From: Pyropia yezoensis
Lineage: Eukaryota; Rhodophyta; Bangiophyceae; Bangiales; Bangiaceae
Direction of reading: 5' to 3'
Length of the DNA stretch: 64,000 nt
Assembly (NCBI GenBank): GCA_009829735.1
Contig: CM020618.1
Location: 15,172,568-15,236,567 of the forward strand
The notes beneath the pieces were generated by a model. It worked only from the letters and a program-made list of their open reading frames with translations. It did no database searches and was not told the origin of the DNA. Every line of letters begins with the position of its first letter. Positions within the stretch are counted from its first letter, which is position 1. Positions 1 through 64,000 of this stretch are shown in pieces. The position numbers and the translations under genes are program-made.

Positions 1-700
1 CCAGTCAGCCCCCCCCAGCCGTCCCGAGCGAGCATGCCCGCGTAACGGCTCCGCATCTGCGCGAACCCAGACGAAAGGCCACACTCTGTGAGGCACTTAC
101 CGGCCAGGATGGCCTTGTGCCCCTTGCCTCTGGTGCCGCCCGCGACCTAGCCGACCAGCAAGTAGACAAAAAGAAGAGCTCATAGCGCATCTGGTGGTGT
201 TTGGCACGGGTCTTTCTTTCTAGTCAGCCTGGCCTGAGGGGCCTGTTTGTGTCTCTCTTGCGCGGCCTTCCGCGTTCTCTCTGCGTGTTGCCGAGGGTTT
301 TCAACCAATGAGATGTGTGTATTTTTACCCAGAAGCCCGCTCTTAATAGGGCGTGCGCTGCGGGGAGGCGGACGAGTGAGCTGTCCGCTACCTGGACGAC
401 GGCCATCTCCTTCCCTGCGCTCCCCTCCCCCCCCTTCCCCACCCCCCTGGGGAGGGAGCGGGGGTTGCGTGGCGAGCTGGGGGGGGCGGGAAAGCTGCAC
501 GCTACCTGGATGACAGCCGTCTCCTTCCCTCCGCTCCCCAATTCCTCCCCTTGCTTTTTGTACCCCTTGCTTGTTGTACCCCTCTCTTTCTCTGTCAGGC
601 TGCGCGCTTGTGGCTCCCCCGTCCCCGACGCCCCCCGTCCCAAACCCCCCCGCCCCATACTCTTTAGCCGCCTGTCCCCTGTGAGTACCGCAAGTTTTTG
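1..700. other. window start, no recognised gene
   Basis: I see no supported gene here. Positions 387-425 and 501-539 are an imperfect direct repeat of 39 bases with four mismatches, each followed by a C-rich tract. Open frames across the stretch are short or are extensions of the low-complexity array that follows. Confidence 0.5.
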
Positions 701-1765
701 GCGTGGGACCGCGAGACCCGCCGCGCGCGCGCGACCTCGGCGCGGTCCCATCGGCCGGCGCCCGCCCCTGCCGCGGCGACGGCGCCCGCCCCTGCCGCGG
801 CGACGGCGCCCGCCCCTGCCGCAACGACGGCGCCCACCCCTGTCGTCGTGCCGGCGCCTGCCCCTGCCGCGGCGACGGCGCCTGCCACTGCCGCGGCGAC
901 GGCGCCCGCCCCTGCCGCGGCGACGGCGCCCGCCCCTGCCACGGCGACGGCGCCCGCCCCTGTCGTCGTGCCGGCGCCCACCCCTGCCGCGGCGACGGCG
1001 CCCGCCCCTGTCGTCGTGCCGGCGCCCACCCCTGCCGCGGCGACGGCGCCCGCCCCTGTCGTCGTGCCGGCGCCCGCCCCTGCCGCGGCGACGGCGCCCG
1101 CGCCTGCCGCGGCGACGGCGCCCACCCCTGTCGTCGTGCCGGCACCCGCTCCTGCCGCGGCGACAGCGCCCGCCCCTGCCGCGGCGACGGCGCCCGCCGC
1201 TGCCGCGGCGACGGCGCCCGCCCCTGCCGCAGCGACTGCGCCCGCCCCTGCCGCGGCGACGGCGCCCGCCCCTGCCGCGGCGACGGCGCCCACCCCTGTC
1301 GTCGTGCCGGCACCCGCCCCTGCCGCGGCGACGGCGCCCGCCCCTGCCGCGGCGACGGCGCCCGCCCCTGCCACGGCGACGGCGCCCGCCCCTGTCGTCG
1401 TGCCGGCGCCCACCCCTGCCGCGGCGACGGCGCCCGCCCCTGTCGTCGTACCGGCGCCCACCCCTGTCGTCGTGCCGGCGCTCGCCCCTGCCGCGGCGCC
1501 GAATTTTGCGTACGCCCTCTCCCCGGTGGGCGCGTACGTCCCCCCCCCGGCGTGGCCGCCGGTCTCGGCGCCCGCCAGCCCGTCGCTGTGGGCGTGGCCG
1601 CCTGTGTCGGCGGGAGCGTACGCCCCTCCCCCGGCGTGGCCGCCTGTGTCGGCGGGAGCGTACGCCCCTCGCCCGGCGTGGTCGCCTGTGTCGGCGCCCG
1701 CCAGCCCGTCCCTGCGGACGTGGCCCGCCCCCACCAAGCGGCGGCGGACGGGTGGTCTGAACTAA
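698..1765 (+). CDS. low-complexity Ala/Pro eight-residue-repeat protein (doubtful)
   Basis: This 355-residue frame stays open across the whole 24-bp array. It reads as an eight-residue repeat that alternates APAPAAAT and APTPVVVP, then turns at about residue 268 into a different C-terminus rich in Tyr, Trp and Pro with the repeated motif AYAPPPAWPPVSA, and ends in PTKRRRTGGLN, which could be a basic nuclear-localisation-like tail. The change from simple repeat to a distinct aromatic tail followed by a stop is the main reason to list it. Against it: the other frames of the array are also open because the repeat unit is a multiple of three, and there is no homology that I recognise. The start codon at 698 is not convincing. 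It could be a cell-wall or extracellular structural protein, or not a gene at all. Confidence 0.3.
   Translation: MAWDRETRRARATSARSHRPAPAPAAATAPAPAAATAPAPAATTAPTPVVVPAPAPAAATAPATAAATAPAPAAATAPAPATATAPAPVVVPAPTPAAATAPAPVVVPAPTPAAATAPAPVVVPAPAPAAATAPAPAAATAPTPVVVPAPAPAAATAPAPAAATAPAAAAATAPAPAAATAPAPAAATAPAPAAATAPTPVVVPAPAPAAATAPAPAAATAPAPATATAPAPVVVPAPTPAAATAPAPVVVPAPTPVVVPALAPAAAPNFAYALSPVGAYVPPPAWPPVSAPASPSLWAWPPVSAGAYAPPPAWPPVSAGAYAPRPAWSPVSAPASPSLRTWPAPTKRRRTGGLN
762..1497. repeat. 24-bp GC-rich minisatellite array
   Basis: About thirty tandem units of 24 bases with core GCGCCCGCCCCTGCCGCGGC. Two main variants alternate: one with GCGGCGACG and one with TCGTCGTGC in the same place. The unit length is divisible by three, so all frames stay open. 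Confidence 0.85.
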
Positions 1766-1784
1766 TCGTCCCCATCGTCTCCTG

Positions 1785-1810
1785 CCCCCCCCCCCCCCCC
1801 CCCCCCCCCC
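1785..1810. repeat. 26-base C homopolymer
   Basis: An uninterrupted run of 26 C directly precedes the hairpin array. A 21-base G run at 2255-2275 closes the other side, so the array is bracketed by complementary homopolymers. Confidence 0.9.
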
Positions 1811-2245
1811 GGTGTGCCACGCCTTTGGCGGTGCGCCTGGGGGGGTGGGGCTGCTCCCCCCCGGCGCGCCACGCCTTTGGCGGTGCGCCTCCCCCCAGGC
1901 GCGCCACGTCTTTGGCGGTGCGCCTGGGGAGGCAGGCGCGCCACGCCTCTGGCGGTGCGCCTCCCCCCAGGCGCGTCACGCCTTTGGCGGTGCGCCTGGG
2001 GAGGGGGAGCTGCTCCCCCCCGGCGCGCCACGCCTTTGGCGGTGCGCCTCCCCCCAGGCGCGCCACGTCTTTGGCGGTGCGCCTGTGAAGGCAGGCGCGC
2101 CACGCCTCTGGCGGTGCGCCTCCCCCCAGGCGCGCCACGCCTTTGGCGGTGCGCCTGGGGAGGGGGAGCTGCTCCCCCCCGGCGCGCCACGCCTTTGGCG
2201 GTGCGCCTCCCCCCAGGCGCGCCACGCCTTTGGCGGTGCGCCTGA
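1811..2245. repeat. higher-order tandem array of hairpin units (159-bp period)
   Basis: Eleven copies of a short core that ends GGCGGTGCGCCT start at 1827, 1879, 1914, 1951, 1986, 2038, 2073, 2110, 2145, 2197 and 2232 (core positions). The spacings run 52, 35, 37, 35 and then repeat, which gives a 159-bp higher-order period. Each unit is an imperfect inverted repeat: AGGCGC pairs with GCGCCT and GCCA with TGGC, so each can fold as a hairpin on either strand. Apparent open frames through it on both strands are by-products. Confidence 0.85.
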
Positions 2246-2275
2246 GGAGGGGGAGGGGGGGGGGGGGGGGGGGGG

Positions 2276-2862
2276 AGGGCGGGACGGGGCGGGCGGGGGA
2301 TCTGGGCGGGCGGGGGACCGGTCTGTGCGTGAGAGTGTATTGCTGTTTTACTTGTTAGGAACGTAAAGGGGCCATTGCAGTCTGCGACCAACTTCCTCCC
2401 ACTCCTGTGGTCGGGAGGGCTTTGCCAAGACGTGTGGCCACCTCCGCCGCCGTCGTTGCCGTCGCCGCCACCCTTCCTTCTGCCGCCGCCGCGGTTGCCT
2501 GTCGGATTGCATCGTTGTCATCACGCCCCGCCACCCTCCCCCCCCTCCTCCTCCCCGTTCCCACCATTGCTCTCTGTGTCCACCGACAACCCCTGCCCGC
2601 CTGCCCCCCACCGCCTCGTCCACCACCCGGGCGACGGCCGCCAGCGCCCCCGACGGTGGCTGTGCGCGCAGTGTCGCGTTCACAGGGGGCATTGTGCGCT
2701 GGCACTGGGGCGGGGTGACGCGGGGAGGCGCACTGGGGGGGGGAGCTCGCCGCCGCCTTCATCCGCCCCCTCTCGGCCCAGACGCTGTCACTTTTTTTTT
2801 TCTGCAACCCGCCCTCTTCTTTTTGCGTCTCCTGGCTGACTCCCTCGCTCCTGGCAGCCATC
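2276..2862. other. upstream region of the glycosyltransferase
   Basis: The sequence is pyrimidine-rich close to the GT4 start, as expected of a 5' leader, and I see no separate gene in it. No clear TATA element is visible. Confidence 0.4.
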
Positions 2863-4047
2863 ATGAAGATTGCGCTCTTCTCCTGGGAGTCCCTCCACGG
2901 CGTGGCCGTGGGCGGCGTGGCCGCCCACGTCACCGAGTTGGCCGCCGCCCTCAACCGCGCGGGCGGCAACGAGGTGCACCTCTTCACGCGGACCCCCGGC
3001 GGGGACACCCCACCGCACGCGGTCATTGATGGCGTCCACGTCCACCGGGTGGGCTACGCCCCGCACCATGGCGACCTTGTGTCGGACATCCACTCCATGT
3101 GTGCCGCCCTGACCGCCGCCCTCCACGCGTCCGAGGCGCACTCGGGGGGGCGCTTTGACATCCTCCACGCCCACGACTGGCTCACCGCTCCCGCCGCGGC
3201 GGCGGGCGCCGCCGACGGCCGCCGCGTCGTCCTGACCATCCACTCGACCGAGTATGGGCGGTGTGGCAACGTGGCGCACGGGGGCGACTCGGCGCGGGTG
3301 CGAGGGGTGGAGGCGGCGGGCCTCGCCGCCGCCGCCCGGGTGATTGCCGTGTCGGGCGTGCTGTGCGATGAGGTCAAGGAGCAGTACGGGGTGGACGGTG
3401 GCAAACTGCGCTGCGTCCGTAATGGTGTGCACGCGGGTGCCTGGGCGGGCACCGCGCCAGACCCGCTGGGCGTGCGGGCGTGGAACGGGTGTGTGAATGG
3501 CTACTCGGACCCCCTGGTGGTGTTTGTGGGGCGGCTGGTACACCAAAAGGGGCCCGACCTGCTCCTCGAGGCGGTTCCCCGCATCCTGGGTCGCCACGGG
3601 GGCACCAAGTTTGTCTTTGCGGGCGACGGCTACATGCGGGGCCAGCTGGAAGGGCGGTCGCGGGAGCTGGGCGTCGACGGGGTGGTGCGCTTTGCGGGGC
3701 GCCTGGAGGGGAGGCCGCTCGTCGAGCTTGTCCAAACCGCCGACGTTCTGGCCTTGCCAAGTCGCAACGAGCCATTCGGCATCACTGTCCTCGAAGCATG
3801 GGCGGCGGGCACCCCCGTGGTGGCCACCACCAGCGGGGGGCCACGGGATATGGTCTCCCCGGGTGTGGACGGGTGGCTTGTGGACGCGACCGTCGACGGC
3901 GTCGCGTGGGGCGTTGCCGAGGCGGTGGCCGACACGTGGCGGGCGGGGGAGATGGGCGGGCGGGGGCGCGAGAAGGCGGCGCGGGACTACTCGTGGGACC
4001 ACATCGCGTGGGACACGCTGGCCGTATACAAGGAGCTGTGCTGGTGA
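2863..4047 (+). CDS. GT4 family glycosyltransferase (GT-B fold), bacterial/archaeal type
   Basis: A single-exon 394-residue protein that spans a complete GT-B glycosyltransferase. The N-terminal half has the GT4 signature GGVAAHVTELAAAL at residues 17-30 and HAHDWL at 102-107, followed by TIHSTEYGRCGN (125-136). The C-terminal half has VVFVGRLVHQKGPDLL (219-234), FAGDGYMRG (252-260) and the EX7E motif EPFGITVLE (303-311), where the two Glu residues contact the donor sugar nucleotide in this family. The family transfers a sugar from a nucleotide donor with retention of configuration; related prokaryotic proteins are often called glycogen synthase-like. The acceptor cannot be told from sequence; storage glucan, glycolipid or compatible-solute synthesis are all possible. 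There is no targeting peptide, so it is probably cytosolic. The start is preceded by CAGCCATC and the first residues are the expected beta-strand MKIALFSWES. Codon use is as GC-rich as its neighbours. Confidence 0.9.
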   Translation: MKIALFSWESLHGVAVGGVAAHVTELAAALNRAGGNEVHLFTRTPGGDTPPHAVIDGVHVHRVGYAPHHGDLVSDIHSMCAALTAALHASEAHSGGRFDILHAHDWLTAPAAAAGAADGRRVVLTIHSTEYGRCGNVAHGGDSARVRGVEAAGLAAAARVIAVSGVLCDEVKEQYGVDGGKLRCVRNGVHAGAWAGTAPDPLGVRAWNGCVNGYSDPLVVFVGRLVHQKGPDLLLEAVPRILGRHGGTKFVFAGDGYMRGQLEGRSRELGVDGVVRFAGRLEGRPLVELVQTADVLALPSRNEPFGITVLEAWAAGTPVVATTSGGPRDMVSPGVDGWLVDATVDGVAWGVAEAVADTWRAGEMGGRGREKAARDYSWDHIAWDTLAVYKELCW

Positions 4048-4137
4048 CCAGGGGGGGGGGGGGGGGGGGGGAGGGCGGGGGGCGGTAGAGGGGGGCAGGG
4101 GGGGGGGGTGGGACGGCCATGAGGGTTCATGCGGTGT

Positions 4138-4215
4138 GGGCGCGCCGTCCTTGGCTCCACGGCGCGCCCGCGGCGCCGACCGCGGCGCTCACCGTGTACA
4201 ATGCTCTCAATTGTA
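4138..4215. repeat. three consecutive perfect hairpins after the GT4 gene
   Basis: Arms 4138-4148 / 4159-4169 pair perfectly (11 bp, 10-base loop). Arms 4173-4178 / 4183-4188 pair (6 bp). Arms 4197-4202 / 4210-4215 pair (TACAAT with ATTGTA). They lie about 90 bases after the stop codon, behind a G-rich tract, and may belong to the 3' end of the transcript. Confidence 0.5.
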
Positions 4216-5364
4216 TAGCAAGCCGAGACAGTAGGGGGGGTGTTGACTGCGTATTCTTCCTATTCTCTCACCCTCGCATTGCATGAGGGTGACGCGGCCT
4301 CATACGCCTGTCAAGGGGCTGTGGTCCGATCTCCGGTCTAGTTGCACTGACGGCGCGCCTTGCCGTGGGACAGAGGCGACGCCGACCGTGACTAGGTTGT
4401 GGGCGAACGCACGGACGTGGGGGGGGGTCGCCACCGCGAAGGCGGGTGGGTTGATTGTCGGTCCAACGATGGTCAGTCTCGAAGAGATTCACACGCTCGT
4501 GCGCGCAAGCCTGCCCATACAAAGGGCTTGCTGGTTGACATCTACCATGCTACCCCGCGGTGCGTGCAAAGCAAGCACGTCAAACACACGAAGAGTCTTT
4601 CCCAGTGGTGTACGTACATACAGTGTGGCACAGAGAGACAGAGTAGCTCCCGGCTGCGCGGATGCGATGGATCGTGGCGCGACACTCTTGCTCTGACCCT
4701 GCCAGTCTGGCCTGCTTGAGTCTCTGTCTCCGTCGTCACTGCACGCTTACTTTTTGTGAGAAGCCATGCGTTTTTGACCAATGAGGTGCGACCATTCTGA
4801 CCCTAAGAGCCACTTCTGACTGGGTGTGGATCGCGCTACGAACCGTCACGGCTGCTGCCGTCGCCGCCACCTCGGCCGCGGTGGGGTCAGCGACCTCCCC
4901 CACTGCCTTCCCCTCCGCACCCCCCCCCCACCTCCCCCTCCCGACCCACCACCCCCGCCCGCCTCCCTCCCGCGGCCGCGGCGGTGGTCACGAGGCGGGG
5001 CGGATCGCGAAGCCCCCTTCCCCCCGCGTGGCTTGGCGCCCGCACTCTGCCCTCCTCCCCCCTCGCCTGGCCCACCGCCCCACCTTGCCTCTGCCGCTGG
5101 CCAACGGGGCTGCCGCCGCCATTGCTGCTGCCCCCCGCCGCCGGCGCCGGTGCGGCCCGCGCTGTCGGCGCCGTGCCCCCGGCGGCGGCCGCCCCGGTCA
5201 GCCGATCCTTCGCTCGGCAGCGCGCGGGCGCCCCCGCCGAGGGGGGACGCGTCGGCGGGCGGCGGCGGGGGAGACGCTACTGCCCCCGCCTCCCCCCCCC
5301 CCCTTTGCCATACCTCAAAAGCCCTTCTCCCCTTTCTTCCTCCCCCCTTTGTCTCTCACTGGCG
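4216..5364. other. intergenic stretch before the scramblase-like gene
   Basis: I recognise no gene between the hairpins and the likely scramblase start. A frame is open from 4824 onward but it contains no ATG before 5832 and reads as proline- and arginine-rich low complexity, so I take it as leader or promoter DNA. Confidence 0.4.
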
Positions 5365-7123
5365 ATGGTTATGGCGGCCGCCGCCGCCGCGGCGGGCGGC
5401 CGGCGCCTTGCCGCCCCAGTTCTGCGGGCGCTGCTCCCCCTACTGGGCGGGGGAGCGGGGGGGGGGGAGGCGCCCGCCGCGCGGTCACCATCGAGGCGGC
5501 GACGGTTGCGTCGGCCGCCACCGCCGTGCCGGCGGCGGCTCGGCGGCGGCCGCGGCGACCAGCGGTGGCGGTCGGTGGCGTCAACGGTGGCCACGCCACC
5601 GCGGCTGCCAGCCGCCGGTTGTCGGTGGGGCCAGCGGCGGGGGCGCGAAAGGCGGGGGTGGCGGACTCCGCCCCCCCCCCCCCCCCCCCCCCTATCGCCG
5701 TTACGGGGCCGCCCACGGTGCGGGACCCGCCCTCCCCCGAGGGGGACCTGCCCCCGCCCCCTACGGCCCGCGTGGACGGCACTGGCCTTGCCGGCCTGGT
5801 CGCCCCCCCCGCTCTGGTGGTCACCCGTGAGATGGAATGGGGCACCGTCCTCCTCGGCTACGAGCAGGCCAACCGGTACACCCTGCGGGCAGCCCCCGAC
5901 GGTGCCATTGCGGGTTACATTGCCGAGGAGGACAGCCTTGGCAAGAGCCTCCTCCGCAACGTGGCCCGCACGCACCGGTCGTTTACGGCCATGATCCTGG
6001 ACGCGGCGGGCACGCCCGTGGTGCGGCTGCGGCGGCCCTTTTACCTCATGTCCACGTCTATGTTTGTGGAGGAGCCCGACGGGCGGCCGCTGGGGGAGGT
6101 GCACATGACGTGGCACCCCCTCCGCCGTCGCTACGCCCTCCACGGCCCCGACGGCGAACAGTTTGCGGCGGTGGACAGCCCGTGGCTGGCGGTGGACTTT
6201 GACGCGGTCGGCCGCAACGGGGGGGTGCTTGCCAATGTGGGCAAGGACTGGACGGGGCTGGTGCGGGAGCTCTTTTCCGACGCCCGCCAGTACGTGGTGC
6301 GGTTTGGTGCCAAGGCGGGCGAGGCGGACCGCCTCGAGGCGGGGGGGGCGTGCAGTGACCCGGCCGCCCAGTCGGCGCTCGACGCGGTGGCGCGGGTGGC
6401 GGCGGCGGCGCCCGCGGCGCCGCCGCTGCCGGTTGGAGCTGGGGGAGGGGGGGTGACGCCCGGCGGGCCCCCGTTGGCCGGGGGCGCCGCTCCCGCCGTG
6501 ACCGCTGCCGCGGCCAGCCCGTCGGCGGGGGGCTCGTTGCCCCCCGCGGCGGCCGCCCCCTCGGCGGCGGCGGCGGTCCCCGCCGACGCTGCGACCGTCG
6601 CTGGGGACGCCCCCGCTGCGCCCGACGTGGTGGCCCCGTCCGCCCTGACGCGCGAGCAGCGGGCGGTGGTGCTGGCCGCGGCGGTGGCCATCGACTTTGA
6701 CTATTTTTCGCTCCACTCGGGCGGCGGCGGGCTCTTCACCCCCTTGCTGTTCCCCATGCCCATGCCCATGCCCGGGGGGGGGGGGCGGGCGGCGACGGGG
6801 CGGGCGCGCCCGTACCGGGCGGCGAGGGGGGCGATGATGCCCCGGGCGGGGGCGCTGACGCCGACAGTGGCGGCAGCGGTGGTGCCGCCGACGGGCCGGC
6901 GGGCGGCGGCAGCGGCAGCGGGGACTGGGGCGGCAACACGGCAGAGCCGGGCTTTGCGCCCCCCGGCGATGAGTTTGCTCCCGATGATGGCTGGGCGGGG
7001 GAGGAGGGGTGGGCAAATGACGACGGGTGGGCGGCCGACGACGATGGGGGGGGGGACGATGACGAGGGGGGGGGCATCACGGGGCTAGTCGGGGACCTGT
7101 GGGACTCCTTTTCCGAGGACTGA
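5365..7123 (+). CDS. phospholipid scramblase-like protein (AIM25 type), two homopolymer frameshifts
   Basis: The conserved core (about 5805-6345) reads VTREMEWGTVLLGYEQANRY, then AEEDSLGKSLLRNVARTHRS, RRPFY and VGKDWTGLVRELFSDARQYVVRF, as in the scramblase family that includes yeast Aim25. The family's C-terminal signature follows at about 6660-6720 (VAIDFDYFSLHSGG). The only plausible ATG with a targeting peptide is at 5365 (MVMAAAAAAAGGRRL, rich in Ala, Arg and Leu, mitochondrial-like), but it is in a different frame; one added G in the 11-G run at 5457-5467 joins it to the core. Likewise one added G in the 12-G run at 6774-6785 joins the core to an acidic tail that ends DSFSED at 7123. Both runs thus look one base short. 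The role is inferred: lipid-membrane binding or scrambling, probably mitochondrial. Between the core and the last signature lies an Ala/Pro linker. Confidence 0.75.
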
Positions 7124-7382
7124 GGTCGTTGGGGACCTTTGGGACTGCTTCACCGACGAGCGAGGTTGGTAGGGGCGCATGTTGGGGTGAGGATGCATGG
7201 GGAGGCGCCGTCGTCTGGACTGGCGGCGCTACGTTGTGAGCCCTATCCAAACTATTTTTGGGTGGTAGCCGTTTCGGCACCGCACGCATGACACTATCGG
7301 CTAGCACGGCTCTCCGCCCCGACGACGCACGCACGCGTCTTCAGAGGGGAACTAAGACGCAGCGGGGCCCAGTCTGCAACGC

Positions 7383-9103
7383 TCAGTGGTTGGACACCGG
7401 CGGTGCCGCGCCCCTGTCGTCGTCGACGTCCCCGCCCCCCCGGCTCCCCCCCGCCGACGCGCCGAGCGTGTCCACCGGGGTCGCCTCTGTGTACACGACC
7501 GTCTCGGCAGCAATGGCGCGACGGAGGCTGGCGGGGATACCAAACGCGCCCGCCAGGGAGGCGCCGTCCATCACCACCAGGGGCGGGCCCGTCAGGGTCG
7601 CAAAGAGGGCGTCGGTGACAGCGGGGGGGGGCGGGGCGGTGGGCGTCGTGAAGGACGCTACCGCAAAGCCTGGGGCGGATGGTAGGCGGGTTGTGGGGAA
7701 GGAGGAGAAATGAGGGGGTGGTAGAGGGGTGTGTAGAAGCATAGAGGCAAAGCGACCATGCAGACAATCAACAGGAGGGACATCAACGATACCGAGTTGC
7801 ATACACAGTCAGCCGCTGGATGCGCGGCGCAGCCACCATCTGCCGCCAAAGCGACGGCCGTGGCGCCCAACCTCGACGAGCTGGTGCCACGAACACGGCC
7901 GCCCTCTCTATACAAGGTCGCTTTCCTCGGACGGCCCACCGTTCCCCCATCCCCTCCTATCAGCATACCCAGCGGCGACCCGTACGTGGGAATGTACGAC
8001 ACAAACGAGGCGACGTGTGGGAATACCGCCGCGAGCGTCCGCATCACCCGCGGGTGAAGGCGTGGGTTCTCCACCAGGCTGCTCGGCCCCGCCTGGATGG
8101 CCATCACCCCCCCCGGCGACAGCCGCTCCCCCACGGCAACAAAGAACTCGCGGGTAAACAGGGCCGCCGACGGCCCGTCCTCGAGCGGGTCCGTCACATC
8201 GCAGAGGATGAGGTCGTACGTGCCCCGCCCGTCGGCCACGTACGCAATCGCGTCGCCAATGACCACCCGCACCCGCGGGTCCCCGTCGAGGGCGCCCCCG
8301 TGGATGGACCGCAGGTGCGTGCGGCACGCGTCCACCACCGCCCCGTCAATGTCCACGAGCGTCACTGCCGCCATGGACGGCCAGCGCAGCAGCTCCCGCA
8401 CCGACCCCCCGTCGCCACCGCCGAGGACGAGCGCCGACTTAGGGGCGGCGGGCAGCAGCCCTTCCGCGGACCCACCGTCGCCACTGCCACCGCTGCCGCA
8501 CGTAGCGGCCGTCGACCCCCGGGCGGCGTGAAGGACCGCGGGGATGTGCACAAGGGGCTCGTGGTAAAACGCCTCGTCGCCAGTGGCGGTCTGGATCTTG
8601 CCATCAAGGACGAGCGCGCGGCCATAGGTGCCCGTGTCCACCACCGCCAGCTGCTGGAAGGGGGTGGTGGCGGTGGTGAAGACCGACGCCACACGGTGGA
8701 GGAAGAGGTTGTCGGGGGTGAGGGGCTCCACAAACCAGCGCGAGGCGGGGGGCGGCGCCTTTGGCGGCGGCGGCGGATCGGGGCGGGACGCGGCCGCCGT
8801 GACCTTGTCAGCTACCCTGGCCTCCGCCACCACCGCCGGGACCGCTTCGTCAGGGCCCTCGAGACGGGGGCGCGACAGCAGCGCCGCCACGTCCGACGGT
8901 GTCAGCGCCGTCGGCACTACCTGGGGAGCGGCACCGCCGCTGTCAGTGTCGCCGCAGTCAGTGCCGCCGCCGCTGGCACTGCCGCCGCTGGCACTGCCGT
9001 CACCGATGCCGCCGATACCCGCGGGGCCAGCGACCGCACGGGGGGGCGACTGCGGGCCACGGGCGGTAACGGCGTCGGCGGCGGTGGCGGCGGGGGGCGA
9101 CAT
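7383..9103 (-). CDS. ACL5-like aminopropyltransferase (spermidine/thermospermine synthase), one intron
   Basis: Two exons (9103-7969 and 7669-7383) give a 473-residue protein; the 299-bp intron 7968-7670 starts GTATGC and ends CCCCAG, and splicing restores YGSPLGFAVASF. This transferase moves an aminopropyl group from decarboxylated S-adenosylmethionine to a polyamine. Motifs in order: TPFQQLAVVDTGTYGRALVL and DEAFYHEPLVH (substrate loop), LVLGGGDGGSVRELLRW (cofactor-binding glycine loop), LVDIDGAVVDACR, then CDVTDPLEDGPSAALFTREF and AIQAGPSS. The DP-E-GP and QAGP motifs resemble thermospermine synthase ACL5 more than classical spermidine synthase. The C-terminal exon carries PLVVMDGASLAGAFGIP and ETVVYTEA, the usual end of the family. 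Residues 1-120 are Ala/Gly/Pro-rich and may be a targeting or spacer region. The gene is convergent with the scramblase-like gene, 259 bases away. Unspliced, the frame runs into an unrelated tail. Confidence 0.88.
7670..7968 (-). other. intron of the aminopropyltransferase gene
   Basis: The donor is CTGG|GTATGC at 7969/7968 and the acceptor is CCCCAG|GCTTTG at 7670/7669. The length is 299 bp and the junction lies within a Gly codon. Support comes from the continuity of the conserved YGSPLGF segment across the join. Confidence 0.75.
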
Positions 9104-9963
9104 GATGGGCGACTTCGTGGCGAGAGCGGCGGCCGCAGGGGAGTGGAAGGGTGACAGTGACGGCGAGGGCGGCGACGGCTGCAGTGGGTCTCGTCAGCGG
9201 GATGGGGGGGCGGAAGGCCCACGCAGACGGCACCACGTCCGTACGGACGCCAGAGGGCAGCGATGGAGCGCGTGACGGGTATGGCCTCCGAGCTCGGCCA
9301 CATGTGGCGTACACACGCACCGCGGGAGGGGCACGTCGATGCGCCGGCCGCCGCCGAGGCATCGATGGGTCCGATCGGCCTTCGGGGGCCTCACGCAAGC
9401 AACTCTTGTCCCCGAAATTGAGTAGCCCACGGCCAATTGAGGTACCGCACAGGGGCAGGGAGGGGAGCCACGTGGCGACGGCACCCCTCTGCGCATGTGA
9501 AGCACACTCTCTATGTACCGTACATGCAGTATGTAGCAGGACCTTGATTTTTCAGATGGCGGTCCGCTCGACATCGAGTCCCTCGATGATGGGGAGCAAT
9601 GCGACCAGACAGTGCGTATCGTCATACTTCCAAATCTCCACCCACTCTCATCAAGGATAGCCACATTGCCGACTCCTGCGTAAGAGCTAACACAACCCGA
9701 GTCTGTGTCCGCGTCAATGCAGCTCCGGTGCCGGGGCCGACGCCGCCTTCATGCTACACTCGTTTACAGCATCGGGTGAGGCACGCGGCGCGACCGCCGG
9801 GATGGGTGGGCGGCGTGGCTGCTCGTTTGGGGAAGCGGGGATGTGGAAGAAAGAAATAGAATGCATCCAAAAGAAATTGCCTCCGCTAACCTCTCTGGAT
9901 TCTCCCTTCCGCGGGGTGACCGCCGTGTGCCACCCCGAAGTAGCGGACGCAACCTGGACGTAT
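9104..9963. other. intergenic, no recognised gene
   Basis: Neither strand shows a frame with recognisable homology or long unbroken coding bias. It separates the aminopropyltransferase start from a small exon candidate. Confidence 0.4.
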
Positions 9964-10286
9964 TTAGCTGACGCCCCCGCTGTCGTGAAGGACCACGGGC
10001 GCCACACAAAGGGCCCCCTCCTCAGCAGTGACCACACAGGGAGCGACGCCCCCAGCCACCTCCGCTGGTGCGTCTGGGCTCTCAGTGGCCCGTGCCGCTG
10101 CTACCGACGCTGTCGCCGTCGCCCCTGTCGCCTCCGCCTCTGCAGCCGCGCGCCTCTCCGCCCGGAAGACTTTGTATCGCTCTTTTTTTGCAGCCTCCTC
10201 CTCTGTAAATGCGGTATCGGCCGCCGCCTGCCGCTCCGCCCGACCACCGGGGGCGTACATGTAGCGATAGTAGCCGTACGAGGCGC
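9964..10286 (-). CDS. last exon of a small protein, possibly ATP synthase subunit e-like
   Basis: The coding part reads ASYGYYRYMYAPGGRAERQA, then an acidic/Ala-rich helix with AAKKERYKVFRAERR, and ends with a TAA at 9964. No in-frame ATG precedes it: a TGA lies just upstream, so the segment needs an upstream exon. A good acceptor (TTTTCTTCAG, after a pyrimidine tract) ends at 10287, giving an exon that begins GCGCCTCG. The GASYG segment followed by a Tyr/Arg stretch resembles the GxxxG membrane helix and basic stretch of mitochondrial ATP synthase subunit e, but the similarity is short and I could not find the first exon. Alternative: any small membrane protein with a coiled-coil tail. Confidence 0.3.
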
Positions 10287-10655
10287 CTGAAGAAAAGGCG
10301 GAAGAGTAAGCCGCCCAGCCAATGGCCACAGATCATTTCGTATTCATCAAGCGGATGTGGAAAGCAAAGGAGGTAACGGGGTGGTGAGATGCAATGGGAG
10401 TGTGTGGATTGGGGGAGGTGGGGGGGGGACGCCGCAGAGAGGTACAACTGTCACAGCGGGAGAAAGGCTGCGGAGAGCTTCGTCCCCCGTTCGGCGTGAG
10501 GTGGTTTCATATTCTTCCAGAATCTCAAAGCAAGTAAAGAGGGAGTCAACAAATATTAAACGACTTGGCTCGCAATACCTCCTCAATCGTTTTTTCTTCA
10601 TCAAAAGGTTCATTGACATTGCGTTCGCACACAGTATGGCTGATTTCTACATTCA

Positions 10656-10785
10656 GTCCACCAGACTTCAGTCCACCAGACTTTAGACCACCACACTTTG
10701 GTCCACCACACTTTGGTCCACCACACTTTAATCCACCAGACTTTACCAGACTGTTGTCCACCAGACTGTAGTCCACCAGAACGCG
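10656..10785. repeat. 15-bp tandem repeat
   Basis: Eight units of GTCCACCAGACTTTA and close variants: six contiguous units at 10656-10745 and two more at 10756-10785 after a ten-base break. The unit is divisible by three, so frames on both strands stay open as five-residue repeats; I do not call a gene from it. Confidence 0.8.
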
Positions 10786-13144
10786 TCCAACAGGGTGGAC
10801 CTACGCAGGCACTCTTTCGCCTCGTGCAGTACTGTATACAGTGCATGTATTGGCGGCCACCTCTCTGTCGTTGCGACAGATGGGGTTCTGCTGTGGGGCA
10901 CACCGCGCGATTGCGTTCCCTGTAGACGACTTGGCAGGGAAGTCTGGGTGTCTGAGACGACGATGGACCGCAATGCGCTGCAGCACATTGCGGACACCTT
11001 TCACTTCGTAGCACCCTGCCCTCTACCCGCAAACACCGTCTGCGGTGCATCCTGGGCCACCGTTCCCGCCACGGTCAGTCACAGCCCACCGTCTGCTTCA
11101 GCCGCCGTCGCGCTACCTGCCGGAGAGCACCGTCAGTGGGTCCACCACCCACTTTGCATTGCGGGCGCGGCGGTCGCGACCAAGGCAAGAGCCCGGACCC
11201 GCTTTCCTGATGAACGGGGCGTCCTGCAGCATGCCGAGGTCATGTCTTCCAGGCCACGGGAGCGCCTGGGATTCCTTTGACAGGCAACAGACTATATATG
11301 CCGCTGTCAGTGATCTGTCACAATGCTGTTGCAACCGCGCCATGTTGCCTGGCCTTGTGCCGCGGACATCACACCGCCGCCTCCGTGACGTTCAGCGGTT
11401 GGACCGATGTACCTGGCCACACCCCAGCCGACAAGTGGTGCACCGTGTTGCCAGCGTGTCGCCAGTAGCGGATCAAGTGCCCCCATGTGTGTCAAGGCGG
11501 AACGGAAACGACAACGAAGAGGGTCAGGACACGTCCAGGACGCGACGGGGCTGGCAGAGGCGTCATTGCCGAGAACGCGTCGTACTGTACGGGACATCTA
11601 TATATCGAAAACGAAAACGAATCTGCACAACAAACAGACATACTTCAATATTGGTTTTAATAGGGTGATTTACAATACAGATACTTAAATTATATTGTAA
11701 TTAAATAATCTGTTGTTTTTTTGGTGGATAATAGGCTTCACTTTGCTGCTGGGACGCGTGGAGCGCCCCCCTCACCTCGTCGCCCAGACACTGCGCTCTA
11801 CACCTGCTCGCTCCTCAAATTCTCGTTGCTGACCTTCTTGCCGCCTAGGACGGTGCTGTAGGCGGCGATGGGTCGGCTGCGACTCTCGGCGTGTCGTAGC
11901 AACAGCGACAGAGCCAGTGGCCGTAGCAGTCATGGCAGTAGCGTTCCTCAGGGCCGCACCGATCCCCCGATCGTACTTGGCGCGTGATAGCATCAGAGTG
12001 GGAGGGTCGGCGGCCAGGGCGGCGACGAGGAAGTCTGTGGCGTCAGCGACAGCAGGGGTGACACAAGTGGCAGCGTCCGCACGTGCGATGGACCGCCGCG
12101 CAGCGCCAGTCCTTCCGTGCTGCTCCGTGGCGGTTCGGGGTCACTATTGAGATGAAGAGAAGGACAAGGGGCAGAAGGGAGAAGGGGGGGGGAGGGGAGG
12201 GGGGCTCACCCAGCACTTCGTTCAAGAACCCAATAAAAAAATGGGAAGGGCCGTATGATGAATCTACAGTTACTATTGATTAATTTCATCAATTTTAGGT
12301 TATCGACTATTTGGGGGCCAACCATGACTTGAAGACTACTGGCCAATCATGTCCCACACCCATGAACATGTTAGAGATTTCGATGGGGCATCCAAGCAAC
12401 GGTGGCAGTCAGACAGCCGGGGGAAGGGGAGGGGGGTGCCGGCTCCAGCCAATGGCGGGGCTGCTGGGAAGGAGAGGGGGCTGGGGTGATCGACAGATAG
12501 GGAGTGCCAGTCAGACAGTCAGAAACTCAGACTGTGCCCCCATCCGGCAGACAGTTCAACGGCGGCGTGGCCCTGCTGCCACGATCCCCTTCCCACGGGT
12601 GGCACCCGCGCGCCCAGCTGCGCGCGGTCGCTGTGGAGGGGCGAGGCATGCCACACACCCCTGGTGTAGGGCTGGGGGGGAACGGTGCCAGGGGTGGAGG
12701 AACCCCGGCTGCAGCCCGCTGCGGCACAGCGCGCGGGGGAACCTGACTGCGCTCCTTGCAGCAGGAGGCGCGCTGCGGTTGATCCCCGCCGCCACCCTAC
12801 CCCACCCCACCCCACCCCCTCCCCCCCCCTCCCATTCTCCGCGCCGCGCTCCTACCCCGCCCGCCCGCGGCTTCCGCCGCCGCCGCCGGCGGTGGCAGTG
12901 TCGGCGGCGACGGGCAGGGCCCTTGCGCGGCAGCGGCGCGTGGCACGGGCGCTGCCGACAGACAGGGGGCCGTTGTGCGACCCCTCGTCCCCCCCCCCCC
13001 CCCCCCCCCCCCTCCCCTGTATCTTGCCTCCTTTCAAGGCGTGGTCTCAACTGGCCGCCCCCCCCCCGTGTCCCTGGCACTGGCAGCGGCGGGCGGTCGC
13101 TGCCCGCCACCCCCCCCCCCCCCCCCCCCCCTTCACCACACCGA
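10786..13144. other. gene-poor interval with an AT-rich island
   Basis: No gene is recognised. 11590-11745 is strikingly AT-rich for this genome, with runs such as TTAAATTATATTGTAATTAA. On the minus strand a frame is open from 12144 to 11772 and reads with a normal residue mix (VADATDFLVAALAADPPT, then LMLSRAKYDRGIGAALRN), so an exon could be there, but I see no family and no clear splice signals. 12,400-13,140 is the leader region of the next gene and holds two long C tracts. Confidence 0.35.
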
Positions 13145-14099
13145 ATGGCATCTCGGGCGCCAGTGGGGAGCGCCGCCGCCGCCGCCGCCGCCCCCGCCGA
13201 CGCGGGGCGCCGCGCGTCGCACGCGCCGCTGCTGCGACGCCGGTCGGGCCGCCGCGCCACCCTGCCGGCGGCCGGTGGGGCGGACCGCGCGGCGGCGGCG
13301 GCAGGCGGGAGTCCATCCTCCGCGACCCCCGCCCCCGCAGACGACCCCGCGGCGGCCGCCGCGCCGGTGGCCGACGCGTCGTGGGCGCCCGACGACGACG
13401 GCGGGCCGTCGGGCGGCAGCGCCGCCGCGTTTGGCTCCCGCCGCTCCTTCCGGGTGCGCCGCCGTTCCGCCGCGGCGGCGGCGGGCAAGGGGAGGGGGAG
13501 GGGGCGGGACGGAGGGGGCGGGGAGGCTGGCGGCGGTGGCCGTGGGGGGGGGGCGGGGGGGGGCGGCGGCGCCGACGGCGGTGGCGGCGGCGGCGGTGGC
13601 AGCGGGAGCAGCAGCAGGGGTGGTGGTGGTGGCGGCGGCGGCGACAGGGGCAGTCCCGGCGGTGGGGGGGGGGGCAGCGGCAGCCGGCCGACGGCGCCCA
13701 AGGGTGCGGCCATGGCCACGACCGTGGCGGGGGGGGCGGCCAAGGCGGGCGGCGCGCCGGGCGCGGCGGCGGCGCCCGCGGCGCACGCGCCCCTGCTTGC
13801 CCGCGCCATTGACCGCAGCCGCATGGCGCTGGGCACCCTCCGGGACGCCCTCCGCTCCGACCCGCCGCCGCCGTCGCGGGCCAATGCGGGCCGCGACCCT
13901 GGCGGCGACACGGCCCGCGGCGACGCGCCGGTGGGGGGGGGGGGGGGGGCGGCCGCTGCCCGCAAGCCGTCGCCGTCGTCGTTGCCGTCGCCGGCGCCGG
14001 CGCCTCCCGCACCGCCACCCCCGCCCATGCCCCAGGTGCAGCCGCGAATAGAGGGAGGTGTCGTCGCTCGGGCGCCGCCGGTCGAGGCTGCCGCCGCCG

Positions 14100-14133
<34 letters not shown>

Positions 14134-17000
14134 TGCCGCCGTCGCCGCCGTCGCCGCGCCCCCCCCATCCGTGGTGGCGCCGCCACCGATTCGGCGGCCG
14201 GCCGGCAGCGGCGGGGTGGGAGCCGCCCCCCCGCCCGCGGCGCACGCTGGCGGGGACCCCACCCCGCCGCCCCGTGTTGGGGCGGCGGTGGCAGCGGCGG
14301 TGCCGCCGCCGCCGGCGGCTGCCGCCGCGTCTGTGCGACCAACGCCAGCCCGCGGGCGGCAGCCCCCGCCAGGGGTTGTCGTGACGGCGCGCGGGGGGGG
14401 GGGCACCGACGTGTCGGCGGTGGAGGTGGTGCGGCTGGCGGCGCTGCCGACTCGGCCGGCTGCCGGTGGCGCCTCTGTCGACAGCGTCGGCGTTGGCAGT
14501 GATGGGATTGCTGCGGGTGGGGCCGACGGCGGCAGTGGCCATGTCCCTGTTGGCGGCGGCGGCGGCGGGGGGATGGGGGGGGGGGGGGGTGGCTGCGGCG
14601 GTGTCACTGCCGGGCATCACGAGTCCCGTGCCTACGTCCCCCTCTACAACGGGTGCCACTCTGCCGCGGTCGGCCGCCGCCCCAACGGGGGACTCAGCAG
14701 CCGCCATTGCGGGCACCACACCAGCCGCCTCGTTGGCTGGGTCGGCGCCGTCTGGCGGTGCCCCCGCTGTGGCAATGTCCGGCGGCGCCGAGCCCCGTCC
14801 TGACGGGCTGCCCCCAAAGGTGGCCGCCCTGCTTTCCTCCTCGCAGGATGGCGCCTTTGAGGCCGTGGCCGCCGATGGTGGCGCCCCTGCTGCTAGCGAG
14901 CCACCCGTCAATGCCGCCGCCGAGGCCCGACAGGAAGTACACCGCATGCGCATGCTCCGCGCCCTGACCGTCGCGGCGGAGCGGGCGGTCGCCGCCTCCC
15001 CAATCGGCGAGGCGGAGAGCACTAGCACGAGCAGCAATGGCGCGTTAACAGCCGAGCCGCCCGTGGAGGTTACTGGCATCGCAGCCGTCGTGGCTGGCGG
15101 AGTAGAGGGCGGGAGTCACGAAGGGGACGAGGATGGGTCCTCCTCGGCGGGCCGCCGCCTGGTCGTACCCACCTCATCGGGGCGACCGCCAGCGATGGGC
15201 TCCCGACAGAGCAGCGGCAGCATCCAGCCGCCGTCTGCGTCTGCGTCCACCACATCCGTGCCGGGGAGTGCCCGCCGCTTGTCCCGTGGGCCCGCCACCG
15301 GCGACGGCGCGAGCAGCGTGGCGGACGACATCTTTTTTGACTCGGCCGCTACACGCAGCAGAATGCCGCGGAGCTCGGCGGGCAGCACGTCCTCTCGGCC
15401 ACGGCGGTCCACGCGGCGGGCGCCACGGCCGATCAACCTCAAGCCTACGACGCTGGCCGAGGCCAAGGTGGCGCTCAAGGAGGCCAATGAGGAGGTGATT
15501 GCCGCGCGCGCCGACACGGCTAGTGTGGAGGTGGAGCGGGACACGGCGCTGAGCCGGGCCAAGGCCACCAAGGAGGCGCTTGCGGCGGCCAATCGGACCC
15601 TCGAGAGCCGCTACCTCCCAAAGGAGCACGAGCTGACGGTAGAGGACATGTCGACGCGCCTCCGTGCGGCCCGCCGCCGGACGGCCGACGCGGTGGATTC
15701 CATGCGCGCTTCCCGGGCAGACTTGATGGCCGTCCGCGGAGCGTACGCCGACGAGGAGGGCGCCCATAAGGACACCAAGCAGCGCCTCGAGGAGGCTGAG
15801 GCCGAAGCCAGCCGCCTAGGCACCGAGCTGGCGGCCACGTCCACGACGCTTGAGGAGGAGCGAGCCATCCACAAGGATGCGCTGGCGCTGGTCCGTACCG
15901 CCGAGGCTTCGGCGGCCCGTTGGGAAGCCGAGGCCCGTGTCACGGCCACCCGGGAGGCGGCGCTGGCCAAGGACAAGGTGCGGCTGGAGGCGTCGATCGC
16001 CGCCACCACCGCGGCGCTGGCGACGACCGAGTCGCGGCTGACCCAACAGACCGCTGCCACCGACGCGGCGGCGGCCGAGGCCACCGCTGAGCACGACCGA
16101 GCCGAAGCGCTGGCCGCGGAGCTCGCGACCACCCGCCGCGACGCGGCGGCCACCCAAACCCGCCTCTCCGAGGCGGCTGCCGCCGCCCGCGCCGACGCGA
16201 CGGCCGCCACCGCCCGCGCGAACGCCGCGGAGCGCACCGCCGCGCGCGTCTCGGCCGACCGCGATGGCATCGCGGTGCGGCTTGTCGCCGCCGAGGACGC
16301 GCTTGGGGTGGCGGAGGAGGCGGCCCGCGCGGCCGAGGCCGAGGCGGCCAGCCTCCGCACCCGCGTCGGCCGCGCCCGCGACGCTGCCGCAGCGGCACGA
16401 CAAGAGACGGACGCCGCCCGCGTGGCGGCATCGCGCGCGACGGAGCGGGCTGACACGGCGGCCGCCGCGACGCGCGCCGCCGAGACGCGGCTCGAGTCTG
16501 CCCGCCGGGAGGCCACCACCCTCCGCCGCCGCGTGGCCGACGCAGAGGCCGCGGCGGGCCGAGCCAAGGACGCCGAGGCCTCCCTCCGCACGCGGCTGCA
16601 CCGCAACGAGGAGCTGGCGCGGGACGTGGCGCTCAAGCGCACCGTCCTCCAGCGCCGCATTGACGAGATGCACCCGACGCGGTCACCGTCGGCAGTCAGC
16701 ACCGCCGCGGTGGTGCGGCTGGGGGTGGACAAGCCCGCGTCCCGCGTGTCGGGCGTCGCCCGGCGGGCGGCGGGGAGCGGCAGTACCAGCCCGTCGGCAC
16801 CGGGAGGCGGGGGGGGGCTCTCCCCGGGCATCGCCACCTCGCGGCGGCTGTCGAGCACCACCGGCCTCCCGTCGCGGTCGCCGTCCCAGTCGCCGGCGCC
16901 GTCGACGCCCGCCACCTCCCCGCCGCCGCTGAGGCGGCGGGCCACCCAGAGCCCGGGCTCCGCGGCCGATGGGCGCGCAGAGGGGGGCGACCAGCCATAG
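13145..17000 (+). CDS. large Ala-rich coiled-coil protein, one homopolymer frameshift
   Basis: The frame from ATG 13145 (MASRAPVGSAAAAAAAPADA) and the frame that ends at 17000 join if one G is removed from the 15-G run at 14575-14589, which gives 1,284 residues with no other break. Layout: residues about 1-480 are Gly/Ala/Pro low complexity with basic patches; about 480-760 are Ser/Thr-rich with a basic stretch RPRRSTRRAPRP; then about 400 residues of continuous coiled coil (for example KVALKEANEEVIAARADTA and KQRLEEAEAEASRLGTELA); last comes a Ser/Pro-rich tail with LSSTTGLPSRSPSQSP. I recognise no enzyme domain. Long coiled coils of this kind occur in cytoskeletal, centrosomal, nuclear-lamina-like and tethering proteins. 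Function unknown. Confidence 0.7.
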
Positions 17001-17896
17001 CCGTAGACCCCCCTCCATGAGCGGATCGCCGAGCGGCCCTTCCAAACAACGTCAACCCCCTGTTGTTGTGGTTTTCTGTGCACCCTCCACCATTTTCTTC
17101 CTTGCCCGTGTTGTTTGTCGTTGTTAATGGCCTGACGGTGACTATTTACTTGCTGTACCGCTTGGATGCATCCCCTCATTTTACGCCCCGTGGCTAGCGT
17201 GCGTGTCGGCATCGCGCCGCTGCGGCGTGGCCCCGCGGTATGCGCCGCCCGTGTACTTGATGCGACGGAGCGGACCTCCCGCGCCACCTCACATCCGTAT
17301 GCCGACTAAGGGTGTCGGCCGGCCCATGGCTGAGCCGTCCTGCTACCGGCAGCGGTCGGCCAGCCAACGGCGCTAAACAGCTGCACCCCGCACTCGTGTA
17401 AGTGGGTATGCCTAAGTGAGCCCAACGGACAGGGCCACCATCGAGACCGCTGGCCCACCCCGGACCTCTCTCGAGCTGGGGTCAACACCCCTACGCGTAC
17501 AGTAGATAGGAAACATGGCGACTGGCCACGGCGCGCGCGCGCCGAGACTGTCACGGGAGGTGGTGGATGTGTACGTGGCACGCTGCTGCGTGCAGCTGCC
17601 GCCAGGGACACGAGACCCAGCATGCACAGTGGGGGGAGGGACTGCCGCGCAAGCTGCCCGCTGCGCATAGGCGCGCGTCCGTCGGACGGTCGCCGCCCCA
17701 GGCAGCAATGGCTGGGCACACCACCGCAGACAGTGAAGAGGAGGCGTGGGGAAAAACAGAAGCAGCGCACCTATGTAACAACGAGCGACCGGCCGCAGGG
17801 CCGAGTGCCGCAAACAGTCAACCCCACTCATGCCCCTCAGGCCACCCGACTAGAGCACGCGCCCACCACCCTCTTGGCGCCACCTTTCCCGATGCC
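17001..17896. other. intergenic between two unknown genes
   Basis: No gene is recognised. It holds the 3' flank of the coiled-coil gene and, convergent, that of the serine-rich gene. C-rich tracts of 18 or more bases lie near 17950 inside the end of the next gene. Confidence 0.4.
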
Positions 17897-19696
17897 TTAC
17901 CCCCCCTGTGGCGTCGGGCCTACCGCCCTCTCATGTGCCATATCGTCCGCTCCCCCCCCCCCCCCCCCCTCGTCTTCCCCCCCCCGGAGCGTCACGACCA
18001 TCTCCCGCGTGCGGCACGGACTCCCCGACCGCGCCCGCGCACACCGCTCCGCAATGCTCACGTGCACCGGCGTCAGGCGGTCCTCGCCCACGACGGGCAT
18101 CACCTCCAGCACCACCGGCCGGCGGCCACACGACAGGCGGCGGTAGCGCACCCGCGGAGAGCACTCGAGGCGGGCGGCATAGTGGTCCCCCGCCTGGCGG
18201 GCAGTGCTCAGGTCGGTGATGGAGCCGTGCGCCAGCTCCCGGCGGTCGACGCCCCCGCCGTCAGAGTTGACCGGGCACTCGTCTGAACGACCCACTAGCG
18301 GCGGCGAGCCTCCTCGCAGATCTGCAGCCACGGGCGGCGACGCGGCAAGCGAGCTCCCGTCGCTGATGCCGCCTTCATCACTGCTCTGTCGGCTGGCCAC
18401 GTCGCCAGTAGTGTGTAGCGTCAGCCCGACCCGACGGTGGCTGCGCCGCCGTTGCAGCGCAGAGATCGAGCCGGAGTGGCTGTGGGGATGAGCCGCAGAC
18501 GCAATTCCGCCACTACCGCTGCCACCGCCGCCACCACCGCCGCCGCCACTGCTGCCCACAGCAGTGACTGGTGGCAAACCCATCATGGTCGCCCGCAGCA
18601 TCGCCGGGGCGATGGCAGAACGGGAGCGCCCCGAGCCCCCCAGCTCGCCTTCGACCAAGCCCACATCGAGCGACGCGGGACGGCTCCCCTGGGTGCCGTT
18701 GGCCATTCGCACCAGGCTGCGGCCACGGGATAGGAGCGCCACCCCTGACGACGATGACATGGCAGCCGCCCTGACCGGCCGGCCGCGGCTGATCGAGCGG
18801 TACCTCCGCCGGGCGGCCCGCTCCTGTTCCAGATTGGCGGCACCCAAGGCGCCATCGTCACCACCGTCACCACAGGCTGCAGGGGCACTGCTGCGGCAAC
18901 CGGTGGCGCCAACCACATCAGGGCTCGCGTCCACAAGGACGCTAAGCTCCACTGGCAACGCACTCGATGGTGCACTGGCAGTGTCCTCGTCCTCATTCAG
19001 GGACGGCAGCCGGGAGCAGCGCCCAGATCGGGAGATGGGCGCGGGCGCCAGGTACTCGGAAAAGGCCGTCGCCGCCCGCGACCCTGACGACGACCGCTGT
19101 GGCAGCCGAGAAATCTTTTCAAGTAGCGCTACCGATACAGACGGCGCCAGCGGCAGCCCAGAAACCGCCGGCAACGATGTCGATGAGGAAACCGAGGCCG
19201 GGGGGCTGGCCAGGGAGGCGGGTAGAACCAGGTCGTCTTCCCGCTGAAACGCCTCGGCAATGGCGTCGGCCTGTTGCTGCGCCGCTGCGCACTCGTCATC
19301 CCACAGCAATGCCGACGAGCAGGGCCGCGGGGAGACTGGGTCCGACGAGAGGTTCATGGACATATCCACGCGCAGCAGCAGCTGCGTGTCATGGACGGGA
19401 AGGTCCAAGTATTGCAAGTCGCCGCCGCCGTCGGGGCCCATCACACACCCAGCGTCGGGCACCGGCACCACCCCGTCGGCCGCGTTACCATGGTCTACGG
19501 GTGGCGATAAAGGCGCAACGACCCGCGGACGTTCGGCCAGGGCAGTCACAAACCGCCTGCGCGCACCGTCACCGTCCTTGGCAGCAGTGCTGCCGTCCGC
19601 GACATCGGTGGCGACCGCCACCGCTACCGCCGTGCTCTCAGCGGCGACCGCCGATGCGGCAGATTGCGCCCGGCCCTGCACTCGCGCCACGTCCAT
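17897..19696 (-). CDS. serine-rich protein of unknown function
   Basis: A continuous 599-residue frame from ATG 19696 (MDVARVQGRAQSAA) to a stop at 17897. The frame extends seven codons further but without an ATG. The composition is Ser/Ala/Gly-rich with scattered basic-serine motifs such as RRRYRSISRGRPVRAA and ALLSRGRSLVRMANG, which resemble phosphorylation sites for basophilic kinases, and a Gly run near residue 405. A patch with acidic and aromatic character, DECAAAQQQADAIAEAFQRE, could be a short helix. Codon position bias is steady along its length and there is no internal break, which supports a real gene despite the lack of homology that I recognise. It faces the coiled-coil gene tail to tail. 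Confidence 0.55.
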   Translation of the reverse strand: MDVARVQGRAQSAASAVAAESTAVAVAVATDVADGSTAAKDGDGARRRFVTALAERPRVVAPLSPPVDHGNAADGVVPVPDAGCVMGPDGGGDLQYLDLPVHDTQLLLRVDMSMNLSSDPVSPRPCSSALLWDDECAAAQQQADAIAEAFQREDDLVLPASLASPPASVSSSTSLPAVSGLPLAPSVSVALLEKISRLPQRSSSGSRAATAFSEYLAPAPISRSGRCSRLPSLNEDEDTASAPSSALPVELSVLVDASPDVVGATGCRSSAPAACGDGGDDGALGAANLEQERAARRRYRSISRGRPVRAAAMSSSSGVALLSRGRSLVRMANGTQGSRPASLDVGLVEGELGGSGRSRSAIAPAMLRATMMGLPPVTAVGSSGGGGGGGGGSGSGGIASAAHPHSHSGSISALQRRRSHRRVGLTLHTTGDVASRQSSDEGGISDGSSLAASPPVAADLRGGSPPLVGRSDECPVNSDGGGVDRRELAHGSITDLSTARQAGDHYAARLECSPRVRYRRLSCGRRPVVLEVMPVVGEDRLTPVHVSIAERCARARSGSPCRTREMVVTLRGGEDEGGGGGGADDMAHERAVGPTPQGG

Positions 19697-20920
19697 AATG
19701 GGCCTGGACCGAGCCACCCACGAGGGACTCCCTCCCCACCGAGAGCAACCTCACAACACGACAGTGGCGGCGAGAGGGGTGACGACGACGGAAGCAAAAG
19801 GCGCTGGCGTCAATGCCGCCGTCCGACGCTACGAATCCCACGCGCAAAGCACCCCCACACCCCGGCCGTAAAGACAGTCTGCGAGGGGGGGGGGTGGGAG
19901 AGGTCTGCCCACCCCCAGCACCGAAAAAGAATCTGGCCCGCCGCAGCGTCATGCTGTCGCGCATGCCAGCGTAGAAAACTGACTGGGCGGCACGGCACGG
20001 CCCTGCGGGGCCGTGCGCAAGCGCCCGTACGAAGCACATGGGCCCAAAAGAGAGGTAGGAGAACAGCTGAACGAGCCCGAACGAGCGCCTCTCTCTCAAG
20101 GGAAGCGTTCGGCCGGCTCTCCGAAATACGGCAGCCTGCACGAGACGCAGCGGGAGGAGGTGGGCTGCCGACGAGTGACAGCATCGTTCGTTCAGGAGCG
20201 GGAACCGCACCACGACGGAGGCGTGTCAGCTGCAATGTCAACTTATCTGACAAATACAATACTGTCCCAGAACGAAAGCACCACCAAGTGCATAGAAGTC
20301 TTCTATGCACATATGAAATAAAATTTCTACTATTTAAAATGTCCAGACGCATGTGAGCAGCAAAAAATACGTGCAGGACGACTGCTGAGACATGAATTCT
20401 AAGTACGCCTTCCGCCTCCACCCCGCATCAGACACCCAGCGACGCCTGAAGCAAGGGGTCCGTTCACGCCCCGACTCCAGCATTCCTAACATGCTCATCC
20501 CAGAGCCTTAACTCACGCAGACCCTTACTGTCAAAAGGAGCGGCCCGCCGTCCAAGCGGGGGGTGCCGCCACGTACACCTAACAGGGAATTTCCCTTGCG
20601 GAAGGGGACTGAGAGCATGCCACGCGGGTGGGGTGATGCTTGGAGATACTGTCGAGCAGGTGGGGGGGTCTCACACGTCGGTGTTGCAAAAATCCAAGAA
20701 GACGTCTCGGGGCTGAGGGCAGAGGGAGCGCACAGCACATTAAGCGGCGATGCGGCTGGTCACCGAGAGGAAGTAACTATGCGGGCGCGCACAACGTGCG
20801 CCGGTATGTTTGCGGGTGACTCTAGCAGCGACTGTGAGCCATGAGTCAGTCTTCAGGGTGTCTACTTCGTGTAGTAAGTTGTGGCTTCGATGATCAACGG
20901 GCAAAACAAAAGTACCGCGC
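19697..20920. other. intergenic, one perfect palindrome
   Basis: No gene is recognised. At 20288-20310 lies a perfect 23-base palindrome (11-bp arms GTGCATAGAAG and its complement around a single T), just before a short AT-rich stretch. Confidence 0.45.
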
Positions 20921-21016
20921 AGGTCCCGCCGGGATGTCAACGCACCTTGAACCCGGGTCTGGAGATTCAGAGTCTCCCGTGCTTCGTGCCAATTACAACC
21001 ACTACACCACGGGACC
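20921..21016 (-). tRNA. tRNA-Gln(CTG) with D-loop and T-loop introns
   Basis: On the minus strand the acceptor stem GGTCCCG (21016-21010) pairs with CGGGACC (20928-20922), followed by T73. D stem GTGT/GCAC, anticodon stem GGAGA/TCTCC with loop CTCTGAA (anticodon CTG at 20970-20968) and T stem CCGGG/CCCGG are all perfect or G-U. The D loop has 21 bases instead of 8, an excess of 13 between about 20996 and 20983. The T loop has 18 instead of 7, an excess of 11 between about 20946 and 20935. The anticodon loop has none. Removing both excesses gives a normal 72-base tRNA-Gln. The mature parts are identical to those of the copy at 47250, while the inserts differ. Confidence 0.93.
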
Positions 21017-21282
21017 ACGTTCTTGATGAGCGAAAAATATAGTACTATATGTATAGACGTCTCAGAATGTTTCTAAGGCTGCGGCAGAGCTTTCGGGGCC
21101 CTCGCGACAACGCCCTCCTGTTCAGACACCTTCGCTGCTACGAAGGGCTCGAGTGGACAGCGTGTGGCAGCGACGACAGCTCGGTAGAAGATGGCACAGT
21201 CCTAAAGAAAGACATCCACAACACCTCCTATTCCCATGTCCATGCGCAGAGCTGATCATGTGCTCTTGTCCTCGTTGCCCTC

Positions 21283-23481
21283 TCATACTGCACGAGCACC
21301 CGTGGCACCCGCCGCGGTGCCCCCGTCCTTGGTGGTGGGAGCCCCCTCCCCATCAAACGTTCCCCCCGCGACCAGCCGCGCCCGCGCCGACCGCGCGGCG
21401 GCAGCGACCGCGCTGCGAAGGCCGGCCGAGCCCTGAAAAAAGACGGTGCCCCCGCGGGGCATCGCCGCCGCCAGGTGCAGCCGCCCTGTGTGGACTGTCA
21501 GGCCAGCCCCGTCTTTGCCGGGCTTGCCGCCCCCCCCTTCGACGCCGCTCCCGTCCGACGCCCCCCGCGCGCCGCCGCTGCGCTGGCCGTCCGTGTCGCT
21601 ACCCCCACTCTCGCCGCTGCTGTCCGTCCTGGTAGTGGGGGTGGATGCGTCAGTGGGGGCGGATGCGTCGGTGAGGACGGCGGTGGCCGCCCCGCCCAAG
21701 CCGCCCACCCCCCTCATCCCTGTTGTCGCCGCTCCGCTCCCAGCCCCAACGCGTGCACGGGCGTCACGCCGCACGTCCGCCACCACCGCCGCCCCCCCCG
21801 CGCCTGTGTACGCCACCGTCACCGCGGCGGCCCAGCCGCCCCGCGACGCGGCGATGTCCGCCAGTGCCGCCACCGCCCACCGCAACAGCGCCTCATCGCG
21901 GACCGTGTACAGCAGCGTCACGGGCGCGGCGGCGGCCGTCCATTCAGGGAGGGCCACCACCTGGGCGGCGTCGATGAGGTAGGCAATGGCGCTGCCACTG
22001 GCGACCAGCACCACCTGCCGGGCGGGTGTGGCGCGTGCCAATGCCGCCGCCACCGCGGCGGTGGCCTCCCCGTGGGTGGGCCCCCACGTGCCGAGGCGGA
22101 TGGTGGCCCACGGGCTGCCGGCGGTGCCGCCGTCGCCGATCACCGCCACCGCCGCCGCCGACGCCGCCGCCTCGGACGCCGCGACGGCGGCGGCGTCTGC
22201 GATGCGGTGCGTGTGGCTGACCGTCTCGGTGGCGCCCAGCACCGGCGACCGCTGGCGGTGGTAGACGCGCACCACAAGGCCAACGGTCCACGGGGTCCCC
22301 CCCCCCGCGAGCACGGGCCCCACCGTCCCCACCCGGTTGGCAAAAGCGGTAAACGGGTGGGCGCGCTCCCACAGCGACGCCCCCGGCAGCCGCAAGTGGA
22401 CGGTCGGCCCGACGCACCGGGGCGGCACGGGAGCGGGCGTCGCCCACGTTAGCACCGCATAGTCGGGTGACAGGCGGCGGACGGCCACGGGCGACACGGC
22501 CGCCCGCCACCCCAGCCGCCCGACGGCGAGGTCGGCGAGCCAGGCGAGAAAGAAGGGGGTGTTGAGAACCCACGAGTGCGGGTGGGTGTGGCGCCGAACA
22601 ATGTCGATAAAGTAAGCGACGGCAATGAAGGAGTGGAGGTGGGTGCCAACGTGCCAGCGGGAAGCCAGCCAGCGCACGCTCAGCGGCAGCGCCACGCCCA
22701 GCAGCAGGGTCATCTCGACAATCCGAAAGACGTCGTCCCCCTGCAGCATCACCGTGCGCGTCAGGGGGTTGGCGTCCTTGAAGCCTGGCGGCCCCCGCTC
22801 GGACAGGGGCCACTCAAACGCGCCAAGCACAACGCGGGCGGCGTAGCCGTGGAATACGACGGGCGTGAAGATGGACCACACGTGCACGAGGGTAAAGACG
22901 GCCAGCCCAATGCCGTTCCACTTGTGCAGGCCGGCGTTGGCCGCCGCTGCCCCCCGAAAGTCAATGAACCGGCGGCCAATCCAGGACGCTTCCGCCGCCG
23001 CCAGCGTCGTCTTCATCATAGTTGCGAACAGCAGGTTGAGGGCGCAGATGGAGTAGCGCCCGCTCAGCCGGGCGACCGCGTCGTAAAAGCCCACAGACCA
23101 GGGGCCCGGCTTGATGGGGTCGAGAAAGTCCGACCCCGCCGTCCCCGCCCCAATGCGGAAGCCCTGCCGCGGCCACACGTTGGTGGTGAAGCGGTCAACC
23201 ATGGCCAGCACCGTGAACGTTCCGTACACCACCCACACCAGCGTGCCGTAGTGGATGGGCGGCCGGCGGCCGGCAGCGAGCGCGTCGCCGCCGCCACCAC
23301 CCGCCGCCGCCGCCGTGGGCGTCCACCCAGCTCCACCCTTGGCGGCGCCGTCCTTGGCTGCACCGGTGGCCGCCCCCGCCGACGAGACCGTCGATGAGGA
23401 CGACCCACACGAGTCGTGGACGGTCACGTCGGTGGCGGGGGAGGAACCACCGGCGGCGGCCGCGTTGGCAGGCCTGTCCAT
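21283..23481 (-). CDS. ferric reductase/NADPH oxidase-like membrane flavocytochrome
   Basis: A 732-residue single-exon protein from ATG 23481. Hydrophobic segments lie at about 79-97, 143-160, 188-210, 253-271, 281-296 and 303-318, as in the ferric-reductase transmembrane domain. Histidines that could bind the two haems sit in these helices: H186, H200 and H211 in one pair of helices, and H277, H281 and H283 with H298-H302 in another. HPFTAF (375-380) matches the FAD-binding HPFT motif; RQVVLVASGSAIAYLIDAA is at the place of the NAD(P)-binding loop but lacks the usual glycine-rich GxGxxP pattern. The family moves electrons from NAD(P)H across a membrane to ferric iron or oxygen. The N-terminal 70 residues are low complexity; a Ser/Thr/Gly insertion near residues 620-670 precedes the last strand. 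It could serve iron uptake or superoxide production; sequence alone does not decide. Confidence 0.75.
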   Translation of the reverse strand: MDRPANAAAAGGSSPATDVTVHDSCGSSSSTVSSAGAATGAAKDGAAKGGAGWTPTAAAAGGGGGDALAAGRRPPIHYGTLVWVVYGTFTVLAMVDRFTTNVWPRQGFRIGAGTAGSDFLDPIKPGPWSVGFYDAVARLSGRYSICALNLLFATMMKTTLAAAEASWIGRRFIDFRGAAAANAGLHKWNGIGLAVFTLVHVWSIFTPVVFHGYAARVVLGAFEWPLSERGPPGFKDANPLTRTVMLQGDDVFRIVEMTLLLGVALPLSVRWLASRWHVGTHLHSFIAVAYFIDIVRRHTHPHSWVLNTPFFLAWLADLAVGRLGWRAAVSPVAVRRLSPDYAVLTWATPAPVPPRCVGPTVHLRLPGASLWERAHPFTAFANRVGTVGPVLAGGGTPWTVGLVVRVYHRQRSPVLGATETVSHTHRIADAAAVAASEAAASAAAVAVIGDGGTAGSPWATIRLGTWGPTHGEATAAVAAALARATPARQVVLVASGSAIAYLIDAAQVVALPEWTAAAAPVTLLYTVRDEALLRWAVAALADIAASRGGWAAAVTVAYTGAGGAAVVADVRRDARARVGAGSGAATTGMRGVGGLGGAATAVLTDASAPTDASTPTTRTDSSGESGGSDTDGQRSGGARGASDGSGVEGGGGKPGKDGAGLTVHTGRLHLAAAMPRGGTVFFQGSAGLRSAVAAAARSARARLVAGGTFDGEGAPTTKDGGTAAGATGARAV

Positions 23482-26400
23482 TGCTGCCCTCGCGCGGTAC
23501 CGTACCCGCCCGACCAGCAGCGGGAGTGCGTCCCTACGGCAATGACCAACAATAATAAGATGGGGGGCGGAGGACAGGGTGCGGATAGCCGCCCCGCCGG
23601 TCGGTAGCAGCGGTGGGGCTGTACGCGGGACAAGCAGAGGTACACACGGGGGGCGGCGGGCGAGTGGTGGTGACGCGCGCGTCTTCCCTCCGTGCGGCAC
23701 CTGCTACACCAACGGCCGTGCAGTCAGCGCCGTACCGCGTCGTCTCCCTCAGTCCTCCCTGCACGTGCTCGCGCTCCCGCGGGTGTGGGTGTGTGGCTGA
23801 TGGGGGACGGCGAGCCTCGCCCTCCTCTGCCCAGCGGTGGGGGGCACGCATTTATGGGCCGCCCCGCCGGCGCCGGCGCCGGCGCCGGCGCCGCTGTTGC
23901 GCTGGTGGCGGCTGCGGCGGTGGCGGCGCCAGCGCACCGCACCCCCCCCCCCGCACGAGGCAAGGGGGTAGTGGCGGTGGTGTTACCTCTGGGCGGGTGG
24001 TGCGCCCCCCCCCCCCCTTCCGGCCCCCCCCCCCCCCCCCCCCCCCCCTTTCCTTCCTGTCCTGCTCGGGTCTGGGCAGGCGGGGTCCCTGCTGTCAGGG
24101 CCCGGGAGGGGGGGGGTACCCCGTCCACAGGCGGCGGTGAGGGGAGACACGGTCGTGTCGCGGCCGCGGTGGTCCGCCGCGTCGCGCCCGCCGACCGGCG
24201 GGAGACGGCAAGCGGTTTGGCGACGGTCCCTCCTTAGGCCCCCGCCCGCAAGGTGGCGGTGGCGGAGGGGGGGGGGGGGGCGCCGTGACAAGGCAGACCT
24301 TTAGCACCAACGGGGGTGAGGTGGGCCCAGCGCAGGGGGGGGAGGGAGGGGTGGGGGGGGACGCAACCAGCCGGCATGTCGAGGTCATGGTGGCGGGCAG
24401 GGGGTGAGGTCACCTCGCAGGGGCCCACCGTCAGGGGGGAGCGTGCCGCACAGGGGGGGGAGGAACGGCGGGGGGGCGGGGGAGGTGGGTGTAGGAGCGG
24501 GGGGCCCCCCTGATGGCCCAGCGTACCGGCCAAATGTGCGGTCCGTCTTGTGGCGGCCGCCGCCGCGATGCGTTGGCCGATGACGACCGGGGGGGGGGGA
24601 CGGAGGGGAGGGGGACGGAGGATGTGGGGCGGGGGGAGTACTCGACTCGATAGCACCCCGTACCCCGGCGACGGGGCGCGGGCACCCACTCTCTAGCGCC
24701 CCGTGGTGGCCGCCATCAATGACGCCGGGTGGCGGGAGAGGCGCCCCGTCCGCTCGCCCCCCCCCCCCCCCCCCCCCCCCCCCCACCCAATAGTGGTGGT
24801 GTCATCCCGTGAGGCATCGAAACGATGACAAGGACCGGTGACTGCCTCGTAGCCCGTAGCTTTGGGGGGCTGAGCTGGGTGAGTAGCGGCCGTCATGGCG
24901 GTGGCGCCAGCGGTGTCGGTAGCGCTAGCCGTGACGGTGGAGAGAGCCATGACGGTGGCGGTGGCGATGAGCGCACAAGGATGATGACGCGGCCAGCCGG
25001 TTGCCGCGCCCCCCCCACCTGGGGGCCCAGAGGGTGACCCGACGGCAACCCGATTGGGTGCCGCCACGGCGTGACGTGGACGACGGGTCCGCGCCGAGGC
25101 CGGGCTACAGTGGGCCGCCCGTCGCCACGGGGGGGCTCACGGTCTACACTTTGAGTGGACAACTGCCCCCACAGGGCCCGCCCTCCTTTTTGCGCACAGG
25201 GTGTGAGCGAGGATTTGGGGGGGGAGGGAGGGAAGGGGGGGGGGGGGTGGACGTGGCCGGTTGGGGTCGCGAGCCGCCACCGCCCACCCGTGGCGGCTGC
25301 CCCGACGCGGGCGTCCCCTCTCCTGGGGTGCCGCACGGCGGCAGGCCCGGGTGTTAATGCCCCCCCCACCCGTCGAGGGTGGCGGGTGGCGGACGCCGTC
25401 CCGCGCCCTGCCGTGCCTCCCCTGCCCCCCCCCCGCCCCGCGCCAGCCGCTCCCCCCCCCCATCCCCCCCGCAGGGCACGGCAGACATACGCTCCCCGCC
25501 GTGTCCTCACAGCGGCTGCACAGTGCCCATAGAAACGGTGGGCCGGGCCCACCGGGGAGATGGGGCACTGCGCGGGGCGTCCTCTTACTGTGGCCTCGCC
25601 TGCCGCGGGACTCCCCCCCCCCCGCCCATCCCCCCCGCTACGGCCGCCGCCGCTCCCCGTCACTCCCCGCACAACCACACCCCAGTCACCGGTCTTCTCT
25701 CCGCCTCGGGACGTTGCGCAAACAGATGCCAAGGGGGGTGGCCGCCGGCCAGAGGGTTGCGCGACCGACGGCACCGGTCACGGGTCCGTAGGCTGCGTCC
25801 ACCGCTTTTGGGTGGCCCTCGCGGCGGTGGACGAGGGGGGGGGGGGGGCGCCTCGCGGCGGCGCGAGCAGGGGACGGGGAGGGGGACGGAGCGGAGCGCC
25901 CAACGTGCGGCTGACACCGCCGTGTCGACAGGTCCCTTCTGCGCTGCGTTGGTTGGTGGGGGGGGGGGGGGGGGGGGGGGGGGGGCGTGGTGGGGGCGCG
26001 CCCCGCCTGGTCGCACGGGGGTCGGGACTGACACACACCCCGCGGCTGGGGGCCCCCGAGGGGACGGGCGGGCCACGCTGTCGCACCTCACGGACAGATT
26101 CACCACCTCGACGCGGCGGGCGGGGGCCTGTTGCGCCACCGCCTCGCGCGGGCAGAGAGCAGCCACTGCCGTTTCTTGCTGTTTGACACCGCCGCCCTCC
26201 CGTGGCCGCACGTGGGCGTCCACTTGGCCCGCGTGAGGGGCGGTCCTGGTGTGACGTGGAGATCTGTGCACAAAAAACGTCCGTGACAGAGTACAGCAAG
26301 GTCGGGGGCGGCTGTGGCTAGGTCGGGGGGCGGCTGTGGCTCACCATTTTGATTTGTCGCCAGCAGAACAAAAAGAGCAGACTTTCTTGCACGTGTTCGG

Positions 26401-26484
26401 GAAACCTCGTACAGGGCTCTGCCCACTCAGAGTCTCGCGGGCTGGCTGATACCGAGTCCACCGCACTGCAATATAGAGATGGTA
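23482..26484. other. low-complexity G/C-tract region without recognised gene
   Basis: The stretch is full of homopolymers: C runs near 24012-24047, C 24757-24784, G 25958-25985 (28 bases), plus many shorter ones, and a (GCCGGC)n stretch at about 23867-23893. Frames are open on both strands but consist of Gly/Pro/Arg low complexity. One short plus-strand frame at about 26039-26284 has a more normal residue mix (SSHCRFLLFDTAALPWPHVG) but no start and no homology that I recognise. If a gene exists here it would have to be rebuilt across unreliable homopolymers. Confidence 0.4.
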
Positions 26485-29400
26485 CAGTCATGACCCGATT
26501 ATATGGCACCCTTGCGCACTTTGTAGCCCCCTTTCCAGCGATGCATCGTCGCGGCGTCAGCTCTCAGCTGTCGCCGGCTCCGCAGCGATCGTTCCCTCTT
26601 CCACAGCTATTTCTGTTCATCCAGCTGTCAATTCACCCTCGACCGTGTGAATCTGAGGCTGCGGGACTCAGGTCGACCGCTTGAGGAGGGGCTCAATTCC
26701 GTATTTGATACGGTTCTGGATGACGTCACGTCAGCCGCAGCGAGACTGTTGCGACTTGAAGTCTCGACAGATCCGTGCAGTGCCATTCGACTTGGCGGTG
26801 AAGGTCCGGGCACAACCCCCCCCTCCATCCTCCCCAGCATTGTCGCCCCAACACCTACTCCGTCCCCCACCCGATGCTTTTTTTTTTGATGTTTTTTTTT
26901 GCTGCTGGAGCTGGTGAACACAGGAAACACGGCAGAAAACAAAAAGAAAAAGCTCGTCATTCACTGTCGCTGGTTGACGATACACCGTCGTCCATGCCGT
27001 CTACGGCCTCTGCCCCTCCCTCCTCAAACACAATCGAGCCTACCGTTGCAGCCCTTACGCCCTCATCGTCCTCCCCTATCAGCCAGTCTTCCACAGCAAT
27101 TTCCCTTTCGGTCGCAGGGGTGTCCCCAAAGGCTCGCTCCCCAAAGCCACAGCCGGCCATAAGAGAAACCACCGATGTCACGTCAGAGCCTAGTGATCGC
27201 GACGAGGAACGGTACTCGCTGTGCAATGCGACGACGTCCATCGCAACTCCAGCTGGCAAAATCGTTGACTTCAGCCAGCAGTGGGCGATTGTAGAGGGCT
27301 CGACAGCATCCCACTGCGTCAGCACAATCTCTGCCGCGTCTTGCAGATGCGCCACCGCCCCGTCTCTCACACCTCGAATCACAGCCGGTGGGACACGAGG
27401 TCGAGAGGGCTCGCCACTCGAGACAGTGGGCCGGTCTGATGGCCAGCCCCAAATTCCCGGGCCTGCCTCGACGGCACCAGATCCTGAAGCGCCGTCAATA
27501 TCAGCGGCCCGGCCGGCATCGCAATCTGCACGTGGCAGCTCCGCGGCCACCGCATCTCCCCGGTCCATGGCAGACGCGCCTGTCGTGATCACACCGGCGC
27601 CCACGCGTCCAATCAGGGTAGAATTGGAAGCGGCGGCCGAACCGCCACTGCCTCCGCCTGCGGCGGGCGGGACCGCCGCGCGCGCCGCCGGCCGAACATC
27701 CAGCCGAGCAGCACGCCGGACAGTCGCGCGCAGCGCGCTCAGATCCGCGGCCGTGACCGGTTGGCGCGCCGGTTGGTCGCGCGGTGCCTAGTCAATCGTG
27801 GGCCACGAACCGTCAGCCGACAGCCATAGATTGTCTCGCGAGACAGCTGTGGGCACCATCGCCGGCATTGTTTCCGCCGCCGGGTGGCCATCAGGCCCTG
27901 GCACTGCCTCGCCAGCCACGCCCGCCCCAGCCACTGGGCGGCCGCTCGGGCCCGCAACACCAGCAATGGTAGCGCCCGCGCCCCCCACGGAAGGGCCCAT
28001 TCCGCCCGCCGCGCCCGCGCCTGCAGCGTCGGCCACGCTTGCCCCCGCCACTGGGCGGCTTCTCGGGCCCACCACGCCAGCGCTAGCCACACCTGCCCCT
28101 GCCAGATGGGTGCCGCTTCGCCCAGCCGCGTCAGCGATGACCATGCCCGCCCCAATCTCAAATGGCAAGGGAGCTCGTGGCGGCCCGACGCCCACAACGG
28201 ACGGCCGGTCGCGCGTGCTCTCTGCCACCGGCGCCGCCGAGTCCAACCCCGCCGCCGGGGGCGCTTCGTCGGTGGCGGTCACGCCGAAAGCAGCGACAAC
28301 CAGTTCCAACAATTGTCGCTTGTATTGCCTTTTCAGACACGCGATGATGCCGAGGTCCAGCGGCTGGTAGACCGATGTGCAGTTGGGTGGGAGAGCGATG
28401 AACTTGACCTGCTCGCTCTCGAGGTCGCCATGAGCCCCGCAATTATCTGACAGTAAGGCCACTGGCAGAGTAGTACGTGCACGTACAGCGGGGAGGAAGA
28501 CCGTCTCAAACCACGACTTGAAGACGACCAAGTCCATCCACGCACTCTTCTGCGAGAAGTACGGAAGCGGGCATGGGCGACGAGGGGGCTTGAAACACAA
28601 AGGCTGTTTGGCTTTGCCGATCATGGCGACCGGAATCTTGTGGCTCCCGGTTGCGTTGCACGCCAGCACAAGCGTAATGCGATCTTTGGCCTTCATCGCC
28701 TTGGTGCCATGCTCTTGCCGCCGTCTGCCGGCCTCCACGCAGGACCGGTTGGGGATGCACCTGTAGAAAAGCCCGGTCTCGTCCATGTTGTAGATTCGCT
28801 CGGCCGGGTAGGCCTCGAGTTCCGCCCGTATCTCGGAGATGCGGTCAGCTGCCCTCTCCGTATTTGCCGACCCGCCCTGCCCCCACAGCGCAATGTTGCG
28901 AAGATTGTAGCGCTTCGCCCAGTTCTGCACGAAGTGGCGGGACCCCTTGAAATCTGCCACGCCTTGCTCTCGCGATGCGCTTCGCTCTGGCCTCATAAAG
29001 GGCGCCAGACACAGGCACGTGCCGCGCGCCCAGGCGCTGGAGGGTCGAGTACCACCCCCATAAACGTTGGGAGATCTGCTCGAAGTATGAGCGTCGCCAG
29101 CGAAAAGACTAGTGGTCCTCAGCCGCGGCTGCCCGACGCTTGTAATCGACACGCTTTTCGTAGATGCCTCTGGCCGCCGACCGACTGACGTCCAGCGGAA
29201 ATATGGCAACCGTCTCGGTCCACGAGTGACCGGCGTCCTTGAGTGCAATCAGAGACAGCTTGTCGCTCAAAGAAATGGGCGTCCGCCTTTTTCGGATAGC
29301 ACCCGCCCGCCGGCGCTCACTACCTCCCCCCAGCCCTCGCCCGCCCCGCCCCTGCACCTGGCCACCCCTGCCGGCCCCATCTCTGCCGCCTGCCCCAGCA

Positions 29401-30271
29401 CCGCCGCCGTCGTCCCGCCCACCTTGCGCGCCGCCCTGGCTGGGCAGGGCCGCGCCTGTTCCGACCGCCATCCGCTGCTCCCTAGGGGGGGCTGCCTCCC
29501 AGGGTACGTCTGACAGCTGCATGGGGTCCCCCCCTAGTGCCGTCGCCGTAGCTGCAGTTGCTGCGCGAGCGGCTATCTTGATGACCTGCACCGTCTCACG
29601 GGACGGGCTGGGGCAGACCTCCTGTGCGGCGGCCGCCGCAGCCGCGGCGGCCAGGTCGCCCACGCGCTGCCATTCTGATAGGATCTGGGAGGGTTCGGGG
29701 GGGATGGGTCCAACTATGGTAGCGGCGCACAGGCTAGCACATGCACACAAGAGAACTAGCTCGAAAACAAAAGCAAGGAGACAAGCATCCATTGGGAAGA
29801 GGAATCCTGACACAAAAAAGCCAAGCGATAAGAACGGGCCAAAAAAACCCGCGACCTGAGCACGAAACCCACAACGTAAACAAGTGAGGCACACGAAAGA
29901 TCGCACCCCACGGCGACCAAACCCAAGCGTGCGCCCTGCCAAAAGAGATCCCACACCGACGAAGGGCACCTGTGCGTGCGATACACGCGGCAAAACAATC
30001 GTTCATCCGAGGGTAAGCATGGTGGGGGTGGCAGCGCTGGGGTCGACGACGACGAGGTCGACGACGCTGGGGTCCTCGATGGCGGGTCCGCTAATGGTCC
30101 CCGATTTTGGGCCCCCTTGCTCTCTTGGTAATTCCATTCCAATCGATTGCACTGTATGCAGAACGATCGTGCAGAGTGGCGACCGAGTTCGTGAATCAAG
30201 ACGGTCGCGATGCGCCCAGTTATATGGCAGGGTGCCATGTAACTGGGACGCTTACAACCGGGTCATGACTG
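26485..30271. mobile_element. pogo/Tigger-type DNA transposon, both ends present
   Basis: The element starts CAGTCATGACCCGATTATA at 26485 and ends with the inverse of CAGTCATGACCCGGTTGTAA at 30271, so the terminal inverted repeats match over the first 13 bases and continue imperfectly. Each end is flanked by TA (26483-26484 and 30272-30273), the target-site duplication of the Tc1/mariner/pogo superfamily. At the right end a hairpin (CCAGTTATATGGCA and its near complement, about 30216-30246) lies inside the terminus. Length 3,787 bp. It encodes a minus-strand transposase that is broken (separate entry). Confidence 0.9.
26957..29522 (-). pseudogene. pogo/Tigger transposase, broken
   Basis: N-terminal helix-turn-helix: RKRRTPISLSDKLSLIALKD and WTETVAIFPLDVSRSAARGI. 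Then a CENP-B-type second DNA-binding domain (GVADFKGSRHFVQNWAKRYN), then the DDE catalytic core: NMDETGLFYR (first Asp), LLSDNCGAHGD (second Asp) and YQPLDLGIIACLKRQYK (third Asp). The spacing between the second and third Asp is 30 residues, typical of pogo/Tigger. An Ala/Gly/Pro low-complexity segment of about 150 residues follows, then the family's C-terminal helix (LQDAAEIVLTQWDAVEPSTI). Breaks: an in-frame TAG at 29109-29111 right after the first domain, a one-base frameshift near 28965-28980 within the CENP-B-type domain, and an in-frame TAG at 27788-27790 before the C-terminal helix. The start is uncertain (ATG 29522 or 29471). The catalytic triad is intact. Confidence 0.85.
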
Positions 30272-30273
30272 TA

Positions 30274-32825
30274 TCTGACGCGTCAAAACTGGTATTTCGG
30301 GGCCATGACGCCTGACGCCCCAGAGAGGGCAATTTCACGGTGTCATGACGGCGCAAATGACGCCTCAGCAGCACTCGAGTGTGCGTCTCTGTTGCCCAAC
30401 TCGGGCCCCCGAAAATCCCACAGGAGCAGCCCATCAGAACCCCCTTGCCTGCCAGCTCGTCTTAGGTGCAGTCGACCGGCGTTCTCCCACTGTGCTGCGC
30501 TGCGCTTCCCCACACCCGCCCCCCCGGTGAGGCGCCACCCCACCTCCTTCTTCTTTTCGTCCCTACTACCCCTGTCGAGGGCGCCCTCCATGGCAAACGT
30601 GCCACCGGGTGCGGACACCGTCCCTGCTGCTGGTGACTCGCCGGCATCGTCGCGCCGCAGCCCGGCCTACCGGTTTCAGCCGCCTTGGTGGTGGCCAGGA
30701 GAGGAGACGACAAGGGTGAGGGGGGCGGGAGGTGGGGATGCAGGGGCGGCGCAGAAAAGAATGCTGACAGGGGGGAAAGCTGTTTGCGCACACTCTCTGC
30801 GAGCGGGGAGGTGGTACTTGTGCGCGGGGGAGGTGGTGGGTTCACGGGTGGCAGACCACAAGGGACCGAGGGGCGTGGTCGGCGGCGCGCAGCGTCTCTG
30901 CCCAAGTCCTTACATAAGAGTAGCCTAGACTCCTATGCTGTCAGCACTGCAATCTTCCAGCTGCCATCCCGTTTCAGCACTGACCCGTCAAAACGGGTAG
31001 AAGACGACCTCGGTAATTCTCCGCTCTGACGGGTACCACCTCTACTGCAATAGCCCAAGAACGGGGTGCGTGCGAGATAAATATGACCACACTTCACCGT
31101 GGGGAGGCGACGCAGCAATGCTCGGCCTTAACCAGTGAGACAACAGGGGACGCTCTGCGTGGGTGGCAGCGGCAACGTATGCGCCGTGGTTCCCACCAGC
31201 AGAGGCGAAAGAGACTAAACAGCGTGGCGCTGGACCCGGTGGCGTCGTCTACAATCACTGTGCGTCCCAGAGCTGTCGAGCCCCAAGATTTGCATGGTCC
31301 CTCGGCACGAGATGAGTTAGAACTTTGACGTCCCCCGATGGTAGGGCCTCTTGCACCAGTTTGAGCTACGAAAAACAGGTGAAGCTGGGCGAGGAACGCT
31401 GCTTCTCCCACCTCGCGCGTCTCAACGTGTCCAGGCCCTACAACAAGAATAACCCGGACATCCAGGTTCTGGGCGCAGTAATCCGGTTTTTTCCCCGGAT
31501 TACTGCCCACCCCCCACCGGGGCAACTCCCTGATCAATTTTCCAGAGGGGTGGCTGCGGAGCTATTTTGTTCCGGGTTTTTGACCGGGCGTCATGGACTG
31601 ATGGAGAGCCCCCCCCGCCCCCCCTGTTCAGAGTCCGTGACGCCGCTCTCCCACCCCCCCAACTTACTCGCTCCCACTGCGCCCCCATCCCCGGCGCGGC
31701 CCCGCCGCTATGCCGCCTCGCCGCCGCGCCGAGCTGCTCTCACCACAGCTATGCCCCGTGACCAATTGCCAGTCGACTTACATAGAATCTTGTGAGGGTT
31801 TCCAGGCGGTCGCGGCGCCGGCCGCACCCTTCCTTCGACTCCAAGACCACCGATCCAGCTCAGTCGGGAAAGGGGTTAATGCTGCGAGTCGTCGGCACAG
31901 CCCTCCGCCGTCCGCTGGCAGGCCGCTGCCATGGGGGTGCCATGGGCAGGGCTTTTTTGACCTGAATGTCACGAGATCCGGGGATGGAGGGCGGGTAAGG
32001 ATGGGGGGTGAAGGGCGTGTCCATGCTGGAGGCAGACAGGGGCTCTCTGCATCTCTGGCAATGACGTGCATATCCCCGGTGTATCGCTAGTGTCACGCCA
32101 GAGCCAATGGCTGGTCGTGACATTAGCGCCGTCGCCCCTCCCCACTGTCCTCGCCAAGAACATCTGGCCTGGACGCAGTCTGGCTCGCGAGAGCTTCCTC
32201 GCAGGCCGGCCCACGCCGCACGACCCCCCCCAGCCGCTCTATTCTCTCCCTCCCGCGCCCTCAGCGTTCAGGTGCGCTTCCACTCGCCATCGACTATACA
32301 GCCAATCATGGCTGCTCAACGCCCAGCCGACCTCGACCCGGCTGACCCAATCGCTTCCGCCCACCCGCACTCGCCGCCCGCATTCTCCAACTGCCCACGT
32401 ACGGCAGTCTCGCTCCTCCAACCAAAATTTAGGCAGATAGCGATCTCGAGAGATATACATCGCTGACCATGGCGCCAGTCCCCCCCCTTCCGACCGGCCC
32501 GACGCCATGCGCTTTCCACCCCACCATAACCTACCACCGCATGTGCCGCGAGGGCTTCCCCGACGGGGCAACCGCCGCTTCACCCCTTCCACGCCGAGCC
32601 GCATCCTCCACCACCCGCGTGTAACTCCCTAGCCAACAACGAACAAAGTTTTCAGGATGTCGCGAGAGCTTCCGGGCTGGTCTGGAAGCGTCTAGATGCG
32701 TCAGGGCACTGGATCTGAGCGATGGAAGTTCCATAACGACGGCGCACTTCGGGTCAGCCGCAATCGCGTGGGGGGGGGGGGGGGGGCAGGGGGGCGGGGT
32801 GCTGCTGGCACGGGGTGAAGGCCCC
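30274..32825. other. inter-transposon region, no recognised gene
   Basis: No gene is supported. One short frame (ATG at 30590) reads MANVPPGADTVPAAGDSPAS and AYRFQPPWWWPGEETTR, then meets a possible donor AAG|GTGAGG at 30714; it looks like a first exon but I cannot find a partner. A hairpin with perfect 12-bp arms lies at 31475-31486 / 31495-31506. Sequences near 32190 and 32660 share a GCGAGAGCTTCC motif. Confidence 0.35.
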
Positions 32826-32832
32826 TATAAAT
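32826..32832 (+). promoter_or_regulatory. TATA box candidate of the TNP2-type transposase
   Basis: TATAAAT lies in CCCCTATAAATGGACTGA, 176 bases before the ATG at 33008, and is followed by a pyrimidine-rich leader. Confidence 0.45.
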
Positions 32833-33007
32833 GGACTGACCCCGCCACCTCGGAAACCATAGCGGTCAGCTCATCTCGCAGCACCGTACCTGCCCCTCTT
32901 CGTCCCTCCCAAACTCCATCTGCTCCCCTCAACTCTCTCCTCAAGATATCGTCCACCCCTCCTCAAGCCACTATCGCTGGCGCCGCAACTGCTTCAGCCC
33001 TCAAACT

Positions 33008-35738
33008 ATGTCAGGATCGGCTGTTCAAGATTGCTTTTGCCCTCAGTGCGGCGGAAAAAGCGTTCCAAGGTCGACATGGCTTCGCCACAACGATGAAAAG
33101 CGTCGTCGTCTGGCTGGTCACAGTGAAGGTGTACCCAGTCAGCCGGGCCTCACCCTATCTAACTTCATGGAGACCAGTGGTTCCTAATTGGGCACGGGTT
33201 CTCCCAGCACCCAAAACGACGATGGCGGGGCTGACAGCGCAGCTGGCATGTACAGGCTGTGGGGCGCTGCCACTGGGCCTGTTCCGCCGTCACCCTCGAC
33301 GTCTGAAGCATCAACGTCCGAATCCGACACCAGTTACAAAGTCTGGTCACCCGACGACGACTACCAAAATATTCCAGAAATGGAAATCTACTGCGAGGAG
33401 GAAACGATGACGGGCCCTCAAAACCATCAAATTTCTTCTTTTGCTCCCGTTTTGCAAGACAGCGTGCCAGCCAATGGGATCTTCGAGCCAGTTCAAGATT
33501 TCATCCGCAAGATCAAAAACCTGGCTCATTTTACGTATCGTGGGGAGTTTCGAGTCACTGTCCAAGGTGCAGCGACAATGTTGAAGCAGAGGTCAGATCT
33601 CGTCAGCCGCACTCCCGCGACTCACGACAGTCTCGTCCATGGGGTTGTTCAGGTGCATACTCCTGCTGTGGACGCATGCATCAACGGCTGTTTGGCGTTT
33701 ATGGCGTCAAGAACTGACAGTAACATCTGTGAACGTTTGTCAAACAAGCCGACGAAAGATCGACGGAACGCCAAGAAAGCAGGTGACTAATTGGTCTATC
33801 ATTCCTTGGCTCGTGTCCTTGCTTGCGTCTCCTGCGACCGCCAAAGAGATGATGTCCACGATGGCGACGGCTCGTTGAGACGCTGCCAAACCAACTCAAG
33901 ATTTACCAGGGATTTGTGACTGGTATCACGGCACTGTCGTCCGTCAACTGTCCCAGCAAGGGCACTTCACAGCAGATACCGATATTGCGCTCAGTCTTTC
34001 GAAGGGCGGTTTCGAGGCTTGGCGACAGCAAGGCTTCGAAACGTAACCTTTTGTAATCACGGCGCTCAACTTGGGACCTAAGCGGCGCTACAAAATTTCT
34101 TCCCAATGGATCGCAGCCGTTTCCCCAGGTCCAATACAACCGGCTGAATTGGAGTCGTTTCTTCATCCGCTCTTTCACGACTTTAATCGTATGGCGAGAG
34201 GTATTCCAGGAATCAAGGTCGCGGGGCTGGCAACAGAAGTCGTTCTCCGCTGCTTGCTCGTGCAGGTCACGGGTGACATGCCAGCTATCGATAAGATGTT
34301 GAGCACTACTGGGAGCGGCGGACGAACACCTAACCGATTTAGATATTTTCAAGGTGTGCGGCACGTGTCGATGTACTACTACCCTTCCACGCACCCCACG
34401 AGCCGGGCTTCATTATTTTCAATCTCACAGCCGTCCGACGACAAGCGCTCCCCAGCAAAGTTTATGGCGGTCGCCCGAAAAGTCGAATAAGCCCGTGCTG
34501 GATCAGGGCCGCGGTACGCAGTTGAGGAGCTAGTCAAGAACTGTGGCATCAAAGGCTACTCACTTCTGATCTGCCCAAGTCCTGAAAGTCGCGTTCGCTA
34601 TCCCCACCTCAAGTATCTGGAAAGAATTGGTCCTGATATTGCGCCATACGACACGATGCACCTGCTCCTGTGCAAAGTCGTTCCAAGATTCTGGGAGTTG
34701 GTGACTGCAGGTTGGACTGCGCCTGGATCGGCGCAAGACGATTACGTTCTTTCATCCGAGAACATTGCGAAGATTGGCCAAGAAATGCGGCTTGCTCGTG
34801 GCACGGTGCCCACTGCCCAAGCGCGCAGCCTTCGAAATATTCAGGTTTGCTACAAGTCTTTCAAGGCATTTGATTAAATGTTCTTTGTTTTAAGCATCGC
34901 CGAAGTCGCTTTTGCTGGACGACTTCCCGACAAGCATTTCAACATGATCATGTCGCTAAGAAAGGCTTGTCGCGTGATCTTCCGACCATCCCCCCTGAGC
35001 AGAGCTGAAATTATTGGCGCAAGAGAACATTTTCGAGACTTCTGCTCTGCTTTTTATAGCAACATCTACGCCGGCTCCTTTGACAGACTTCCTTTTTGCC
35101 GGCTTCCTTTTGCCACGCTGCTGGACGTCGTGGCAAAAGTTCTGTCGTGTGGTCCAGTCTGGGCATCTTGGCACTTTCCCGTAGAGCCGGCAATTGGGAC
35201 CCTGTCCCCTTTGATTCAGTCCCACTCAAGCCCTCACGAATCGCTCACGACCGCGATTACGCGAAAATGTGAGGCGCAGCTCCTGTCAAGCTTTGGCGCA
35301 ACGTTCTGCCCAACGCCGTGGAGTCGCTCGACGGGCAAGCCAGTGGACGCTTCGGAAGCTTTCATGGGAGGAAGTCTGGCTCTTCCTTCGGAGGATGACG
35401 AAAAAGTGCGACTGCTCAAGCCGTCCGTCCCCCCTGTAGAGCTCGCCGCAGCAGAATTAGAAAGCATGCGGGCCGCGCTCGCGCTCGAAGGCGCTTCCCA
35501 AGTATCTCCCGCCATTTTGGCGAAAATGTACTTCCGTGTGCGCCTGGCTTCTGGCGTCATTGGTTGATCGGTCGCGACGAACGGCCACGGTCGGCGTCGA
35601 AACAACCTTCTCAAGATCAATTCAGAAGATCTACATCAAACACGTTCTGGCGCTCTCAAAAGAGTCGACGTTTCTACCTACGGACTCGCCCACCACTACG
35701 CCGTGCTCCACATTGGGCGGCCCCAAGCGTTCGCTTAG
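33008..35738 (+). pseudogene. TNP2/CACTA (CMC)-family transposase, decayed
   Basis: It begins MSGSAVQDCFCPQCGGKSVP, a zinc-ribbon-like N-terminus. In order it shows HTPAVDACINGCLAFM, then VTNWSIIPWLVSLLASP, ICDWYHGTVVRQLSQQGHF, DTDIALSLSKGGFEAW, PGIKVAGLATEVVLRCLLVQ, GVRHVSMYYYP, KGYSLLICPSPESRVRYPHL, GPDIAPYDTMHLLLCKVVPR, QARSLRNIQVCYKSFKAFD and SCGPVWASWHFPVEPAIGTL, all typical of TNP2-type transposases. In-frame stops are at 33185, 33876, 34044, 34488, 34875, 35565 and 35736, plus one frameshift near 33760. From that frameshift on, all homologous segments stay in a single frame, so decay is by substitutions rather than indels. At 34044 and 34875 the stop sits where I would expect Trp. Base composition is clearly less GC-rich than its surroundings. 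I could not identify the terminal inverted repeats of the element. Confidence 0.8.
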
Positions 35739-36989
35739 GTAGAATGTGTCAAGTCATCCGCCGATCGTCAAGGGAAGTATGGGCTTCCAGAAAAACGACG
35801 AGAAGTGGACTGCTTCTCTTCGCTAGGTGGACGCTTTAAGTATGTTCTGTTACTCGCTGTGAGCACTGTGCTGGGGACATTGCATCGAGATGGTCGCCAC
35901 CATGTCTTGTTTGCTCGAGAGCCGTTCACTTCGTCTTGATGTCTTGCTCTTTCCGATAAATATATAGACTTTGTGCAAGAAACGGAATATCATCTCTCAG
36001 GATAGATACCGAGCTTGTTGGTAGATAGCTATTGCTTCCAACAAGTCAGATGTTTGCGACTCCGGAGCTCATCGATTCGCGATTCTGGAGCTTTAATGTC
36101 AGGATCACTGCAGAACGGCTGTCCTGTGGTATATATCTAAACGCATCAAGCTGCGGACAAATTCATATAATCTAGCTTATACTTTGAGCAAAAGTGGAAC
36201 GGCCGTCAGAAGCTAGCGGGTGGACATAGTGAGCTCCAGAGACGCACACCTGCCACAGGTGTTGGAAAGCATGTCCGAACGCATCCACCCGCCACATTTC
36301 ACTACGTTGGAATCGGGGGGTGGGGGCCTGTTCGTGCGTCCTCCCGGACCTGCTGTAGCGTGAGAGGGGGGGGGGGTGGCGCCGACCCGCCACCACAAAG
36401 ACAATGTTGTAAAATAGGAGGCAGCTGCACCGTGCTGTTGCCATATCGAGGGATGCTGGAGTGGAGGCCGTCAGAGGGCAGAGAAGTTCGTGCGGGAGCT
36501 TTGATTGCTGAACATATCTGATGGCTTCTGTGGGACCAATAGGAAGCCCTGGAGCCGTGCCTCCGAGTCTGCAAATGCGGGCCCGGGGGGAGAAGATCTT
36601 GCTGCCGCCCCACGATGCCGCTTCTGTAGGGGGTGTGCGGGTGGCGTTTGTTGGCCACCACACACCGCAGGTGGGTGAGATCGAATGGGCTCCAAGGGCG
36701 CGAAAATGAGGATTTTGGGAAAGGCAATGGGATTCATGTACGCGCAAGTGGAGTGACGAGATGGAGGTCGGCCGCGGGCCAATAGAAATTGTGCAGGCGC
36801 GAACGGTGCTGCGAGCGGGGGGGGGGTCGCACGTCATCACACGCGGATGTGCAGGCGGGATCATGTTGTGCGCTTGTGGCGTGCGCTTCGCGCCATGCGC
36901 CACATCGGTCTACCGCTCACCGGCGTCCGCGACCTCCACCCTCCGCCAACCCCGTTCACTACCACATCGTCCAGGTCGTCCACACTGGC
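35739..36989. other. AT-richer flank, no recognised gene
   Basis: 35,850-36,180 is AT-rich, with no frame of note, and may be the 3' part of the TNP2-type element. At 36521-36709 a plus-strand frame (MASVGPIGSPGAVPPSLQMR) and an overlapping longer minus-strand frame (36903-36172) both look weakly protein-like; neither has a family and I do not call either. Confidence 0.35.
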
Positions 36990-38168
36990 ATGGTGCCGCG
37001 ACACCTGCCGCGGCGGTCTGCGCCGCGGCGGGGCAAGGAGCGTCGATGCGCTCCTGGCGGACAGTCTGCAGTGGGAACTGGTAAGTGTCCTGCAAATTTG
37101 TGGTCCGCGAGATTGACGCGGGGAATGCGAGGGCGCTGGGGACGCTACCGGTTGACAGCCGACGACCGACGACGGGCATGCCACTGACAATGCCTCTTCC
37201 TTCTTCCTCTGCTTTTCTATGCGACTGCTTTGACATGCATGCGCTTTTTTTCTTTTGTCGATGCAGGCATGGAAGGGCTTGAGGCGGCCGCCCAGGCTGC
37301 TCGTGCACTCAGCGCCGCCGCGTCTCCTGCCCGCGCGGATCCAGTACGCACCACGCCGCGAGGCACAGCCCCTCCCGTACGCAATCTACCCCGACGACCT
37401 AACCGCTCTGCTCCCCCTCCCCGTTCCGCGCAGTTGGGGCCAGCGATGCACCCTGCAGCACCGGTGGCGCTGCCGTCCCCCCCCCCTCTCCCGGCTCGCT
37501 CGCCTCCTCCCCCCCCGCCGCGACGCCACGACGTCTCGGTAGCGCCAATGCCTTCGCACGTTGGCGCGGCACCGCTGCTGCAGCCGCGCCCCCCTCCCCG
37601 CCATCCCCCCGCCCAGGCGTTGGATGTTGCCCCGCGGGTAACCGCTGCGGATCGGTCGTCGGGGCGATGGAGCCGCCGTCTGTCCGTTGGCCGGGGGGGG
37701 CTCCATGTCTTTTCACCGCAAGAGCGGACTGTGCCACAGCCGCCCATTCCCGTCCAGAAGATTAACATCTGTAACTTCTTGGGGTACTCGCGCGCTGACC
37801 GCAACGGTCTTAACGCGAGCGCGCGGCGCGCCTGTCGGAGGCTGGACCGGGCCGTGACGATGACGAAGCAGATCCCGGCATTACTAACGCGCGCCGTGAT
37901 TGCATTGGAGACATCGCGAGTGCCCTTCCAACGATGCATTCGAAGTTGGGGAGCGTGCGCTTTGATTTCTCGCCACTTGGCGAGCGTTGTGCGGTCAAGT
38001 GACGGTGTTGCATCGAGTGAGGGAGAGGGAGGGGGGTCGCGTGACACTAATGGACGTGGAGGGAATGACTTTGTAGAGGGTGAGCTCCATGCCAACGCAG
38101 CGAGTCGTGTGCCAGGACCGGGAGTGGGGAGCATTGCTAAGCGGCGTATTTTTTACACGTTATCATAA
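36990..38168 (+). CDS. candidate two-exon gene of unknown function
   Basis: Strong splice signals suggest this gene: donor AACTG|GTAAGT at 37080/37081 and acceptor TTTTTTTCTTTTGTCGATGCAG ending at 37266, an intron of 186 bp. With exon 1 from ATG 36990 (MVPRHLPRRSAPRRGKERRC) the frame joins exon 2 (37267-38168) at MEGLEAAAQAARALSAAASP, giving 330 residues. The product is Pro/Ala/Arg-rich up to about residue 190 and then has a more structured part: VQKINICNFLGYSRADRNGL and IPALLTRAVIALETSRVPFQ. It ends FYTLS at 38168, four bases before the presumed LTR of the chromovirus. I recognise no family. Exon 2 alone could also start at its own ATG (37269). Confidence 0.35.
37081..37266 (+). other. candidate intron
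   Basis: GTAAGT donor, a CTTTGAC branch-like motif and a long T-rich tract before GATGCAG. The signals are the best-looking splice pair on the plus strand of the window, although the product is unknown. Confidence 0.5.
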
Positions 38169-38172
38169 ACGC

Positions 38173-39057
38173 TGTAGGTTACCATTTGGGAATGTACCCA
38201 ATTTGTGGCAGTATTGACCCCCAGGTAGGGGGCAACACGTGCCATGCAAGGGGCGGCAGGCCACTAGCCTGATCCGTTCCTCCCCCTGCATTTGGGTCCA
38301 TATTCCCTAAGTTCGGGATAGTTAGCTTAGTAGTAAATCCAACTTGGATTTGAGGGTTTTCTGCATTTATCGTCTTGAATTTTCGTGTGGCCCGGTGGGC
38401 AGGTGCTGGGGTGGGAGATTCTGAGTGGCGAGATTCTGAGTGGACCCTGGGGGGATAAGGGGAGGGACAGCGGGGCTTGGCCCTGCGTCCCCGTCCCGAC
38501 CAAGAAACTGTTGGACCACACACCATCTTCTTGTTTGTCCGTGGGGGGATTGCCCCACAACAGGGATAGAGTGTGTGCGACTTGCACTTCTTCCGGTTCC
38601 CCCGACACGGGAGGCAGCCCTCGCACACCGCCCCAACTTGGGTATGTGGTATAAAACTCGATCCTCTCAGACACGTGTCAATATCCCTCGGGGGAAAGGG
38701 ACAGGTAACGCAGAAAGGGGAACTACGAGAATGGTATGCCTGTTGCCTCACGTGCCTGCTTGCAGGGCAAACAGATACGCACGGTAGTGCACACGGGGAA
38801 GAGGAAAGCAAACGCGCAGTTGTCTTTTTCCCTGAGGGCGCGGGCCGAGGGCGCCTCGCTGTCCCTCTTAACGTGCATCTGGGGGAACCCCGGCACGTTG
38901 GCCCGGTAGCCCCCCCCCATAACCCCGAGTGGCCCCGACCCGAGTCTAACCTCGTCAGGTCGGGGGCCACTATCACTACTAATTCTATTCCCACTCACTA
39001 ATCTCACACTCAAATTCTCTCAAATCAAGTCCCTCACAAATATGCAAAAACACATCA
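38173..39057 (-). repeat. presumed 3' LTR (boundaries inferred)
   Basis: The stretch begins TGTAGGTTACC at 38173 and ends CACATCA at 39057, so it has TG...CA ends. Next to it, on the minus strand, lies the purine-rich GCGAGAGAGGGATTTC (39059-39074), a plausible polypurine tract. The second LTR is not in the window, so ends and target duplication cannot be confirmed. Confidence 0.4.
38650..38656 (+). promoter_or_regulatory. TATA box antisense to the chromovirus
   Basis: TATAAAA in GTGGTATAAAACTCGATCC within the presumed LTR, on the plus strand. It lies 749 bases before the ATG of the plus-strand ORF at 39405 and could drive it; no similarly clear TATA box is seen on the minus strand of the LTR. 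Confidence 0.35.
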
Positions 39058-39404
39058 GAAATCCCTCTCTCGCGTGTGGATAGCGTAGTCCACCGCATCC
39101 CAGTGCCGGGCACGGGCCACGGCCGCCAACCATCGCCACACGGCGGGCGTGTTCTGGCACCTGGTGCCCTCTGGTTGCAGTCCCGGGTCGGCGCCAAGTC
39201 GGGGCCAGGGATGCTACATAGCTCCCTCCCTAGTCCGGCACGTCCTCGGGCCGAACCAGGTGCCACCGTGCACAGCCTCGAGCACGTCCACACCGGTGCC
39301 GAGGTCGAGCGTCTTCACCCCGGTCACGATCACCTGCCCCGATTCTGCCCCCCCCCCCTCCGCTCCTTCACCTTGGCCTTCTCGTTCCCCGGAGTCTGGA
39401 CGGT

Positions 39405-41522
39405 ATGTCCAGTTCCGAGATCCAAGCTGGGCCCGTGGTTCCGGCGGCGAGTGTTGCGGAGGAGAACTCGGGTCGTCGTGCCCCTCTCCTGCCTCCGGTT
39501 CCTCGGATGTCGGTGCCGGCGCCGGTCGCCACGGCGGGGACGGATCGAGTTCCCCCGGCTTCCGCGATGCACCCGGTCGAGGCCCCCCCGGAGGGTCTCC
39601 CGGAGATGCTTCTTGGGCAGGACCCTCTGGCGGCCCGGCGTTACTCCACGGTGGTCGGCAACGCCGGCGCGGCCCAGTGCCAGCAGGATTGCATGGACCT
39701 CTGGCGCAAGGAACTCCAGCGCGGGGTCTTGACCGAGATGGACAAGGCACGTCTTCATACGGCGGACCAGATGCGCCTGGCACAAGACCGCTCCCAGAGC
39801 TTCTCGGGTTCCTCTTGGGCTGCTCGTCTGGAGGATCTCCCCTTCGCGCTGGTACTGGATCTACCCCTGACCGAGCGTCGCGTGTCCGCGTCCGTTCTCC
39901 GGTGGCCGGAGGAGGAAGGGTACGTCCACCGGGCGCTCAAGGTCTGGGACGAGGCGCTCAAGGGGTCGGGAAGCTTGAACTGCGACCCCCGTCCGAGCAT
40001 GGTCGCTCTGGAGCCGCCTTTCTTGACCCGGAAATACTCCAAGTTGTCGCCGGCACGGGAGCAGGGTGAGCGACGCGGGCGTCAGCGTGACTTCCTTGTA
40101 AGCTGCAACCACCAGGAGTTCTGGAAGCTGGACAAGGCCAACCGGGCGGCATACTACCCCAAGGTCATCCCGCAGCAGCAGGAAGTCGAGATCCCGGTCG
40201 GGTTTGCTCCTTCCAGCATCCCTTGCACCTGGTACTTCTTGGACGCCTTGACTCAGGCGTCGATCAAGGGCTTCTTCCATTCAATCCCGTACATGATGTA
40301 CACGTCCGAGATGACAGTCTTGGCGGCCAACCACTGGCTTCATGAGGTCTTGGTGTCCAACCGGCTTTGGTTTCTCCCTGACCTCCTGATGGTCTGGATT
40401 GTCGACAAGTTGACCGTCGACTTCCTGTGCAGCCAGGACGAGGAGTACAAGGAGCTCTTCCAGGCGATGATCGACTTCCGGCGTCTGGTGCCGGTGCATG
40501 ACCGGAACTTCTTGAACGCGATTGCCGACCAGAACCGCCCGCGTCGGGATGGCTTCGGTTGGGCGCAGGTGGTCTACCAGTCTTCTCCGGCCAAGGTGCA
40601 GCTGGCGACGCCGCTTCCGGCGTGGCCGCAGCTAGGTAGCTTTCCTGCTCCGGCCGCCCTTGATCTTCTGCCAGTTGGACCGCCGGTGCAGGAGTCGGGA
40701 TGGGCCGCGGCGGTCGGTCGGGCGTCTGCGGCGGCTCCACTTCCTCCGGTTGCCCCTGTCGCCCCGGTCACCTCGCCTGAACCGTCACCGGCACGTCCGC
40801 GCCCTGTTCCGGCTGTGCCAGTACTTCAAGCTCCTCCGGCACCGCGCTTGTCTGCGGCGAGTCTGGGAGTGGCCGTGCGGTCGCCGATTACTCCGGCCGC
40901 TCTACCCCGGACGCCTTCTTCCAACGCCGGCGGCGCTGTGCCTCCGCTGGAGTTGGGTACTCCGGTCTCGGGGGCCGTTGTGGACCGTCCGGTAGTGTCA
41001 TCCTCGGGCCGGTTCGAGATTCCGGCGCCGACTCTGCGCCTCACCCGCTTCCGGGTGCCTGACTGGTACCTGAACCAAGGTGGTCCAACATGCGACCAGT
41101 ACGACGTCGGCATGATTGAAGACCAGCTGGGTCGTCTTCCGGTGCAGGTTGAAGGCGTCGGGTCCTCTCTGGTGCTGGGTACTTACGCCAGCGTCTTGAA
41201 CGACGTGGTCGACCGGGTGTTTGCTTGCGCGGACAGCGGCCAGATGTCGAACAACCCGGTGGTTGGCGAACTTCTGGCGACTTTGACGCGGCATGGCCTG
41301 GCCCAGCAGTGGTCAGAGACCTTCACGGGCTTCCAGCGGCGCCGACGGACATATCTGGATGAGCGGGAGCCACCGGCAACTACTGGTACTACTCCGATGG
41401 CGTCATACCGGGATGCGCCGCGTCCACCGCACTACGTCATCCCGTCTTCCTCCGGTTCCCGTCGTACCGCGGAGGCAACGCCGGAGGACACTCCCGCGGC
41501 TCAGCGTCCGCGCCGGGAGTAG
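39405..41522 (+). CDS. 705-residue antisense ORF of the chromovirus
   Basis: A continuous 705-residue frame opposite to pol and ending 144 bases from the pol stop. Residues 1-60 and about 410-540 are Pro/Ala-rich. Between them is a well-structured part without low complexity, for example QDCMDLWRKELQRGVLTEMD, NHQEFWKLDKANRAAYYPKV and SNRLWFLPDLLMVWIVDKLT. A second structured part lies near 555-650 (FRVPDWYLNQGGPTCDQYDV, DRVFACADSGQMSNNPVVGE). There is no CCHC zinc knuckle and no recognisable capsid motif, so I do not call it gag, although gag-like or capsid-like folds cannot be excluded. Antisense ORFs next to the 3' LTR are known in some plant Ty3/gypsy elements such as Grande and RIRE2. The lack of any stop over 2.1 kb argues for selection. 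Confidence 0.65.
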   Translation: MSSSEIQAGPVVPAASVAEENSGRRAPLLPPVPRMSVPAPVATAGTDRVPPASAMHPVEAPPEGLPEMLLGQDPLAARRYSTVVGNAGAAQCQQDCMDLWRKELQRGVLTEMDKARLHTADQMRLAQDRSQSFSGSSWAARLEDLPFALVLDLPLTERRVSASVLRWPEEEGYVHRALKVWDEALKGSGSLNCDPRPSMVALEPPFLTRKYSKLSPAREQGERRGRQRDFLVSCNHQEFWKLDKANRAAYYPKVIPQQQEVEIPVGFAPSSIPCTWYFLDALTQASIKGFFHSIPYMMYTSEMTVLAANHWLHEVLVSNRLWFLPDLLMVWIVDKLTVDFLCSQDEEYKELFQAMIDFRRLVPVHDRNFLNAIADQNRPRRDGFGWAQVVYQSSPAKVQLATPLPAWPQLGSFPAPAALDLLPVGPPVQESGWAAAVGRASAAAPLPPVAPVAPVTSPEPSPARPRPVPAVPVLQAPPAPRLSAASLGVAVRSPITPAALPRTPSSNAGGAVPPLELGTPVSGAVVDRPVVSSSGRFEIPAPTLRLTRFRVPDWYLNQGGPTCDQYDVGMIEDQLGRLPVQVEGVGSSLVLGTYASVLNDVVDRVFACADSGQMSNNPVVGELLATLTRHGLAQQWSETFTGFQRRRRTYLDEREPPATTGTTPMASYRDAPRPPHYVIPSSSGSRRTAEATPEDTPAAQRPRRE

Positions 41523-41666
41523 TAGTTGGATGCAAGGAGGGTGAGGGTCTTGGGAGAGCGAGGAGGGAAGAGGCGGAGAGAAGGGTTGCTCGAGCGGGTG
41601 CTTGTTTTCCTTGATTGTTCCATGCTTGCGTTGCGTGTTATCCTTGATATACCCGTTCCCTTCTTC

Positions 41667-44600
41667 TCAATCCTCTTGTTCCGCATCCGTTGCGGGCGAG
41701 CTCGTCTCGTCCCGAGGGTCTTGGTTGGCCCCGTCCTCTTGGTCCTCCTCCGTGTCCGACTCCAGAATCTTGCCGGCTCTGGCCACTGGAGTGCCCTCGA
41801 TCCCGTTCCGTCGCGTGTAGGCACAGACGTCCGCGATGGGTAGCCGGTTTGAGGGTTCCCATGTATCATCTGCTGGGTTAAAGCCGAACCAGCGTACTCG
41901 CAGGTACAGGCGTCCATCTCTCCAGGCATGGTCGACAAACTTGACGTAGACAAATTCCCGACCTTCTTCTTGGGATAGCCAGGGTATCGCAGTCCGCTTA
42001 CGCCGGGTCAAGTCCCGTTGGCTTGGCGGTGGAGCTCGGGTGACATGGTCGCTGCTCACCCGGTACGGAGAGCCATCCACGTCTAGAAGGAAGGTCCAGC
42101 CATCCGTATTGAGAATCTCATAAGGTCCATCCGTCTTAGAGTCCAGCTTCCCCCGGGTCTTGCTATGGTTGTCCACAAAAACCCAGTCGCCACCACCCAG
42201 TTCCTTGTTCTTTTCCCGGACACCCTTGTCATAGTCCCGCTTGTATCGCTCCTGGGTCTTTGAGATTGACTCCTTGACTCTTGGGAGTAGGAGCTTTAGT
42301 TGTTCCAGGAACTCATCCTTTGCCTTGGGACCTGACTTCAGTGCAGGCTGGAGACCATCCGGTATTCTTTCCAGGGAGAAGTTGGTCAGCCGCCTTGGGG
42401 TGACAAAGTCGAGTGGAGCGACTCCCGTTGTCCGGTGAACTCGGGAGTTGTAGGCTAGAGTGAGGACAGCCAGGAGCTCGTCCCAGTCTTCTTGGTGCTC
42501 CTCCACGTAGTGCCGTAGCATGTCCACTAGGGTCCGGTTGAATCGTTCCACCTGACCGTTCGTTTGAGGGTGGTACGTCGTGGTGTACAAGTTCTTGATG
42601 CCCATCAGGTCACAGACTCCTTGGAAGAACAGGGATGCAAACTGGGGACCGTTGTCGGTTAAGACGGAGTCTGGAGGGCCGTAGGCAGCTATCCAGTACT
42701 CGCAGAAGGCCGACGTGACATCCAGAGCCGTGATGGTTCTCAACGGGATTGCTCGAGTGAACTTGGAGAACCGGTCACAAATGATGAGCAGGTATATGTT
42801 GCCACTGGAGGTCTCAGGTAGGGGCCCCAGGATGTCCATGCTTAAGCTTGCAAAGGGCTCCGCCGCAGGGAATAGGCGTAGCTTAGAAGTCTTCTTCCTC
42901 TGGGACAACCGGTTCCTTGCACAAGAAATACAAGCCTCCAGGCACTTATGGACGTCACTGGCCATGGTTTCCCAGTAATAATGTCGTCTCATGGAAGCAT
43001 ACATCCGATTGATACCAGGATGCCCGGCCTGGGGAGACGAGTGCTCCAGGCGTAGGATGTCAGTCCGTAGGCTCCGGGGTACGTAGACTTGAGTTGCCCC
43101 ATCGAAGGGTGACACCCGTACCAGGAGTCCGTCTGTAGACTCGGAGAAGCGACTGTTCCGGTTCAGGTCCATTTGGTGGCGAAGCTCCAAGCATTGAGGG
43201 TCCGTCAATTGTGCCTCCAGCATCCGGTGAATGGTTACCGGTTGATGAGCGTCAGGTGTCTCGTACAGGGGAGCGTGCCAGCCACGTCCGACATTCGGGA
43301 GGATGAAGCAAGGTATTTCCTCCGGGATAGGACCGGTATCGGCTGCAGGAGTCTCCAGCCGGGACATGGTGTCGGCGCAGTGGTGCTCCCTCCCTGCTCT
43401 GGTGCACACCTTGTACTTGAACTCCGAAAGGCGTAGGCGCCACCGGGCGACCCTTCCTTGACTGCTGTCCATGCATAGTAGCCACCTTAGACTGGCGTGG
43501 TCCGTCCGGATGAGGAACTCTTGTCCTTCAAGATATGGACGTAACAGGAAGCAAGCCCAGACGACCGCCAAGCACTCGCGCTCGGTCGTGGAATAGTTCT
43601 TCTCGGCTGGAGTCAAGACGCGACTGTAGTAGCCTATCGGGAGGAAGTGCCCATCAGGTTGTTGCTGGAGTAGTGAGCACCCCACCTGGACGCCACAGGC
43701 GTCAGTCTCCAGAACAAACTGACCCTCCCGCTTGGGTAACGCCAGTACTGGAGTGGTGGTCAGGCGCTTCTTGAGCTCTTCGAAGGCTGTTGTCTGCTTC
43801 TCGTCGAACACCGGGAGTTGTGCTGGAAGCTTCTTGCTAGTAAGCTTGGTCAAGGGCCGGGCAATCAAAGCGTAGTCCCGTACGAACCGGCGGTAGACGT
43901 TGCACATACCCAGGAAGCTCTTGAGTTCCGTCTGGGTTTTAGGTTGCCGTGCATGCCGGAGGGCCTTGATGTTCTTCTCGTTGACTCGGAGCTCCCCCGG
44001 ACTCAGCACGTGCCCCAGGTACTCCACCTCAGTCTCAAACAGGTGGCACTTCTCGGCCTTGAGGGTAACTCCAGCCTTGGACAGGAGGGCCAGGACCTCT
44101 CGAAGGTGCTCCAGGTGTTCCGCTGGGGTCTTGGAGAAAACAATGATGTCGTCCAGGTAGACCAAACATGTTCTCCACCTTAGCCCCGACAGGATGATGT
44201 CGATGGCTCTCTGGAAGGTTGCCGGAGCATTAGTGAGACCAAAAGGGAGACGCTTGCACCGGAACAGTCCCATGTGGCACGTGAAGGTAGTCTTGTCCTT
44301 GTCCTCGTCAGCCAGAGGGATCTGCCAGTAACCGGCATTACAATCCAGCGTCGAGAAGAGGGTGGCATCACCAAGAAAGTCGAGGCAATCATCCATCCGG
44401 GGTATCGGGTATACATCCTTGACTGTCATCTCGTTCAGGCGTCTGTAGTCAACGCAGAAACGGAAGTGACCGCCAGGTTTCGGGACGACTACCACCGGGA
44501 AAGCCCACTCGCCATCAGACGGCTCGATAACATCCATCTTGAGCATCTTGTTAACCTGCTTCTCAATCTCATCCCGGCGATGAGGTCCAGCCCGGTATGG

Positions 44601-45530
44601 GTGCATGTGCACTGGTTTGGCATCTGGCTTGAGTTGAATCCGGTGTAGGGTGGCGTCCATCTTGCCCAGCTCTCCAGACCACAGGTGCCGATATTCCTGG
44701 AGAAGCTTCTCCAGTGCCTCCTTCAAGTCGGGAGGGACGTTTTCTTGGTTGACCTTCGGCATCCCGGGCGGTGCTTGTTCCGGCTTCGGAGTAGTACGGC
44801 CAGCCTGCTCTTGTTCCGGAGATACGTCTAAGGCCGTCAAGTTGGATGCCAGCTCTTGTTGCAGGTTGAAGAGGTCTTCCTTGCTCATAGCGCGGGCGGA
44901 CCCCCGGTAAGGCTCTGCTGTACCAACTCGAGTGCCCTTGGCGAGGGTTATTGGCTTCCGGCTCACGTTGACGATCAGCACCGAGAACGGGGTGTGCCTC
45001 TCCACCTTCTTGTGGTGTCCGTGGGCTAGGTATAATCGGTGTTTCGCCAGAAATTCCTTGCGTCCGTAGATCAGGCATTGACCTGCAGTCCGGGTCGTGA
45101 CTTGAACCTTGGTCTCCGAGCGAGGAGGTAGGAGCACCGGTTTGATGAGGGTCAAGGTAGAGGGTGGGATGCGTTCCTTCTGGTTCTTGGCCACACGAAC
45201 CTTGGTGTCCAGGTGCTCCAGCACTGGTGACACAACCCCATGGTTGAACTGCACCTTTCCTTCTCCGGGTAGGATGCTCTTGACATGCTGCTTCTGGAAG
45301 TCCCAGCCTAGGATGAGGGGGACTGATAAGGTCTTGACTACTAGAAAGGGAAAAAGCATTGGTTCATTGTTGACATAGATGGCGACGGGAAGACGGCCAA
45401 GCGGTCGTAGGGTTTGACCTGATGCGTCTACAATCCGGGTCTTGGTAGGCGCTCTCCAGGCATGTCGACGCCAGCCCGGAGGTAACAGGTTCTCAGTGAT
45501 GACGCTTGGTCCGGCTCCCGTGTCGACCAC
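41667..45530 (-). CDS. pol: chromovirus pol: protease, RT, RNase H, integrase, chromodomain
   Basis: The 1,287-residue frame is uninterrupted. The aspartic protease motif VVDTGAGPSVI sits at the start. The reverse transcriptase has FRFCVDYRRLNEMTV, LDCNAGYWQIPLADEDKDKT, LPFGLTNAPATFQ and the catalytic YLDD (44148-44159, residues 458-461). RNase H begins FVLETDACGVQVGCSLLQ. The integrase has the HHCC zinc finger (HPGINRMYASMRRHYYW through CISCARNR) and the triad in SMDILGPL, LTDNGPQFASL and NGQVERFNRTL. The chromodomain near the C-terminus reads EFVYVKFVDHAWRDGRLYLR and VRWFGFNPADDTWEPSNRLP; chromodomains direct integration to modified histones in related elements. The real start lies upstream: the gag/protease part continues in another frame across a short C run at 45557-45560. 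Confidence 0.93.
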   Translation of the reverse strand: MVDTGAGPSVITENLLPPGWRRHAWRAPTKTRIVDASGQTLRPLGRLPVAIYVNNEPMLFPFLVVKTLSVPLILGWDFQKQHVKSILPGEGKVQFNHGVVSPVLEHLDTKVRVAKNQKERIPPSTLTLIKPVLLPPRSETKVQVTTRTAGQCLIYGRKEFLAKHRLYLAHGHHKKVERHTPFSVLIVNVSRKPITLAKGTRVGTAEPYRGSARAMSKEDLFNLQQELASNLTALDVSPEQEQAGRTTPKPEQAPPGMPKVNQENVPPDLKEALEKLLQEYRHLWSGELGKMDATLHRIQLKPDAKPVHMHPYRAGPHRRDEIEKQVNKMLKMDVIEPSDGEWAFPVVVVPKPGGHFRFCVDYRRLNEMTVKDVYPIPRMDDCLDFLGDATLFSTLDCNAGYWQIPLADEDKDKTTFTCHMGLFRCKRLPFGLTNAPATFQRAIDIILSGLRWRTCLVYLDDIIVFSKTPAEHLEHLREVLALLSKAGVTLKAEKCHLFETEVEYLGHVLSPGELRVNEKNIKALRHARQPKTQTELKSFLGMCNVYRRFVRDYALIARPLTKLTSKKLPAQLPVFDEKQTTAFEELKKRLTTTPVLALPKREGQFVLETDACGVQVGCSLLQQQPDGHFLPIGYYSRVLTPAEKNYSTTERECLAVVWACFLLRPYLEGQEFLIRTDHASLRWLLCMDSSQGRVARWRLRLSEFKYKVCTRAGREHHCADTMSRLETPAADTGPIPEEIPCFILPNVGRGWHAPLYETPDAHQPVTIHRMLEAQLTDPQCLELRHQMDLNRNSRFSESTDGLLVRVSPFDGATQVYVPRSLRTDILRLEHSSPQAGHPGINRMYASMRRHYYWETMASDVHKCLEACISCARNRLSQRKKTSKLRLFPAAEPFASLSMDILGPLPETSSGNIYLLIICDRFSKFTRAIPLRTITALDVTSAFCEYWIAAYGPPDSVLTDNGPQFASLFFQGVCDLMGIKNLYTTTYHPQTNGQVERFNRTLVDMLRHYVEEHQEDWDELLAVLTLAYNSRVHRTTGVAPLDFVTPRRLTNFSLERIPDGLQPALKSGPKAKDEFLEQLKLLLPRVKESISKTQERYKRDYDKGVREKNKELGGGDWVFVDNHSKTRGKLDSKTDGPYEILNTDGWTFLLDVDGSPYRVSSDHVTRAPPPSQRDLTRRKRTAIPWLSQEEGREFVYVKFVDHAWRDGRLYLRVRWFGFNPADDTWEPSNRLPIADVCAYTRRNGIEGTPVARAGKILESDTEEDQEDGANQDPRDETSSPATDAEQED

Positions 45531-45648
45531 CGGCGTAACAGCTTGGGGGAGGCTATCCCCACACGCATACGAGCATTAATCTTGAGGTTTTCCTTACGCA
45601 GGACGAGCAAGGTCCCCTTGAACAAACAGGGTGTCCAGGCGGCTACCG
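45531..45648 (-). CDS. gag/protease junction of the chromovirus (partial, frameshifted)
   Basis: Before the pol frame, the minus strand reads TPCLFKGTLLVLRKENLKIN and ARMRVG in a different frame, which continues into the protease if one base is added at the four-G run (plus-strand C 45557-45560). This may be a mutation, a miscalled homopolymer or the natural gag-pol frameshift site. Everything upstream is lost in the gap. Confidence 0.5.
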
Positions 45649-46148
45649 NNNNNNNNNNNNNNNNNNNNNNNNNNNNNNNNNNNNNNNNNNNNNNNNNNNN
45701 NNNNNNNNNNNNNNNNNNNNNNNNNNNNNNNNNNNNNNNNNNNNNNNNNNNNNNNNNNNNNNNNNNNNNNNNNNNNNNNNNNNNNNNNNNNNNNNNNNNN
45801 NNNNNNNNNNNNNNNNNNNNNNNNNNNNNNNNNNNNNNNNNNNNNNNNNNNNNNNNNNNNNNNNNNNNNNNNNNNNNNNNNNNNNNNNNNNNNNNNNNNN
45901 NNNNNNNNNNNNNNNNNNNNNNNNNNNNNNNNNNNNNNNNNNNNNNNNNNNNNNNNNNNNNNNNNNNNNNNNNNNNNNNNNNNNNNNNNNNNNNNNNNNN
46001 NNNNNNNNNNNNNNNNNNNNNNNNNNNNNNNNNNNNNNNNNNNNNNNNNNNNNNNNNNNNNNNNNNNNNNNNNNNNNNNNNNNNNNNNNNNNNNNNNNNN
46101 NNNNNNNNNNNNNNNNNNNNNNNNNNNNNNNNNNNNNNNNNNNNNNNN
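45649..46148. other. assembly gap of exactly 500 N
   Basis: 500 unknown bases, a conventional placeholder length, so the true size is unknown. It hides the 5' LTR, primer-binding site and gag of the chromovirus; the sequence after it is not recognisably part of the element. Confidence 0.98.
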
Positions 46149-47249
46149 GTTGGCAGCGGCGTCGGTGGGAAGCCGGCGGGGGGGTATGCGGGGCGGCAGC
46201 AACCCGTCGCCAAAAGCGCCTCGACCCAAACGTTGGCGCGATAGAAAGCTTGGGCACCTGTGCTTGTAGCAACGTGGAATGGCAGGCGCAGCAGCGGCGC
46301 GGGTAGCACGTGGTGGTGGAATGTTAACCAATGCTTTCAATGTTGACCGGGCCCGGATTGCGCACGGTGACCCCGTGGAGGCCGATTGTCTTTGACACAG
46401 CGTTCTCCTTGCTTTCTTCCACGTAATGCAACACACGCACTATCTATGCTACAACCATCAGCTTCTCACAGACGGCGAAGAAACAGAGTCTTCACCCGTG
46501 TACAAAAAACTGTGGCCTGCAAGCGTGTGCTTCTTGCCTTCCGTGTCTGTTTTAATGCCCAGAATTATCCTTTTTCAGGGGCTGAGAAGGTCCCAGTCCC
46601 CAACGATGAAAGGGTACTTCCAATGCTTTCTCCTCCGCGTATGATTGTGCTATGCCGGAATACTCCCATGTCATTGGCGTACAACTGGTCGACATTGCCG
46701 CTTTCACGCACCTTCTCGTGCATGCGTCTCGGCAAGAGCAACAACACCGAGAAAAGAAAATGCGTTGTGATGCTCACAGCGAGAGCGTTTTTATTGTGTT
46801 TTTTGACCCTCACAGCGACAAGGTCGACGACGGCAGGTGACGTATTGGTCAACATTCCGCCAGCACGTGCTAGAGTCTTTCTCCATTGCTGTGACATCCT
46901 TTCTTGGGCACGGTGTGTAGTAACCAATGCAGGTCGACGGTCTCTACGGTGCGATCAACGCATGTGTCAGCATTCGATCGTTGTCACCGACCAATCAGAG
47001 GGCGGAATCAAGTTACTATCCTTGAGCTTACGGTCGCCACAAAGGGTGACCTACAATAGAGAAAGCCTGTAGGGCTGCTAAAGTCGGCGGCCGCAGGTGG
47101 CGTGGAGAGGACTGCATTCGAGCTGGTGCTGTATGTAACGTGCCTTAACCTGCTCTTGTGAGACCAGGGTGCGGCGAGAGGAGCCGAAAGGCTAGCACAT
47201 GCATCGTCGCGTAACAACTATACAAAATTGCTACCCACGTCATCGCACG
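46149..47249. other. right flank of the gap, no recognised gene
   Basis: No homology is seen on either strand. A 228-residue plus-strand frame (46386-47072) has no recognisable domain and many Cys and Arg residues; I do not call it. Confidence 0.4.
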
Positions 47250-47346
47250 GGTCCCGTGGTGTAGTGGTTATAGCGGTCATGAAGCACGGGAGACTCTGAA
47301 TCTCCAGACCCGGGTTCAAGATGCGATGGCAATCCCGGCGGGACCT
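47250..47346 (+). tRNA. tRNA-Gln(CTG) with D-loop and T-loop introns
   Basis: Acceptor GGTCCCG (47250-47256) pairs with CGGGACC (47339-47345), then T73 at 47346. The D stem is GTGT (47259-47262) with GCAC (47284-47287), and the D loop has 21 bases instead of 8: the extra 13 are about 47271-47283. The anticodon arm GGAGA-CTCTGAA-TCTCC (47289-47305) is uninterrupted, anticodon CTG at 47296-47298. The T stem is CCGGG (47310-47314) with CCCGG (47334-47338), and the T loop has 19 bases instead of 7: the extra 12 are about 47320-47331. Removing both gives a 72-base tRNA-Gln. The insert ends are ambiguous by one or two bases. Such ectopic tRNA introns are known in archaea and in the red alga Cyanidioschyzon merolae. 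Confidence 0.93.
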
Positions 47347-47945
47347 GTACAAAATGAGATATCCTTTTGCTATTCACTCATCCCGCAGAAACATATGGTA
47401 TGATCACCAGAAAACGTTACATACTTTATTTAGGGCTATGTGCCGAATTTTTGCCGATCCGAACAAGAACAGCACAAGCGCATGAACAAGAGGTTGAGCC
47501 AATGGCGTGCCAGTGTCCGGGAAGTAACCAATAGTGTGCTCTGGCGCTCAGATCCCTGGAAGCTTTTTTATTGGCTGCGGCGCCCGTAAGTCTCAAACTA
47601 AACGCTGATTGGTCAGAGCACTGTTGTTTTCTCGTCCGATCTCGGTCGTATGTCCTCCATCGCATGCGGCGTCCCCAGCAGGTCTCAAGAGGTCAGTTGT
47701 GCAGCTGGAAACTGGTGCCGATGTGGTCGGGAAATCTCCAGGAAATCTCAGATGCTCCGTTTGCTCTTCATCGGACCCCCATGCGGAGCTGTCATTGGTC
47801 GGACGAGCACCAGCTGTGGTCAGGGGGGCCTCTTCTGATGCGTGCCATTGGTCATCTGCAGTCTGTTTGTGTTCCTGTCCGGATCGGCCAGAATTGGGCA
47901 ATCAGCAATAGAAGACACAGACGCGATATGCCGATATGTACACAT

Positions 47946-48944
47946 TTACAAGCTCACGGTTCTCCTCGCCATTGGTGGGAATGCCAGAAAGCGGGCGTGC
48001 ACTGCCATGCACTGATACACGCCAGCGCGGCGGCGCAGGGCGGTGAGCCAGTCACGCTCAGCAAGCACCCAGCCGGCGACTTGCGGGTCCATACGAGGGG
48101 TGCCAGAGCTGCCGCCCGGGACCGGAGATACGTCACTGGCGTGCCGCTTGTCAGGCGGGATGTCCCCCCCCCCCCCATCTCCCCCCCGCCGTTCGTTCCC
48201 CCCGACCGCCGCTGCCGCCACCAGCGCCCGCCTCAGGTAGTGCCACCCAGAGCTATCACCCACGTGGCGTTCCACAAACGCCCGCGCATAGGCCACCTCC
48301 CGGACGGCCACTGCCCGGCCGTCTGGCCCGCCGCCGCCCGTGGCCGCGCACAGCAGCCGCCCCCGATGCACCCACGCGTAATAGTTGGCAGGCTTGGCGC
48401 GCGCCGCACGGTCGCACACTGCCCAGTCGCCGACACTGCCGTCAGCAGCGTTGTCACCGCCAATCTCCGCACCACAGACGCCCACGGCTTCAGTGGGGGA
48501 AGCGGCGGCCAGGCCGGCCAGGTGTGCCCACGCCGCCGCCGCGCCGGGCCATGCGGACAGCACCAACGCTACAAACGCGCGTTCCCGCCGCAGCTCCTCC
48601 CGCTCAGCGAGGCAGTCACCAACGCCCTCGGTGTCGTCGCTATGGAAGCGGCCGCAGGCAAGTGTCTGCAGCAGCAGCCGCCGTCGGAGTGTCCAGGCGG
48701 GAGGGTAGTCCCCAACGGCAAGCAGACATGCGGCTGAAGCAACGCGAACGTCACGCGCATGCGCGTCGGCGACAGCGGTGGCGGCAGGGGTAGAGTCAGG
48801 GGCAGCACTTGGATTGGGTTTTTGGGCGGCGTCACGCAGATGCGGCAGCGGCATAGTCGCTGCCAGGCGGGACACTTCGCCACGGGCGACGGTAAAGAGC
48901 AGCCGGCGAGCGGCTGACGCGATTGCTACCCGACCTGGGGGCAT
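47946..48944 (-). CDS. PTAR1-like protein (protein prenyltransferase alpha-subunit repeats)
   Basis: About 332 residues from ATG 48944 (MPPGRVAIASAARRLLFTVA). It shows tandem helical repeats with the PTAR1 pattern: YPPAWTLRRRLLLQ, then ERAFVALVLSAWPGAAAAWA, KPANYYAWVHRGRLLCA and DSSGWHYLRRALVAAA, followed by VLAERDWLTALRRRAGVYQC. In prenyltransferase alpha subunits these helices wrap the catalytic beta subunit; PTAR1 pairs with RabGGTB to geranylgeranylate the SNARE Ykt6 in animals. The frame is open upstream to 49247, with ATGs at 49214, 49181 and 49160, but that part is pyrimidine-rich and ends at an acceptor-like CCCTAG near 49025, so it is more likely leader or intron. A Gly-rich insert precedes the last repeat. 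Confidence 0.7.
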   Translation of the reverse strand: MPPGRVAIASAARRLLFTVARGEVSRLAATMPLPHLRDAAQKPNPSAAPDSTPAATAVADAHARDVRVASAACLLAVGDYPPAWTLRRRLLLQTLACGRFHSDDTEGVGDCLAEREELRRERAFVALVLSAWPGAAAAWAHLAGLAAASPTEAVGVCGAEIGGDNAADGSVGDWAVCDRAARAKPANYYAWVHRGRLLCAATGGGGPDGRAVAVREVAYARAFVERHVGDSSGWHYLRRALVAAAAVGGNERRGGDGGGGDIPPDKRHASDVSPVPGGSSGTPRMDPQVAGWVLAERDWLTALRRRAGVYQCMAVHARFLAFPPMARRTVSL

Positions 48945-49787
48945 CGCCACGAACGCGGATGGGTGCACCGCTGGGGCCACACCGGTAGGGGGGGGGTTGT
49001 CCGAAGGGAAAACGCCTGCTTCAAACCTAGGGGAAGAGGGGAGAGGGGCAATGGGGGAGGGGCGGAGGGCGACACAGAGAGCCGTGAAAGAGGGGAGGAC
49101 GGGAGCGGAACGAGGCAGAGAAAAAGCGATGTGGGGTGAAGGGACGATGACTCGGCGCATGAGTGCATGTCTAGACATTCTAGGCGGGTGTCGTCCACGG
49201 GAGAGGGGGGGCATAGGGCCCGCCGGTCGCCCACCGGAGCAACGCAAGGGCTACAGCCAGAAACCACGGCAGCGTCCTCAAACGTACGGCGCATTTGGTG
49301 GACCTGGCGCTAGAAGTGCGCCCACGAAACGGACGAGGCGAGTGCCAAATGGCAGTCGCGGGTCGTCAATGGTGGCATCGTAGCCGCCGGGCGGGGGCGG
49401 GGACGGGGGCGGTGGCGAGGGGGACGTCGGTGACGCCATGCCTGGATACAGGAGCGCGCGGGAATGAGCGCGAGGACGCACGGACACGGCAGCCAGAACG
49501 ATGGCGCGGTAGAAGAGGTGCGATTGACAAATAGATGTGACTTGATATTTCGCTGACGAACTGACTATACTTCCTAGAGATGACAACTACAATCAATCGC
49601 GATGAAATTGCACGTCAACTGGAATGCGCCAGCGATGCCCCCACTTCGTCGGTCGGCTGCAGTGGGAGGCCAGCCGACACCTTCACCGCCAGCGAGCACC
49701 TTCCCCTTTCTCGCGCGCACTCACCTCTCAACCCCCGCACTCCACTCCCTCTTTACGCCTATCATCCCCCCCGCCCTCTCTGCCACC
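48945..49787. other. divergent promoter region with a small candidate ORF
   Basis: It lies between the PTAR1-like gene and NPL4, which are transcribed away from each other. On the minus strand 49439-49278 encodes 53 residues (MASPTSPSPPPPSPPPPGGY, then DPRLPFGTRLVRFVGALL) with an ATG and a stop; the second half is helix-like. It could be a small membrane protein or a first exon, but I see no family. Confidence 0.35.
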
Positions 49788-51428
49788 ATGATCATCCGTG
49801 TCCGCCTGCCTGACGGATCGCCCTTCCGCGTTCGCCTCGACGACCGCGGCCCGCCGCCAACGCTCGCTGCAGTTCGCGCCGCGGTGGTCGCAGACGGCCG
49901 CGTCGCCGCGTCGCCGCCGTTTGGCCTGGCGAGGGACCCCAAGTGCACCGTGCCGTACATGCCATCTGAGGAATCCCGCCCCCTGGACGCGCTGGGCGTG
50001 CGCCACGGCGACTGGGTGTACGTGGCGGGGCAGATGGTGCCACTGCCCGCCCCTGTCGCGGCGGCAGGCGTCAATGGGTCAGCGGCTGCTACTGCCGCGG
50101 CTGCTGCGTCCGCGACGGGCGCAAATGGGGCTACAGGTGGGGCAGCCGACGCCCCCGCCGCGCCAGGCGCAGACAAACCAGGCCGCTGTCTGCATGGCCC
50201 ACGGGGGATGTGCGAGCGCTGCGCCCCCGCCGAGGATGCGCGTGCGCGGTATAAGGCGGAGTTGGCCAAGTGGCGCGGCCGGGGGATGAGCATGGCGGTA
50301 CTAGAAGCGCTTGAGGCGCTCAAGTTCAAAATCAAGGCCCCCGAGGGCGACCCCGCCGCGGCGTCGGTGTCGCTAGATAGTGCTGCCGCCCAATCCTTTC
50401 AGCAATACCTTGCGTCTACGGGCTTTGGACAGCAGCGCTACGGTGTGCTCTACGGCACAGAGGCGCCGGCGCCGCCCAAGGCGGTGGAGGGGGACGCTGA
50501 GGACGGCGGTGCGGGAGCCGGGATGGATACGTCGGCAGACGATAGCGGCAGGGGGGGCTCTGGAGCAGGCAGCGCGGTAGACACGGGGCCTGGTGAAGGA
50601 GAGGTACGCCCCAAGGATGTGCGGGTGGAGGTGATTTACGAACCGCCACAGATGGGGGATGGCGAGACGTACCGGCTGGGCGAGGAGATCGGTGGCGGCG
50701 ACGGCAAAGGAGCCGGCGATGGCGAAGGCGGCAGCAGCGGCGGCCATGTGTCTCTCGATATGGACTCGCGGGCAGAACGGCTGGCTGGCTGGCTGGGCCT
50801 CCGGCAAGTTGGCATCGTTTTTTCTGCTCGCCCGCGGCGGTGTCTTCTCAGTGGCCGCGACGTTGCTGTCGTAGCAGAAGCTATGCTTTCGGTGGAACGG
50901 CGGTACGGTGCCGCTGCGGCCGCGTCGTTTGTGGCCATTGTGGTAACGCTTGCCGAGGATGGGCAGACGCTCTTTGAGGCGTATCAAATCAGCGAGCAGG
51001 CTGTGGCAATGGTACGGGCAGGTGTGGTCAAGCCGGCGGCGGAGCAAAAACCCAATTCTGGCAAGCTTCTGACCTCGGAACCTGTCTTTGTCGAGGGCAA
51101 GGAGGTTACCGCCGTGCACACCGAGTTCTTCCTCGTCAACGTGAGCATCCGCGCGCACGACGGTTGGCTACGGTCGGCGTTTCCGGCGGAGAGTCGGGAG
51201 CTGGCGCCTCAGACGGTGGGCCACATGGCCGGCGCGCTCGACACGGGGATGCCTTTTTACCGGCGGGTGTCGGACTTTCACCTGCTATTATTTCTGTCCA
51301 ACATGTTGGACATGGACGTGGATATGCCCCGGCTGGCGGCAGCTGTGGCGCAGCAACGGGAGCTTACCCCCGATGAGGATGGCTACCGCCTGATGATTGA
51401 GGCGATAGCTAACCCATCGGGGCAGTAG
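49788..51428 (+). CDS. NPL4: NPL4, cofactor of the Cdc48/p97 ATPase
   Basis: The start at 49788 sits in GCCACCATGA. The 546-residue protein has an N-terminal UBX-like fold (MIIRVRLPDGSPFRVRLDD, residues 1-19, to about 82). An Ala-rich linker follows, then the NPL4 zinc motif CLHGPRGMCERC (C134, C142, C145 and H136). The MPN-like NPL4 domain starts at about residue 293 with VEVIYEPPQMGD, followed by RAERLAGWLGLRQVGIVFS, GKLLTSEPVFVEGKEVTAV and HTEFFLVNVSI. The C-terminus has DFHLLLFLSNMLDMDVDMP. NPL4 with UFD1 delivers ubiquitinated proteins to Cdc48 for unfolding in ER-associated and chromatin-associated degradation. Two low-complexity insertions (about 88-128 and 255-290) lengthen the protein. 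There is no intron. The frame extends upstream to 49602 without conserved sequence. Confidence 0.93.
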   Translation: MIIRVRLPDGSPFRVRLDDRGPPPTLAAVRAAVVADGRVAASPPFGLARDPKCTVPYMPSEESRPLDALGVRHGDWVYVAGQMVPLPAPVAAAGVNGSAAATAAAAASATGANGATGGAADAPAAPGADKPGRCLHGPRGMCERCAPAEDARARYKAELAKWRGRGMSMAVLEALEALKFKIKAPEGDPAAASVSLDSAAAQSFQQYLASTGFGQQRYGVLYGTEAPAPPKAVEGDAEDGGAGAGMDTSADDSGRGGSGAGSAVDTGPGEGEVRPKDVRVEVIYEPPQMGDGETYRLGEEIGGGDGKGAGDGEGGSSGGHVSLDMDSRAERLAGWLGLRQVGIVFSARPRRCLLSGRDVAVVAEAMLSVERRYGAAAAASFVAIVVTLAEDGQTLFEAYQISEQAVAMVRAGVVKPAAEQKPNSGKLLTSEPVFVEGKEVTAVHTEFFLVNVSIRAHDGWLRSAFPAESRELAPQTVGHMAGALDTGMPFYRRVSDFHLLLFLSNMLDMDVDMPRLAAAVAQQRELTPDEDGYRLMIEAIANPSGQ

Positions 51429-51883
51429 AGGCATGTGGGTGTGTGATGCGGGGAGAGGGGGTCACCAAGAACAAGCCTCTCGGTTTCTGGACGGAGGGTG
51501 TGGAATGCTTTCTCTGGTGGAACAGGTTCGTTTTGTGTGGCGTGCTCAACCCCTGCTGGCCGGCTTCGTGAGGGGCTTCCAGGATAGCAAGAAGCTCCAA
51601 GCTCTTCGCTGCTTGCTGTGGTGTGAAACCTGAACTCAAGCGAGTGCGTCGTCAAGTAGATAGAGGTGTCGCGCAGCCATGCAATGATAAGGACACAGTT
51701 CTTAGAGTGTGTATTGTACAAATGTACTGAACGTATTTAGGTATGTACATACAGTGCGTAGGCGGTTTTATGACAGGGTCGTCCGAGGAAGTAGCCCACC
51801 GATGCTCCAGCCCATGTTCCGCCTGAACGGCACAGTACCGCATGTGTGCAGCACACCAGCTGGGCTCACTCTCCCTTCTCGAC
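51429..51883. other. 3' flank of NPL4, no gene seen
   Basis: Only short open frames without homology are present. Confidence 0.4.
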
Positions 51884-52486
51884 TCAACTCAGAACCATAT
51901 CCACCGTCTCCTCAATAGCCTCCGCATCGTCCTCGGCGGTGAGCCACCGACGCACAGCCCTCGCCTGGTCGGCAGCACCAACCCCCTCAAACTCTCCGGA
52001 GATAGTAGTGTTGGCAATCAGCGAGGTGATCTCGGACACGTCCGCGTCGACAGCACAAGCAATCGCCACGGGTGCTCGCTAGGGGGGCACTGGCGCGGGG
52101 GGAGGCACTGGCGCGTGCTGCGGGTGTCCCGCCGACGGCCCCGTCGGCGCGCGCGATGGGTCCCCCCCCCCGCCGCGCGCCCGGCCGAGTGCCATGCTCG
52201 GCCGCGATACCCGCCGAAGCGATAGGCTGCTAATCAGGAAAAGGTAGAACGGCGGCAGTGAAAACTCTGGTAGCCGACTCGGGATGGTGGTAGGAGGTGA
52301 AGCGCAAGGGAAGCGTTGCGAAAGAACGAGGGTGGGTGCCGCACACGGTGCGTGGTAGGTGGGATGCGGGTGGCCGCCGCGCGTCGTGCCATGTGCGTCG
52401 GACAACAGGCAAATACTTAGCTGTCCTGCTGTGTCAGTCCAAGAAAGTGTGCTGGGAAATACGGGGCCATGTTTGATGCGGAACAT
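51884..52486 (-). other. two minus-strand open frames in phase, split by one TAG
   Basis: The downstream part reads VAIACAVDADVSEITSLIAN, then DQARAVRRWLTAEDDAEAIE and ends VDMVLS at 51884, with a normal acidic protein composition. In the same phase, above the TAG at 52079-52081, lies MALGRARGGGGDPSRAPTGP and a Pro-rich stretch. The TAG is also the end of a CCCCCCTAG sequence, a plausible splice acceptor, so the lower part may be a last exon that begins at 52078. No family is recognised. Confidence 0.3.
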
Positions 52487-52521
52487 TGGGTCGAGCTGAG
52501 GACACCTCTCGTGCGATGTGT

Positions 52522-52571
52522 GGCTCGGTTATGTGACAGGGGTCACATGACAGGGGTCACATAACCGAGCC
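52522..52571. repeat. nested perfect palindrome
   Basis: Arms of 16 bases, GGCTCGGTTATGTGAC at 52522-52537 and its complement at 52556-52571, enclose 18 bases. Inside, GTGAC-AGGG-GTCAC forms a second hairpin, and the GACAGGGGTCACAT motif occurs twice in tandem. Confidence 0.8.
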
Positions 52572-52826
52572 GCACTTAACCGAATAGGCACTGTACAAGC
52601 GGCTTTGAAGCCATCTAAGTATGTACCTACGAACGTCTCTTGCGCAGAAGTTGAGGGGCGTGCTTTGCTGTAGCTCTCTCCCCTTCTTTGGTTACAATGG
52701 CAATGCTGGTGCCCCGCTTCGGGAGCAGTAGTTCCGAAAGATGCGCGACAGCCGTGCACCGCGACAGGACAAAGAAAGACTCGTGCAGATGAGCGGCGTT
52801 ATTCGAGTAAAAAGCAAAACGATTCC

Positions 52827-52917
52827 CGTGTCTGGCAGGATTCGAACCTGCGCTCCCGAAAGAAATTGATTTCTAGTCAATCGCCTTGAATGATCTCAAC
52901 CACTCGGCCACAGACAC
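52827..52917 (-). tRNA. tRNA-Ser(AGA) with a 10-base D-arm insertion
   Basis: Acceptor GTGTCTG (52917-52911) pairs with CAGACAC (52834-52828), discriminator G at 52827. The D stem is GCC with GGC; the anticodon arm is ATTGA-CTAGAAA-TCAAT, anticodon AGA (52874-52872, read as IGA). The long class II variable arm TTCTTTCGGGAGC follows, then T arm GCAGG-TTCGAAT-CCTGC. The D loop has 20 bases where tRNA-Ser usually has about 10; the excess, about 52895-52886, reads GATCATTCAA. The surrounding TTGA and TCAA are complementary, so the insert can extend a helix, as needed for the splicing endonuclease substrate. Confidence 0.92.
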
Positions 52918-53702
52918 TTTGTGACTGATGGGTAATTTGTATATCTCTTAATATCTCATTATTATGCCCTACGTGCATGACGGTGGAGATCATGAGTAGC
53001 AGCCTGCGAGCTGTGTGAGCTCTCCTCTACTCTCCACACTCGTCTGCTCTTTGTAGTATATAGGGCGACGCGCACGGGGCGCCCTCATTGGTGACATCTC
53101 GGGCGTCAAGAGAGGACTGCGAAGCGATTGCAGTCGGACCCCCTCCCGAGTGCGGCCACCCTCATCGCCCCCAGCAGACCGTGTATTGGCTTAACATCGC
53201 TCTCGGCGAAGGTGTCTCAATGCCGCGCTCGCACCCACAGAGGAGACTGGTCTGTATGAGCTGAGAGAGCAACAGCCAATATCTTGGCTGAGAGCGGCCT
53301 GCGCTAGTGAGACTGCAGGAGGCAAGCCGCGAGACCAGTCGTAGGAATGAAGAAGGAAGGAGAAAAAAAATAACATCGAAGGCGCCAGTCGCAGGAGTGA
53401 TTCCGCCTAGCAAGTAAGGGGGAACAAAGGGGCGCGCCATCAGCCCCCAGCAAGACAGAAAATAAAAATAAAGTGCACGCCCCCATGCCCATCATGGACG
53501 GGGCACACAACGACCATGCCTAACAACCAGATCAGCGCTGAGCGCCAAAAAAAAGGCCCTCGCTGCCCTCAGCAGAGGACCGGACCATCACCATCGCGTG
53601 CACGCAACACGCTGCGCCAACAGCAGCACGGCGCGCTCGCGTGTACCGCCCAACCACCTCAATCCCCTCTTTGGCCCAATCCAGCCCGCCTCAGGGGCTG
53701 CA
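52918..53702. other. intergenic between tRNA-Ser and the sigma factor, no gene seen
   Basis: No frame with homology is present on either strand. Confidence 0.4.
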
Positions 53703-55283
53703 TCACACCTCTACATAGTCCCGCAACGTGAACGCAGCGGAGCCGCCCACCTTACGCAGCCGCCGCAGGGCGCGCTCCTCGGCCTGCCGCACGCGACTGG
53801 AGGGTATTTGCCAGCGACGCGCAAGCTCCGTCACCCCTCCGCCGCCGCCGCCGTCCAGGCCGTAACGAGCGACCACAACCGCGAGCTCCTCCTCGGGCAA
53901 GACGACACGGAGCACCGAGGCAACGTCCTCACGGAGCATCGCTTCGCCAACAGCCACCTCAGGTGAATCCCCCGCGTGGCACTCGATGAGGTCGCCGAGC
54001 GTGAAGTTGCCGCGGCCGCCACTGCTGCCAATGCCGCTGCCGCCAATGCCGCTACCACTACCATTGCCGCCCACCCCAGCGTCCAGGCTGACGGTGGTGG
54101 TGTCAGCTGCCCGGGTAAGAAGCCAACGGAGGCGGTCTGTGGGCATTCCGAGGCGGGCGGCTACGTCCTCCTCCAGCGGAGCCACCCCACTCTCCGCTTC
54201 GAGAGCGGCCGCCACCCGGCCGGCGCGCCGAGCAGTCGCAGCAACCGCAACGGGCAACCGGATAGCGCGCGAGGTGTGGGGGAGCGCCCGCTGGATGGCC
54301 TGCCGGATCCACCAGCTTGCGTACGTACTAAAAGCGTAACCGCGGGTGGCATCGTACTTTTCCGCGCCACGGATGAGGCCGAGGGTGCCTTCCTGGATAA
54401 GGTCCCCAACGGCCACGCCTCCAGAGCCTGCTGGACCTCCGCCGCCACTGCCGGTGCCAAGGCCCATGCCACTGCGGCCGGGAATACCGATACCGCTGAA
54501 ACCACCGCCGGCACCGCCCCCACCTCGCCCGCGACCGCCACGGCCGCGACCGCCATCCCCGTCCACACCGGTGCCAAGACCTAGCTCCGACCCTGCAGCG
54601 CCCCCCTTGGACCCCGCAGAAGCCGCAAACCGTCGTGCAATCGACACAACGAGCCGCAGATTAGCCACCACCAGCCGCTCCTTGGCATCCCGCCCGTCGG
54701 CAAGCGCCACATCGAGGGCGGCGGGTGTCAAAGACGCCGCCGCTGCCCATTCCTCTCGAGTTGGCCGGCGGCCGCCGGGAAGGCTTGCCGCCGCGTCGAC
54801 GGCGACCTGCTCCAGCGACGCCGCGTGCGCAATTGATGCGGAAAGAGCATTTACTTCCGCCTGAGACAGCAGCCGCACCGCCCCAATCTCCCGGTAGTAG
54901 GCGGCCAGGGAGTGGTCAGAGTGCGAGGTGGGCGCGGGGGGCGTCGTCGCCGTCCGCCGCCGCCGGGTGGGACGCCGCCCAGAGGGGGCCGGCGCGGAAG
55001 CTTCCGTCGTCTCTGCCGTGGGGGTGATTGCCTCGGCAACGGCCGTGTCGGCAACAGCCGTGTCGGCAGCGGCGGGGCGCGCCATGGGGGGGGGGGTGGC
55101 AGGAGTAGGAGTGCTGGCACGCCGCGCCCGCCGGCGTGGGGGCGCCCCGGTGGCCACGCGCGCCGCCGACGACGGCGCCGCCACCGCAACTACCGGCAGC
55201 ACCGCCCGGGCGCGACGAGAGTGCGACGCCCGCAGGGGGACGGGGGCAACAAACGCCGGCCGTAGGGGGGTGAGGGCCGGCAT
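53703..55283 (-). CDS. plastid RNA polymerase sigma-70 factor
   Basis: A 526-residue protein from ATG 55283. Residues 1-60 (MPALTPLRPAFVAPVPLRAS, rich in Ala, Arg, Ser and without acids) look like a plastid transit peptide. Sigma region 1.2 is SLAAYYREIGAVRLLSQAEV (125-144). Region 2.1 is AKERLVVANLRLVVSIARRF (200-219); 2.2-2.4 is VGDLIQEGTLGLIRGAEKYD and AFSTYASWWIRQAIQRALP (292-335). Region 3 is RRAGRVAAALEAESGVAPLE; region 4.2 is LARRWQIPSSRVRQAEERAL (487-506). It directs the bacterial-type plastid polymerase to promoters. Between regions 2.1 and 2.2 lies a Gly-rich insertion of about 65 residues (about 222-288) where bacterial sigmas have only a few residues, and a second Gly/Ser insertion is at 403-425. 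The frame is open upstream to 55565, with another ATG at 55502, but the transit-like start at 55283 fits best. Confidence 0.9.
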   Translation of the reverse strand: MPALTPLRPAFVAPVPLRASHSRRARAVLPVVAVAAPSSAARVATGAPPRRRARRASTPTPATPPPMARPAAADTAVADTAVAEAITPTAETTEASAPAPSGRRPTRRRRTATTPPAPTSHSDHSLAAYYREIGAVRLLSQAEVNALSASIAHAASLEQVAVDAAASLPGGRRPTREEWAAAASLTPAALDVALADGRDAKERLVVANLRLVVSIARRFAASAGSKGGAAGSELGLGTGVDGDGGRGRGGRGRGGGGAGGGFSGIGIPGRSGMGLGTGSGGGGPAGSGGVAVGDLIQEGTLGLIRGAEKYDATRGYAFSTYASWWIRQAIQRALPHTSRAIRLPVAVAATARRAGRVAAALEAESGVAPLEEDVAARLGMPTDRLRWLLTRAADTTTVSLDAGVGGNGSGSGIGGSGIGSSGGRGNFTLGDLIECHAGDSPEVAVGEAMLREDVASVLRVVLPEEELAVVVARYGLDGGGGGGVTELARRWQIPSSRVRQAEERALRRLRKVGGSAAFTLRDYVEV

Positions 55284-56044
55284 GATGGCGGCCGAGCGGA
55301 CACCCGCACGGTAGGCACCCGCACCGCAACGGGGGCGGGTAACAGGAGCGGGGGCACACGGTCGCTGACGGCTACGGAAGATACCACCGCGGTCCCCACA
55401 AGCGAAGTCGGCGGCAGTGACGACAGTGACAGCAGTGGCGGCAGGGTGGGAAGGAGGTGAGGGGGGGGGATCGCCGCGCACGCCGCAGCTACAAGCGGTC
55501 ATCGGGGGGCAGGCACAGCGCCCCCAGACGGGAGATGGGAGATACGCGGCGCGACAGAAGCGCATTGAGGACCACCAGGTGGTTCAACGTCCCTGCGACT
55601 GGCCGGCGTGGGAGACAGCCCCCCCTTGCGATAGACAGCACCAGGTGGGCCAAGCCTCCCCCACAAATGACATGATTGGAGGGGGGGCAGAGCACCTGGC
55701 GGTGGGCGGCCCCGTCTGGAGGCCCGAGAGCACTAAACCGCCACCACGAGGCCCAGCGGAGTAACCTGCGCCACCCGTTTCGAACATGGCCCCCCCAATC
55801 TTGATGGCCAGGAGGCTGCTCTGTGGACGGGGTGCTCTCCCAGGACGATCCATCTCCACATTTGTCGAAAGCATCCTGCAAACACCGTAAATATGTATTT
55901 TCTGTCAACCGACAATCACTTGGCCTCAGGCGGTGGGGCAAGACGTGACCACGTGCTGCGCGGAGCGGAGAGGGTGTGTCGACCGGGTGTGCCTGACCGC
56001 ATCGCACGCCAGGGAGTTGCCCGCTGCCGCTGCCAGAAGCAATC
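55284..56044. other. divergent region between sigma factor and HAD gene
   Basis: No gene is recognised. It contains the leader of the sigma factor and of the HAD phosphatase, which point away from each other. A 96-codon minus-strand frame at 55874-55584 has no homology that I know. Confidence 0.4.
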
Positions 56045-56970
56045 ATGGAGGACTCGGAGCCACTCCCCCCGCCTGCCAGGATGCAGGCACCACCGCCCGA
56101 GGCGGGTGCTGAAGCGTACAGTGCGTGGGTGTTTGAGCAGCTCCAGCACCATGACGGCGTCATTTTTGACTGCGACGGCACGCTCGTAGACTCGTACGTT
56201 GTGGCCCAATCTTGCCGTGGGCAGTGCGACTATGACCAGTGTGGTTGCATCCTTTGCCGTGTGCAATGTATGTCACCCCCAGCACGTATGTGGCATTGCA
56301 CTTGCCCTTCACCGTTGCGCTCGTGTCTTTCTCTGACGTTCCCACTGCCACCGTGTCGACGCTTTTCCACTTTTTGTCTGGCCGCCGACCACCTTGCCGG
56401 CTGTTCAGCATGCCTCGCCACTACCTGGCGTGGGAGAAGGCCACGTCGGCCCGCTCCATCCCCTTTCCCCGCTCTGAGTTTTACGCGACCGCCGGCATGC
56501 CCGCCGCGGCCATCCTTCGCTCCCTTATTGCCACCCACCTGCCCGACACCCCCCCTGCAGACGTGCCTGCCCTCATTGACACCATCGTGGCCGCCAAGGC
56601 CACCGCCTTGGGAGCCATCCCCCCTCCTGCCCCCATCCCCGCGGTGCTGGCCGTGGTAACGGCCGCGCGGTCGGCTGGCCTAGCCGTGTCGGTGGCGTCG
56701 GGTGGCGCCCGCGCCGACGTGGAGGCCGCCTTGGAGTCGGCTGGCATTGCCGACTGGTTCGCCGCCACTGTGTGCGCTGAGGACGTGACGCACGGCAAGC
56801 CCGCGCCTGACGTGTTCCTCGCCGCCGCGGCGCAGATGGGGTGCCCGCCTGGCGCGCGGGTGATGGGCCTGGAGGATGCAGACATGGGGCTTCAGGCTCT
56901 CCTCGCTGCGGGCATGACTGGCGTAGATGTGCGGTGTATGCAAGGGTACCCGCTGCCGCCCAAGCAGTAG
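56045..56970 (+). CDS. HAD-superfamily phosphatase, YqaB/beta-phosphoglucomutase-like, one intron
   Basis: Exon 1 (56045-56193) ends within the HAD motif I, GVIFDCDGTLVDS, with Asp nucleophile and Asp acid/base. Exon 2 (56409-56970) begins with MPRHYLAWEKATSARSIPFP. The 215-bp intron has donor GACTC|GTACGT and acceptor TTCAG|CATGCC, and splicing restores the family's LVDSMPLHYLAWEKA-like segment. Motif II is AVSVASGGARADVEAAL, motif III HGKPAPDVFLAAAAQMG, motif IV GLEDADMGLQALLAAGMTGV. The last block closely follows bacterial YqaB (fructose-1-phosphate and 6-phosphogluconate phosphatase). The product is about 236 residues, as usual for the family, with a 35-residue extension ahead of motif I and no targeting peptide. 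The substrate is a small sugar phosphate by inference. Read through the intron, the frame would give an unrelated tail. Confidence 0.88.
56194..56408 (+). other. intron of the HAD phosphatase gene
   Basis: It starts GTACGTTG and ends GGCTGTTCAG; length 215 bp. It is supported by continuity of the conserved domain across the junction. Confidence 0.85.
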
Positions 56971-57498
56971 CGGGGTCGCAGGCGATGAATGCATGAAGTG
57001 GGCGGCTCGCGCCCATTTAAAGGTCGATTCCATATAACGAGACGGATGAGCAGGAGCCAACTTTCACCCCACACAGCTCGGCCGCATGTGCCTTTTTTGC
57101 AGTTCTGTTTTCTCACAGACATGGTCCACCTCAAGTTCTGTTTTCTCACAGACATGGTCCACCTCAGAAGGGATATATATAAAATTCATTTTCTTGTAGC
57201 AAAGCTCGTACGTAACCAGCTGGGGAAATTTTATAGCGCAAGCGAGCTCCTAAAAAGAGGCACTTTTTCTCGTGCTCTTCTCCAGCAGCGGCGCAGATCA
57301 GCCTTCTGGTTTGCGGCGCTGCTGCAAAAAGTGTCAGCACATATATGGCAATTATTTCCAACTGACAGAAGACCCTCATTCGGTCGTATGGTACGTTGCA
57401 CTAAACAGATACATCGAGCATACTTTTCTCAAGCCTCCGAGAACCTTCGGGCCACGGGCCTGCGCCAATCAGGTGCCTTCACGGTATGACCCGGTGTA
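56971..57498. other. intergenic with a 33-bp duplication and a TATA-like motif
   Basis: A 33-base unit beginning AGTTCTGTTTTCTCACAGAC is present twice in tandem at about 57100-57166. TATATATAAAA follows at 57174-57184 and could be a promoter for the repeat ORF downstream. At 57021-57038 lies AGGTCGATTCCATATAAC, similar to the terminal repeats of the element at 61763-63338. Confidence 0.4.
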
Positions 57499-57625
57499 AT
57501 GGGCCCAACAAGGGGCGCGGTGGATCCCATCCGGGAAACCGCAGCAAGCGTGCTCATCAGGCGGGACAGCCGGAGGGGGGCACGCTCGGTGGGAGGGCCG
57601 CGACACGGGGGGTGGGGCTGGTGCC

Positions 57626-57654
57626 GTGGTCGGCGTCGACGACGGTGGGGACGT

Positions 57655-57733
<79 letters not shown>

Positions 57734-57771
57734 CGCGACGACGGCGACGACAGCGACGAGGACGACGACAG

Positions 57772-57803
<32 letters not shown>

Positions 57804-57849
57804 GCGACAGCGACGGCAACGGTAGCGGCGGCGGCAGCGGCGGCAGCGG

Positions 57850-57880
<31 letters not shown>

Positions 57881-58606
57881 GGCGGCGACGGTCACGGCGG
57901 CAAGGACAGCGACGGCGACGAGGGCGGCGGCGGCGACGACGACGAGTTTGCGGTGCAGGGGAGGGAGAAGACGGCGGCGGCGATTGCGACGGCGACGGTA
58001 CAGAAGGAGTCGGTTGCGACCGCGGGCGCGGTAGCCGAGGGGGTGATGGCCGTCGCCCCGCCACTGCCGTTGCCCGCGGTGGCGGCCACCCCGCCTACCG
58101 TGGTGCCTGTAGAGCATGCCGCAGCGGCCGACGCAGCGTCGGTCGTGACCGCGGCGGTGGCGATGGCGACGGCAGCCTCCGCGGCGGCGGCCAACGCGGC
58201 GGCGGCGGCGACCAACGCCTACACGGCTGTCACGGCGGCCGCCGCGGCGGCCGCCGAGGCGGCCGCGACGGCGGGCAGGCCACAGGCGGCTGTGGCGATG
58301 TATTTTTGGGGAGGTGGTGGCGGCGAGAGTGCTCAGCGGGGGGGGGGAGTGGGCGGCAGGCGGTCGCGTGGACGGTTTGGTGTGGTGGGGGCAGGCCACA
58401 TGCGACTGTGGCTACGTTTTTACGGGGGGGCAATCGTGGCGCAGGTGTCTGGGAGAGTGGGGGGGAGGGGGGCAGGTGGCCGCGGGGACGGTTTTAGGGG
58501 GAGGGCGGGGGGACGATGGTGGCGCTTCGTGAGGGGGGGGCCAGTCGGTGGGGACTGTGAGGTCGGTGTTTGGGCTGAGGGGTGTGGTGGCGGCAGCCGC
58601 GCTTAG
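57626..58606 (+). CDS. GAC-repeat ORF: acidic Gly-Asp-Asp repeat and Ala-rich region (doubtful)
   Basis: The 326-residue frame starts with about 20 repeats of Gly-Asp-Asp, continues into Gly/Asp-rich sequence and a short basic-acidic piece (EFAVQGREKTAAAIATATVQ). An Ala-rich helix-like part follows, with AEGVMAVAPPLPLPAVAATP and AAAATNAYTAVTAAAAAAAE. Beyond MYFWGG at about residue 225 the frame turns into G-tract translation and is probably not coding. An upstream ATG at 57499 (MGPTRGAVDPIRETAASVLI) is in another frame and could be joined across a G run. The other strand is also open because of the repeat. Function unknown. Confidence 0.35.
57650..57800. repeat. GAC/GGCGACGAC microsatellite
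   Basis: About seventeen units of the nine-base GGCGACGAC with a few substitutions, and shorter GGC/GAC repeats on to about 57900. The period is divisible by three. Confidence 0.85.
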
Positions 58607-59891
58607 GCCGCAGGGAGAGCGTTGTAAGGGGCGGTGGCGTCCGTTTTTGGCGAGGGGCGGGGAGAGGACGTTGATTGCTTCGTTGAGGGGAGTCCGGTCA
58701 CGCGTTTTTGGACGCGGGCATCTGCGGCGATGGCGAGAGAATTGATAGCTGGATGAGGGTACGGGGCTCGTGTTCGTCTGCGTGAGGGGAAGACGGGCGG
58801 GGTAAAGCCACTGTTACACCTGGAGTGGAGTGGGCGGCGGCGGCTGTAGTGGCGGTGGTGCTTGCGCCACCAGCGCCGGTGCCCGCGCCTGCGCAGGCTT
58901 TTTTTTTCTCTGATGCGGGCGCAGGAGGTCCGGCGCGGCGGCACCACTGGGCAGTAGGGATATGCGCGGCGGGGCGGGGTACTTCTGGTGCAGCGGGAGG
59001 GGGGAGAATCTGGTGTTGGAATGGCGCAAGGTATTGTGGGGACCGACTTTGAGGGGCCCTCGGGAGGGGCGGTGGCGATCAGCCCGACAAGCTAAAAAGC
59101 ACCAAGGCTTCTCGTGCACTCGCGCCCCTTCTCACATGAACCAAGCCCCCCCCCCCCACGCCCCTCATGCGCGCGACGTCTTCCTCCTTGCTCCCTGGGG
59201 CCGCGCACTGTTAGCGCCTACGCACCCATCTGGGCACACCCTCCCGCACCGCGCTCCGTTCGCCGAAGGTGGACCCGCCCAAGTCCCCGCATGAGGGACC
59301 GCCGCGGAGGGTAGAGGGCTGGGGGGGTTGTCTCCCCGAGGTGCCTGGACCAGGAGAGGGGAACAGGAGAGGCAGGGGGGGGGGAAGACCGCCTCATGAG
59401 GAGGTGTGCGGGGCACCTGCCGATCGTGACCGAAAGGGCATGGTACACATGTGTACCAGGCTTCTTCGTATACCAATCAAACGAGCCCATGACATGGAAC
59501 TTTTACCCCACGAACGTCCCTCTCAAGAACGGGGACTCGGGCACGGAAAAATATTCTCAAAACAATGGCCTCCTGGTGCCCCCCGGCTCCTCCCCAAAAT
59601 CGACCACCCCTCTTCCATGCCTCAGTTAGGACATGGGCCCGGTCCGACCCCCGAGACGAGCAAAACAATCCGAAAAGGCAGTCCCCATTTCAGGGTCGCA
59701 AGCAACCGGTCCACCCAGGGTGTCCCTGAGAGCGGTGCACCAGCCAGGAGACCCAGGAACCTCATGAGTTCGCATGGAACTCTGTGATCCTTCTGTCAGC
59801 ATAGGGGCCGTGGACCTCGTCACAGCCGGTGTCCTGCCCGCGCCCGAGCGGAGAAGAACATCGATGTATCTTTTTTGTGCAACGTACCATA
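58607..59891. other. intergenic, no recognised gene
   Basis: G-rich in the first half. A perfect 18-base palindrome TGGTACACATGTGTACCA lies at 59441-59458. No frame with homology is present. Confidence 0.4.
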
Positions 59892-60010
59892 TAGTGCGTC
59901 CCGTAAAAAGTGGACGTGCTCGTGTCGTGATCATGTCAAATATCGGCCACTGGACCAATCAAACCCACACTGCACGACCCATGCACGTTCACTTTTTACG
60001 GGACGCACAA
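59892..60010 (+). mobile_element. 119-bp MITE, copy 1
   Basis: Terminal inverted repeats of about 27 bases begin TAGTGCGTCCCGTAAAAAGT on the left and pair with the right end that finishes TTTACGGGACGCACAA. TA flanks both sides (59890-59891 and 60011-60012). There is no coding capacity. The TA duplication points to Tc1/mariner/pogo-type mobilisation. Confidence 0.9.
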
Positions 60011-60012
60011 TA

Positions 60013-61762
60013 GCAGTACTGGAGGGACACGGCCGGAAGCACAGGTGGCTTAAGAAGCACACGTTCACATCGATTTCAGCGAGCTTCATGTCCAGAGAAG
60101 TTATCCTGGTGGGGAAAGGATAGTTGAGCCCCCGGGAAACACTTTGTCATTCCATGCGTGTATTCGGCACAAGTCTTTTCCTAAGCATGACGTTTAAGTC
60201 AGCTTTCGCCCAAGTCCATAGCAGTTAGAGCCGTCCTATTCGTGGTTATACTGGCCAGGAAAGGTAGTTGAAATCTCTGGAAACGCTTTCTCAATACTAC
60301 ACGTCCTAAGTGTGGCAGTATTGGCAGAAATCGTATCAGACTCACGGCCTGCTACCGACCGCGGATCTGTGTGGATGGGGCAGCCGACGTCCGTGCACGC
60401 CCCAGACACAGCAATCCAAGAGTCCTTCTTCTTCGTCGTTTAATGTCTTTCCCCTCGCAATCGTCCCCTCGGCGCGCTGTGCCCGCCCTCATGTGGGGCC
60501 GGCGCAGCCCCCCACGTCAGGGCACGCACACGAGCCCGCACGGGCATCCCCCCCCACAGGCATCCAGGCGCGCCCACACACGCCGGGCCAAGCCCCCCCC
60601 TCGTGCACGCACAAAAAATGCAGGTGCACTCACACGAGCCAGGGGTACGCACGAGCAACGCCTGCTACACAGGTCGCCGACAGGCCAGCGGGGCGCCGCC
60701 AACACGCAGGCAACGCAGAGAATCTCGCCCCCGAAGGCGCCAATCAACCACCCGTGTGATACGCAATCACAGGTGTCGTGCAATCCCGCGCAATAATTGG
60801 CCAGCACCTGGCAATCCATAGCCGCGGCCGCAAGCACGCAGTAGATACGATGAAATCAGCCACACTAAGATGAAGTCCAGCCGTATTAGTCTCATCTCAG
60901 TCAAGTGCATGACGAAGAGAGTTGCTTACAAGTCATCCTGTCCATTGAACTATTTACTCTCAACCAGACGCATGCTGGATGCTCCTACCGCTTCGCCCGC
61001 AGCATCTCGACGGATCTGAACCTGACGAGAGCCCGAGCCCGGAACGCCCGGGTGTCTCATCGACATATGCGCGTCCCGCCGCGTTCGGACAGCCCGGCGT
61101 CGAGTCAGGGCGTTTATGGGGAGTGCATGCGAGACGTTCTGTGCAACCGAACCGTCAGTGCTGGATTGTGGCGTCATTGCCGCGTTCTTACATCCGAGAT
61201 GCTCCTGAGGACGGCACACGTCATGTTCTCTGCTCTGGTGCACTCTCTACGGTGTTCCGTTATCGATTCGTTGTCTCATTGAAAGGGTTTCCTGGGCGTT
61301 TCCTGGCCTGCATTGTGTATTTCCTGGGCCAAATAACCGATAGTTATTGGCGCAGGGCCGGGATCAGATGGGAGCAGGGCCAGGGATCATGTCAGACGGG
61401 GGCGATGTATCCCTGAGAACGGGTGCCAGATCGGCCGAGAGCTTCTCCTACATCCCGCGCACGAGCAACAATAACATCGTTTGGAGAGCATTTTTTCTTC
61501 TAGATTGCGAGTCGAGAGACACCATAGACTGATATGACCAAGTTTGAGCGCGATCGGTGCTCGCACTGCACTTCTGTGCTGTTTTTTTTGCATCCGTCTC
61601 GTCATATGCAACCGACCTTGAGTTACGGGCGGTCTTGTTGGTCTGAGCAGACGCATTTCATTGGCTGATATCCCCTGCAGACGCACAGAAACGGAGAGGA
61701 GAGAGGACCAAGAGACACAAACGGGCACCTGAGGCCAGACAGGTAGGCGATGGACGTGCTAC
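60013..61762. other. intergenic, no recognised gene
   Basis: Two segments near 60113-60150 and 60256-60295 share an imperfect direct repeat (GGAAAGG-TAGTTGA, then GGAAAC-CTTT-TCA). No gene is supported. Confidence 0.4.
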
Positions 61763-63338
61763 AGGTAGATTCCATATAGCTAGGCCGGTCAAGAATAAGG
61801 CATAACAACGGCGTTAATGATCGCTTCAAGCTGAAACTGTTCCACATTGCTCTTTGATGTGCCTCGGTACTGTGCTCTCGAAGAAAGCACTCAAAAGCAC
61901 TGTGAAGCGTCCGTATGGCAGTCATATTGCGCTTTGTGTCCTTTTATTCTTCTTGCAGCGGCTCGCGATGCGATGTTCCGGATTTTTGTCGCATCACATG
62001 GAATGGTCAAGATCTCTTCAGGGGGGCTATTAAACAAATGGCTTGTACGACTTGTGTCCTTCGATGGGGAGGGGATGGGCCGGGGTCGGATCTTGCGACG
62101 ATTGCGGCTCCCGGCGGGGGCGCGGGCGGGCGGTGGCGGTGCACATGCATCAATCTGTGGCGCAGGGGGGGGGATTGCCTGCGGCTCGCGCGCGACATCA
62201 TAATGATTGGGGCCTCGTGTGAAGCTAAACCCAATGTCTTGCAAAGCGCGAAAGAGAGTGGTGCGGGTCCACGCGTACATAGAGGGGGAGGGGGACCACG
62301 ACAGCACAACAGCCTCAGTCTGGAGGTAGGCGAGTGTCGAGTCTCAAGTAGGAATTGAGCGGTTTTCGTATTGAGCGTACACCGCCGCCCGCGCACGAGT
62401 GAGCTCCTCAGGAGGGATTCGTCGGGGTGAGGTCCGCGTGGGTGCCTCTCCACCGCCGGGCAGTCTGTTTGCGTGCCCCTCCTCAGCCACGCGCCGCACG
62501 GTGCGCTCACTCACCCCCGTTGCGTCCGCCGTCCGCTGGACAACACGATGCAGTCCAGACGCGCGCCCCGCCCTGCGCTCCCGCTCAAAGAATGCGCGCA
62601 CATTAGCGATAATCACCACACACTCCTTGGTCAGGCGCCCCACCGCGCGGTCCCTCGTGCGCGCGGCCGCAGTCACACGCCGAGGGGAAGGCATAGTGCC
62701 GAGCCTCGCGTGCCCGCGGCAAGGGTGCGCAGTGCTCGGGAATCGGGTGCGGGGTGCGTGACGAGGCGCCTCTGGGACCCACTGTGGAGCACCTGGTCAG
62801 AGATGCTGAAAGATCAAAAAAGGCGGGCACTCTGCGGGTGGATCAAGGTGGGATCTCTGGACTGAGCGGGCAGGCTCAAATTGGACTTGGACGTAAGGTA
62901 GCCCCCGTCATGTGTTGCATGGACCAGATTTGATGTTGCAATCGGGTCAGAAGCCTCTCGTCTGCCTGATCTAACAGCGCTTCTTCCTCGCCCTCTCCTG
63001 CAGCGCAAAACTGGGGAGACGACCCACTGGTGCCAAAAATTTGCGACCAGTCGCGTCCTAACACGTTTTGCAAAGATGCCACTCGTCGAGAGTTGCTTGT
63101 ATACTGTCACGGGCTCTTTCAGTGCAAAAAATACCCCGATTTTGTGAGGCCCGTAGCGCAGAAATACTTCTCACACTTTCCTTATACAGCGAATGCCCCA
63201 GCTCGGCGCAGAATCGGAAAACCTGTGAGTTGTGCTTCCCTTTGAAAGAAGAGCAGAGAAAGATAAAGAAGTAGCTTCGGAGCTATAGCGGGTCAAACAT
63301 GGGACGTGCAAACCGGCCGAGCTATATGGAATACACCT
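61763..63338. mobile_element. inverted-repeat element with transposase remnants
   Basis: The left end AGGTAGATTCCATATAGCTA (61764 onward) and the inverted right end AGGTGTATTCCATATAGCTC match over about 27 bases with three or four mismatches, both followed by GGCCGGT. The length is about 1,575 bp. No target duplication could be read with confidence. It contains minus-strand remains of a helix-turn-helix transposase but no catalytic domain. Confidence 0.65.
61891..62694 (-). pseudogene. IS630/Tc1-like transposase N-terminal remnant
   Basis: From ATG 62694 the frame reads RLTKECVVIIANVRAFFERE, then TADATGVSERTVRRVAEEGH, a helix-turn-helix typical of winged-helix transposases of the IS630/Tc1 group. 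An in-frame TGA interrupts at 62344-62346, and the same frame continues with AWTRTTLFRALQDIGFSFTR, the second DNA-binding helix of the same family. After that no DDE/D catalytic domain is found; the frame turns into Pro/Arg-rich sequence and stops at 61891, 127 bases from the element end. So the copy looks both interrupted and internally deleted. Confidence 0.65.
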
Positions 63339-63556
63339 TTAGTCATGGACCATCAAAAGCGCTACTCATTTTGTTGCTAATTTTAATTCGTCTTCATGCT
63401 GCTTCACGGCAGATAGTAAGCCAGATGTCCGCTTTCGGGCCGTTTTAAGCAAAAAACATTAACTGGCTCACATGAATAATCTATCTTGAAATGCATACTG
63501 ATTCATATCTAAATATGGATATCGCTTTCAGTCAGACTTTCTCATTTCCAGCGTTA
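63339..63556. other. spacer between two mobile elements
   Basis: AT-richer DNA without open frames of note lies between the inverted-repeat element and the second MITE copy. Confidence 0.5.
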
Positions 63557-63675
63557 TTGTGCGTTCCGTAAAAAGTGGACGTGCACAGGTCGTGCAGTGT
63601 GGGTTTGATTGGTCCAGTGGCCGATATTTGACATGATCACGACACGTGCACGTCCACTTTTTACGGGACGCACTA
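63557..63675 (-). mobile_element. 119-bp MITE, copy 2
   Basis: Same length as copy 1 and in the opposite orientation, with about six differences over 119 bases. It is flanked by TA (63555-63556 and 63676-63677). The inner part GGCCACTGGACCAATCAAAC is conserved between the copies. Confidence 0.9.
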
Positions 63676-64000
63676 TAGCTTGCGTGCAATAGAGGGGTTT
63701 TGCGGGAACGTTTTTCGCTATTTGGTGGGTATTTCGTGGGTAGAGGGGCTACTTCACTTACAGTAGAGCGTCGCGGACAGAAACACGGTACGTACGCGTG
63801 GTTAATTGGGGTTAGATACCCACGAATCCGTGGGAACGTGTTCCTTCCACCTGAAGGGACCAGCGGCACGATTTCCTGAGCTGAACACGGCGACGGCGCG
63901 TGTCTTCGCCCCGCTGGTGCATCGTTTTGCATCTTGTTGGTGTCGACGATGGAACAGAATAATGCTTGTGACCGTGACGTCAGGACGCAGGAGCCTGCTG
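63676..64000. other. window end, no recognised gene
   Basis: I see nothing beyond short open frames. Confidence 0.4.

Follow-up and report, generated by a model that had tools for sequence, protein, structure and literature searches.

Cyanidioschyzon-type ectopic introns in tRNA genes of the multicellular red alga Pyropia yezoensis, with predicted splicing

Introduction

Can a tRNA gene that is interrupted in both its D loop and its T loop still supply the cell with a tRNA? This question is raised by a tRNA-Gln(CTG) gene of Pyropia yezoensis, which lies in a stretch of 64,000 nucleotides of contig CM020618.1 (hereafter the window). In reviews, eukaryotic tRNA introns at such ectopic sites are described as peculiar to one minimal unicellular red alga and to nucleomorphs (PMC3978253, PMC4090602). 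A preliminary description, made from the letters of the window, had proposed that the gene carries two removable inserts and that ectopic introns extend to another red-algal lineage. Here, the structure of the gene, its relatives in the genome, the pairing at its predicted splice sites and the candidate splicing enzymes are examined.

Structure of the tRNA-Gln(CTG) gene

The proposed coordinates and structure of the two-insert gene were found to hold. After removal of 13 bases from the D loop and 12 bases from the T loop (Table 1), the acceptor stem (GGTCCCG/CGGGACC), D stem (GTGT/GCAC), anticodon stem (GGAGA/TCTCC) and T stem (CCGGG/CCCGG) were all paired, with a single G-U pair in the D stem, and the anticodon loop CTCTGAA contained no insert, in agreement with the earlier claim of four paired stems and an intron-free anticodon loop. 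The conserved bases of the D and T loops were present in the insert-free form. The 97-base gene was rebuilt exactly from its exons and introns, and the predicted mature RNA was 72 bases long with the discriminator base counted. A permuted gene, with the 3' half upstream of the 5' half, was considered and rejected, because the exons of all three Gln(CTG) copies found in the genome stood in normal order.

Table 1. Positions of the interrupted tRNA genes and associated elements in the window
Feature	Position	Strand	Remarks
tRNA-Gln(CTG) gene copy 1, D-loop and T-loop introns	47250..47346	+	genome-built covariance model 52.4 bits, E 1.1e-12
Copy 1 exon 1: acceptor 5' strand, D stem 5' strand, D loop up to 20a	47250..47269	+	
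Copy 1 D-loop intron, 13 bases	47270..47282	+	bulge-helix-bulge central helix GTGG:TCAT, 4/4 pairs
Copy 1 exon 2: positions 21-59, anticodon CTG, 37/38 intron-free	47283..47320	+	
Copy 1 T-loop intron at 59/60, 12 bases	47321..47332	+	central helix TTCA:TGGC, 3/4 pairs
Copy 1 exon 3: position 60, T stem 3' strand, acceptor 3' strand, discriminator T	47333..47346	+	
AT-rich stretch ~20-40 bases 5' of copy 1	47212..47229	+	common to other tRNA genes here
TTTT, Pol III terminator-like, 3' of copy 1	47365..47368	+	
tRNA-Gln(CTG) copy 2	20921..21016	-	D intron 20984-20996 (13 bases), T intron 20935-20945 (11 bases)
tRNA-Ser(AGA), 10-base D-loop intron 52888-52897	52827..52917	-	spliced form equals intronless copies L025, L026

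The unspliced gene received no call from ARAGORN, and its spliced form was called as tRNA-Gln(ctg) over positions 1-72. Under the Rfam tRNA model the gene reached only 23.3 bits, against a gathering score of 29. A covariance search, as suggested in the preliminary description, was made here with a model derived from 17 further tRNAs of this genome, with no Gln among them. Because this model gave 52.4 bits (E ~1e-12), the match was far beyond chance. Besides this gene, the scan of the window returned two interrupted genes, a second Gln(CTG) gene and a Ser(AGA) gene. The latter was misnamed tRNA-Arg(gcg) by ARAGORN, and automatic annotation of such genomes may contain wrong anticodons. The G+C content of the window was 56-71% by 16-kb block; that of the P. 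yezoensis genome is 65% (PMC7423979). By eye, a long open frame on the reverse strand at 41667-45530, ~1.7 kb from the tRNA-Gln gene, resembled a Ty3/gypsy-type retrotransposon polyprotein.

Census of interrupted tRNA genes

The genome (107.5 Mb, 11 contigs) was surveyed by the Rfam tRNA model, with which 63 of 1453 first-look candidates were scored, by DNA searches with spliced genes and by scans of the retrieved loci. Introns in the D loop and/or T loop were found in at least 35 loci with 14 anticodons, a lower bound by the nature of these sources. The 43 Rfam matches with E <= 0.001, read by eye, comprised 10 with a D- or T-loop insert, 3 with only a 37/38 intron, 2 that were pseudogene-like and 28 that were insert-free. 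The 20 weaker matches, read in the same way, comprised 14 complete genes with ectopic inserts, five Asp-like copies with a mismatched acceptor and one doubtful Thr-like copy. Three Gln(CTG) genes, the window Ser(AGA) gene, four Leu(CAG) genes and three Asp genes brought the total to 35.

The D-loop introns adjoined position 21, and the T-loop introns interrupted the 59/60 junction. Both kinds were present together in five loci (Gln copies 1-3, one Asn and one Asp), and one Lys(TTT) gene combined a T-loop intron with one at 37/38. Close copies were frequent among the 35 loci (six Lys, four Leu). On contig C3, at 12.65-12.77 Mb (L067, L068, L070, L071), a D-intron Lys(CTT) gene within ~1.3 kb of a T-intron Leu(CAG) gene was repeated four times. 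No gene of the Phe, His, Pro or Met isotypes turned up in the census. Queries with plant-type Gln(TTG), Glu and initiator Met genes gave no DNA match in the genome, a result that is not informative, since the surfacing of Gln(TTG) and Glu(TTC) genes by another route showed such a cross-species search to be too insensitive. At locus L101, a nuclear open frame on the reverse strand (1243-2139) apparently holds a phycobilisome-domain match (PF00502); red-algal phycobiliproteins are usually plastid-encoded.

It was found that a TTTT run occurred within 30 bases downstream of 25 of 26 ectopic loci and 27 of 31 other tRNA loci. In control windows further downstream, the counts were 0-5 of 25-26 and 3-6 of 31, respectively, and in the 30 bases directly upstream they were 8/26 and 1/31. 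The AT fraction 21-50 bases upstream was 0.69 for ectopic and 0.67 for other genes, compared with 0.40-0.47 further up; genes without ectopic introns thus share the same AT-rich upstream stretch. These comparisons covered 26 of the 35 ectopic loci (omitting L068, L071, L083-L085, L092, L122, L123 and L125), and the pseudogene-like L046 and L050 were kept out of the comparison set. The internal B box is split by the T-loop intron, and therefore upstream DNA may matter more in these genes. The AT-rich stretch upstream of Gln copy 1 might act as its promoter.

Splice-site pairing and splicing endonuclease genes

The standard bulge-helix-bulge (BHB) motif joins, by base pairing, exon positions -6 to -3 ahead of the 5' cut to intron positions -6 to -3 ahead of the 3' cut. 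The motif consists of a 4-bp helix with 3-base bulges, as outlined in two reviews (PMC3978253, PMC4090602). With the cut at 59/60, 14 T-loop introns formed 45 of 56 helix pairs, compared with 25.5 +/- 3.3 in shuffles, and none of 20000 shuffles reached this number; four other registers gave 10, 23, 28 and 30 pairs of 56. The D-loop test comprised 11 introns; a cut placed two bases after G19 gave 34 of 44 pairs (20.7 +/- 3.2 in shuffles, reached by 1 of 20000), and the registers none and one base after G19 gave 18 and 17 of 44, which was no higher than in shuffles. When three related Lys rows were removed, D-loop pairing rose to 31 of 32 (0/20000 shuffles); the Lys rows fitted one base earlier, with 3/4 pairs. 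The Gln, Lys, Leu, Ser and Asp rows each form a group of relatives, a kinship that all of these shuffle statistics ignore.

The T-loop test omitted loci whose T intron was identical to a listed one (L068, L071, L091-L093) and other Asp types. Introns left out of the first tests gave 20 of 28 pairs in the T loop (1/20000 shuffles) and 8 of 8 in the D loop (177/20000), with the near-duplicate L124 and duplicates excluded; the sequences of T rows L106, L109 and L111 were known before the register was fixed, and only the remaining rows were new.

A check for folds of this kind at both sites of Gln copy 1 had been suggested, and pairing consistent with a relaxed BHB was observed at each (4/4 in the D loop, 3/4 in the T loop). 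The T-site helix had 3/4 pairs in all three Gln(CTG) genes, and the D-site helix of Gln copy 2 also had 3/4. The helices of Lys(TTT) and of two Asp T introns were weak (2/4). In the plain minimum-energy fold of unspliced Gln copies 1 and 2, the BHB motif did not appear by itself; a rearranged hairpin ~11 kcal/mol below the cloverleaf was obtained. Adding the BHB helices to the fold gave a gain of 1.3 kcal/mol in copy 1 and a loss of 0.8 kcal/mol in copy 2. The minimum-energy fold of Gln copy 3 showed the D-loop helix unaided.

A search with the PF01974 profile returned two genes, whose best solved-structure matches were Sen34 and Sen2. A SEN54 gene was found via its N-terminal domain (2.9e-11). 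A candidate for Sen15 was weak (26.4 bits against a cut-off of 22), and no Sen15 was present among its PDB matches.

Removal of the inserts by another enzyme than SEN, or without a BHB, as may hold for many introns of the Guillardia theta nucleomorph, was weighed against these data. Several helices have only two or three of the four pairs, and a review describes many of the Guillardia introns as being without a defined motif (PMC3978253). Nevertheless, the pairing exceeds shuffles by far in one register, both at the two sites and in the rows initially omitted, and SEN genes are present in the genome, which makes this alternative improbable.

Copies and intronless twins of the interrupted genes

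Short insertions in the D or T arm may also be signs of decay: the interrupted genes would be pseudogenes or repeat copies, and the tRNA would come from intact genes at other loci; according to a review, such insertions in eukaryotic tRNA genes usually are cases of this sort (PMC4090602). An intact, intronless Gln(CTG) gene had been named beforehand as one observation that would contradict splicing. When the whole genome was searched with the spliced sequence, three Gln(CTG) matches were returned, all with both inserts, and no intronless Gln gene usable as a direct twin was found. Copies 1 and 2 lie in the window and copy 3 on contig C2. The exons of copies 1 and 2 were identical at 72/72 positions, and the range among the three copies was 70-72/72. 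The two exon changes of copy 3 amounted to one compensatory change of an A-U to a G-C pair in the anticodon stem. In contrast to the exons, the introns have diverged, with 6-9 identical of 12-15 aligned columns between copies, an identity that was above letter shuffles at the 5% level in three of six comparisons and not in the other three. The 100-base flanks showed 50-55% alignment identity with gaps, a figure with no shuffle control behind it. A pseudogene reading of Gln(CTG) was rejected, as the exons are constrained and no intact intronless copy was among the three returned. The single Gln(TTG) locus found had a 44-base T-loop insert with 4/4 helix pairs and an insert-free D loop.

For Asp(GTC), 24 places were returned. 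A T-loop intron was present in 22, accompanied in one case by a D-loop intron, and the remaining two had a D-loop intron alone; none was intronless. The acceptor stem was paired in 10 of the 24 places, and its 5' and 3' strands were mismatched in the other 14. The latter (L106-L108, L112-L121 and L124) are Asp-tRNA-like copies; those inspected share upstream DNA in the manner of a dispersed repeat, with the T-loop intron copied along. Provided that the GTC anticodon alone reads Asp codons and that no intronless gene was missed, the Asp(GTC) introns must be removed.

Some copies are thus clearly broken, as are the Asn-like L046 and the Thr-like L050, which carry changes and look like pseudogenes. 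Decay of the interrupted genes as a class, however, is hard to reconcile with the presence of both inserts in every Gln(CTG) locus, with exons that are conserved, down to a compensatory pair, while introns diverge, with the lack of any intronless place among those for Asp(GTC), with introns at two sites that show splice-motif pairing, and with acceptor stems paired 7/7 in all 35 loci. We consider it very unlikely.

Several other isotypes had intronless counterparts in the same genome. Of the three forms of Asn(GTT), L009 has no intron, L080 has one in the T loop and L090 has one in each loop; after predicted splicing, L080 and L090 were identical to L009. The spliced Ser(AGA) gene of the window was identical to two intronless genes. 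Trp and Lys(CTT) also had intronless twins, that of Trp with one exon difference elsewhere, and at the junction the predicted cuts agreed with both of these twins. For the D-loop introns of Asn and Ser, no register other than the fully paired one restored the twin; for those of Trp and Lys, two or three registers did so, the fully paired one among them, and for the Asn T-loop intron a neighbouring register also restored the twin. Exact cut points were ambiguous by 1-2 bases where exon and intron letters repeat (e.g. Trp, Lys and the Asn T loop). Retention of the inserts in functional tRNAs with enlarged D and T loops is the least probable alternative: tRNAs with unusual loops exist, but since the D and T loops dock onto each other in folded tRNA, 11-44 extra bases in the T loop of many isotypes would be out of keeping with nuclear tRNAs, insert-free twins are present for Asn, Ser, Lys and Trp, and intron bases near the 3' cut pair with the exon at one register.

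Discussion

Taken at the level of the genome sequence, the locus is very probably a functional tRNA-Gln(CTG) gene in the nucleus of a bangiophyte red alga, whose two introns would be removed by the SEN endonuclease and whose exons would be ligated to a 72-base tRNA. RNA polymerase III would transcribe a precursor containing the 97-base gene. Each intron would form a relaxed BHB, in which a four-base exon segment pairs with an equally long intron segment close to the 3' splice site and both cuts fall in bulges. Both introns would be excised by the tRNA splicing endonuclease, with SEN2 and SEN34 as catalytic subunits, and a ligase would then join the exons to the standard tRNA-Gln. We infer transcription, cutting, joining and the order of removal from what the genome contains, namely the gene, its inserts, insert-free twins of other isotypes, the pairing, the terminators and the endonuclease genes. 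Because many other tRNA genes share such misplaced introns, the alga apparently needs this unusual form of tRNA splicing.

The introns are of the Cyanidioschyzon type. As described in reviews and related papers, C. merolae has red-algal nuclear tRNA genes with D- and T-arm introns besides those at 37/38 and with several introns per gene (PMC3978253, PMC4090602, PMC9602550), as well as relaxed BHB motifs and SEN2, SEN34 and SEN54. Both 20/21 and 59/60 are listed as sites of archaeal introns, and in permuted genes of C. merolae they are the junctions given (PMC3978253, PMC4090602); no permuted gene was encountered in P. yezoensis in the present analysis, which was not directed at such genes. P. 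yezoensis differs in being a large multicellular bangiophyte and not a minimal unicell, in having intronless twins within the same genome and in having a Sen15 candidate, none being reported as found in C. merolae. Ectopic introns were also found here at just two sites, although the searches were not site-blind, as the model was built with D-loop inserts.

The nucleomorph of Guillardia theta, which is of red-algal origin, is a second system of this kind. Its tRNA genes carry short introns in the D and T arms, with a maximum of two or three in one gene (Kawach 2005, as cited in PMC3978253 and PMC4090602). As reported there, its inserts measure 3-24 bases and many are without a defined BHB, whereas those of P. 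yezoensis measure 10-44 bases and have a preferred pairing register. Non-canonical introns of Crenarchaeota likewise have a BHB, occupy many sites including 20/21 and 59/60 and often occur several per gene, but the archaeal endonuclease is described as being without the eukaryotic SEN54 and Sen15 subunits (PMC4090602, PMC8450103). No earlier report of ectopic tRNA introns in Pyropia or other multicellular red algae was found in a limited search of open-licence literature. The extension of the ectopic-intron system known from C. merolae and the G. theta nucleomorph to another red-algal lineage, as anticipated in the preliminary description, is supported by these results.

We lean slightly towards a broader reading, in which the translation of a multicellular eukaryote depends on ectopic tRNA splicing. 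Asp(GTC) and Gln tRNAs would come only from genes with D- and/or T-loop introns, cutting would be performed by a four-subunit SEN including Sen15, and introns would still be gained and lost between copies with identical exons. If the enzyme has all four subunits, loss of Sen15 would not be what frees it from position 37/38. For C. merolae, two reviews state that no Sen15 was found and that a link to ectopic splicing was proposed (PMC3978253, PMC4090602). If the candidate in P. yezoensis is real, the link between absence of Sen15 and ectopic splicing would be weakened; a true Sen15 in a genome with ectopic introns would count against the proposal that lack of this subunit permits ectopic cutting.

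The abundance of ectopic introns in this seaweed explains why standard gene finders overlook or mislabel tRNA genes in its genome. According to the tRNAscan-SE 2.0 paper, eukaryotic genes are restricted to a single intron (PMC8450103), and a 2023 codon-usage study of eight red algae describes the use of default tRNAscan-SE (PMC10496412). That these introns are so numerous in a large seaweed genome points to a wider trait of red algae, and the intron-plus and intron-minus copies with identical exons represent a natural test of intron gain, loss and cutting.
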